DNA of 37,707 nt. Origin: Bacteroidota bacterium (GTDB lineage: Bacteria > Bacteroidota > Rhodothermia > Rhodothermales > JAHQVL01). This document shows, in pieces, positions 1 through 37,707 of this stretch. A program made the position numbers and the translations under genes. Position 1 is the stretch's first letter. Each line of letters opens with the position of its first letter. The notes under the pieces were generated by a model. It searched no databases. It saw nothing but the letters and a program-made list of their open reading frames with translations, and had not been told where the DNA came from. Location of the stretch: contig JBCCIM010000038.1 of the NCBI GenBank assembly GCA_039111535.1, positions 1-37,707 of the forward strand. Direction: 5' to 3'.

Positions 1-931
1 AAACGCCGTTTTCATCGAGGTAGCCCGGTAGGCTGTGCCCATTGTTTTGAAGCGGACCGTACTGTCCAAAAATAACGTCTGCCGGATCGATGCGCTTGAT
101 CGAACGGAGCACTTTTACTTTTTCATCGCGGATGGCATCAGCCTCAAAAGCAGCCGGCGCTTCCATCGCCGTGATGGTTAGCAATTGGGTCAGGTGATTC
201 TGTACCATATCGCGCAGGGCACCCGACTTGTCGTAGTAGCCGGCACGCGTACCCACACCGAGTTCTTCCGCCACCGTAATCTGGACATTCTTAACCCGGT
301 CCCGATTCCATACAGATTCAAAGAGCGGATTGGCAAACCGGAAAGCGAGCAGGTTTTGGACCGTTTCTTTGCCGAGGTAATGGTCGATGCGATATACCTG
401 CGACTCGTTGAAGTTGGCGTGGACCGTGCTGTTCAGGTCTTGCGCTGTTTTGAGGTCGTGGCCAAAAGGCTTTTCAATAACCAGCCGCGTCCAGCCGGCG
501 CTTTCGTTGAGGTTTGCGTTGCCAAGTCCGTTGATGGTTGGTTTAAACGCAACTGGCGAAAGCGCGAGGTAAAACACGCGGTTACCAGACAGGTTGTTTT
601 CTGCTTCGATCTGCTCGATTTTCTGACGGAGCTGTGCGAAGCTTTCTTCTGTCCCTTTGCCAATAGACTGGTAGTACATGCAGTTTTGCGCCCAGTCATT
701 TGCGCTGCCATTGGCGCCGCTTACAAACTCGTGAATGGCATCGCTGGCAAAATCGCGGTACGATGCGTCGTCATAGTCTGTGCTACGGGCAACGCCGAGA
801 ATTTTGAATTGGTCGCCCAGTTCGTATTTGTTGGACAGGCGAAAGAGGGCCGGCAGCAGTTTGCGCCGCATCAGGTCGCCGGTTCCTCCAAAGACAATGA
901 AAAGATGCGGTTCCACGTGCTCTGAATGCAT
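1..931 (-). CDS. zwf: Glucose-6-phosphate 1-dehydrogenase, 3' end outside window
   Basis: Oxidises glucose 6-phosphate to 6-phosphogluconolactone with NADP(+), the entry step of the oxidative pentose phosphate pathway, in the cytoplasm. The minus-strand frame is open from ATG at 931 to the window edge, giving the first 310 residues of a protein usually near 490-510. The N-terminus reads MHSEHVEPHLFIVFGGTGDL, where GGTGDL is the family's dinucleotide-binding loop. VIEKPFGHD lies near residue 151 and the substrate-binding signature RIDHYLGKE near 180, with its catalytic His and Lys. The start is preceded by GCGAG, a plausible ribosome site. It lies 104 nt downstream of the 6-phosphogluconate dehydrogenase gene, with a terminator-like hairpin between them, so it may have its own promoter or be expressed by read-through. 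Identity is very secure; only the C-terminal part is unseen. Confidence 0.96.
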   Translation of the reverse strand, partial: MHSEHVEPHLFIVFGGTGDLMRRKLLPALFRLSNKYELGDQFKILGVARSTDYDDASYRDFASDAIHEFVSGANGSANDWAQNCMYYQSIGKGTEESFAQLRQKIEQIEAENNLSGNRVFYLALSPVAFKPTINGLGNANLNESAGWTRLVIEKPFGHDLKTAQDLNSTVHANFNESQVYRIDHYLGKETVQNLLAFRFANPLFESVWNRDRVKNVQITVAEELGVGTRAGYYDKSGALRDMVQNHLTQLLTITAMEAPAAFEADAIRDEKVKVLRSIKRIDPADVIFGQYGPLQNNGHSLPGYLDENGV

Positions 932-978
932 GATCTCGCTTTGAGTTATGGGAGATGAATGGGATGCTAAAAGACCAA

Positions 979-1019
979 AAGGCGATGTGACCGGCCAGAT
1001 AAAGCCAGATCACATCACC
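979..1019 (-). terminator. Terminator-like hairpin between gnd and zwf
   Basis: Read on the minus strand, GGTGATGTGA (1019-1010) pairs with TCACATCGCC (990-981), nine pairs and one mismatch round a 19-nt loop, and is followed by TTTTGGTCTTTT. This is the layout of an intrinsic terminator after the 6-phosphogluconate dehydrogenase gene. The stem is moderate and the T-tract interrupted, so it could instead attenuate read-through into zwf. Confidence 0.45.
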
Positions 1020-1035
1020 TCATGATCAGCCAGTA

Positions 1036-1968
1036 TTAATCCTGTGCAGTTTTAATGCTGTGTCCACCAAATTTGTTACGCATGGCAGAGAGGAGTTTTT
1101 CGGTGTACCCTTCTTCTTCGCGCGAACGGAGGCGCTGGAGAAGTGCAAGGGTCATCACCGGTGCAGAAAGGTCCTGGTCGATAGCCTCCTGGACTGTCCA
1201 GCGGCCTTCACCTGAATCCGTTACGTAAGCAGCAATGCCGTCGAGGTCCGGATTTTCTTCGAGTGCTTCTGCAGTCAAGTCGAGTAGCCAGGAGCGAACC
1301 ACGCTACCGTAACGCCAGATCTGGGCCACCTGACCGAGGTCAATGCCGTACTCTTCGCGTTTGCGCATGAGGGCAAAGCCTTCTGCGTAGGCCTGCATCA
1401 TACCATACTCGATGCCGTTGTGGATCATTTTTACATAATGACCAGAGCCGATTGGACCAACGTGGCCCCAGCCTTTGTCGGCTGCGGGTGCCAGCGTTTC
1501 GAGGGCCGGCGCGACTTTAGCAACAGATTCTTCGCTACCGCCAACCATCATGCTGTAGCCTTCTTTGAGGCCCCAAACGCCGCCGCTCGTACCTACGTCT
1601 ACAAAGCCAATACCTTTCGCTTCAACCGTTTCGCCGCGGCGCATGGTGTTGTGGAAGTTACTGTTGCCACCGTCAATGATCACATCACCAGGCGATAGCT
1701 TTTCAGACAGTGCCTGGACGGTGCTCTCTGTTGGTTTGCCAGCAGGTACCATAACCCACACAACGCGTGGAGCAGCAAGTTTTTCTACCACTTCGTCCAG
1801 GGTGCGCGCGCCCGTCGCGCCGGCTGATTCTGCTTGGGCAATGGCTTCTTCGTTGAGGTCGAATGCTACCACACTGTGGCCATCGTTGAGCAGGCGGACG
1901 GTCATGTTTGCGCCCATTTTGCCCAGGCCAATCATTGCAATTTGCATGGTTTTCTTTTTTAGCTCCAT
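1036..1968 (-). CDS. gnd: 6-phosphogluconate dehydrogenase, short NAD-type (decarboxylating)
   Basis: Converts 6-phosphogluconate to ribulose 5-phosphate and CO2 with reduction of NAD(P). The N-terminal Rossmann motif is MIGLGKMGANM. VIDGGNS follows near residue 100, and the substrate and catalytic segment GSGHYVKMIHNGIEYGMMQ near 173-191 contains the catalytic Lys. At 310 residues it matches the short GntZ/YqeC-like class, not the roughly 470-residue dimeric form; that class is often NAD-preferring (family knowledge, not visible here). An internal ATG at 1947 (MQIAMIGLGKMG) fits family N-termini better than the upstream ATG at 1968, so the true protein may be 303 residues. It is the middle gene of a HAD-gnd-zwf run on the minus strand, 31 nt after the HAD gene, so co-transcription is likely. 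No 6-phosphogluconolactonase gene is in view. Confidence 0.95.
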   Translation of the reverse strand: MELKKKTMQIAMIGLGKMGANMTVRLLNDGHSVVAFDLNEEAIAQAESAGATGARTLDEVVEKLAAPRVVWVMVPAGKPTESTVQALSEKLSPGDVIIDGGNSNFHNTMRRGETVEAKGIGFVDVGTSGGVWGLKEGYSMMVGGSEESVAKVAPALETLAPAADKGWGHVGPIGSGHYVKMIHNGIEYGMMQAYAEGFALMRKREEYGIDLGQVAQIWRYGSVVRSWLLDLTAEALEENPDLDGIAAYVTDSGEGRWTVQEAIDQDLSAPVMTLALLQRLRSREEEGYTEKLLSAMRNKFGGHSIKTAQD

Positions 1969-1999
1969 TATGTATGTGTTCTTTAGGGGTTGTAATCAA

Positions 2000-2755
2000 T
2001 CAGGCAGCCAGTTCCGATGGTTTATTTACCATGCGCTCAACGAGCCCCGGCAATGCCTCGGGATCGTGGATAAGCTGCTCCGCAGGAATTAATTTGGCTT
2101 CTTCAAGCGTCTTCTTTGTAAATGGTGTACTAACGGCAATGACATGCATGCCGGCCGCGCGTGCAGCAGCTACACCCGAGACAGAATCTTCAAACACAAG
2201 ACACGCTTCGGGGTTCACCTCAAGTGCGTTTGAAACGAGGTGATAAATTTCTGGGTCAGGTTTGCCTTGCTCAACATCATCTCTGGTCGCCGTAAAATCG
2301 AAACACTTGGTCAGGCCGAGTACTTCGAGCACCCGCGCTGCTTGCGGGCGATGCGACATCGTTGCGAGGCCGGTTTTGTAGCCGGCTGCCACTGCGTTAT
2401 ATAATTGTGCGATGTTGTGCGGCCACATGCTTTTTTGGATCACAAGCGGATCATCGATCATGCGTCCGTAAAAGCCAAGGCGAATATTTATAAATGCTTC
2501 AACAGCTGAGCCTGCTGCGTGTGCATCCATTTGCGATTTTGCAGCTTCTGCCAACTCAAATTGCGTCATCAATTGTGTAGCTACTTCCATCCTGGATCTG
2601 CCAACAACAGACTTGAACGCTTCGAGCACTTCTGATTCTACGATCCGTTCAGGTGCCAGGGCCTGCGCAGCTTTGGCATAGGAGAGGGCCTTCAGACGCT
2701 CTGTCTGCACCAGGGTCCCATCCAGGTCGAACAGAAATGCTTTTATGTGACTCAT
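2000..2755 (-). CDS. HAD-superfamily sugar-phosphate phosphatase/mutase-like protein
   Basis: A cytoplasmic HAD subfamily IA hydrolase of 251 residues, related to beta-phosphoglucomutase and small sugar-phosphate phosphatases. Motif I is FLFDLDGTLVQTE, with Asp10 as nucleophile and Asp12 as acid/base. Motif III Lys is in EQGKPDPEIY and motif IV acidic residues in VFEDSVSGVAAARAAG. The helical cap lies between about residues 20 and 85. The frame is open upstream to 2917, but the ATG at 2755 (MSHIKAFLFDLDG) is chosen: it puts motif I at the usual distance and has AAAGAG just before it. Being first in the run leading to gnd and zwf suggests a phosphosugar substrate linked to the pentose phosphate pathway, but the substrate cannot be read from sequence. 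Confidence 0.85.
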   Translation of the reverse strand: MSHIKAFLFDLDGTLVQTERLKALSYAKAAQALAPERIVESEVLEAFKSVVGRSRMEVATQLMTQFELAEAAKSQMDAHAAGSAVEAFINIRLGFYGRMIDDPLVIQKSMWPHNIAQLYNAVAAGYKTGLATMSHRPQAARVLEVLGLTKCFDFTATRDDVEQGKPDPEIYHLVSNALEVNPEACLVFEDSVSGVAAARAAGMHVIAVSTPFTKKTLEEAKLIPAEQLIHDPEALPGLVERMVNKPSELAA

Positions 2756-3145
2756 TTGCTCTTTGGCTGAAAACCCCTCAGTGCTACGCCCCATCGGAGA
2801 AGCGGCGCATTGCGGCTTTTGTTCGTTTAAAATTGCCGTGAGGCTGCTACAGCTTGTCGTTATATACTCAGACAATAAAAGTTGCGTAGAAGCTGTATTG
2901 CTCGGGTAGTTGTGCATACTACCTGTTACAGGACTACACGTGTATTGCTCAGAATTTCGACAAACAAAGCAACAACTTAAATAAGAAAATGCTATGCCGG
3001 GAGAAAGTTGGCGTAGGGCAAAAAAAGAAATATTTTATTGTTACCTGCGAAATTTTAAATTATTGGCATTCCCTGTGCATAGAAATGCGGGTTTAAAAGA
3101 ATATCTATGTATAGCCCCGCTCCGATATAAACATAGCATACTGTT
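2756..3145. promoter_or_regulatory. Divergent intergenic region with dyads and a direct repeat
   Basis: This 390-nt AT-rich stretch separates the minus-strand pentose phosphate genes from the plus-strand GH44 gene and must hold both promoters. GGTAGT (2905-2910) and ACTACC (2918-2923) form a dyad. CCTGttaCAGG lies just after it. The decamer TGTATTGCTC occurs twice, at 2894-2903 and 2941-2950, flanking both dyads. The arrangement looks like an operator cluster upstream of the HAD gene. Small open frames here show no recognisable features. No gene is supported. Confidence 0.3.
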
Positions 3146-4765
3146 ATGCAGAAAATAAGCTTGGTACTTGTCCTTCTTCTGGCTTTTGGATGTGATTCTG
3201 GAACGGATCCGGAAATGGAAGATCCGCCAATGCAGCCCCCTCCAGGCCGCGAGGTTCCAGTTGCGATTAAGGCAAATGAAGGCCGGCAACCAATTTCCAG
3301 GTACATTTATGGATCAAACCAGGATTTGAGCGACAACGATTTGTGGACGGTCCGACGGATTGGTGGCAACAGAATGACCGGGTATAACTGGGAGAACGAT
3401 TATTCCAACGCCGGCAGCGACTGGATGCATTCCAGCGATACCTATATGTTGTCCATTTTTGGTCTGCAAGCAGGCAGTGAGCCAGGGCGCGTAATGACGA
3501 CGTTTCACGACCGCTCGCTTGCTATTGGTGCAGAATCGATAATCACATTACAATTGGCCGGCTACGTTTCGGCAGATCAGGGCGGTACTGTCCCAGCCAC
3601 ACAAACAGCGCCTTCTGGCAGGTGGAAGCAGGTACAGGCAAGCAAAGGTGCCCCTTTTGCCGCAACGCCGGATCTGTCAGACGATATGGTGTATATGGAC
3701 GAATTTGTGCAATTCATGGTTGATCGTTTTGGATCTGCCGCTACGGATCAGGGCGTACGCTGGTACTCGATGGACAATGAGCCCGGGCTCTGGTCTGAAA
3801 CCCATCCGCGTATTCACCCTGAGCACCTGAATGCTGCAGACCTGGTAGATCGCTCCATAGAAATGGCACTGGCCGTGAAAGCGGTGGATCCGGATGCCCA
3901 AATTGTTGGGCCGGCTTTGTACGGATTTGCCGCTTTTGAGACCCTCCAGGGCGCACCCGACTGGGCGCAGGAGCAGCGGGGGCAGTGGTTCATCGACTAC
4001 TACCTTGATCGGATGCGCGAAGCAGAGCAACAACATGGAATCCGACTGCTCGATGTGCTGGATGTACACTGGTACCCTGAAGCGCAGGGAGACAGTCGCA
4101 TCACACTTAGCACCGCCCTGACTGCCAATGATGTGGAAGCCCGTTTGCAAGCGCCACGGACATTGTGGGATGGATCTTATGTAGAAAATAGCTGGATTGG
4201 CGAGTGGAAACAGGCTTACCTGCCCCTGCTGCCTACCCTCAAGGCCTCTATCGAGACATACTACCCCGGCACCGAACTGGCGATCACTGAATACAATTAT
4301 GGCGCTTCAGCTTCTGTTTCGGGCGGGTTGGCCAACGCTGATGTGCTTGGTGTATTTGGCGAGCAAGACGTTCATCTCGCAACGCTGTGGCAACTCGAAG
4401 ACAATAACACATACGTCAGCTCGGCTTTCAACCTGTATCGTAACTACGATGGCCAACTGAGCACGTATGGTGATACGCGGATAGCTGTTGACCTGGCGGA
4501 CAAAACGGAACAGTCTGTCTATGCTTCCATCCATGGTGATGATGCGTCACAGCTGCATATTATTGCGATAAACAAAAATCCAACAGAAAACGCCACCTTC
4601 ACGTTTGATATAGCTGCTGATGCTTCTTTTGATGAGGCAGATGTTTACTATTTCAACGCAACGAGCCCACTTATCCAGGCACAGCGGGATGTTGCTGTTG
4701 GTGCAAATAATCAGCTTACCTACACCGTGCCGGCGTTGACAGCTGCACACTTTGTTGTGAAATAA
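3146..4765 (+). CDS. Glycoside hydrolase family 44 lipoprotein (endoglucanase/xyloglucanase-like)
   Basis: Predicted extracytoplasmic endo-beta-1,4-glucanase or xyloglucanase. A lipoprotein signal peptide ends in LAFGC (Cys16), followed by an acidic Pro-rich linker to about residue 35. The GH44 (beta/alpha)8 barrel then shows RRIGGNRMTGYNWENDYSNAGSDW (70-93, hallmark of the family), YSMDNEP (Glu212, expected acid/base), LDVHWYPE near 305-312 and ELAITEYN (Glu382, expected nucleophile). The last 90 residues form the beta-sandwich usual for GH44. At 539 residues it is full length for a catalytic domain without a carbohydrate-binding module. It stands 133 nt before the DUF1080 gene in the same direction, suggesting surface beta-glucan use. 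Family assignment is strong; the exact substrate is inferred. Confidence 0.88.
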   Translation: MQKISLVLVLLLAFGCDSGTDPEMEDPPMQPPPGREVPVAIKANEGRQPISRYIYGSNQDLSDNDLWTVRRIGGNRMTGYNWENDYSNAGSDWMHSSDTYMLSIFGLQAGSEPGRVMTTFHDRSLAIGAESIITLQLAGYVSADQGGTVPATQTAPSGRWKQVQASKGAPFAATPDLSDDMVYMDEFVQFMVDRFGSAATDQGVRWYSMDNEPGLWSETHPRIHPEHLNAADLVDRSIEMALAVKAVDPDAQIVGPALYGFAAFETLQGAPDWAQEQRGQWFIDYYLDRMREAEQQHGIRLLDVLDVHWYPEAQGDSRITLSTALTANDVEARLQAPRTLWDGSYVENSWIGEWKQAYLPLLPTLKASIETYYPGTELAITEYNYGASASVSGGLANADVLGVFGEQDVHLATLWQLEDNNTYVSSAFNLYRNYDGQLSTYGDTRIAVDLADKTEQSVYASIHGDDASQLHIIAINKNPTENATFTFDIAADASFDEADVYYFNATSPLIQAQRDVAVGANNQLTYTVPALTAAHFVVK

Positions 4766-4850
4766 GCTGGTAGATCTGGTTTTGCGGCGGCAATATCCTG
4801 TTATACGGTCCTTATTAGGGATATTTGCACCATGAATGCTTGCAGGTTTA

Positions 4851-4884
4851 GGTAACAGGTGTCATATTTAGACACCCCGTTACC
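4851..4884 (+). promoter_or_regulatory. Long hairpin just upstream of the DUF1080 gene
   Basis: GGTAAC-a-GGTGTC (4851-4863) pairs with GACACC-cc-GTTACC (4871-4884) round the loop ATATTTA: twelve pairs with one small internal bulge. It ends 14 nt before the ATG at 4899. There is no T-tract, so a 5' leader structure or a dyad operator fits better than a terminator of the GH44 gene, though that remains possible. Confidence 0.45.
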
Positions 4885-4898
4885 TTCGCAAGTTAACC

Positions 4899-5690
4899 AT
4901 GATTCACCACGTCACACCACATTTGCAGGGTGTATACCGCGCTGCTTTAGCGCTTGTTGTTTTGGTTGCGCTGCCTGCTTCAATTGCGTTTGCACAATAT
5001 GAGCCGCCGGCAGATTGGGCGATTCATGATAAAAATCGCCCCCAACCTAGCGTAATCGATACAGGCATCGGCGTACAGATGCCCGCCCTGCCGCCTGCTG
5101 ATGCGGTTGTGCTTTTTGACGGAACAGACCTGCAGGCTTGGGAAAGCAGCTCTGGAGAAGCTGCGGGCTGGAAAGTGGACAATGGATACATCGAAATTGT
5201 GCCCGGAGCCGGCGGGATCCAAACCCGCGATAGCTTTGGTGATGTACAATTGCATCTTGAGTGGGCTTCCCCCAATCCCCCCAAAGGCGAAGGCCAGGAT
5301 AATGGCAATAGTGGCGTGATTCTGATGGGACTGTATGAGGTGCAAATCCTCAATTCTTATGAAAACCAGACGTACCCGGATGGACAAGCGGCAGCTGTAT
5401 ATGGTCAATATCCCCCGCTCGTAAATGCGTCTCGTCCTCCGGGAGAATGGCAGGTATACGACATTATTTTTCGCGCACCCCGTTTTGCGCCCGACGGAAG
5501 TTTGCAGCAGCCTGCTACCCTCACCGTGTTGCACAATGGTGTGCTGGTACAAAATCATGTGCCGCTTACGGGTCCTACGGGTCATCATAACCGGCCCGCT
5601 TACAAAACACACCCCCATGCATTACCCATTTCTATTCAGGACCACGACCACCCCGTCCGGTTTAGAAATATCTGGCTCCGAACCCTTTAG
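4899..5690 (+). CDS. DUF1080 protein, 3-keto-disaccharide/glycoside hydrolase-like
   Basis: An exported protein of 263 residues with a signal peptide (hydrophobic core about 14-32, ending AFAQ). The rest is a DUF1080 concanavalin-like beta-sandwich, starting with VVLFDGTDLQAWES and GWKVDNGYIEIVPGAGGIQT, then DVQLHLEWASP, NSGVILMGLYEVQILNSY and EWQVYDIIFRAPRF, and ending QDHDHPVRFRNIWLR. These are hallmark blocks of the fold named 3-keto-disaccharide hydrolase; members hydrolyse 3-keto-glycosides after an oxidoreductase has oxidised the C3 hydroxyl. A Tat-exported Gfo/Idh/MocA protein (19888-21387) and a GMC oxidoreductase (27320-28828) in this window could supply such oxidation, but are not adjacent. 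The family is clear; the substrate is unknown. Confidence 0.85.
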   Translation: MIHHVTPHLQGVYRAALALVVLVALPASIAFAQYEPPADWAIHDKNRPQPSVIDTGIGVQMPALPPADAVVLFDGTDLQAWESSSGEAAGWKVDNGYIEIVPGAGGIQTRDSFGDVQLHLEWASPNPPKGEGQDNGNSGVILMGLYEVQILNSYENQTYPDGQAAAVYGQYPPLVNASRPPGEWQVYDIIFRAPRFAPDGSLQQPATLTVLHNGVLVQNHVPLTGPTGHHNRPAYKTHPHALPISIQDHDHPVRFRNIWLRTL

Positions 5691-5693
5691 GTA

Positions 5694-5716
5694 GACACCC
5701 TCTGGCCTCGGGTGTT
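5694..5716 (+). terminator. Weak hairpin after the DUF1080 gene
   Basis: ACACCC (5695-5700) and GGGTGT (5710-5715) form a six-pair stem round TCTGGCCTC, extendable by a G-T pair. It starts four bases after the DUF1080 stop codon and 30 nt before the next start. There is no real T-tract, so termination would be partial at best. Confidence 0.25.
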
Positions 5717-5744
5717 CATTCCATGTAACGTTTAGTATAGCGAT

Positions 5745-8168
5745 ATGTCCTGGTTTGCAAAAAACAAGATGCTGGTGATTACCCTGTTTGCGTTACTCGT
5801 AGCAGGGAGTTTGTGGTGGATTAGTCCGCCCGCATGGCTTGCGGGCGACGGGCATGCAATATCTTATAATAAAGATGTAAGACCGATTCTAAATGACAAA
5901 TGCCTGGCCTGTCATGGAGGGGTGCGACAGGCGGGTGGATTTAGCCTGCTTTTTGCAGAAGAGGCGCTCCGGCCAAACGAGTCGGGGAAGCCGGCATTTA
6001 TCGCGGGCGCGCCAGATGAAAGCGAACTCATTCGCCGTGTGCGTCACACTGATCCGGAAGAGCGTATGCCGCTGGATCACCCTGCGTTAGAAGAACACGA
6101 AATAGAGATTCTGGAGGCGTGGATTGCTGAAGGGGCTGCCTGGGAAACCCATTGGGCCTACGTAGCGCCTGAAGAAAAGCAGCTACCCAAAAATCGAAAT
6201 CGTCAGTGGGCCAAAAATGGGATTGATCGTTTTGTGCTGTCTGGCCTGGAAGCGGCGGGGTTGCAGCCGGCGCCAGAGGCAACCTGTACTACACTGATGC
6301 GGCGCGCTTCGCTCGATTTGACGGGCCTTCCGCCGGCGCCCGAAGCCGTTGATACCTTTTGTGCAGATCTATCTGAGAACGCGTATGAAAAAGTTGTAGA
6401 CGAACTCCTCGCCTCACCTCGTTTTGGCGAACGGTGGGCCGCCATGTGGTTGGATCTTGCGCGGTATGCAGATTCAAAAGGATATGAAAAAGATGGCCCG
6501 CGAACCATCTGGAAGTACCGGGATTGGGTTATTCAAGCGTTCAACCGCGATTTGCCTTTTGATACGTTTACCGTCGAGCAGCTAGCCGGCGACTTACTGC
6601 CCAATCCAACTGAAGATCAACTCATCGCCACCGCGTTTCATCGGAATACAATGAACAACGACGAAGGCGGCACAGATGATGAAGAATTTCGGATGGCTTC
6701 TGTCATCGACAGAACGAATACCACCTGGGAAGTTTGGATGGGTACCACGATGGCCTGTGTGCAGTGCCACAGTCACCCCTACGATCCGTTTACCCAGCAG
6801 GAGTATTACGAATTCCTGGCGTTCTTCAACAACACGGCAGATCAGGATACGCCGGATGAATCGCCCACGCTTAAAACCTATGCTGATTCGAACCGTGCTG
6901 ATGTTGAAGCGCTCGTTTCATGGCTGGCAAAGCAGCAAAACCTGGAGATTGCGCACCACGCGTTAGGGATCCAGGTTGATACCCTTTTGTCTGTTGTTGA
7001 TGTTGCGGCGCTGCCGGCGCTGCAAGAGAAAGTAGAGAGTCTCACCAATATCCAGCCTGAATCACGCACCCCGATCTACCAGGAAATAACAGGTGCCGGT
7101 CTTCGCGATACCCGTGTGTTGAATCGGGGGAATTTCCTTGATCCGCTTGAAGTTGTAGCGCCCGGCACGCCTGCGGTAATGCCTGCATTCCCTGCTGATG
7201 CGCCGCGCAATCGTTTATCGCTGGCCAAGTGGATTGTAGATGGAGACAACCCCCTGACGGCCAGGGTGATGGTTAACCGGTTTTGGGAGCAGCTGTTTGG
7301 GATAGGGATTATTGAGACAACGGAAGATTTTGGTACGCAGAGCCTCGCCGCGAGTGATCCTGAACTGCTGGATTGGCTGGCATTGCAATTTTCCAGGACC
7401 CACAACTGGCGTGTAAAAGCCTTCTTGAAAGAAATAGTTATGTCGGCTACCTACCGGCAAGCATTCGACGGCGCATTAGAAAAGTTGGCAATAGATCCCA
7501 ACAATCGGTTATTCTCGCGTGGCCCCAGGATCCGCTTGTCTGCTGAGCAAATCCGCGACCAGGCCCTGGCTGTCAGTGGCTTGTTGAGCGACAAAATGTA
7601 TGGCCCCAGCGTCTATCCATACCAGCCGGCAGGTATTTGGAATGCACCGTATAGCAGCATGACGTGGGAAGTCAGTGAAGGCGAGGACCGGCACCGTCGG
7701 GGTTTATATACCTACTGGCGCCGCTCTGCACCCTATCCGAGTATGATGGCTTTTGACAGCCCAAGTCGGGAGCTCTGCGTATCGCGTCGGATTACGACGA
7801 ATACACCATTACAGGCATTGGTTACGTTGAATGATCCTGTCTTTGTTGAAGCTGCGGAAGCGCTGGCGTTGCGGGTGCTGGAAGAGGGCATCGAAGCATT
7901 GGATGGGCAGTTGATTCGTGCATTTAAACTTGCCCTTGTTCGCGATCCTGTGCCAGCTGAACTGGCTGCACTGCGAACGCTATACAGGGAGGCCTATTTT
8001 GAGGCCCAGGATCGTGGCGGGAATGACGTTATGCGGGGCAACACACCGGCTATTGCAAGTTCCACGGTAGCAGCGCCGGCTGCGTTGGTTGCAGATCCAC
8101 AGGTTGCCGCTTTTACGGTTGTTGCCAATGCGATTCTCAACCTCGATGAGTTCATCATGAAAGGTTAA
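5745..8168 (+). CDS. DUF1549/DUF1553 protein with N-terminal cytochrome c domain
   Basis: An 807-residue planctomycete-type protein. An N-terminal anchor (about 8-30) is followed by a PSCyt1 cytochrome c domain with CLACH (Cys53, Cys56, His57), a covalent haem c site. DUF1549 then runs from about 150 to 370 (NGIDRFVLSGLEAAGL, RRASLDLTGLPP, RFGERWAAMWLDLARYADSKGYEKDG). It contains a second CxxCH at 338-342 in CVQCHSHPYDPFTQQEYYEF. DUF1553 (about 480-770) follows, with NRLSLAKWIVDGDNPLTARVMVNRFWEQLFG and RRITTNTPLQALVTLNDPVF. It is periplasmic or surface located. The partner DUF1501 gene follows after 46 nt, the standard pairing in Planctomycetes. The pair is associated with glycan utilisation genes, but no reaction is established, so none is assigned. 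Confidence 0.88.
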   Translation: MSWFAKNKMLVITLFALLVAGSLWWISPPAWLAGDGHAISYNKDVRPILNDKCLACHGGVRQAGGFSLLFAEEALRPNESGKPAFIAGAPDESELIRRVRHTDPEERMPLDHPALEEHEIEILEAWIAEGAAWETHWAYVAPEEKQLPKNRNRQWAKNGIDRFVLSGLEAAGLQPAPEATCTTLMRRASLDLTGLPPAPEAVDTFCADLSENAYEKVVDELLASPRFGERWAAMWLDLARYADSKGYEKDGPRTIWKYRDWVIQAFNRDLPFDTFTVEQLAGDLLPNPTEDQLIATAFHRNTMNNDEGGTDDEEFRMASVIDRTNTTWEVWMGTTMACVQCHSHPYDPFTQQEYYEFLAFFNNTADQDTPDESPTLKTYADSNRADVEALVSWLAKQQNLEIAHHALGIQVDTLLSVVDVAALPALQEKVESLTNIQPESRTPIYQEITGAGLRDTRVLNRGNFLDPLEVVAPGTPAVMPAFPADAPRNRLSLAKWIVDGDNPLTARVMVNRFWEQLFGIGIIETTEDFGTQSLAASDPELLDWLALQFSRTHNWRVKAFLKEIVMSATYRQAFDGALEKLAIDPNNRLFSRGPRIRLSAEQIRDQALAVSGLLSDKMYGPSVYPYQPAGIWNAPYSSMTWEVSEGEDRHRRGLYTYWRRSAPYPSMMAFDSPSRELCVSRRITTNTPLQALVTLNDPVFVEAAEALALRVLEEGIEALDGQLIRAFKLALVRDPVPAELAALRTLYREAYFEAQDRGGNDVMRGNTPAIASSTVAAPAALVADPQVAAFTVVANAILNLDEFIMKG

Positions 8169-8214
8169 ATTGTTGGTTTTACCCCTTTTTGAGCACTATT
8201 AATCAGGAAACAGC

Positions 8215-9705
8215 ATGAGTCTGGCGAAAGAAGCGCAACAGGAACGATTGCGCTACATCACACGACGCCATTTTTTACGGAATTGCACAACAGGGCTGGG
8301 TGCAGCTGCACTCAGTTCGATGTTGGGCGGTTCGTTGATGGGATGTGGTCCTGCAGCTACGCCTGTTGCAGCTGCCGGCCGAAATACCCCCCTGGGCGTA
8401 TTACCCGCTCATTTCCCGGCCAGGGCAAAGCATGTGATTTTCCTCCACATGGCCGGTGCACCTTCTCAGCTTGAGCTGTTCGACTACAAGCCGGATTTGG
8501 CAAAACTACACGGACAACAGTGTCCTGAGTCGTTGCTGGAAGGCAAGCGGTTTGCATTTATCAAGGGCGTACCGAAAATGCTGGGGCCACAGGCAACGTT
8601 CAAGCAGCACGGTGAGTCGGGTGCGTGGATTTCGAATCGGTTGCCACACCTGGCAACCCAGGCTGACAAACTGACTTTCCTGAAAGCGCTGCATACGGAT
8701 GAATTTAACCACGCGCCGGCGCAGCTCTTGTTACACTCTGGTTCGCCACGCCTCGGCCGTCCAAGTATGGGGTCATGGGTGTGCTATGGGTTGGGGACGG
8801 AAAATGAAAACCTGCCTGGCTTTGTGGTGCTCGTGTCTGGGGAAAATGAACCAAGTGCTGGCAAAAGTGCCTGGGGTAGCGGATTTCTACCGACGGTATA
8901 TCAGGGTGTGCAATGCCGTTCGGAAGGGGATCCGGTATTGTACCTATCTGATCCTAATGGCATGAGTCGCGACCTGCGCCGGCAATCTATCAGTACCATC
9001 AATAAAATTAACGAAATCCAGCACGCTGATGTAGGAGACCCTGAAATACTGTCGCGGATAGCCCAGTACGAAATGGCGTTCAAAATGCAAATGTCTGTGC
9101 CTGAAGCCATGGATTTTTCAACAGAACCTGACTACATCCACACCATGTATGGTACCGAGCCGGGGAAATCCTCGTATGCAAACAATTGCCTGCTTGCCCG
9201 GAGACTGGTTGAACGTGGGGTGCGCTTTGTGCAGCTTTTCCATTGGGGATGGGATGCACACGGTGCCGGGAAAGATGAAGGGCTCCTGCATGGTTTTGTA
9301 CAGCGCTGCCAAGAAACAGACCAGGCGACCACGGCTTTGCTTACCGACCTCGAACAACGCGGATTACTTGAAGACACTATCATTGTTTGGGGGGGCGAAT
9401 TTGGACGGACACCGATGCTGGAAAACCGCACGGGTACCGACAACCCTTATGTGGGACGCGACCATCAAGGCGATGCATTTACGATGTGGATGGCCGGCGG
9501 CGGGTTAAAAGCCGGCTATACGCACGGTGAAACCGATGAAATTGGCTACTCCGGTGTAAGCGGACGCGCGCACGTACACGACTTGCAAGCAACCATCTTA
9601 CATCAATTAGGCATGGACCACGAACAACTAACTTACCACTTTCAAGGCCGAGATTTCCGGCTCACCGATGTAAGCGGAAAAGTTATAAATGAAATCATTG
9701 CTTGA
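8215..9705 (+). CDS. DUF1501 protein, Tat-exported, sulfatase-like fold
   Basis: A 496-residue DUF1501 protein, distantly related to the alkaline phosphatase/sulfatase superfamily. The N-terminus TRRHFLRNCTTGLGAAALSS is a twin-arginine signal; MGC near residue 43 could be a lipobox, making it a Tat lipoprotein. Family blocks follow: KHVIFLHMAGAPSQLELFDYKP (about 63-85), RRLVERGVRFVQLFHWGWDAHG (about 325-345), TIIVWGGEFGRTPMLENRTGTDN (about 390-412), GRDHQGDAFTMWMAGGGLKAGYTHGETDE and LHQLGMDHEQLTYHFQGRDFRLTDV at the C-terminus. A good Shine-Dalgarno (AGGAAACAGC before ATG) sets the start. It pairs with the DUF1549/DUF1553 gene upstream and is followed by an amidohydrolase 19 nt later, so all three probably share a transcript. 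Biochemical role unknown. Confidence 0.88.
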   Translation: MSLAKEAQQERLRYITRRHFLRNCTTGLGAAALSSMLGGSLMGCGPAATPVAAAGRNTPLGVLPAHFPARAKHVIFLHMAGAPSQLELFDYKPDLAKLHGQQCPESLLEGKRFAFIKGVPKMLGPQATFKQHGESGAWISNRLPHLATQADKLTFLKALHTDEFNHAPAQLLLHSGSPRLGRPSMGSWVCYGLGTENENLPGFVVLVSGENEPSAGKSAWGSGFLPTVYQGVQCRSEGDPVLYLSDPNGMSRDLRRQSISTINKINEIQHADVGDPEILSRIAQYEMAFKMQMSVPEAMDFSTEPDYIHTMYGTEPGKSSYANNCLLARRLVERGVRFVQLFHWGWDAHGAGKDEGLLHGFVQRCQETDQATTALLTDLEQRGLLEDTIIVWGGEFGRTPMLENRTGTDNPYVGRDHQGDAFTMWMAGGGLKAGYTHGETDEIGYSGVSGRAHVHDLQATILHQLGMDHEQLTYHFQGRDFRLTDVSGKVINEIIA

Positions 9706-9724
9706 GAAAAAACGAGGTTAAACC

Positions 9725-11065
9725 ATGAGACTGCCCCTGTTAATTGCTCTAATGGCGCTTTTTACCGGATGCAGCGCAGAGAAATCTGCCATGAAAGAGG
9801 CATTGGATAACGGTGAGGTTTATGCATTTAAAAATGTTCACGTGGTTCCGATGGACGCGGAACGTATAATGGAAAATCAGACGGTGCTGGTGGTTGGTGA
9901 TCGTATTCATTCCATTTCAGATGCGGCATCGGCCAAAATCCCTGATGGTGCGCAAACCATCGCCGGCGATGGCAAATACCTCATGCCCGGACTTGCCGAG
10001 ATGCATGGTCATATCCCCCCGCCTAACCAGTCAGATGCATACATTGCATCCGTCTTGTTTATGTACGTTGCTAATGGCATAACAACAGTGCGGGGGATGC
10101 TCGGCCATGACGGGCAACTCGCTATCAAAGCCCGCGCAAATGCCAGCGAAATCATTTCCCCAACCCTGTATCTGGCCGGCCCAAGTTTTAATGGGGGATC
10201 TGTCAACTCGCCCGAAGAAGCTGTCGAGAAAGTGAAGCTTCAGAAAGCGGAAGGATGGGATCTGCTCAAAGTGCACCCGGGCCTCACCCGTGAAGAATTT
10301 GATGCCATGGCAGAGACCGCCAACGAACTCGACATTCGCTTCGGCGGCCACGTGCCGGCTGAGGTTGGGCTGGCACACGCAATAGCAATGGGACAGGAGA
10401 CCTTCGACCATTTGGATGGCTATGCGATTCACGTAGACGGTACCAATAAGCCGGCATCCGATGAAGCCATTGCTGAAGTAGTAAAGCTTACTGTTGATTC
10501 TGGGGCGTGGGTTGTACCCACAATGGTGCTATGGGAGCACCTGTATGGGGTTACACCGATGGAAGCAGTGAGTGACTTGCCAGAACTAAAATATATGCCC
10601 CGGCAAATCGTCGCCAGTTGGATGAACTCCCACCGGAGCCGGCTCGCGAACCCCGGCCTGGATCTTGTTACATCCGGTCACCGGATTGAAAATCGTAACA
10701 GGATTCTGCGCGCCCTAAATGAAGGGGGTGCCCGTATTTTAATGGGTACAGATGCGCCGCAACAGTTCAGTGTGCCAGGCTTTTCAATCCACATCGAGTT
10801 GGCGCGGATGGCGGATGCCGGGATGTCACCCTTTGAGATTTTTCGAACCGGTTCAGTTTACGTGGGTGACTATTTCAAAGAACAGGATACGTTTGGTCTT
10901 GTGGCCGCAGGACATCGGGCTGATCTGGTGTTGCTGGATAAGAACCCCCTTGAAAACGTAGGCAATTTGAAGGCGCCAGCCGGCGTTATGACGCGAGGTA
11001 GATGGCTCTCTGCAGAAGACATTGAAGCTGAACTCTCAAGCATCGCCGCACGTGTTCGCGGTTAA
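9725..11065 (+). CDS. Amidohydrolase-family lipoprotein (imidazolonepropionase-like)
   Basis: A 446-residue metal-dependent hydrolase of the amidohydrolase superfamily, exported as a lipoprotein (LMALFTGC, Cys16). Metal ligands expected for the family are visible: GLAEMHGH (HxH at strand 1), a Lys in WDLLKVHPGL, FGGHVP, FDHLDGY and the strand-8 Asp in ILMGTDAP. The C-terminal beta-sandwich region carries ADLVLLDKNPLENVGN, typical of the group. Natural substrates are unknown; close relatives include dipeptidases and lactonase-like enzymes. CGAGG lies 11 nt before the ATG. It ends the plus-strand run starting with the DUF1549/DUF1553 gene, so it may act on a product released by that module, though this is inference. 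Confidence 0.85.
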   Translation: MRLPLLIALMALFTGCSAEKSAMKEALDNGEVYAFKNVHVVPMDAERIMENQTVLVVGDRIHSISDAASAKIPDGAQTIAGDGKYLMPGLAEMHGHIPPPNQSDAYIASVLFMYVANGITTVRGMLGHDGQLAIKARANASEIISPTLYLAGPSFNGGSVNSPEEAVEKVKLQKAEGWDLLKVHPGLTREEFDAMAETANELDIRFGGHVPAEVGLAHAIAMGQETFDHLDGYAIHVDGTNKPASDEAIAEVVKLTVDSGAWVVPTMVLWEHLYGVTPMEAVSDLPELKYMPRQIVASWMNSHRSRLANPGLDLVTSGHRIENRNRILRALNEGGARILMGTDAPQQFSVPGFSIHIELARMADAGMSPFEIFRTGSVYVGDYFKEQDTFGLVAAGHRADLVLLDKNPLENVGNLKAPAGVMTRGRWLSAEDIEAELSSIAARVRG

Positions 11066-11429
11066 GCCTGATTATAATCTTTCAGCAAACGGCCTTTTCT
11101 GGTAAGAACCGGGTAGTATACATTCTGCCTGGTTCTGCCAGAAATTATTGATCTAAATACTGCAAGCTGTCTCCAAAAAGAGGGCATTTAAATATCCGGT
11201 TACGGTACGTATCCTACGCCCATATCTCTGTCATTGTAATTATAACAGCTTTAGTCGATATAATATAAAAGTGTGCTGTCATGCCAGACATTATGCACAG
11301 GGAAAGCCAGCGCGCGTTGCTACTGGTTGCCTTTTTTGCTCATGACCAGCACGGCATCGCATAATAGTTTTTTATCCGTATTGATTGTAGCCCCGTAAGG
11401 GGTACGTATCGCATCACATTACTGATAGC
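11066..11429. other. Intergenic region, no gene seen
   Basis: No convincing coding frame. AGAACCGGG (11105-11113) can pair with CCTGGTTCT (11128-11136), nine pairs including one G-T wobble, a possible weak terminator after the amidohydrolase, without a T-tract. CCCC-gtaa-GGGG (11391-11402) is a compact hairpin just before the next gene. TTGCTC about 18 nt before CATAAT (near 11338-11365) could be a promoter for the gene at 11430; this is a weak match. Confidence 0.3.
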
Positions 11430-11981
11430 GTGAGCATTTCTGAGTCATCCACACAACAGGAATTTATAAACAACCCGAATTGTAGCGTATCGGTCGACGA
11501 ACGTGGTGATTTACTTTGTGCCACTTCAGGCCGATTTGTAACAATTGTATTGTTTGTTGTGGGCATGCTGTTCATTTATGCCAGCATCGTAATTATCGGT
11601 TGGGAGTTGCCAAGTGGGAGAATACACTCCTCCACCCTGTTGTCTGGCACCTTTGTTTTTCTATTGGGCATTCTGTGTCAGTGGCGTAGTTATCGCCGGC
11701 AAAAGGAGATGGGTAACTTTGAGATTAGCGTGTCTGCGCAAGTAATACGAAAGCAGGGAAAGCAAACTGGATATCCTTTTGACTATATCACGCGATTAAG
11801 AATAACTAGAAACTGGACAGCAATGGCCCGTATTCAGCATATACTGCCTATTCCCGTTTGGCTGTTTATACATTTCAAAAACGGTCATAGAATCAGGGTA
11901 GCAACGGGTCGGCGAGATGAAGTGATGGAATTACTAAAGTGGATGCGGGCCGCCGACATACCGTGTGTTGATTGGGTGTAA
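11430..11981 (+). CDS. Small two-TM membrane protein, PH-like C-terminal region
   Basis: An unrecognised 183-residue protein. Residues about 30-55 (FVTIVLFVVGMLFIYASIVIIGW) and 66-85 (STLLSGTFVFLLGILCQW) are hydrophobic and predicted to cross the membrane as a hairpin, so both ends should be cytoplasmic. The C-terminal 90 residues alternate beta-like segments (EISVSAQVIRKQGKQTGYPF, IPVWLFIHFKNGHRIRVATG) and end in a helix, EVMELLKWMRAADIP, a pattern seen in bacterial PH-like domains; this is by eye only. The start is GTG at 11430, the first plausible start after an in-frame stop at 11388, with no good ribosome site. The HEPN gene starts 38 nt downstream on the same strand, so it may be the membrane part of that operon. 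Confidence 0.6.
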   Translation: MSISESSTQQEFINNPNCSVSVDERGDLLCATSGRFVTIVLFVVGMLFIYASIVIIGWELPSGRIHSSTLLSGTFVFLLGILCQWRSYRRQKEMGNFEISVSAQVIRKQGKQTGYPFDYITRLRITRNWTAMARIQHILPIPVWLFIHFKNGHRIRVATGRRDEVMELLKWMRAADIPCVDWV

Positions 11982-12019
11982 TAGATGTAGTGCTCATTAA
12001 GCACGCGTAGGTAAATACC

Positions 12020-13003
12020 ATGCATGTACAATGGTTTGCACATTTACCCGGTGTACAGCTTGCACCCGGACGGTCGTCATATGAAGTGATTGATGGTCGG
12101 GTGACTTACCTGTATTTTGGTGAGTGGTGTGAACTCGACCCCTCATTTCCTGAGAGCGAAGACAAGTTTAACGATGCACGCCCGGTGTTTTACATCGGCG
12201 AAGCTGAACTGGAAGGCGACCTCAAAAGCGTCCTTAAACAGGTGGGTGAGCGGCTTGGCCGTTTTTATCTTGCCTTGCTGCTTGATGCGCGCGTGCCGCT
12301 GATCCCTGATCCCCAGCTTTCTGTGCACTACGTGCGGGTGAATTTAAAAGCCGGCGTGGCCACGTATCGTCTCGTTGGGCCTTTTGAACGCGAATGGATA
12401 TTGTACGGCAATCGAACGGACTACGAGTTTGACGAAGTGGCATTTCAAGCACTACAGGTAGCTTACGACCTTTTGCCGGCCCAGGGGGCATTGCACGAGG
12501 CCGGATATTTTCCTGGTGTTGAAGCCGGCCTGGAAACCCTCATTCGAACAGCTCGCCCGGACGCCTGGTGGGACCAGCAGAGCGTGCATCATGTGAACGA
12601 CTTTATTCACTGCACGTCTGCCCTTGAGAACCTATTGGTGCTGGATTCTGCTGAGGAGCAGGCACCTGATCCCGTTGCTGCTTTTGGCCAGCACGCCGCT
12701 GCCCTTGTCAGCCCTACCCACAGCGGCGTTGCAGGGTTGGCACAGTCGTATGCCGGCCTTTATCGGCTTCGCACAAACTTGCTCCATGGCCAGATGACGA
12801 TGGCAGACCTGAGCAGTGGAGACCAGCAAGCTTTACGACTCGGGAGGATGTTGTTACGGGAGGTTTTACTCAAAGCACTGGCATTGAATGTTGGGCGGTC
12901 TGGTTCGGAGACCCTTGCCGGTTTGCTAAAACGCGCGTATGAAGATGGCACATATCACGAGATACTGCACGAACAACTTCGGCAAGCTGAGGTGATGGCA
13001 TGA
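12020..13003 (+). CDS. Apea-type HEPN-domain protein, active-site motif intact
   Basis: A 327-residue protein of unknown role. The first 180 residues are a mixed alpha/beta region with no family I recognise. Residues about 190-320 match the all-helical Apea-like HEPN pattern. HCTSALENLLVLDS (198-210) fits the conserved LE.L helix, GQHAAALVSP follows, and LYRLRTNLLHGQ (248-258) carries Arg251 and His256 as the HEPN RNase signature R-x4-H followed by Gly. HEPN domains with this motif usually act as RNases in toxin-antitoxin, abortive infection and CRISPR-linked systems (family knowledge). The ATG at 12020 is preceded by AGGT at eight bases. The stop overlaps the next start by four bases (ATGA), implying translational coupling. 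The RNase role is inferred from the motif. Confidence 0.72.
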   Translation: MHVQWFAHLPGVQLAPGRSSYEVIDGRVTYLYFGEWCELDPSFPESEDKFNDARPVFYIGEAELEGDLKSVLKQVGERLGRFYLALLLDARVPLIPDPQLSVHYVRVNLKAGVATYRLVGPFEREWILYGNRTDYEFDEVAFQALQVAYDLLPAQGALHEAGYFPGVEAGLETLIRTARPDAWWDQQSVHHVNDFIHCTSALENLLVLDSAEEQAPDPVAAFGQHAAALVSPTHSGVAGLAQSYAGLYRLRTNLLHGQMTMADLSSGDQQALRLGRMLLREVLLKALALNVGRSGSETLAGLLKRAYEDGTYHEILHEQLRQAEVMA

Positions 13004-14118
13004 CGCAGCGGCCTCCCAACATATTGTATGGCTATTTCCCCCTTTGGGGCGCCAAAATGGATAGCCAGGATGTAGGTATGATTGGCGGGACAGTCCGTGT
13101 AATGATTCCTTACAAGGAGGAGTGGCGATTATTGCAGAAGTCGGAGGCCTGGCTGGAGCGATTTCAGCAAGTACTCGATAATTTTGGAGAGGAAGATGCA
13201 CCACTGATGGGGCCGGAACCACCGCCCTGCCTGGTACTTGCAATGCCCCTGGTGTCTGATGAGCCTTTTATCGAAGGTGTCGAGCGGTTGAAAGATGACA
13301 TGATCGAACACGCGCGCAATGCAATCCTTGCGTTGCGATTGTTCAAGCCAGGATGGTTTATTGATCCTGAAATGGCAGAATGTGCGTTTGTGCAAAAGCC
13401 CAGCATTATTCGCTTGCCTGGTCCCTATCGTCAGGTATTTATGGAGTCGGTGCCAGAAGGATTACCGTCGCCATATCCGCTACGGTTGAATGAGCTATCT
13501 TCGCACAAAGGCGCACCGTCTGCATTGTCAAGCTTGTGGAATCTCATTGAGCAATACAACCACATCGCTCACCATACGACAGCTGATATAGCGATAGAGA
13601 ATTTTAACCAGTCGTATGGTTTTCAGTTGAAAGGAACGCAGCGCGCAGCATTTCTTTTTACCGCGCTTGATACCCTGCTGGGCGGAATTAATGCGGCGAA
13701 AATAGGCCGTCTCAAACTCAATAGTCCTTTTCGGGAGCGTGTTTATGCCGCTCTGGATGCTGTAGCCGGTGCCTGGCAAGGCTCAGATGCCACGCCAACG
13801 GAACTGGCGCAATGGATCAACACCGCAGGCCGCCGTATGCAGCATATCATTGCGCGTAACGGTGCGCAGGAAATTGCAGTTGAGGCAGATGGCGGATGGG
13901 CATACATGCAAATGATTGTGCGCGTGTTACTCCGGCAATACATAGAATTCAGCGTACGTTGGTTCAAAAACCCCAACGCAATCCAAAAACGCCTCGGGCT
14001 ACCTGCCGACGTACCGCCGGTTATTGGGTATAACCTCGCCCTTGAACTCAAAACTAAACAGCGGGCCAATCTGGACGATTTGCTTGGCTTTGATATTTCC
14101 CGCCTGTACACCGAATAA
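13000..14118 (+). CDS. HEPN-related partner protein with degenerate motif
   Basis: A 372-residue protein overlapping the upstream HEPN gene by four bases. The N-terminal 170 residues are unrecognised. From about 205 to 330 the helix layout resembles the Apea-HEPN fold of its neighbour: RAAFLFTALDTLLGG (215-229) corresponds to the LE.L helix, and AGRRMQHIIARNGAQEI (276-292) sits where the R-x4-H motif should be. That motif is not intact: Arg278/Arg279 are followed by His282, three or four residues too early. MQMIVRVLLRQYIEFSVRWF then matches the last helix. It may be a non-catalytic partner, inhibitor or targeting subunit for the first protein. This homology is judged by eye; the protein could be unrelated to HEPN. 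Confidence 0.6.
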   Translation: MTQRPPNILYGYFPLWGAKMDSQDVGMIGGTVRVMIPYKEEWRLLQKSEAWLERFQQVLDNFGEEDAPLMGPEPPPCLVLAMPLVSDEPFIEGVERLKDDMIEHARNAILALRLFKPGWFIDPEMAECAFVQKPSIIRLPGPYRQVFMESVPEGLPSPYPLRLNELSSHKGAPSALSSLWNLIEQYNHIAHHTTADIAIENFNQSYGFQLKGTQRAAFLFTALDTLLGGINAAKIGRLKLNSPFRERVYAALDAVAGAWQGSDATPTELAQWINTAGRRMQHIIARNGAQEIAVEADGGWAYMQMIVRVLLRQYIEFSVRWFKNPNAIQKRLGLPADVPPVIGYNLALELKTKQRANLDDLLGFDISRLYTE

Positions 14119-14123
14119 TTGAC

Positions 14124-15542
14124 TCAAGCAAACAGTTCAAGCAAGGGTTCGCCCTGCCCATCAGGTGTTGTATACACGGGCCGGCCCTCTACCTCGTAGT
14201 TGGTCTCCGGGGGAATGCCCAACGCGTGATAGAGCGTCTGGTGAATGTTTTCGATGTAGATAGGTGCACCAATGGTTTTGCATGGACGTTCCGCAGCCGT
14301 TTCACCAAAAGCAAACCCTTGTTTGATACCCCCGCCAAACATGAGCATTGAGCATCCATCCGTAAAGTGCCGGTGCATCCCGTAGTTTTTCATGCTTTCC
14401 AGCTTGTCGGGTACGGGCACCTGATCTCGTACGTGTTTACCTGGCCGGCCTTCCTGGATCATGTCGCGGCTGAACTCACTTGCCAGGATTATGAGTGTCC
14501 GATCCAGATGGCCACTGGCTTCGAGGTCGCGAACCAATTGCGCGATGGGCCTGTCGATCAGTGCTTTCATCCCAGCAAGGCGCGTGTGCCCATTTTCGTG
14601 GGTATCCCAGCCAATAAATGGTTCATATTCCGTAGTAACGCTGATAAACCGGGCCCCCTCCTGTACGAGGCGTTTGGCAAGCAGGCACCCTAACCCAAAT
14701 CTGCCTGTGTTGTAGGTGTTGAAACTGTCTTCGGGTTCCTGTTGCAGATCAAAAGCACGCGCCTCGGGGGAATGGAGCAGCCGGTATGCTTGCTCCATGG
14801 AATTTAATAAAGACTCTTTTTGGTAGTCACTTCCGCGCTCACCCATTGGGCTTTTCTTGACCAGCTCTCGGTACAATTGATTGCGGCGTTCAAACCTGTT
14901 AATGTCCATCCCGATGGGAGGGCGCACACTGTCAAGTCCGCTTGAAGGATCGGGGATGAGGAAGGGGCCATATTCGCTGCCGAGGAAGCCAGCAGTATGG
15001 AAGGCCTTGAGTTCTTCCGATTCACCTACCGTAAACCGTTGCCCGATGTTGATGAAAGGCGGTATTGCTGGATTCACCGGCCCCAGTTCGCGTGCGATCC
15101 AGGAGCCAATATGCGGTAGTTGCACCGATTGTGGCGGTTCATAACACGTGTGCCAGTGGTACTGATGGCGTGAATGCAAAATAAAACCAAGGTCAGCGGC
15201 CCTGTAATTTCTGATCACGGTCCCGCGATCCATGACGGATCCGATTTCCTGCAAGCCTTCGGAAAACGAAATACCATCAACAACTGTGGGGTGCGAGGGG
15301 AAGGTGCTTAGAATCCGCTGGGCTTCGATCCCTTTTTCGAATGGCGTATAAGCTTTGGGATCAAACGTTTCTGTATGCGCCATGCCACCCGCCATCCACA
15401 GCAGAATGACGGCGTCTGCAGAAGCTGGGCGTGCAACTGCAGCGTTGCATCCACTCAAAAACGTTGCAGCAGGTAGGCTGACGGCCATTGCCGCAGCGCT
15501 GGCTGCCTGCATCTGCTTTATAAACTCGCGTCGTGTTCGCAT
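14124..15542 (-). CDS. DUF1501 protein, Tat lipoprotein, second copy
   Basis: A second, divergent DUF1501 protein (472 residues) on the minus strand. RTRREFIKQM is a twin-arginine motif, and LSGC near residue 32 is a good lipobox, so a Tat-exported lipoprotein is likely. Family blocks include AVILLWMAGGMAHTETFDPK (about 44-63), LAKRLVQEGARFISVTTEYEPFIGWDTHENGH, LDRTLIILASEFSRDMI and a C-terminal IHQTLYHALGIPPETNYEVEGRPVY. It ends only five bases from the stop of the HEPN-partner gene on the other strand (tail to tail). It follows the 951-residue cytochrome/DUF1553 gene by 28 nt, repeating the pairing seen at 5745-9705. The sequence differs much from the first copy, so this is not a recent duplication. 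Role unknown. Confidence 0.87.
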   Translation of the reverse strand: MRTRREFIKQMQAASAAAMAVSLPAATFLSGCNAAVARPASADAVILLWMAGGMAHTETFDPKAYTPFEKGIEAQRILSTFPSHPTVVDGISFSEGLQEIGSVMDRGTVIRNYRAADLGFILHSRHQYHWHTCYEPPQSVQLPHIGSWIARELGPVNPAIPPFINIGQRFTVGESEELKAFHTAGFLGSEYGPFLIPDPSSGLDSVRPPIGMDINRFERRNQLYRELVKKSPMGERGSDYQKESLLNSMEQAYRLLHSPEARAFDLQQEPEDSFNTYNTGRFGLGCLLAKRLVQEGARFISVTTEYEPFIGWDTHENGHTRLAGMKALIDRPIAQLVRDLEASGHLDRTLIILASEFSRDMIQEGRPGKHVRDQVPVPDKLESMKNYGMHRHFTDGCSMLMFGGGIKQGFAFGETAAERPCKTIGAPIYIENIHQTLYHALGIPPETNYEVEGRPVYTTPDGQGEPLLELFA

Positions 15543-15570
15543 GGTTGTGAACGGTAGGATGGAAGTAGGA

Positions 15571-18426
15571 TCAGTAAATCAACTGAAATTCGGGAAGCAT
15601 AAACAACGCCCACAGGAAATCTTGCAGATCAACTTCGTCAACAGGATCGCCAATGATATCCAGTGCGGCGCGGAGCTCCTTGCGGGTAGGCTCCCGCCCG
15701 AGTGCGGTTTGGTAGATATTGGTTACGAGTGCCTTGCCATCGGTGGCGTACTGGTTGAACCATTGTTGGGCACCTTCACGCAAGGCAGTATTGAAAAAGA
15801 CACCATTGGTTAATTCCAATGCTTGAAGCAAGGTAGCCTGATCGTCGCGGCTTGTGGTCACGTTTTCCCGGGTTGGCCGGCCCAGCGCTTTCATAAACGG
15901 ATCCAGTTTCACGAGTGCGGCGCGTGCAAAGGGCAGCCCGGATGGATCATTGTTGTGTCGAAAATCAAGCAGTTGCCCCCAGTGACTACGGTTGAAGCTT
16001 GCGTATCGGCGTACTTGCGGCCATGTACTGTCATCAAAAGCTGGCTGCTCCCATCCATTTGCGGGCGGTTCAGCAACCGAGCGCCAACTGTCATCGGAAA
16101 TGATTTGTTGTACCGCACCTTTGGGAGAAGTCACTTGCAAACTAAATAGCACGCCGGCCGGATTGGGCAATTCGCCTTCATTCTCGCCGGCAATGGCAAG
16201 GACATTTGTACCCTCAACGAGGTGTTGTTTCAGGTCGAGTCGTTGCACACGCCGCCAGTCTTTGCCTGTTGCGACCGCATTGCCATTCACGTACAGGGTA
16301 AAGCTGTGGTCAACAGCAACCAGGGCTTCAGCCTGTTCAATCGTATCTGCTGTAAGGGTAAATGAGTGCCTGAAATAGCGCTTGCCGGGTTTGGGTAATA
16401 CATCCCGATCCACCACCCGTTCGCGGTGCCAGATCCAGCCGGCCTCGGTGTGCTCGCCTTGCGGGTTAAAAGCTACACCATGGTATACTGGTCCCAATAC
16501 CTGGCTCATGGCGTCTGCAAATTGTTCAGCGGAAAGCCGGCGGCGAGCAGGTCCTTTAAACTGGTAGCCATGGGCCAGCAAATCTTGCTCGGCTTTAACG
16601 GGCACCGACGCAAGCTGGTACGTGTCGGAGGTCATGATCTGCCTGATAAGATGCTTTAGATCTGCTTTGTTGCCGCGAAAGTCTGCTGCAATCCAGTCGA
16701 GTACATCCTGGCTCCATGGTGGGTTGTCCATGGCGTCTACGGGCATAACGATACCGCGGCCCAACAGGCGATCCCAGACGCGGTTGGTGATGGTCCGGTA
16801 CAACCTGCCATTTGCCGGTTGTACAACAACCTCTGCAAGCTGGACCAGCCGCTCTTCAACAGACGATGCGTCTACTTCGCCGAGGCCAGGGTAGATAAAC
16901 GCCGGCTTCGCCATGCGGCCCGTTGGTTTGTCACAACGAAAAACCTGCATGGTAGAATCTGAAAAAATGCTCGCAAACCCATAAGCCTGATCGAGCGTGA
17001 GGTTGCTTACAAAGCTGTTGTGACAAGAAGCACATTTCAGGTTTGTCCCGAGTAAAGACTGCGAGATATTTTGCGCAGCCTGCATCTGTACGCTCTGGCT
17101 GTTGTTAACAAAACCCCGCCACTGTATCCCACGGATGAATCCGCGAGATGCCGCATCGGGGTTTAGCAAGGCGCGTACCATCTGATTGTACGACCAGTTC
17201 TCTTGCAGGGCGGAGTAGAGCCATGTGGTGATTTGTTGCCGGCCTCCCGTGATGAAGCCAGTGCCGGAGTAATCATTGCGGAGTAGATCATTCCAAAAAC
17301 TCAGCCAGTGCTGCGCGTATGCCTCATCACGATTGAGGAGTTCATCAACCAAACGGGTGCGTTTGTCTGGTTGGGTGTCGGCCATGAATGCGCTTATTTC
17401 ATCGGGAGATGGTAGCAGACCGATGACATCCAGGTAGGCGCGCCGGATAAAGGTTGCATCTTCAACCCGATCGGGCCACCTGATGCGTGCTTGTTGAAAA
17501 TACTGATCGACGAGTTTATCGATGGGATGTGTTATGGTGTTGGTTGTCGGAAGGCGTGGCTGGGTGAGCGCCATTTCTGCTTCCGGGAAAACTTTTAGCT
17601 CCGCATCTGCCCAGTGGGCACCCTGGTCAATCCAGAGGCTGATGAGAGCAATTTCCTCACTGCTGAGCCCTTTGCCTTTTTTTGGCATGGCTTCTTCGTG
17701 GTCACGCGGCAAATTGAGCCGGCGGATGATTTCACTGTTGCCGGCATCCCCGGCCACCAGAATGACACCGTTTTCTCCGCCCCGAAAAACATCTTCCTCA
17801 TTATCAAGGATCAGTTCGCCTTCATGTTTCTCCGTGCTGTGGCATTTGTAACATTTGTGTGCAAAGAGGCCGCGTACTTCAAGGTTGAGCTGGTCGAGTT
17901 GTCCGGACGAAAGTTCCTCGTCGTTTACTGCCTGAAAAGCAGACAACAGTTCACCTGCTCTACTGTCAGGCTGATTCCATGGTAATACTTCTGTCAGGTA
18001 TCCTGAACCATGGGTGAGACTCGCCCCAAAGTGTCCGGCAAGCGTAAGGCCAAGTACGCAGATCGCAAATGAAATCCTGTAAATTCGCCAGGCTTCGGGT
18101 TGTTGGGTGCGCGTTTCTTTTCGAAGTAAAACATAGGTGAAGCAGGCAAACACGGCTGTAACGATCCCACTCCATTTATGGAATTGCAACGTATTGCCCG
18201 TATAGCCGCCAGGCAAAGAGAGGAGCCAGCCCAGCACACTGGCTGCTACTGCTGTTCCCGCGCCAATAGCCACCATAGCGTAAATGCCGTCACGAAGTCC
18301 TTCACGAGTGCCGCGAAGAGCCAACAGTTCCAGCAGGAACGCGACAACGAGTAAACCAATAGGAAAATGAACGATCAGCGGATGAAGCCGGCCAAGCAGT
18401 TCCCAAATCCAGTACAGTGCTTCCAT
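15571..18426 (-). CDS. DUF2231-cytochrome-DUF1549/DUF1553 membrane protein with inserted beta domain
   Basis: A 951-residue multi-domain protein. Residues 1-145 form about four membrane segments of DUF2231 type (LHPLIVHFPIGLLVVAFLLELL at the start). A PSCyt1 cytochrome c domain has CYKCH (Cys192, Cys195, His196). DUF1549 follows (about 310-480), with DATFIRRAYLDVIGLLPSPDE and a second CxxCH in NLKCASCHNSF. DUF1553 comes next, with LYRTITNRVWDRLLGRGIVMP and LSAEQFADAMSQVLG. Between DUF1553 blocks lies a galactose-binding-like beta-sandwich (about residues 685-825: FTLTADTIEQAEALVAVDHS, FTLYVNGNAVATGKDW, DDSWRS, WEQPAFDDSTWP). That insertion suggests carbohydrate binding. The domain order implies electron transfer at the membrane tied to an extracytoplasmic sugar-related function. 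It is followed by its DUF1501 partner. Confidence 0.86.
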   Translation of the reverse strand: MEALYWIWELLGRLHPLIVHFPIGLLVVAFLLELLALRGTREGLRDGIYAMVAIGAGTAVAASVLGWLLSLPGGYTGNTLQFHKWSGIVTAVFACFTYVLLRKETRTQQPEAWRIYRISFAICVLGLTLAGHFGASLTHGSGYLTEVLPWNQPDSRAGELLSAFQAVNDEELSSGQLDQLNLEVRGLFAHKCYKCHSTEKHEGELILDNEEDVFRGGENGVILVAGDAGNSEIIRRLNLPRDHEEAMPKKGKGLSSEEIALISLWIDQGAHWADAELKVFPEAEMALTQPRLPTTNTITHPIDKLVDQYFQQARIRWPDRVEDATFIRRAYLDVIGLLPSPDEISAFMADTQPDKRTRLVDELLNRDEAYAQHWLSFWNDLLRNDYSGTGFITGGRQQITTWLYSALQENWSYNQMVRALLNPDAASRGFIRGIQWRGFVNNSQSVQMQAAQNISQSLLGTNLKCASCHNSFVSNLTLDQAYGFASIFSDSTMQVFRCDKPTGRMAKPAFIYPGLGEVDASSVEERLVQLAEVVVQPANGRLYRTITNRVWDRLLGRGIVMPVDAMDNPPWSQDVLDWIAADFRGNKADLKHLIRQIMTSDTYQLASVPVKAEQDLLAHGYQFKGPARRRLSAEQFADAMSQVLGPVYHGVAFNPQGEHTEAGWIWHRERVVDRDVLPKPGKRYFRHSFTLTADTIEQAEALVAVDHSFTLYVNGNAVATGKDWRRVQRLDLKQHLVEGTNVLAIAGENEGELPNPAGVLFSLQVTSPKGAVQQIISDDSWRSVAEPPANGWEQPAFDDSTWPQVRRYASFNRSHWGQLLDFRHNNDPSGLPFARAALVKLDPFMKALGRPTRENVTTSRDDQATLLQALELTNGVFFNTALREGAQQWFNQYATDGKALVTNIYQTALGREPTRKELRAALDIIGDPVDEVDLQDFLWALFMLPEFQLIY

Positions 18427-18509
18427 GGAGGAGTGGGGTTCGGTTTTTTGTACTGTTTATTAAGAAAGTTGATGGGTGAGAAAAGTGCAAGCAGGAAAAA
18501 TTGCGTACA

Positions 18510-18566
18510 AAAAACGGGTTCAGAAATCGCTGTTATTTATAAACAGTCGTCTCTGAACCCGTTTTT
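18510..18566 (-). terminator. Strong bidirectional-type terminator
   Basis: AAAAACGGGTTCAGA (18510-18524) is perfectly complementary to TCTGAACCCGTTTTT (18552-18566), 15 pairs including A- and T-tracts, and the loop holds an inner CTGTT/AACAG stem. It lies downstream of the DUF4097 gene on the minus strand and can terminate that transcript before the next gene's promoter. The symmetric tracts would also stop plus-strand transcription. Confidence 0.75.
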
Positions 18567-18568
18567 GA

Positions 18569-18605
18569 ATGTCGAACACCGAACAAGGAATTTTGAAAGT
18601 TGAAG
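18569..18605. repeat. Dispersed intergenic repeat, copy A
   Basis: TGTCGAACACCGAACAAGG followed by AATTTTGAAAGTTGAAG. It shares the core TCGAACACCGA.CAAGG with stretches at 35742-35779 and 37472-37500. All three lie between genes. The last seven bases (GTTGAAG) are complementary to the heptamer array that follows. Confidence 0.55.
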
Positions 18606-18613
18606 TTTAGATT

Positions 18614-18650
18614 CCTTCAACCTTCAACCTTCAACCTTCAACCTTCAACC
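18614..18650. repeat. Heptamer tandem repeat (CCTTCAA) x5
   Basis: Five perfect copies of CCTTCAA plus CC, 37 nt, directly after the stop codon side of the DUF4097 gene. The heptamer is complementary to GTTGAAG at 18599-18605, so it can form a hairpin in several registers. A slippage-prone microsatellite. Confidence 0.85.
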
Positions 18651-18654
18651 TGTT

Positions 18655-19659
18655 CTAGTTCTCTCTAATTTTAACGCTGCCGCCAGAGGTACGCAGGGTG
18701 AGGAGCGGGCCGCCACCGTTGATTTCGCCCTGGAGTTGGGTTTTCTTGACTGTCCCGCGAACGGCTACAGCAAAGTCGGTGCTCACCGAACCCCCTGAAG
18801 CTTTGGCATCGAGGTCAGCGCGGACGTCGTCGTCCAGGTGGATTGTTACGGAGCCACCGGAGGTTTGCAGGCGCATATCTTCTTTGGGCTGGCCGAGAAT
18901 TTCTGCTTCGATACTGCCGCCGGAAGTTTTCGCGTTTACAGCGCCGGCAATTTCGCGCAGGCGGATGGTGCCGCCGGAGGTATGGGCGTCTACCGTTCCA
19001 TCTACATCGGCGATGCTAATGCTGCCGCCTGATGTTTTGGCATCAATGGCTCCGTCTGCGCCGTCAATGTTGATGCTGCCGCCAGAGGTATGCAAATCCG
19101 CAACAAAACCCAGGCCGCGTCCCTGAATGGAGCCGCCGCTGGTACGTGCTGTTACGCTGCCAGCCAGGTCACGCAATTGGATAGAGCCGCCAGAGGTTTT
19201 CAGGTTTACATCGCCGGCGATATTTTCTGCATGGATGCTGCCGCCAGATGTTTTGAGGTCGACTTCTACATCTTCGGGTACGAGAATCTCATAATGCACT
19301 TTCAGGCTTTTGCGCCAGTTGATGCGTCCGCGAGGTTTGTCGTATTCTCCAATGATTTCCAGGCCCCTGCCTCGTTCGTCAAAAGAGATTTCGTAACGAT
19401 CAAATAGTTTTTCAGCTTCGTTACGGCTTACGTTGTTTACACCTTTGATGATGTTGACAACAACTTCGCTGCCTTTGCTCCCTTCAACAACAACAGAACC
19501 CATATCTGCATCGAGGGTGATCAGGCTTCCATTGGCTACATCAAAGCGTTTGGAGGTAACTTCGTCGTGGTCGTAGTTTTGTGCAAAGGTCGTGGTTGGT
19601 ACAGCAAGGAGGAGGCCGGCAAATACCAGCAACTGTACCATTTGACGTACGTGTCTCAT
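18655..19659 (-). CDS. DUF4097 beta-solenoid surface protein with TSGGS repeats
   Basis: An exported 334-residue protein with a signal peptide (MRHVRQMVQLLVFAGLLLAV, cleavage after TFAQ near 27). Residues about 145-334 contain ten copies of a [TA]SGG[ST][IV] motif spaced roughly 18-25 residues, as in DLKTSGGSIHAEN, ARTSGGSIQGRG, LHTSGGSINIDG and LRTSGGSVKIREN. This is the DUF4097 pattern, expected to form a right-handed beta-solenoid with one Ser-Gly-Gly turn per coil. The N-terminal part (about 28-140) is a beta-rich cap. Family members are called putative adhesins, but the function is not known. The stop lies four bases from the heptamer array, and a strong terminator follows further on. 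It is transcribed alone. Confidence 0.85.
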   Translation of the reverse strand: MRHVRQMVQLLVFAGLLLAVPTTTFAQNYDHDEVTSKRFDVANGSLITLDADMGSVVVEGSKGSEVVVNIIKGVNNVSRNEAEKLFDRYEISFDERGRGLEIIGEYDKPRGRINWRKSLKVHYEILVPEDVEVDLKTSGGSIHAENIAGDVNLKTSGGSIQLRDLAGSVTARTSGGSIQGRGLGFVADLHTSGGSINIDGADGAIDAKTSGGSISIADVDGTVDAHTSGGTIRLREIAGAVNAKTSGGSIEAEILGQPKEDMRLQTSGGSVTIHLDDDVRADLDAKASGGSVSTDFAVAVRGTVKKTQLQGEINGGGPLLTLRTSGGSVKIREN

Positions 19660-19759
19660 GGGAATAAGGGATTATAATGGTTGGTATGGCATATCAGACG
19701 GGTTCCGGAAGTTGTTTGTTACAGCCTCGGATTTAGTGGAGTTGATGGTTGTTGTCACA

Positions 19760-19823
19760 ATACCCTGAAATGAAAATACCCTGAAATGAAAATACCCTGA
19801 AATGAAAATACCCTGAAATGAAA
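19760..19823. repeat. 16-bp tandem repeat x4
   Basis: Four perfect copies of ATACCCTGAAATGAAA (64 nt) in the gap between the Gfo/Idh/MocA gene and the DUF4097 gene. The array directly follows the terminator hairpin of the former on the minus strand, so each copy adds a TTTTCATTT segment to its tail. It could also sit upstream of the DUF4097 promoter. Confidence 0.9.
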
Positions 19824-19860
19824 ATGCAGCACACCGCTGCTTTCGCGCGGTGTGCTGCAT
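19824..19860 (-). terminator. Perfect 14-bp hairpin terminator after Gfo/Idh/MocA gene
   Basis: ATGCAGCACACCGC (19824-19837) and GCGGTGTGCTGCAT (19847-19860) form 14 perfect GC-rich pairs round a nine-base loop. On the minus strand it starts 27 nt after the stop of the oxidoreductase gene and runs into TTTCATTTCAGGG, a short T-rich tail. A strong intrinsic terminator. Confidence 0.7.
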
Positions 19861-19887
19861 GACAGTGTTGTACTAAACGAACGAGGA

Positions 19888-21387
19888 TTAAACTTCCCAG
19901 CCTTTTCTGTAGTTGCGCTTCAGTAAGGCATTGGCTTCGGGGACGTTGGTAATCTTCATGTTCTCGTGGTCCCATTCGAGTCGCTTGCCGGTCTGGATTG
20001 CAACCGTAGCCAGGCAGGTAGCCTCAGCAAGATCTTGCACATTGATGAAACTGCCGCGCGATTGCCGTCCTTCTTTGATCGCATTCATGTACTCGTCTGT
20101 GGCGCCAACCACATCTTTTCCATCTCGGAGCTTCGGCATAGAACCTTCGAGCGCCTTCATGCGGCCTTCCGGCAATAGCTTGAATCGCCGGCCATGGAAG
20201 TCGCCCAGAATGGCGCCGTATTCTCCGATATAGAGCATGCCTTCGTCGGCGAGCTCCTCATTCGATCCCAGCATACTTGCCGGAATAAAGGGCTTCATGC
20301 CGCCATCATACCAGTAAATATCCATGTCGGCATGTTTGAGATGTACCGTGCTCGCATTCGGGAAGGCTACTTCGGAGCGCCGCCATTGTGACTGGTTACC
20401 TACAATCACAGCGCTGGTAGAGACATTGGCCTGCACGCTCATAACCGGACCGGGGTTCAAGATCCGGTAGGTGCGCCACAGGCTGTAATTACCCATATCC
20501 CCAAAACAACCGCTACCAAAGTCGAACCAGCCGCGGAAGAGGGCGTGGGTGTAGTCGAGATGGTAGGGCCGGTCGGGTACCGGGCCGAGCCAGAGGTCCC
20601 AGTTCATGCCTCTGGGTACCTTCATTTTTTCTGTTGGGTTTTCCATCCATCCCTGCGGCCAAATCGGGCGATTAGACCAGTTGTGGACTTCTGTAACCTT
20701 GCCAATGACACCAGACTGAATCCATTCTTTGAGCTGATGGTGCTCCGGATCATTGATCCATGCCATTAAATGTGTGGTCACACCGGTTTCTTTCGCTGTA
20801 TTGACCGATTGGCGAACCTCGTGCATCGTGTTAGCGAGGGATTTATGCGCTACCACATGTTTGCCGGCTTTCATTGAGGCAATATTGATAACCCCGTGCA
20901 AATGCTCTGGCGTCATGTCGATGACAAGATCTATGTCATTGTCTTCAGCCAGCATTTCCCGATAGTCTTCATAAGTTTTCAGCCCTTTGTAATCACCGAT
21001 GCCACGGATGTTGGCGTAGTACGACTCAATCAACTCTTTGCCTGCTTCACGGCCGGCCCGGATTCCGTTCTTTGAGCCCCATCTGGGGTTTTTGATAAAT
21101 TTGCGGACCTGGTCTCGCGTGTAATGCGGCCCCCAATCACGATAGTCGTCGCTATCTTTGTTGGGGTCACAGACTGCTGCAAGATGGAGGTCTTCACGCG
21201 GTAGCCAGTCACTCATAAGCTGGCGTAGCGCCTGGCATCCTGAGCCAACAAGGGCTGCGTTTATTTTGTCACTTGGGGCGACGAAGCCCGGCCCGCCTAG
21301 GACTTTGCGGGGTAATACGGTAATGGTGGATGCCGCGGCGGCAGTGCCGAGAAACTGCCGGCGGTTGATGTTTTTGTTGGTAGGCAT
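19888..21387 (-). CDS. Tat-exported Gfo/Idh/MocA-family oxidoreductase
   Basis: A 499-residue NAD(P)- or tightly cofactor-bound sugar oxidoreductase of the Gfo/Idh/MocA family. NRRQFLGTAAAASTITVLP is a twin-arginine signal, so it should fold with cofactor in the cytoplasm and act outside. The Rossmann start is INAALVGSGCQALRQL, and DLVIDMTPEHLHGVINIASMKAGKHVVAHKSLANTMHEVR carries the region that is EKP in most members. Here it reads HKS: Lys kept, Pro lost. The catalytic region WFDFGSGCFGDMGNYSLWRTYRI holds the usual GGG.L.D.G.H counterpart, with Asp present. Exported members oxidise sugars at C3 and can feed DUF1080-type hydrolases (inference). A strong terminator follows it. A 285-nt divergent gap upstream holds a 16-bp palindrome. 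Confidence 0.86.
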   Translation of the reverse strand: MPTNKNINRRQFLGTAAAASTITVLPRKVLGGPGFVAPSDKINAALVGSGCQALRQLMSDWLPREDLHLAAVCDPNKDSDDYRDWGPHYTRDQVRKFIKNPRWGSKNGIRAGREAGKELIESYYANIRGIGDYKGLKTYEDYREMLAEDNDIDLVIDMTPEHLHGVINIASMKAGKHVVAHKSLANTMHEVRQSVNTAKETGVTTHLMAWINDPEHHQLKEWIQSGVIGKVTEVHNWSNRPIWPQGWMENPTEKMKVPRGMNWDLWLGPVPDRPYHLDYTHALFRGWFDFGSGCFGDMGNYSLWRTYRILNPGPVMSVQANVSTSAVIVGNQSQWRRSEVAFPNASTVHLKHADMDIYWYDGGMKPFIPASMLGSNEELADEGMLYIGEYGAILGDFHGRRFKLLPEGRMKALEGSMPKLRDGKDVVGATDEYMNAIKEGRQSRGSFINVQDLAEATCLATVAIQTGKRLEWDHENMKITNVPEANALLKRNYRKGWEV

Positions 21388-21507
21388 AGCGATTCTTTTT
21401 GCCGTTTTGGTGGATTACGTGCTTTTGAGCGGTATACCTACAGTTTACTAATTTTTATTTGAGGATTCACCCCTCATCGATATCTCGTGTTTTTTTGGCA
21501 ATTTTAG

Positions 21508-21523
21508 TGTTCGAATTCGAACA
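21508..21523. promoter_or_regulatory. Perfect 16-bp palindrome, operator candidate
   Basis: TGTTCGAATTCGAACA is a perfect 16-base palindrome in the 285-nt gap between the divergently transcribed oxidoreductase (start 21387) and permease (start 21673). It is 121 bases upstream of one and 150 of the other. A dimeric regulator site is the simplest reading; no regulator gene is nearby. A small TGAGG/CCTCA dyad lies at 21460-21476. Confidence 0.45.
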
Positions 21524-21672
21524 TTATCTGTATTGCTACCGTACAGCGAAAAGGGTGAAAATTGGGCTGTATGTGGCTTTTTTCCTGTTTTAAGGCCGAT
21601 TTTAGCTACTGGCACATATATTGAAAGTCCGAGTGATGTATGCTGCCACACACGGTCCAAGTCGAGAGTCCC

Positions 21673-24087
21673 ATGCTGAAAAACTATTTCAAAATCGCCA
21701 TTCGCACGCTGGTCAAACACCGTGGCTACGCATTGATCAACATCCTTGGGCTGGCCATCGGCCTGACATGCTTTATTCTTATAAGCCTGTTGGTCCGCTT
21801 TGAGTTGAGCTACGATGGTTTTCACGATAAGTCTGATCAGATTTACCGCATCGTTCGGGACATTCCGGGTAAAGATTTCCTGGGCAGCAATCTGTGGACT
21901 GCTTCGCCGGCACCCCTGGATGCTGCACTGGTTGAGGAGTTTCCAGAGGTTGAATCCGCAACCAAACTCTCTAAAGCCAGCGCGCTGATTCAAAAAGACC
22001 AGGCCGGCTTTTTTGAAAACGGCATTTTTACCACCAACACATTTTTTGATGTTTTTACATTCCCGCTGGTTCATGGGGATGCTACATCCGCACTCCGCGA
22101 CCCAGGTGCAATAGTACTCACCCGGTCGCTTGCTGAAAAACATTTTGGCGATGCCAATCCTGTTGGGCAAACGCTCCTGGTATCGCTGGATGGTGAACAC
22201 TTTAATGGCATTAACGCCATGACCGTAACTGGTGTGGTAGAGGATGTGCCAGCCAATAGCCATTTTACGTTTAGCTTTTTGGTGCCCGTGTCGAGTTCTC
22301 GTGAAAACGTGAACTACATCGATCGCTGGGACAGCAACAGTTATCTAACCTACCTGACACTCGCAAAAGGACAGGGTCCTGATGCCCTGACGGAGAAGTT
22401 GGGCGTAATCAATACCAAACACGTCCTGCAGGAACGGTACTACCAGGAGAATCCGGACAAAATTGAACAGTTCCTTTTGCAACCACTTGGTGATATTCAC
22501 CTCTATTCCGATGTAAACGGTGAGTTTAGTGTAGGGGGGGATGGCAGGTACGTTTTCCTGTTTTCTTTCATTGCCCTAATGATTTTGTTGATTGCCTGTA
22601 TTAACTACATCAATCTGGCAACTGCCCGCGCCTCTACGCGGGCCATGGAAGTTGGCGTTCGTAAAGTGATGGGCGCCCAGAAGCGGCAGTTGATTGGACA
22701 ATTTATGAGCGAGGCCCTTGTGCCGGCGCTTATCGCATTGGCGATAGCCATCCAGCTTGTTGTGGTTCTGCTCCCCACTTTTGGTGAATTGACAGCGCGC
22801 GCGTTGACGCTCGACGTGACCAACAACAGCCTGTTTTTGTTTACGCTGGTGCTTATCGGCTTATGTGTGGGGATTCTGGCCGGCAGTTACCCTGCCCTGA
22901 TGATGTCCCGATTTAGTTCAGTCGGTATGATGAAAGGCATATTGAAAAACCGGAAAAGCAAAACTGATCTGCGTAATGCGCTTGTTGTTGTGCAGTTTAC
23001 GATTAGCATTATGCTCATTATCGGCACCGTGGTCATCCAGCGGCAGCTGCATTATATGCAAAATGCCCAAATTGGGGTAGACCGTGAGCAGGTGGTTGTT
23101 ATTGAGATTAAAGATCGTGAACTATACCGGCAATATGAGCCGCTGAAGGAGACGTTGGAGCGCTTTCCACATATTCGGGCGGTTACAGCGGCTCAGACAA
23201 ATCCTACTTCCATCGATGCCGCAACCCTGGTGCAGAATGAATATGTGCCGGCTGAAGAAGGTGTTATGGTATATCGGTCTGCCATTCAACCCGGATACAT
23301 TGATCTGTTTGGTATCGAGATGCTCGAGGGGCGGACCTTTGATGCGGCGCGCGCAACAGATGAAGCATCAGCCTTGATCATCAATGAGACGATGATGCAC
23401 CAACTTGGATGGGAAACGGCAATCGGAAAGTATTTACCGTTCAGGGGGCGCGAAGAAATTGTGGGCGTGATGAAAGATTTTAATTTCCATTCATTCCGGC
23501 AGCAGGTCGCGCCCCTGGTGCTGTATCTGGAAACGGACTGGTGGTTTCCTTATCAGAAAATGTTTGTAAAAGCCGGCACCCAGAACATGCCGGAAACCAT
23601 CGCTTTCTTGCAGGAGACCATGGCGGCGTTCTCGCCGGCTTATCCCTTCGACTATTATTTTCTCGACGATGCCTATAACCAGCTCTACCAGACGGAAACG
23701 CGCCTGGGCAAGCTGCTCAATTACTTTACCGTTCTGGCGCTGTGTATAGCGTTTATGGGCTTGCTGGGGCTGGCTACATTTACTGTGCAGCAACGCACCA
23801 AGGAAATTGGCGTCCGTAAAGTGCTTGGTGCTTCTCTGATAGATATTTTGTTGATGCTCTCTCAAGATTTTACCCGGTTGGTTGTTGTGGCGTTTGTGCT
23901 TGCTGCGCCGGTAGGGTACTTCGTGCTGCGGGGATGGCTGGATGGCTTTGCCTACCGTATCCCGCTTGGGGTTGGCACGTTTGTGTTGGCCGGCCTATCT
24001 GTCCTGGTGTTGACCTGGCTCACGGTTGGTTACCAGTCACTGAGCGCTGCACTCGCTAACCCTGTTTCCAGCCTCCGCCATGATTAG
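21673..24087 (+). CDS. MacB/FtsX-type ABC transporter permease, duplicated FtsX
   Basis: An 804-residue permease of the MacB/FtsX type common in Bacteroidota and Rhodothermota. MLKNYFKIAIRTLVKHRGYALINILGLAIG is the signature N-terminus with the first membrane helix. A periplasmic MacB_PCD-like domain (about 50-270) follows, then three helices of the first FtsX domain, with the cytoplasmic loop TRAMEVGVRKVMGAQKRQLI near 330. A second periplasmic domain starts after RNALVVVQFTISIMLIIGTVVI, and the last FtsX domain has QQRTKEIGVRKVLGASLIDILLMLSQDFTRLVVVAF. The frame opens at 21640, but ATG 21673 is preferred since it gives the standard MLKNY start with GAGAG before it. No ATPase gene is in view, so its MacB-like partner lies elsewhere. 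Substrates could be peptides or lipoproteins. Confidence 0.88.
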   Translation: MLKNYFKIAIRTLVKHRGYALINILGLAIGLTCFILISLLVRFELSYDGFHDKSDQIYRIVRDIPGKDFLGSNLWTASPAPLDAALVEEFPEVESATKLSKASALIQKDQAGFFENGIFTTNTFFDVFTFPLVHGDATSALRDPGAIVLTRSLAEKHFGDANPVGQTLLVSLDGEHFNGINAMTVTGVVEDVPANSHFTFSFLVPVSSSRENVNYIDRWDSNSYLTYLTLAKGQGPDALTEKLGVINTKHVLQERYYQENPDKIEQFLLQPLGDIHLYSDVNGEFSVGGDGRYVFLFSFIALMILLIACINYINLATARASTRAMEVGVRKVMGAQKRQLIGQFMSEALVPALIALAIAIQLVVVLLPTFGELTARALTLDVTNNSLFLFTLVLIGLCVGILAGSYPALMMSRFSSVGMMKGILKNRKSKTDLRNALVVVQFTISIMLIIGTVVIQRQLHYMQNAQIGVDREQVVVIEIKDRELYRQYEPLKETLERFPHIRAVTAAQTNPTSIDAATLVQNEYVPAEEGVMVYRSAIQPGYIDLFGIEMLEGRTFDAARATDEASALIINETMMHQLGWETAIGKYLPFRGREEIVGVMKDFNFHSFRQQVAPLVLYLETDWWFPYQKMFVKAGTQNMPETIAFLQETMAAFSPAYPFDYYFLDDAYNQLYQTETRLGKLLNYFTVLALCIAFMGLLGLATFTVQQRTKEIGVRKVLGASLIDILLMLSQDFTRLVVVAFVLAAPVGYFVLRGWLDGFAYRIPLGVGTFVLAGLSVLVLTWLTVGYQSLSAALANPVSSLRHD

Positions 24088-24112
24088 ACGGCGAAGGCTC
24101 GAGTACCAGGAA

Positions 24113-24892
24113 TTAGAAATGCGGGTGCGCGTTTGCCACCTGATCCAGCGGCGTTATGGGCTGTTCGACACGCCAGTGTTCTGCGATTTTCCCCTCGTCC
24201 ATTCTGAACCAATCAAACGCTACCCGTTCAGGGGTACCAAACTGATGGGTATGTGCCAAAACCAGATCACCCGATCCAATAACCCGCTTGGCATCGTGTA
24301 ACATACGCCCCCCATTTTTTTGTTCGATATGATCCTGGAGGACGGCCAGGCTCGATAGCGGCCCCTCTGATTCATGGTGATACACATAATTGGGGTGGAC
24401 GAGTGAGGGCAGCAGATCAAGCCGGCCGCGGTTGAGCACATGGTCCAGGAATCGGTGTACCGTTTGTTTGTTTTGCATAACGGTGGGTTTGGTAACGGCA
24501 ATTTCTCCATCGCCATCGCCAGCAGTTGCGGCGTCTACCTGCGCTTGGGGCATGGGATGCAGCGCGTCCCAGTGCTCCTGTATTTTCCCATCCTCGATAC
24601 GCCACATGTCTACACAAAGCAAGGGATGCTCTCCCAGCGGGTTTGGAGCCGTATAGTAGCCGTGGTAGACCACAATATCATCATCCGCGATCCACCTGAT
24701 TGGTTTGTATGCAAAATCAAAGGCAAGCATTTCTTTGATGTGTTTAATGCCGTCCTGCGCCCATGGGTTGTGTTGGATGAAATCAATTGCGAAAGAAGTT
24801 TCAACCACCACTTCGTTTTTTGTCTTGAGGATAGCGTCCATGCCGTCCCATACCAATTGCAGGTTTTGCTTTTCGGTGCTGCTTAAAGCCAT
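24113..24892 (-). CDS. Tandem SnoaL-like (NTF2 fold) protein
   Basis: A 259-residue cytoplasmic protein made of two SnoaL-like domains. The first (about 1-120) has NLQLVWDGMDAIL, FIQHNPWAQDGIKHIKEML, DDDIVVYHGYYTAPNP and VDMWRIEDGKIQEHWDALHPMP. The second (about 135-255) repeats the order with NKQTVHRFLDHVLNRG, YVYHHESEGPLSSL, SGDLVLAHTHQFG and FDWFRMDEGKIAEHWRVEQP. The paired RIEDGKIQEHWD / RMDEGKIAEHWR blocks show an internal duplication. SnoaL-like proteins include polyketide cyclases and small isomerases, but many have no known reaction. It is convergent with the permease gene (25-nt gap). AAGG seven bases before the ATG is its ribosome site and sits inside a leader hairpin. Confidence 0.82.
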   Translation of the reverse strand: MALSSTEKQNLQLVWDGMDAILKTKNEVVVETSFAIDFIQHNPWAQDGIKHIKEMLAFDFAYKPIRWIADDDIVVYHGYYTAPNPLGEHPLLCVDMWRIEDGKIQEHWDALHPMPQAQVDAATAGDGDGEIAVTKPTVMQNKQTVHRFLDHVLNRGRLDLLPSLVHPNYVYHHESEGPLSSLAVLQDHIEQKNGGRMLHDAKRVIGSGDLVLAHTHQFGTPERVAFDWFRMDEGKIAEHWRVEQPITPLDQVANAHPHF

Positions 24893-24899
24893 GTTTTTT

Positions 24900-24934
24900 C
24901 CTTGTCTAACTTTAGTATGTGGGGTAAGACAAGG
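24900..24934 (-). promoter_or_regulatory. Possible RBS-masking hairpin in SnoaL gene leader
   Basis: On the minus strand CCTTGTCTTAC (24934-24924) pairs with GTTAGACAAGG (24910-24900), ten pairs and one T-T mismatch round a 13-nt loop. The AAGG at the 3' end of the stem is the likely Shine-Dalgarno for the ATG at 24892. Closing the stem would hide it, so translation may be controlled. A dyad operator is the alternative. Confidence 0.45.
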
Positions 24935-24960
24935 TATTTTTTAAAGAGTGATTATATCAA

Positions 24961-24987
24961 CTAGTCATGCTTATTTGATCTAGTCAT
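24961..24987. promoter_or_regulatory. Direct repeat CTAGTCAT x2
   Basis: CTAGTCAT occurs at 24961-24968 and 24980-24987, 19 bp apart (about two helical turns), 69-95 nt upstream of the SnoaL gene start. Spacing on the same DNA face suggests a regulator site overlapping the promoter. No further support. The remaining sequence to 25078 is AT-rich without a visible gene. Confidence 0.3.
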
Positions 24988-25078
24988 AAAATGTAGACTT
25001 TTGAGTTTTTAGGTGCTATTGGAATGAGAAAAAATTGTTGGCAGACACGAATGTTGCAGTGTTAACCTTTACACCACG

Positions 25079-25450
25079 CGTCATGTCCAACTCGATTGGG
25101 CATCCACCGTCAACTATTCGCTAGTATCAGGGCTGATGTTATCGTATGCCAGTAGCGTGACTGCCTGCAGTATTGCGCACACGCCCCCAACCGTCATGCC
25201 CAACTTGATTGGGCATCCACCGTCAACTATTCGCTAGTATCAGGGCTGATGTTATCGTATGCCAGTAACGTCACTGCCTGCAGTATCGCGCGCACGCCCC
25301 CAACCGTCATGCCCAACTTGATTGGGCATCCACCGTCAACTATTCGCTAGTATCAGGGCTGATGTTATCGTATGCCAGTAACGTCACTGCCTATAGTATT
25401 GCGCACACGACCCCAACCGTCATGCCCAACTCGATTGGGCATCCACCGTC
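25079..25450 (+). repeat. 113-bp tandem repeat array with palindromic core (3.3 copies)
   Basis: Three full copies start at 25079, 25192 and 25305, each exactly 113 bp, and a fourth begins at 25418 and runs 33 bases to 25450. Each copy starts with CGTC and then ATGCCCAA-c[tc]cga/ttga-TTGGGCAT, an eight-base-arm palindrome (25083-25103, 25196-25216, 25309-25329, 25422-25442). The first copy has one mismatch in its left arm (ATGTCCAA). The other 80 bp of the unit is unique to this array. The first and fourth copies have loop CTCGA, the middle two CTTGA. The fourth copy ends where the GIY-YIG stop codon begins. Confidence 0.95.
25418..25446. repeat. Left arm of 29-bp perfect inverted repeat round GIY-YIG gene
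   Basis: These 29 bases, from CGTCATGCCC to GGGCATCCAC, are the exact reverse complement of 25814-25842. The two arms bracket the nuclease gene with a 367-bp interior. Beyond the 29 bases the sequences differ, so the boundary of the shared element is sharp. Confidence 0.92.
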
Positions 25451-25743
25451 TACCATCCGCAGATATCGACATACAAATCTTTCCACTGAGGATTCTGCTT
25501 TTCAATCAGTGCAATTTTCCATGACCTATTCCACTTTTTCAACTGCCGCTCGCGAGCGATAGCATCCAGAATGCGGTCGTAAGTTTCAAGGTATACCAGT
25601 CGGTGAAGGCTGTATCTGCAGGTGAAGCTTTTCTCCGTCATTGACCGATGTTCACCCATTCTTCTGATGATGTTATTGCTGACACCTGTGTAAAGTGTGC
25701 CGTGTCGTTTGTTGGTCAGTATGTAAACGTAACCTGTTTTCAT
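25450..25743 (-). CDS. Small GIY-YIG endonuclease, single domain
   Basis: A 97-residue single-domain GIY-YIG nuclease of the UvrC-N/URI-like type (COG2827-like). MKTGYVYILTNKRHGTLYTGVSNNIIRRMGEHR carries the motif as YVYIL...LYTGV, with the catalytic Tyr and the following Arg (NIIRRMGEH). The metal-binding Glu is in DAIARERQLKKWNR, and the domain ends WKDLYVDICGW. All expected active-site residues are present, and length is usual for the group. It has no extra DNA-binding domain, so target choice must come from the domain or a partner. It lies inside an inverted arrangement of palindromic repeat arrays; its stop codon directly adjoins one repeat, and the other array begins about 24 bases before its start. 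The start has only a weak GAG. Reaction and family are secure; function is open. Confidence 0.9.
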   Translation of the reverse strand: MKTGYVYILTNKRHGTLYTGVSNNIIRRMGEHRSMTEKSFTCRYSLHRLVYLETYDRILDAIARERQLKKWNRSWKIALIEKQNPQWKDLYVDICGW

Positions 25744-25768
25744 GATTACTCAACGATGGCAATTGGTA

Positions 25769-26055
25769 TATAGGCCTTGGTTGATAGACGTTTTTTTGGC
25801 GATTAGCATACCTGTGGATGCCCAATCGAGTTGGGCATGACGATGGGGACGCCGGGGCGCGGTAGAGTGGTGTATAGGCCTTGGTTGATAGACGTTTTTT
25901 TGGCGATTAGCATACCTGTGGATACCCAATCGAGTTGGGCATGACGATGGGGACGTTGAGGCGTGGTAGAGTGGTGTACAGGTTTTGGGTGAAAGACGTT
26001 TTTTGGCGATTAGCATACCTGTGGATGCCCAATCGAGTTGGGCATGACGGTGGGG
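25769..26055 (-). repeat. 104-bp tandem repeat array with inverted palindromic core (2.7 copies)
   Basis: Copies begin at 25769, 25873 and 25977 (period 104; the third has one T fewer in its T-run and stops early). Each holds a T-run after GACG, then GGCGATTAGCATACCTGTGG, then the palindrome ATGCCCAA-tcgag-TTGGGCAT at 25818-25838, 25922-25942 (one mismatch) and 26025-26045, then CATGACG. The loop TCGAG is the reverse complement of CTCGA in the left array, so these cores point the other way. Outside the 29-bp core the unit shares nothing visible with the 113-bp array. The array reaches to within 25 bases of the nuclease start and may hold its promoter. Confidence 0.93.
25814..25842. repeat. 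Right arm of 29-bp perfect inverted repeat round GIY-YIG gene
   Basis: From GTGGATGCCC to GGGCATGACG; exact reverse complement of 25418-25446. This is the palindrome of the 104-bp array that is nearest to the nuclease gene. Confidence 0.92.
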
Positions 26056-26158
26056 GGATGGCGGGAGAGATGCCAGATGGTGCTTGTAACGTGTGGATGC
26101 CGGCGGGGCACAAATCTTTGCCGGGTTCGTCGAACGAAAAAAAGCACATTTTGTAGCA

Positions 26159-27301
26159 ATGGCACTGACTCAGGAAGAATTACAACGCTACAGCCGGCAT
26201 ATCATTTTGCCGAACGTTGGCCTGGAAGGGCAGGAGAAACTAAAAGCGGCCGCTGTTTTATTGGTGGGCGCAGGGGGGCTTGGCTCTCCGTTGGCGATGT
26301 ATCTGGCTGCTGCCGGTGTAGGTCGCCTCGGGTTGGTTGATTTTGATGTGGTGGATGTCTCTAACCTCCAGCGGCAAGTAATGCATGGCACCAGCGACGT
26401 TGGCCGGCTCAAATTGGATTCTGCCATCGAACGATTAACCGAAATCAATCCACTGATTCAAATTGATCGCCACGAAGTAGCACTTACAAGTGCAAATGCA
26501 CTGGAAATTATAGCCGATTACAATCTTGTAGCTGATGGGACCGACAATTTCCCTACCCGCTACCTCGTAAACGATGCCTGTATCCTTGCCGGCAAGTTAA
26601 ATGTCTATGCGTCGATCTTTCGATTTGAAGGGCAGGTCTCTGTGTTTGGTGCGCCAGCGGGGCCATGTTACCGGTGTATTTACCCCGAACCTCCGCCACC
26701 AGGATTGGTGCCGTCGTGCGCGGAGGGCGGGGTGTTAGGTGTTTTACCGGGTATGGTAGGCACCATGCAGGCAACTGAAGTCATCAAATTGATTCTTGGT
26801 GTCGGAGAGCCGCTGATTGGCCGGCTTATGCTGGCTGATACCCTTACGATGCAATTCAGAGAGTGGAAGGTGCCTCGCGATCCTGATTGCCCTGTGTGCG
26901 GCGACACCCCAACGCAGACCACGCTGATCGACTATGATGCGTTTTGTGGTATCGGCGGTGCTGATGATCCGCTGGCAACCGACGAAATAACGGTTACAAG
27001 ATTTAATCAACGCCGGGTAGCAGGTACTGCACCGGTACTGCTGGATGTGCGTCAGCCTTTTGAACTTGAGATTGCTACGTTGGGTGCTGATAAATCAATT
27101 CCCCTTGATGAACTCCCAGGCCGCATTGACGAATTGCGCGCGTTTCAGCACGCTGAACTGGTTGTTCACTGCAAATCTGGGGGACGGTCTGCTAAAGCGG
27201 TACATCTGTTGAAAGACGCCGGCTTTACGCGGGTCGTCAATCTTAAAGGCGGCACCCTGGCCTGGAGCGATGACGTTGATCCGGCGGTGCCAAAATATTA
27301 G
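26159..27301 (+). CDS. moeZ: ThiF/MoeB-type adenylyltransferase fused to rhodanese
   Basis: A 380-residue MoeZ/MoeBR-type enzyme that adenylates the C-terminus of a ubiquitin-like sulfur carrier (MoaD/ThiS type) and transfers sulfur to it, for molybdopterin, thiamine or thio-metabolite synthesis. The adenylation domain (1-250) has VGAGGLGSP (36-44), DFDVVDVSNLQRQV (61-74), DGTDNF (126-131), Zn ligands Cys170/Cys173 and Cys244/Cys247, and Cys187 in PSCAEGGVLG. The rhodanese domain (about 285-380) starts VLLDVRQPFE and has the active loop HCKSGGRS, with Cys338. The frame opens at 26093, but ATG 26159 (MALTQEELQRYSRHI) matches the family's N-terminus. No sulfur carrier gene is next to it. The palindromic array ends about 100 nt before it. 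Confidence 0.92.
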   Translation: MALTQEELQRYSRHIILPNVGLEGQEKLKAAAVLLVGAGGLGSPLAMYLAAAGVGRLGLVDFDVVDVSNLQRQVMHGTSDVGRLKLDSAIERLTEINPLIQIDRHEVALTSANALEIIADYNLVADGTDNFPTRYLVNDACILAGKLNVYASIFRFEGQVSVFGAPAGPCYRCIYPEPPPPGLVPSCAEGGVLGVLPGMVGTMQATEVIKLILGVGEPLIGRLMLADTLTMQFREWKVPRDPDCPVCGDTPTQTTLIDYDAFCGIGGADDPLATDEITVTRFNQRRVAGTAPVLLDVRQPFELEIATLGADKSIPLDELPGRIDELRAFQHAELVVHCKSGGRSAKAVHLLKDAGFTRVVNLKGGTLAWSDDVDPAVPKY

Positions 27302-27319
27302 GTGCGTAGCAGCTTTTTG

Positions 27320-28828
27320 CTAGTTGTTTTTGTTGATCAGGTGCTCGCCTACACGTAGGGCTTGCGCTGCAATCGTTAGGGCCGGATTCATAGCAGCTGA
27401 GGAGGGGAAAAAGGAGCTGTCTACGACGTACAGGTTGTCGAGATCGTAGGCTTTGCAGTATTCATCAAGTACTGCCGTGCCCGGGTTTTTGCCTGCGCGG
27501 ATGGTGCCACACTGGTGCGAGTTGGTTGCTATGCCCATCGGTTCAATAAATACAAACGGATAGCCGGCATCTTTCATCATTTGGCTTGCCAGTTCACACA
27601 ACTTGCGATGCGAAGTCACATTGTTAGCCTGCCAGTGTACCTGAATTTTACCGGAATTGGTGAGTGAAATCCTGTTCTCTGAAACCGGCAAATCTTCAGA
27701 CATCACCCACCAGTCTACGCTGCGGCTTGTCATGGCTTTCAAGATGGGGCGGGGCACGTAGCGGCGAGCGGCGGCCACCATGGGCGCCTGAACCTTCCCC
27801 AGCAACTGGAGATTCCCGAGGGGATAAGGCCAGTCGGGTCCGCTGAGATAGAAATCGTTTACAGCCAGCGTCTTCTGAAAGACAACGTTGTTGCGCCTCA
27901 TCGGGTCGACAGCAACCATGCCCGAGTTGTTGTGCACCATGTAATTGCGCCCAACCTGATCAGATGCATTTGCAAGGCCAAGCGGGTGTTTGTCGTTGGC
28001 TGATCGCAGCAACAAAGCTGCGCTGTTAACGGCACCGCAAGCAACGACAAAGGTGCCGGCTTGAATCTCCTCCGTTCGCCCATCACGGTCGATTTCTAAT
28101 CCGGTCACTTTTTTGCCAGATGGGTCGGTAAGCAACCGGCGGGCATAGGTGTTGGCCATCAGGGCTACATCTTTGCTTTGTAATGCTGGCCGCACACAAC
28201 AAATGTCTGTATCGCTTTTTGCGTGAACCATGCAAGGGAATCCATCACAGGTCTTGCAGCGAATACATGTGCCGCCTTTTCGCAGGTCAATGCCCATCGG
28301 GTAATGGAAGGGATGCAGTCCTTGCTCGCGTAACCGGTCGGCGAGGTCTGCTATGTAGGGTTCGTGAGGTACGGGGGGATATGGGTAGGGATTGTTTCGG
28401 GGCGGGTCTGTTGGATCGTCGTTGGCCAGGCCATGAACCCGGTAGATTTCTTCTGCTTTATCGTAATATGGTGCGAGGGTGTCGTAGCTGAACGGCCACG
28501 CCGGCGAGATGCCGCCTTCGTGCTCCAGGACGTCAAAATCTTCTTTGCGAAATCGAGGCAACGCTGCACCATACATTTTGGTGTTGCCGCCAACGTAGTA
28601 GTGTACGCCGGGCTTGAAAGCCGTGCCTGCCGTGTCGTACCACAGCTCTTTTGGCTTATAACGGCTTTTGAAGTAGGCTTCCTGCGGATCCCAGTTTTGA
28701 GGCTCCTGGGGCAAGTAGTCGCCGCGTTCGATGAGTAAAACCGAGGCGCCGGCATCTTTTAGCGCATAGGCAAGGGTACCGCCGCCGGCGCCGGTACCAA
28801 TAATCACAAAGTCAAAGTAGGAAGCCAT
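27320..28828 (-). CDS. GMC-family FAD-dependent oxidoreductase
   Basis: A 502-residue GMC oxidoreductase, likely acting on a sugar or alcohol hydroxyl. FDFVIIGTGAGGGTLAYALKDAG is the FAD-binding fold and SVLLIERGDY the following strand. YYVGGNTKMYGAALPRFR is the conserved FAD-contact block. SHQCGTIRAG carries the catalytic His, and MNPALTIAAQALR near the end the conserved Asn-Pro. Four Cys at 188, 191, 194 and 199 (CIRCKTCDGFPC) could bind a metal or Fe-S centre, as in gluconate/2-keto-type dehydrogenase relatives. ATG 28828 (MASYFDFV) is chosen over the frame-opening start at 28924 because it fits the family. No signal peptide is seen. It is convergent with the MoeB-rhodanese gene (18-nt gap). 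The substrate is not known; a 3-keto-sugar-forming role is possible. Confidence 0.88.
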   Translation of the reverse strand: MASYFDFVIIGTGAGGGTLAYALKDAGASVLLIERGDYLPQEPQNWDPQEAYFKSRYKPKELWYDTAGTAFKPGVHYYVGGNTKMYGAALPRFRKEDFDVLEHEGGISPAWPFSYDTLAPYYDKAEEIYRVHGLANDDPTDPPRNNPYPYPPVPHEPYIADLADRLREQGLHPFHYPMGIDLRKGGTCIRCKTCDGFPCMVHAKSDTDICCVRPALQSKDVALMANTYARRLLTDPSGKKVTGLEIDRDGRTEEIQAGTFVVACGAVNSAALLLRSANDKHPLGLANASDQVGRNYMVHNNSGMVAVDPMRRNNVVFQKTLAVNDFYLSGPDWPYPLGNLQLLGKVQAPMVAAARRYVPRPILKAMTSRSVDWWVMSEDLPVSENRISLTNSGKIQVHWQANNVTSHRKLCELASQMMKDAGYPFVFIEPMGIATNSHQCGTIRAGKNPGTAVLDEYCKAYDLDNLYVVDSSFFPSSAAMNPALTIAAQALRVGEHLINKNN

Positions 28829-29043
28829 GGTATGCAGGTGGGCAGAAGAGGAGGATCTCGGAATATGCAACTTTACCGGTGGATTTTCAATACCGGTGTT
28901 TTGGTCGCTACCTAGCTGTAACAACAGGGAAACACCTGTAACTTACGAGCGTGTAGCGGTATAAAATTGCCAACGCTTCAATCTTGGAAGTAGATCGTAC
29001 CCTTTTCTACTGCCGGCCCTTAAATCAACGACACCACCTTATC

Positions 29044-29265
29044 ATGCAAAAGGCTGCCAAACCCACCTGCAAATGTGGACACGATCGGGATAATTTCTGG
29101 GTGTCACCCAAAGCGCAGTATCCTACGTGGAATTTTCTGATGGGCATTTTTATGGGACTGAGCATGGGCCTGCCGCGAAGCGTGAAATTTGTCTGTCGGC
29201 AATGTGATGCCGTTGTCGAAGAGAGCAAAGATCCAGATACCATCAAGCGATTCAGTCAGCGCTAG
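29044..29265 (+). CDS. Small zinc-ribbon-like protein
   Basis: A 73-residue protein with CKCGHDRDNF at 9-18 and VCRQCDAVVEE near 52-62, two Cys pairs suited to one zinc ribbon. The middle WNFLMGIFMGLSMGLPRS is hydrophobic and might touch a membrane. The frame opens earlier (28984, TTG), but the ATG at 29044 gives a compact ribbon. I do not recognise the family. It stands between a divergent GMC gene and the CHAP operon. Low codon evidence, but the spaced Cys pairs argue for a real gene. Confidence 0.55.
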   Translation: MQKAAKPTCKCGHDRDNFWVSPKAQYPTWNFLMGIFMGLSMGLPRSVKFVCRQCDAVVEESKDPDTIKRFSQR

Positions 29266-29419
29266 GCTAAACCTCAACTGTGCAGTTTTAATTCCCTGCC
29301 CTCACACCAGCAAGCCTTTCACCTTTCGCCAAATTCTTCTGCCTGGTGAGTTTGTAAGGACTAATCTTATACCACCACCACTTGCTCCATCACCTGGTCC
29401 GGTTGCACTATTTTTGTCA

Positions 29420-29438
29420 GCACATTAGCAAAATGTGC
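29420..29438. promoter_or_regulatory. Seven-pair dyad upstream of the envelope operon
   Basis: GCACATT (29420-29426) and AATGTGC (29432-29438) pair round a five-base loop in the 261-nt gap before the operon at 29527. TTGACA at about 29483-29488 lies between it and the first gene and could be a -35 element; no convincing -10 follows. The dyad could be a regulator site or a terminator of the zinc-ribbon gene. Confidence 0.3.
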
Positions 29439-29526
29439 CATCAGGCATTAAATTCTGCAATCGAAGACATCAATAGATGTTGTTGACACCCACTCAACCA
29501 CCCATTTATCTGGAGGTAGACAGTCC

Positions 29527-29823
29527 ATGAGCGAAGCGAAATCCGCTATTGGCGGCTTGAAGTACTGGCAGTTTTTTATTCTTCTCCTTGTACTTTCTGT
29601 TGTCAGCGTCTGGTATACCTTTAACTATGCCATCGAATTCTCTGCATTTGCCGTCGCGTTTGCCAAAGTATTCATTGCGCTTTTCCTCTTTTATCTCTTC
29701 GACTTGCTGGTGCTCAAAGATATAGACACCGTCGATGAAATTATCAAACAGAAAAACCTGCCACTAAGCATTTTCTTTTTGGGATATGCGATCATTATTG
29801 CTGCCTGCGTTGCTACTGCTTAG
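29527..29823 (+). CDS. Three-TM small membrane protein, holin-like size
   Basis: A 98-residue protein with three predicted membrane helices: YWQFFILLLVLSVVSVWYTF (14-33), FSAFAVAFAKVFIALFLFYLFD (39-60) and LPLSIFFLGYAIIIAACVATA (78-98). Size and three-helix layout resemble class I holins. The stretch DEIIKQKNLPLSIFFLGYAI also recalls DUF350 proteins, which are non-phage membrane proteins. Neither assignment is proven. GGAGGT nine bases before the ATG is the best ribosome site in this region, marking it as first gene of the operon. Its end overlaps the following lipoprotein gene by 38 bp, so the two should be translationally coupled. Confidence 0.75.
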   Translation: MSEAKSAIGGLKYWQFFILLLVLSVVSVWYTFNYAIEFSAFAVAFAKVFIALFLFYLFDLLVLKDIDTVDEIIKQKNLPLSIFFLGYAIIIAACVATA

Positions 29824-30514
29824 CAGCGGGTGTACACAAGAGGAGCCAGGCTTTCATTCAGTAAATCAAGATCCGGACCTGAGTGTTGTGTCTTCATTTG
29901 CCAACCTGCCCGATGAGATTGGCGGGTTGCCAGATACACTGCACGTGGGCGCTTCTTTTCTGGAGCCGCCACCGGAGCCTCCATTGCCTCTCATGCACCT
30001 TGATTCCTCAAGGGTTTATGTTGGTGTAGTTGAGGATCCGAAAGATTCCAATCGCGGCGAAGCAGTTGAGAAATTTCTTGCGGCTGTTGGATTGAAGCCG
30101 TTTCAGGATGAAGAGGGCGAATGGAAGAGTTTCCCTTATTGCGCAGCCTTTGTGTCTTTTTGTCTGGATGAAGCCGGCGATGTGGCATTACCACTTGTCC
30201 GTTCAGCCGGCGCCCGCAAGTTTATCACGGGTAACAGCATCCGGGCAAATGAAGTGCAGCGCGGCACAGTGCCTATTGCACCCGGCACCCTGGTTATTTG
30301 GAAAGCAAAGCGCGACCCAACGGATACAAGGGGACATATCGGGCTCGTAGTTGAGTGGAATGGGCAAGAAGGCATTACTATTGAAGGCAATACCGGGCCT
30401 GGCGATGAAGGGGACCAGCGCGATGGCGGTGGTGTGTACCAGCGGAAGCGGCTTCTCAGTCCGGGCAGTGCGTTTCGCATAACAGATTTTACCCCGGTTG
30501 TGTATAAAAAATAG
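29786..30514 (+). CDS. CHAP/NlpC-P60-like lipoprotein, peptidoglycan hydrolase candidate
   Basis: A 242-residue lipoprotein (LLLLSSGC, Cys16) with a Pro-rich linker (EPPPEPPLPL, 60-69) and a CHAP-like papain-fold domain (about 90-240). SFPYCAAFVS supplies the predicted nucleophile Cys119, GHIGLVVEW the His184, and TIEGNT the third residue (Glu200 or Asn202). CHAP enzymes cleave peptidoglycan peptides or amide bonds. The domain is almost identical in its core to that of the next gene: 33 of 34 residues from SFPYC to KFIT match. It starts inside the end of the upstream membrane-protein gene. As an outer-membrane lipoprotein it should face the murein layer. The substrate bond is not known. Confidence 0.8.
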   Translation: MRSLLLPALLLLSSGCTQEEPGFHSVNQDPDLSVVSSFANLPDEIGGLPDTLHVGASFLEPPPEPPLPLMHLDSSRVYVGVVEDPKDSNRGEAVEKFLAAVGLKPFQDEEGEWKSFPYCAAFVSFCLDEAGDVALPLVRSAGARKFITGNSIRANEVQRGTVPIAPGTLVIWKAKRDPTDTRGHIGLVVEWNGQEGITIEGNTGPGDEGDQRDGGGVYQRKRLLSPGSAFRITDFTPVVYKK

Positions 30515-30604
30515 TGATAATCACTTGCTTCAATCAAACACACATAGTTGTCCAGTACGTGTTGCGGCACCTGGTTTTTGCCACGTGTTTTGCGAGGTTG
30601 TTGC

Positions 30605-31636
30605 ATGAATAGCAAATATTTACATCTCATTGCCTTGATCGTGGCTGTGTTTTTTGCCGGCATCTTCATGCGCGGTGAGCGTGCCCGTAAAAAGCAGATC
30701 AAACGCGAACTGTCTGCCATCGAGCAGCGTCAAGATGAAATCAATGCGATTGTAGCGGACATTGTGCGGGTCACAGCCGAGAAAGACAGTTTGCTAAAAT
30801 TGCAGATTGCTTTGGCCAAGGAAGAAGTCAGCAAACTGAATCGAGAAGAAGCACTGCCTCGCAACCGTATTGATTCTCTGGGCCAGGAAATTGATCGCGT
30901 AAATGCCCTGCTTGCTTCACTAGGGCAGGCCATCAACGATGTGCCCGATTTTATCATCGACGCAGATAGTATGCACGCGGTCGGGCTGGATCCAGATATT
31001 ACTGCCGCAGACTCGATTGCGTTTAATCCTATCCGCACGTTTGTTGGCCGGCCTTTGCTGGCTGTCACCCCAACGCCCGCAACTACAGCTGATGCATCCC
31101 GTGGGCCGGCTTTTCTGGGCGTTGCGCGGATGTTTGCAGAGCGAGGTGTGCAAGAAGTGCCGCCAGGGTCAAACCGCGGTCCGGATGTAGAAAAGTTTTT
31201 GGCGGCTGTAGATCTCTTTCCCTCAAAGGACCGCTTTGGCAAATGGCATAGTTTCCCATACTGCGCAGCTTTTGTATCGTATTGCCTCGATGAAGCCGGC
31301 GATGTGGCGTTGCCCCTTGTTCGTTCAGCCGGCGCCCGCAAGTTTATTACCCGGAATAGCATTGAGTCTCGTATTGTGCTGCGGGGTGGGACACGCATTG
31401 AGCCCGGTACGTTGGTCATCTGGGCGCGGAATGCACGCGACCCCCGCGATCCATCCGGACATATTGGCTTTGTAATAGACTGGGAAGGGCAGGCCGGCAC
31501 AACCGTTGAAGCCAATACCACATCGGGCAAGCAAGGCAGTCAAAGGGAGGGAGACGGGGTCTATTTTCGCAAGCGCATGCTGAGCCCAGGCAGCGCATTT
31601 CGTATTACTCATTTTACACCTGTTCGCCTGAAATAA
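30605..31636 (+). CDS. TM-anchored coiled-coil protein with C-terminal CHAP-like domain
   Basis: A 343-residue protein that joins two modules of this operon. Residues 5-22 (YLHLIALIVAVFFAGIFM) are a membrane anchor. Residues about 25-112 form a charged coiled coil (ARKKQIKRELSAIEQRQDEI and onward). A linker rich in Thr, Pro and Ala (150-168) leads to the CHAP-like domain (about 170-343) with Cys220, His286 and Glu302/Asn304. The anchor and start of the coil match the two following genes, and the catalytic domain matches the preceding gene. The upstream frame start is passed over for ATG 30605, which has GCGAGG before it. An inner-membrane-tethered murein hydrolase reaching into the periplasm is the likely reading. 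Confidence 0.8.
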   Translation: MNSKYLHLIALIVAVFFAGIFMRGERARKKQIKRELSAIEQRQDEINAIVADIVRVTAEKDSLLKLQIALAKEEVSKLNREEALPRNRIDSLGQEIDRVNALLASLGQAINDVPDFIIDADSMHAVGLDPDITAADSIAFNPIRTFVGRPLLAVTPTPATTADASRGPAFLGVARMFAERGVQEVPPGSNRGPDVEKFLAAVDLFPSKDRFGKWHSFPYCAAFVSYCLDEAGDVALPLVRSAGARKFITRNSIESRIVLRGGTRIEPGTLVIWARNARDPRDPSGHIGFVIDWEGQAGTTVEANTTSGKQGSQREGDGVYFRKRMLSPGSAFRITHFTPVRLK

Positions 31637-31637
31637 G

Positions 31638-32030
31638 ATGATCAACACCGTTGTTACTACCGCGTTGGCGCATCCTAATTATCTGAGCCTGGGTGCCCTC
31701 ATTGTGTCTGTTTTTTTTGCCGGCAGTTTTTTGCAGGGAGAACGGGTACGGAAACAGGAAGTAAAGGAGCAGCTTCGTGAAATTCAGAAGCTGGCTGACC
31801 AGTCTATGGCCAGGGTCGACCAGGTTCAAGCCACGCTGGCTGCTGAAGATGCCCGGTTAGTGGCAGAAATCAGTGAGGCCTACACAGCATTGGCCGCATT
31901 GAACGAGAAGGAGCGTGTACAACGCCTGGCGCTCGAAGAGACTGCGCGGAGAAACCAGCAGTTGGCAAACCGCCGGCAACAAAACCGGCAGCAGGTAAAC
32001 GAAAGCTCTGGCTTCATCATTGACAACTAG
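31638..32030 (+). CDS. TM-coiled-coil protein, paralogue 1
   Basis: A 130-residue protein starting one base after the previous stop. YLSLGALIVSVFFAGSFLQGERVRKQEVKEQL (15-46) aligns with the anchors of the genes on either side: Y[LI]xLxA[LM][IV]xVFF[AS]G, then GE and RK. The rest to residue 122 is a long charged helix rich in Glu, Arg, Gln and Ala, a coiled coil, ending SSGFIIDN. No catalytic domain. The topology (short N-terminal anchor, periplasmic helix) is that of inner-membrane spanins, but the same shape suits a partner that docks or regulates the CHAP enzymes. Confidence 0.75.
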   Translation: MINTVVTTALAHPNYLSLGALIVSVFFAGSFLQGERVRKQEVKEQLREIQKLADQSMARVDQVQATLAAEDARLVAEISEAYTALAALNEKERVQRLALEETARRNQQLANRRQQNRQQVNESSGFIIDN

Positions 32031-32041
32031 GCAGGTGCCTG

Positions 32042-32434
32042 ATGAATAACAATTACATCAGTTTAATAGCGATGCTGGTTGCGGTGTTCTTCTCCGGCGT
32101 TTATCTCCGGGGAGAGGCTGCGAGGAAGCAAGATGTAAAACGTGAACTTGATCTGATTCGTGAGCAGCAGGAGCAAATCATTAACCGGGTTGATGAAATC
32201 AATCGCGTTACAGCAGAACGAGATGCACTGCTGCTCAGTCGCATTGACAGCGCGCGGACCTACATCGATTTGCTTAATGCGGAAGAAGCGCACACCGCGG
32301 CAAAAATTGCGGGGTATGGTGACAATATCCAAGCTTTGCAAACGGGTATCGATAAAAGCCTCGCAGACATTGCCCTTTCTGAAGGTTTAGCTGTAACTAA
32401 TGCGCCTGTTGAGGTGCCTGCAAGTGAGCAGTGA
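32042..32434 (+). CDS. TM-coiled-coil protein, paralogue 2
   Basis: A 130-residue paralogue of the preceding gene. YISLIAMLVAVFFSGVYLRG (5-24) is the shared anchor, and EAARKQDVKRELDLIREQQEQIINRVDEINRVTAERDAL begins a coiled coil that strongly resembles that of the CHAP fusion protein (INAIVADIVRVTAEKDSL there). The C-terminal 25 residues are an unstructured-looking, Val/Pro/Ala-rich tail. It lies 11 nt after the previous stop, with AGGTG near the start. Closer to the fusion protein's N-terminus than to paralogue 1, judged by eye. Confidence 0.75.
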   Translation: MNNNYISLIAMLVAVFFSGVYLRGEAARKQDVKRELDLIREQQEQIINRVDEINRVTAERDALLLSRIDSARTYIDLLNAEEAHTAAKIAGYGDNIQALQTGIDKSLADIALSEGLAVTNAPVEVPASEQ

Positions 32435-32482
32435 ATGCTCATCCTGCACCCGATTTTAATGACAATATCCTGGAATTAACAC

Positions 32483-33076
32483 ATGAAAACGATAAAGCAA
32501 ACGGCCACCCTGATCATAGCAGGATTACTGTTATTCCCTTTTGTCGGGACCGCTGTACTTGCCCAGGAGACCGGTGCTACCACATTTCTCCGCAAAGTGG
32601 AGTCGTTCAATACGCAGAATAACGACACGGTGACGTTTGAATACATTGAGGTCCCGGACCGGGCCAGCCTTGCAGCATTGGCCGGCCGGCTAACAAATCC
32701 CAATAACTACCCCCTGGTCGTTCTCAAAAAAGATGTGTTTGGGCCGGGCGTGAAAATTGTCAAAACGCTCGACTTGCAAATCCTCAATTATGAACTGCGG
32801 GACCAGCAGTGGCAGGTACTGGATTCTAACCACGTAGAAAAGTTTAAGCGCCTGGAAGAAATTGCAGCGCTGCAAGAACAGCGTGTGGCCGTTTTTGATT
32901 CTGCCAATGTGCAGCTACGGGAGCAAATCACCCAGCTCAATGACCAGTTGGATGCTTCTGTGGACCTGACAAGGAAAACCATTCGCGCGCGCCAGATCAA
33001 AAACATTTGGATCGGTGCCCTTGGAGGTGCTGTTGGGTTTACCGTTGGGGTGCTCATCTCTGCTTTAGCCAACTAA
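32483..33076 (+). CDS. Exported coiled-coil protein with C-terminal membrane anchor
   Basis: A 197-residue protein with a signal peptide (MKTIKQTATLIIAGLLLFPFVGTAVLAQ, cleavage near 28). Residues about 30-110 are a mixed region (TVTFEYIEVPDRASLAALAGRL, YPLVVLKKDVFGPGVKIVKTL) of unknown family, and about 112-168 a coiled coil (VEKFKRLEEIAALQEQRVAVF onward). The C-terminal helix IGALGGAVGFTVGVLISALAN is a membrane anchor with only one residue after it. It is the last gene of the operon, with GGAATTAACAC before the ATG. The pattern of signal peptide, coil and tail anchor makes a periplasmic partner of the other coiled-coil proteins plausible. Confidence 0.75.
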   Translation: MKTIKQTATLIIAGLLLFPFVGTAVLAQETGATTFLRKVESFNTQNNDTVTFEYIEVPDRASLAALAGRLTNPNNYPLVVLKKDVFGPGVKIVKTLDLQILNYELRDQQWQVLDSNHVEKFKRLEEIAALQEQRVAVFDSANVQLREQITQLNDQLDASVDLTRKTIRARQIKNIWIGALGGAVGFTVGVLISALAN

Positions 33077-33131
33077 GCTATTTGCTGCCTCTACGAATCT
33101 GTTCGGGTTAATCGAGAAGCACTTCAAATGC

Positions 33132-33166
33132 CTGTGGCACCACTGGCACAGTTGGTAATGGTTTTT
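33132..33166 (+). terminator. Weak terminator after the envelope operon
   Basis: CTGTG-g-CA (33132-33139) pairs with TG-g-CACAG (33144-33151) round CCAC, seven pairs and one G-G mismatch. TTGGTAATGGTTTTTT follows. A modest intrinsic terminator candidate 55 nt after the last gene. Confidence 0.4.
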
Positions 33167-33226
33167 TGGGAATAAACACTTATCATTAATTGATACGTGT
33201 TTTTAATAGGCTTTAACCCGAAAACC

Positions 33227-35668
33227 ATGTTGCTCCGAAAAGCTTTGTTTTCAGTGCTTGCGCTGATGCTGTTTGTACCCTATGCACACGCCCAAAAAAT
33301 CCAGGGCATGGAAGCCGCAACCGGCCTTGGCTTTGGGGGCGCGTTGGCCGTCTCCGAGACTGATATTTTTGTAGGATCTGCGCCAATTGGCTGGCCCCGG
33401 GGTGATGAGCCGGCCGGTACGGTTTATCACTACACCCGAGGTGCCGAAGGGGAATGGGTTGAGACAGCTCGCATCCAGGCAAGTGATGCCAGCGTTGGTG
33501 ATTTTTACGGCCGCTCGCTGGCAACAGACGGACAAATGCTCGTTGTAGGCGCGCCAGGCGCTGCAACGGCCTATGTCTATGAAAAGCAGGCGGACGGCAA
33601 CTGGCAGGAAACCGGCATGGTCAAACCTGATGGGATGAAGTCGCAAATGGAGTTTGGTGGCACTGCCGCCCGTGGTGGCTACCGGACACGCGCTGTTGCT
33701 TTTGATGGTGACCGCATTGTGGTATCAGCTTTCAGAAAACAGGCGCTTGGTTTACGCACGTCGCCGAGAAATGAAAATGCTGAGTCGGGCCAGGTTTTTG
33801 TCTTTAAGAAAACGGCTGACGGTTGGCAGCAGGAGACCATGTTTGCTCCCGACGAAAGTACACCCGATGGCTATGGCTACGGTGTTGCCATGCAAGCGAA
33901 CCACATTTTTGTAGGTGCTCCCGGAGCAGCTGAAAGCAAAGGAATGGTTTACAGCTATACACTGGATGCCGAAACAGGTGAGTGGGATCGTAGCGCTGTT
34001 GCTCCAGGGCAAGAGCTGGCACAAAACACTTACTTTGGCGCAGATCTGGCTGTTCAGGGTGAAGAGTTGTTTATCAGTGCGCCCCGTCACAACCAGACCG
34101 GTGTTGTTTTTGGATTTATGCAAGACACCGAAGGTAACTGGCGCGTTGCAGGCCAGTTGAATGCTTTTGAACAGCGCACCCGAAGCCGTGGTAACTTTGG
34201 CCGGCAAATTGCTGTTTCTGACCATACCCTGATCGCTTCCAGCACCCAGGGAAGCGTGTATGCCTTTCAGCGCGGTAGCGATGGTGGATGGGTTGCCATG
34301 CACAGCATTCAGCCGCAAGATGAGCGAAGCGCCCCTGCCTTTGGTATTGGTGTTGGCGTACACAACAATGTAGCTGTTGTCGGCTCGCCACGAGCAGACT
34401 ATGAAGAAGGCCTCGCAACTGTGTTTGAATCAACTGACATGGGGGCCTGGGAAGCAACAGCTTCTCTGATTAGTGAAGTTGCGCATCTCGCTTCGGTCAA
34501 AGGCGGCAAAGTGCTCTGTGAAGACGGCGCTGCAAGCCATTTTGATTGCGAGAAAGTAGACATGATTTCATTCATGTCTCGCAGCGAAATCTCACCCAAT
34601 CGTGGGTCAAAAATGACAGATATCTGGGGCTGGGAAGATCCAGAAACGGGTGCAGAGTACGTGCTGCAGGGCCGCGAAGACGGCGTCGCCTTTATCGACA
34701 TCAGAGATCCTTATAATCCAGTTTATGTCGGACAGATGATGAAAACTGAAGGATCGCCTGGTAGCGGTTGGCGCGATGTGAAGGTTTACAAAGACCACGC
34801 GTTTGTGGTGGCTGATGGCGCCGGCGAACATGGCGTGCAAATTTTTGACCTTCGCCAGCTACGCGACGTACCAGCTGGTGAGATGCCTAAAGACTTTGAG
34901 CAAACAGCCCACTATGATGGCGTGCACAGTACGCACAACATCGTGATTAACGAAGAGACGGGTTTTGCTTATGCCGTGGGTAACCGCGCCGGCGGTACCG
35001 TCTGCGGTGGACAACTGCACATGATCAATGTACAGGATCCTGTCAACCCAACTTTTGCCGGCTGCTTCAGCCACCAGGGTGCCGGCGGCACACACGACGC
35101 CCAGTGTGTGGTTTATCGCGGCCCAGATTCCGAATTCCAGGGCAAAGAAGTATGCCTGAATTCAAATGGCGGTTCGTTCATTATTGCAGATGTGTCGGAC
35201 AAAAAGAACCCTTCAACGATTTCGCATACAACGTATCCGAATTTGGCTTACACCCACCAGGGATGGTTGACCGAAGATCAGCGATATTTCTACATGAACG
35301 ATGAATTGGACGAAATGAACGGTTCTGTTGAACAGACGCGCACGTTGATTTGGGATGTAAGCGAACTGGGAGACCCCGTTCTGGTGAAGGAGTTCATGCT
35401 TGATTCAAAAGCAAGTGATCACAACCTGTACATTAAGGGTGATTTGCTGTACGAATCAAACTACCAGGCTGGATTAAGAATCCTGGATATTTCTGATCCA
35501 GAAAACCCTGTTGAAGTTGCACACTTTGACACGGTGCCCTTCGGCGAAGATGAAGCCGGCTTTGGCGGTTCATGGAGTAACTACCCCTACTTCAAAAGCG
35601 GCATCATCGCCGTGAGCAGCCGCGGTGAAGGGATGTTCTTGTTGAAAAAGCAGGAAGTGGATTTGTAG
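33227..35668 (+). CDS. Choice-of-anchor B family surface protein with FG-GAP-like repeats
   Basis: An exported 813-residue protein with a signal peptide (MLLRKALFSVLALMLFVPYAHAQ). Residues about 25-400 hold repeated beta-propeller units of FG-GAP/integrin-like type, each with a GFGGALAVSETDIFVGSAP or FYGRSLATDGQMLVVGAPGA pattern (about seven). The C-terminal half matches the choice-of-anchor B domain: CEDGAASHFDCEKVDMISFMSRSEIS, DIWGWEDPETGAEYVLQGREDGVAFIDIRDPYNPVYVG, then HSTHNIVINEETGFAYAVGN and YTHQGWLTEDQRYFYMNDELDE. The frame opens at 33197 with GTG, but ATG 33227 gives a clean signal peptide. No sorting domain is at the C-terminus, as usual for this family, whose anchor varies. Probably a cell-surface adhesion or binding protein. 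Confidence 0.85.
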   Translation: MLLRKALFSVLALMLFVPYAHAQKIQGMEAATGLGFGGALAVSETDIFVGSAPIGWPRGDEPAGTVYHYTRGAEGEWVETARIQASDASVGDFYGRSLATDGQMLVVGAPGAATAYVYEKQADGNWQETGMVKPDGMKSQMEFGGTAARGGYRTRAVAFDGDRIVVSAFRKQALGLRTSPRNENAESGQVFVFKKTADGWQQETMFAPDESTPDGYGYGVAMQANHIFVGAPGAAESKGMVYSYTLDAETGEWDRSAVAPGQELAQNTYFGADLAVQGEELFISAPRHNQTGVVFGFMQDTEGNWRVAGQLNAFEQRTRSRGNFGRQIAVSDHTLIASSTQGSVYAFQRGSDGGWVAMHSIQPQDERSAPAFGIGVGVHNNVAVVGSPRADYEEGLATVFESTDMGAWEATASLISEVAHLASVKGGKVLCEDGAASHFDCEKVDMISFMSRSEISPNRGSKMTDIWGWEDPETGAEYVLQGREDGVAFIDIRDPYNPVYVGQMMKTEGSPGSGWRDVKVYKDHAFVVADGAGEHGVQIFDLRQLRDVPAGEMPKDFEQTAHYDGVHSTHNIVINEETGFAYAVGNRAGGTVCGGQLHMINVQDPVNPTFAGCFSHQGAGGTHDAQCVVYRGPDSEFQGKEVCLNSNGGSFIIADVSDKKNPSTISHTTYPNLAYTHQGWLTEDQRYFYMNDELDEMNGSVEQTRTLIWDVSELGDPVLVKEFMLDSKASDHNLYIKGDLLYESNYQAGLRILDISDPENPVEVAHFDTVPFGEDEAGFGGSWSNYPYFKSGIIAVSSRGEGMFLLKKQEVDL

Positions 35669-35690
35669 GAATGCCGAATTTCGAGTGTCG

Positions 35691-35730
35691 AATGCCGAGT
35701 GATACCCATCGCTCGGCATTTGATGTTTTG
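35691..35730 (+). terminator. Strong hairpin after choice-of-anchor B gene
   Basis: AATGCCGAGTGAT (35691-35703) and ATCGCTCGGCATT (35708-35720) make 13 pairs with one G-T wobble and a four-base loop ACCC, followed by TGATGTTTTGG. The stem begins 22 bases after the stop codon. It may act as the gene's terminator although its T-tract is short. Confidence 0.55.
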
Positions 35731-35741
35731 GGGCTGTGGTG

Positions 35742-35779
35742 CGAATATCGAACACCGATCAAGGAATGTTGAAAGTGTG
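35742..35779. repeat. Dispersed intergenic repeat, copy B
   Basis: GCGAATATCGAACACCGATC then AAGGAATGTTGAAAGTGTGG. Shares CGAATATCGAACACCGA with copy C and the following AAGGAAT.TTGAAAGT with copy A. The flanking sequence 35670-35700 repeats GAATGCCGA twice and looks like a decayed extension. Confidence 0.55.
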
Positions 35780-35798
35780 GTAACACTTTCTTCATTCT

Positions 35799-37274
35799 TT
35801 ATTGCACGATCACTTGAAGCAACTGTGAGCCTTGTCGGAGTAGGTAGAGTCCTGGCGCATATTTAGAAACGTCTAACCTGTGGATGCCTGGATTAACTAC
35901 TTCTAGGTTATCGATTTGTCTGCCAAGGGCATCAAAAACCTCAATAACCCCAGGCATTGAGGTTTGCACTACAAGCGCTGAACTGACAGGGTTGGGATAT
36001 GCGTTCAGAAGTAATTGGGGTTTGTGTGCGGGCTCTTGATCAATACTTACGCGAATGATTTCATCAATCCGCGTCACATTGCCATACACAAGGTTGCCAA
36101 CTATTGCCCCGATGAGTCCATTGGCTTCTCCTATTTTATAGATATATTTCCATATCAACAGCTCGTTTGGTGTATTCTGAGCTGTAATTTGCCAATGTGT
36201 TGAATCTTGAGGGTTGCCATTTGGGTTCTCAATAACATTGATAACGATATTACCTTGCCCCAATGCATACTGAAGAGTATCTCTTTTATGGGTTATGGTA
36301 TCCAGGAAAATAGACTCAGGGTAAGTAGCTGCGATTGTATCTATTTTCGCTACGCCTGGTTTAATGCTTCGTGTTAGATAATGATCATCTGTGAAGCGAT
36401 ACCAAAACTCATGGGATGGACAAAATTGTGGTGCAGGGTCACATTCTACATTTTGTATGGCCACCCAGCTTAAGTTATCAATTAAAGTATCCTTGGTTGC
36501 TTGCTTGATGTCATCAACAAGGAAGCCGCCACCGATATCGTACTGATAGTGCCAGTAATTCCCAACTTCAAGTGGAAACCAACTTTCAGGATTTACTGAA
36601 TGCTCTTCCTGGATAATCCGTTCACCGTACGTCATGTCTCCAATGCGAGCAAATGCAAGATAACCATCTGGGCCATCCCAGTATGCGTATCTGATCAGCC
36701 CCAAATCTGCTGCATAGGCTTGCTGAAAACCGTACTGTGTACCGGTAATTGGATCAGGGACAATTAATTCTTTAACGGCAGAAACTGGGACGTGCACAGG
36801 GCCGGGGAAAGTAATTGTAGTATCATATCGACCGCTTACAAACGCTCTGTTAAGCAAACCAACATCAACACTATCTTTGAAGTCAGCATGATACCAATAC
36901 AAGGTGCTGTCCACGGCTAAAGAATCTTCCGTAATGCTGTTGAAGGAAAGCACGGCGCCGACATCATTGTAGCGTAACCAAGTCTCTCTTTCATATGATA
37001 GAATTTTCGATAAATCATACAGTTCAAATTTTGACTTGAAATACTGTCTTCCTGCCACAAGTGTATCGCCTGTTATTCTCGTGCGCCTGAAAGTGGAAAT
37101 AGCTGACGCAAAAGCATTTTCAACGATCTGCCATTCGTTACCTACTTCTAGCGGATAATACCTGCGGTTATCAAGTGTGTCTGGGATTATTTGTATTTGC
37201 CCCTGAACTATCTGCGTCCAGATAAAGAGCATAACTATAAATACGCGTAGAAGTGACCTTAAATAGTACACCAT
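35799..37274 (-). CDS. T9SS-sorted exported protein (Por C-terminal domain)
   Basis: A 491-residue protein with an N-terminal signal peptide (LRSLLRVFIVMLFIWTQIVQGQ). It has two related beta-rich halves, each opening with a W/FPLEVGNxW line: YYPLEVGNEWQIVENAF (about 40-56) and WFPLEVGNYWHYQYDIGG (about 232-249). The last 75 residues match the type A T9SS sorting domain: LLLNAYPNPVSSALVVQTS, GVIEVFDALGRQI and HRLDVSKYAPGLYLLRQGSQ, ending LLQVIVQ. Such domains direct export through the outer membrane and attachment to the surface. The middle has no family I recognise. It is transcribed toward the choice-of-anchor B gene, tail to tail. This gene is the main evidence for a Bacteroidota/Rhodothermota host. 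Confidence 0.85.
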   Translation of the reverse strand: MVYYLRSLLRVFIVMLFIWTQIVQGQIQIIPDTLDNRRYYPLEVGNEWQIVENAFASAISTFRRTRITGDTLVAGRQYFKSKFELYDLSKILSYERETWLRYNDVGAVLSFNSITEDSLAVDSTLYWYHADFKDSVDVGLLNRAFVSGRYDTTITFPGPVHVPVSAVKELIVPDPITGTQYGFQQAYAADLGLIRYAYWDGPDGYLAFARIGDMTYGERIIQEEHSVNPESWFPLEVGNYWHYQYDIGGGFLVDDIKQATKDTLIDNLSWVAIQNVECDPAPQFCPSHEFWYRFTDDHYLTRSIKPGVAKIDTIAATYPESIFLDTITHKRDTLQYALGQGNIVINVIENPNGNPQDSTHWQITAQNTPNELLIWKYIYKIGEANGLIGAIVGNLVYGNVTRIDEIIRVSIDQEPAHKPQLLLNAYPNPVSSALVVQTSMPGVIEVFDALGRQIDNLEVVNPGIHRLDVSKYAPGLYLLRQGSQLLQVIVQ

Positions 37275-37707
37275 TGTTCAAACTATTTACAGGGAGGTCC
37301 CTAAGAGTGTCGTGAACGGATTGGTGTGGCTATTTGCCAAGATTTGTGCCAGTTAACTGTAATTACAGAGGAAGGATTTGTACAAAACGCTACGTTTGCG
37401 TTTCAGAGAGATCCTTCAGGGGCTCTGTTCGAATTATCAGGATGCCGGGGAAATGAGGGTTGTAGTGTGCTTCGAATATCGAACACCGAACCAAGGGTAT
37501 GCAGAAAAATTTATGACCAATACGCGGAGATAACCTGAAAATCAAAACGCTTTTCGTTGATGGGTGCTTTTGACAGTGCTAAAGGTCATACGCAATAGTG
37601 AATTGTAAGCTACAGCCTTGCATGAAAAACCGCGTACGTTCATTTCTTTTACCCAAAACAAAACAGGGCCCCAAAAGAAACGAACCAAAGAAAAGGGCAC
37701 CACCAAA
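37275..37707. other. Intergenic region at window end, repeats but no supported gene
   Basis: 433 nt before the window edge. AGGGA-gg-TCCCT at about 37292-37303 is a small dyad upstream of the T9SS gene. A 70-residue open frame (37326-37538) runs through the dispersed repeat and is not credible. The last 50 bases are very A-rich with AAA and GGG/CCC blocks (CCAAAAGAAACG, CCAAAGAAAAGGGC). Confidence 0.5.
37472..37500. repeat. Dispersed intergenic repeat, copy C
   Basis: TCGAATATCGAACACCGAAC then CAAGGGTAT. Shares TCGAATATCGAACACCGA with copy B and TCGAACACCGAAC with copy A. Diverges after CAAGG, so it looks truncated or decayed. Confidence 0.5.

Follow-up and report, generated by a model that had tools for sequence, protein, structure and literature searches.

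A small GIY-YIG nuclease gene of a Bacteroidota bacterium lies between inverted copies of a palindromic repeat that belongs to the CGTC-tagged REP superfamily, and this pairing of gene and repeat is common to many bacterial phyla and not peculiar to the genome in which it was noticed. The stretch of DNA under analysis, referred to here as the window, comprises 37,707 nucleotides, and the genome to which it belongs is called the window genome. Taken as a whole, the locus is probably a REP cassette, i.e. a GIY-YIG gene inside inverted copies of its cognate CGTC palindrome, with nicking by the enzyme and copying by the host as the presumed mode of action. It is furthermore possible, although this is put forward tentatively, that a GIY-YIG nuclease and not a transposase disperses the CGTC REPs, in that it would nick a cognate pair of single-stranded hairpins, after which the host would copy the dimer with or without the gene. 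If true, this would represent a GIY-YIG-driven counterpart of the RAYT/REPIN system, with two enzyme clades and two repeat classes having evolved together across bacteria.

The first-pass annotation of the window had described a complete single-domain GIY-YIG open reading frame between two 29-bp arms that are exact reverse complements of each other, each of them containing a 21-bp palindrome, and closer analysis confirmed these elements: the gene is encoded on the minus strand, each palindrome consists of an 8-bp stem and a 5-nt loop, and the stop codon, which had been placed at one repeat, and the start codon, placed about 70 bases from the other arm, are located at measured distances of 3 bp (left) and 70 bp (right), respectively (Table 1). 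The arms do not, however, constitute a lone pair, as they are the innermost units of two tandem arrays, four units being present on the left and three on the right. All seven units are oriented in such a way that the CGTC tag points outward and the CCA tail toward the gene. The unit is composed of the stem ATGCCCAA (8 bp), the loop CTCGA and the tail CCA, and each arm by itself folds as DNA into this stem-loop (-8 kcal/mol, z=-4.3). Slippage at nicked hairpins would be consistent with the tandem arrays.

Table 1. Gene, repeat units and tandem arrays of the cassette, in window positions.
Feature	Position	Strand	Description
GIY-YIG nuclease gene	25450..25743	-	single-domain, 97 aa, belongs to class A of the family associated with REPs; PF01541 E=3.8e-15
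CGTC-REP unit, left array copy 1	25079..25107	+	stem differs by one base: ATGTCCAA
CGTC-REP unit, left array copy 2	25192..25220	+	
CGTC-REP unit, left array copy 3	25305..25333	+	
CGTC-REP unit, left array copy 4	25418..25446	+	left arm of the first-pass annotation; tail CCACCG ('end-1' tail)
Left tandem array	25074..25412	+	113-bp period, three full copies; the fourth unit (25418-25446) comes after
Gene 5' leader	25744..25813	-	from start codon to right arm; recurs within the right tandem array
CGTC-REP unit, right array copy 1	25814..25842	-	right arm of the first-pass annotation; tail CCACAGGTATG ('end-2' tail)
CGTC-REP unit, right array copy 2	25918..25946	-	
CGTC-REP unit, right array copy 3	26021..26049	-	
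Right tandem array	25764..26074	-	103-104-bp period; per copy one REP and part of the gene 5' leader

The residues Y7, Y18, G20, R28, H32, E65 and N84 are kept across 38 relatives of the window protein, whose AlphaFold2 model (mean pLDDT 90) has the predicted fold of a GIY-YIG domain. Foldseek returned the UPF0213 GIY-YIG protein 1zg2 as the top match of this model, followed by Slx1, and the UPF0213/YhbQ-like single-domain GIY-YIG proteins (PDB 1zg2, 1ywl) are the nearest solved structures in both sequence and fold, although identity in the structural alignment is only 26%. Among these UPF0213 and Slx1-type matches there was no solved relative with a known substrate, and weak UPF0213-type matches within the order (E 1e-5 to 1e-9) were set apart as a non-REP group. 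A phage origin of the gene was rejected (no tblastn match among 50,697 phage records), as was a defence system, for which PADLOC gave no match. Elsewhere in the window, positions 29786-31636 of the plus strand hold an adjacent pair of paralogous open reading frames with CHAP domains (PF05257), and a further open reading frame located 3' of this pair (31638-32030) resembles the N-terminal part of the second of them.

The repeat is dispersed throughout the window genome, where 30 sites match the window unit with at most three mismatches and 50 sites match the wider pattern GTCATNCC-N11-GGNATCCA, while the reversed pattern, used as a control, returned no match. Comparison of 44 variants revealed that 96.6% of cells are paired and that double changes occur in four pairs, with 70 double-changed cells versus 23 in shuffles. 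Chance or an assembly artefact was discarded as the origin of the repeats in view of hundreds of independent copies and this stem covariation, and a known RNA element was discarded since Rfam gave no match. CGTC-tagged REPs were described by Di Nocera, De Gregorio and Rocco in 2013 as repeats with a CGTC tag, an AT-initial stem of 8-9 bp, a loop of 4-5 nt and a CCA tail, which occur in five phyla, in hosts that include Bacteroidetes, Proteobacteria, Rickettsia and other groups, mainly as inverted dimers but also as heterodimers (PMC3733652). The window repeat is a member of this superfamily on every tested feature: the unpaired CGTC tag (TGTC or CCTC being allowed) is found in all seven window units and in nearly all genomic copies, the unit has the AT-initial stem, the loop and the CCA tail, with the geometry of CGTC-2 (8-bp stem, 5-nt loop), and dispersal is mostly as inverted dimers, as judged from the 50 genomic copies and from pairs counted in seven genomes. 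The 2013 survey found no association of these repeats with transposase genes, concluded that they have no dedicated transposase, and contains no occurrence of the term GIY-YIG (PMC3733652).

In seven genomes, inverted pairs within 300 bp are arranged with tags out in 24 cases versus tags in in four. The length of the gene-less dimers is constant inside a genome and different between genomes, with start spacings of 75-79 bp in the window genome, 46-47 bp in G001, 55-56 bp in G027 and 148-150 bp in G013 (seven of eight at 140-150). Their ends are sharp at CGTC and the sequences that flank them are unrelated, and at 19 dimers no target-site duplication beyond chance was found. Two tails follow ATCCA in the window genome, namely CC(C/G)G, which is the tail of the left window array, and CAGG(T/C)ATG, which is that of the right one, and three of the four short dimers in this genome join one end-1 and one end-2 tail, like the gene cassette. 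Since these dimers combine both cassette tails, a dimer resembles a cassette minus its gene, in the same way as REPINs relate to REP-RAYT loci.

The family to which the window gene belongs comprises two protein clades with two repeat classes. Class A consists of 'GTLYxGVTS'-type proteins with units ending in CCA, while class B consists of 'LYTGVTN'-type proteins with longer hairpins, GTCATCCTGAGC...GAAGGATCT and GTCATTGCGAGG...GCAATCT. A first set of 57 genes was drawn from relatives and from named plasmid and mislabelled chromosome records, the named records with family genes being those of Neisseria, Sinorhizobium, Azospirillum, Shinella, Rhizobium, Novosphingobium, Sphingobium, Aeromonas, Spirosoma and Planktothrix; three records listed as plasmids (NZ_CP119140, NZ_AP026896 and CP090106, of 2.2-4.9 Mb) are like whole chromosomes of Neisseria, Aeromonas and Sinorhizobium in length and gene content. 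In the protein tree of these 57 genes, which has few columns and many weak forks, the 41 clearly labelled genes require a single A/B change, compared to 300 shuffles that gave 13.75 changes on average and never fewer than 9. Moreover, for 20 held-out genes retrieved later, the class predicted by profile was that of the neighbouring repeat in 15 of the 15 with a unit, a count that leaves out one regex match in G072 judged to be spurious. A possible exception is the class-B gene C70 of G001, which has a class-A unit 60 bp away.

The window genome itself encodes three small GIY-YIG paralogues, and these are found beside different repeat families. The window gene (C38) adjoins GCCCAA units, whereas C48 lies between the arms of an inverted repeat from a GCCGGA family that is also scattered in this genome. 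The third, C85, is a class-B gene interrupted by an in-frame TAG next to a class-B unit with a changed (GTC-mutated) tag (L057, G000:C85:24615-24890), and the genome has about 15 dispersed class-B units; C85 is interpreted as a decaying enzyme with surviving class-B repeats. C38, C48 and C85 thus each have a repeat family of their own.

Proximity of gene and repeat was measured by comparing the density of units near the gene (within 250 bp) with that far from it (0.8-1.3 kb away). Across the 57 genes, tag-outward units of class A reach 1.38 per kb near versus 0.11 far and those of class B 1.17 versus 0.07, these densities coming from a loose hairpin detector of which the strict version misses class-B and mutated units. 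In a second, separate set, which consists of 80 named genome contig loci from many phyla retrieved by a single-protein search, class-A units amount to 2.69 per kb near versus 0.07 far, 100 units point outward versus 31 inward, and at 57 of the 80 loci one or more outward units lie no further than 250 bp from the gene. Thus, for the question raised in the first-pass annotation of whether the gene is found as often far from the repeats as near them, both gene sets returned tag-outward units that are 12- to 38-fold denser beside the gene.

The answer to a second question raised there, that of repeats in genomes without the gene, likewise favoured the proposal, with exceptions. Among 114 genomes of the order, at least two repeats are present in 15 of the 30 that carry a class-A or class-B gene versus 3 of the 84 that do not (Fisher p=4e-8, kinship uncorrected), and for class A alone the corresponding figures are 9 of 17 versus 6 of 97 (p=1e-5, kinship uncorrected). 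On the other hand, exceptions exist: G027 holds 38 class-A repeats while only a class-B gene was found in it, and 2-6 repeats are present in G007, G017 and G074, none of which has a clear gene. Many of the class-A repeats of G027 stand in tandem arrays of 2-3 units with periods of 140-225 bp (L153, L154). Several of the exception genomes are incomplete MAGs and, in G031, a CGTC repeat is found at most some 130 bases from the start or end of many contigs, which means that nuclease genes may be missed where contigs break at repeats. Conversely, in 15 of the 30 gene-bearing genomes the three search patterns found fewer than two matches, which is in part due to stem types that they do not capture, for instance CGTCGCACCAAACTTGATTTGGTGCC in genus g15. 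Based on these distributions, the single-domain GIY-YIG family is the best candidate for a consistent enzyme partner of the CGTC REPs.

Comparison of related strains provides sites at which a cassette is either present or absent. In Azospirillum lipoferum 4B the gap between sufB and sufC contains the gene with a REP dimer on either side, whereas A. oryzae, A. ramasamyi and strain B510 possess a short sufB-sufC gap without a cassette, and the remaining Azospirillum locus matches are shorter by a roughly equal amount. By parsimony, the A. lipoferum cassette is a gain, and it represents the clearest case of insertion among the sites compared. The sufB-sufC gap of Shinella sp. PSBB067 (L120), an alphaproteobacterium unrelated to A. 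lipoferum (L098:2300-3020), also holds a GIY-YIG/REP cassette, and the two have different stems and only distantly related proteins. Four lineages of Sphingobium plasmids carry a cassette between fnrL and a response-regulator gene, while at the same site TYG64 and TYG74 carry a solo palindrome, CGTCACCCCGGGTCAAGCCCGGGGTGACG, without a cassette, and TYG72 and TYG65 carry neither. This solo palindrome corresponds to the outer halves of both flanking REPs joined together, with CGTC-type ends on both sides (L115:1179-1292, L116:1097-1206), and could be either a deletion scar or a split target. Because the intergenic spacers have diverged, neither the Azospirillum nor the Sphingobium sites reveal a clean insertion point.

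We infer that the GIY-YIG protein may bind, cut and mobilise its repeats. The protein would recognise the CGTC hairpin as single-stranded DNA, as available on the lagging strand, during repair or in incoming transforming DNA, and would nick it by GIY-YIG chemistry. Such chemistry produces a nick without a covalent link between protein and DNA, and GIY-YIG nucleases are not known to have strand-transfer activity; any spread would therefore need host replication or repair, by which the freed dimer, or the dimer plus the gene, may be copied or joined into new sites. Nicking followed by host copying would account for dimers of fixed length that have sharp CGTC ends and no target-site duplications, and also for the slippage-like arrays.

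Other explanations of the same association deserve consideration. The nuclease could serve to control DNA uptake or recombination, cutting repeat-bearing single-stranded DNA and modulating natural transformation or recombination to the benefit of the host without any spreading, an explanation that is certainly conceivable even if we regard it as somewhat doubtful. The Neisseria gonorrhoeae homologue, 47% identical to the window protein, is likewise flanked by CGTC-1 (dRS3-like) repeats, and cutting at the same sites would agree with all of the association data. We take this homologue to be Ssn, whose reported function in Neisseria is such control of uptake and recombination. Alone, however, this function leaves unexplained the spread of copies, the fixed-length dimers made of both cassette ends and the present/absent cassettes. 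A preference for target sites, by which the cassette would home into pre-existing REPs in the manner of a homing endonuclease without spreading them, could be read from the two Sphingobium plasmids with a solo palindrome, given that such a picture is expected where the gene splits a solo REP; nevertheless, the solo form can also come from deletion between the 8-bp stem repeats, TYG72 and TYG65 have no REP at the site, and gene-less dimers far outnumber cassettes, and we therefore consider this explanation unlikely. As regards features of homing endonucleases, the window cassette is intergenic and no intron or intein was seen.

It might also be argued that the REPs are no more than common transcription terminators or hairpins that stabilise mRNA, placed on both sides of a small selfish gene, with no mutual action. 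The left unit, 3 bp from the stop codon, could indeed terminate transcription, REPs are frequent 3' of genes (PMC3733652), and the window has no Rfam family match, which is compatible with such passive hairpins. Yet they would be hard to reconcile with the pairing of protein clade and repeat class, with units both upstream and downstream of the gene in a fixed inward/outward polarity, and with different stems for different paralogues of one genome, all of which renders this explanation very improbable. Even less credible is mobilisation of the repeats by an unrelated transposase, either a RAYT/IS200 enzyme in trans or a DDE enzyme on a MITE, with the GIY-YIG gene as cargo. The inverted-repeat layout would be in keeping with it, and RAYTs or other transposases were considered as REP movers in the 2013 survey (PMC3733652); against it stand the absence of an association between CGTC repeats and transposase genes in that same survey, and the fact that cargo would not follow the repeat class by clade. 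The first-pass annotation had seen no transposase, which holds beyond the window: Y1_Tnp (PF01797) is absent from the whole genome, which is 97.6% complete, while the identical search for Y1 (HUH) transposases was positive in five control genomes, and a RAYT in trans is thereby rejected for the window genome. A MITE of a DDE transposon is likewise rejected, as the cassette contains no transposase and the 19 dimers show no target-site duplication beyond chance. A REP cassette with presumed nicking by the enzyme and copying by the host, as outlined above, is the explanation that we favour.

CGTC REPs are among the commonest short repeats of bacteria, including Rickettsia, Neisseria and rhizobia, and the survey that defined them in 2013 left open what makes or moves them; the present data indicate a single enzyme family in which the repeat partner depends on the clade. 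If confirmed, this would imply that REP-like elements arose with at least two unrelated enzymes, and it would provide a likely substrate, readable from their own flanks, for thousands of proteins annotated as 'GIY-YIG nuclease family protein' or 'excinuclease ABC subunit C'.

The first-pass annotation had proposed a palindrome family mobilised or maintained by a GIY-YIG endonuclease in a layout like that of RAYT/REPIN. What remains of this idea is the tie between palindrome family and GIY-YIG gene, together with the layout, whereas the arrangement is not peculiar to this genome and the repeat superfamily had already been described. As in RAYT/REPIN, an enzyme gene lies between inverted REPs with gene-less inverted dimers elsewhere, and several repeat families coexist in a genome, each with its own enzyme gene (PMC2817692, PMC3116915); the lack of target-site duplications at the dimers is a further likeness. 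The enzyme, on the other hand, is of the GIY-YIG type (PF01541) and not HUH/Y1 (PF01797), and the tag is CGTC instead of GTAG. The window system thus works like RAYT/REPIN without being a member of it, as it differs in enzyme fold and in tag. In comparison with the CGTC REPs as described in 2013, which came without an enzyme, the units here have a GIY-YIG gene between them, and a second protein clade is paired with a further repeat class whose tail is of the CT type.

On the protein side there is a likeness to Ssn, with which the window protein shares its small size, a single GIY-YIG domain with conserved catalytic residues, and both homology to the Neisseria protein and the link with its repeats. 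A 2025 study in Nature Communications is said to have described these ssDNA-specific GIY-YIG nucleases in Neisseria, with thousands of homologues that act on their own repeats, and reportedly laid stress on site-specific cleavage of single-stranded DNA and on transformation, not on gene-less REP dimers or co-varying clades. The window enzyme is most probably a member of the Ssn family or a close relative, and this family constitutes a biochemical precedent that limits novelty. Within the literature covered by the search, no article joined GIY-YIG to CGTC REPs. In conclusion, what is new here, if anything, is the link to the whole class of CGTC REPs, the pair of co-varying clades and an anatomy in which the dimer equals a gene-less cassette.
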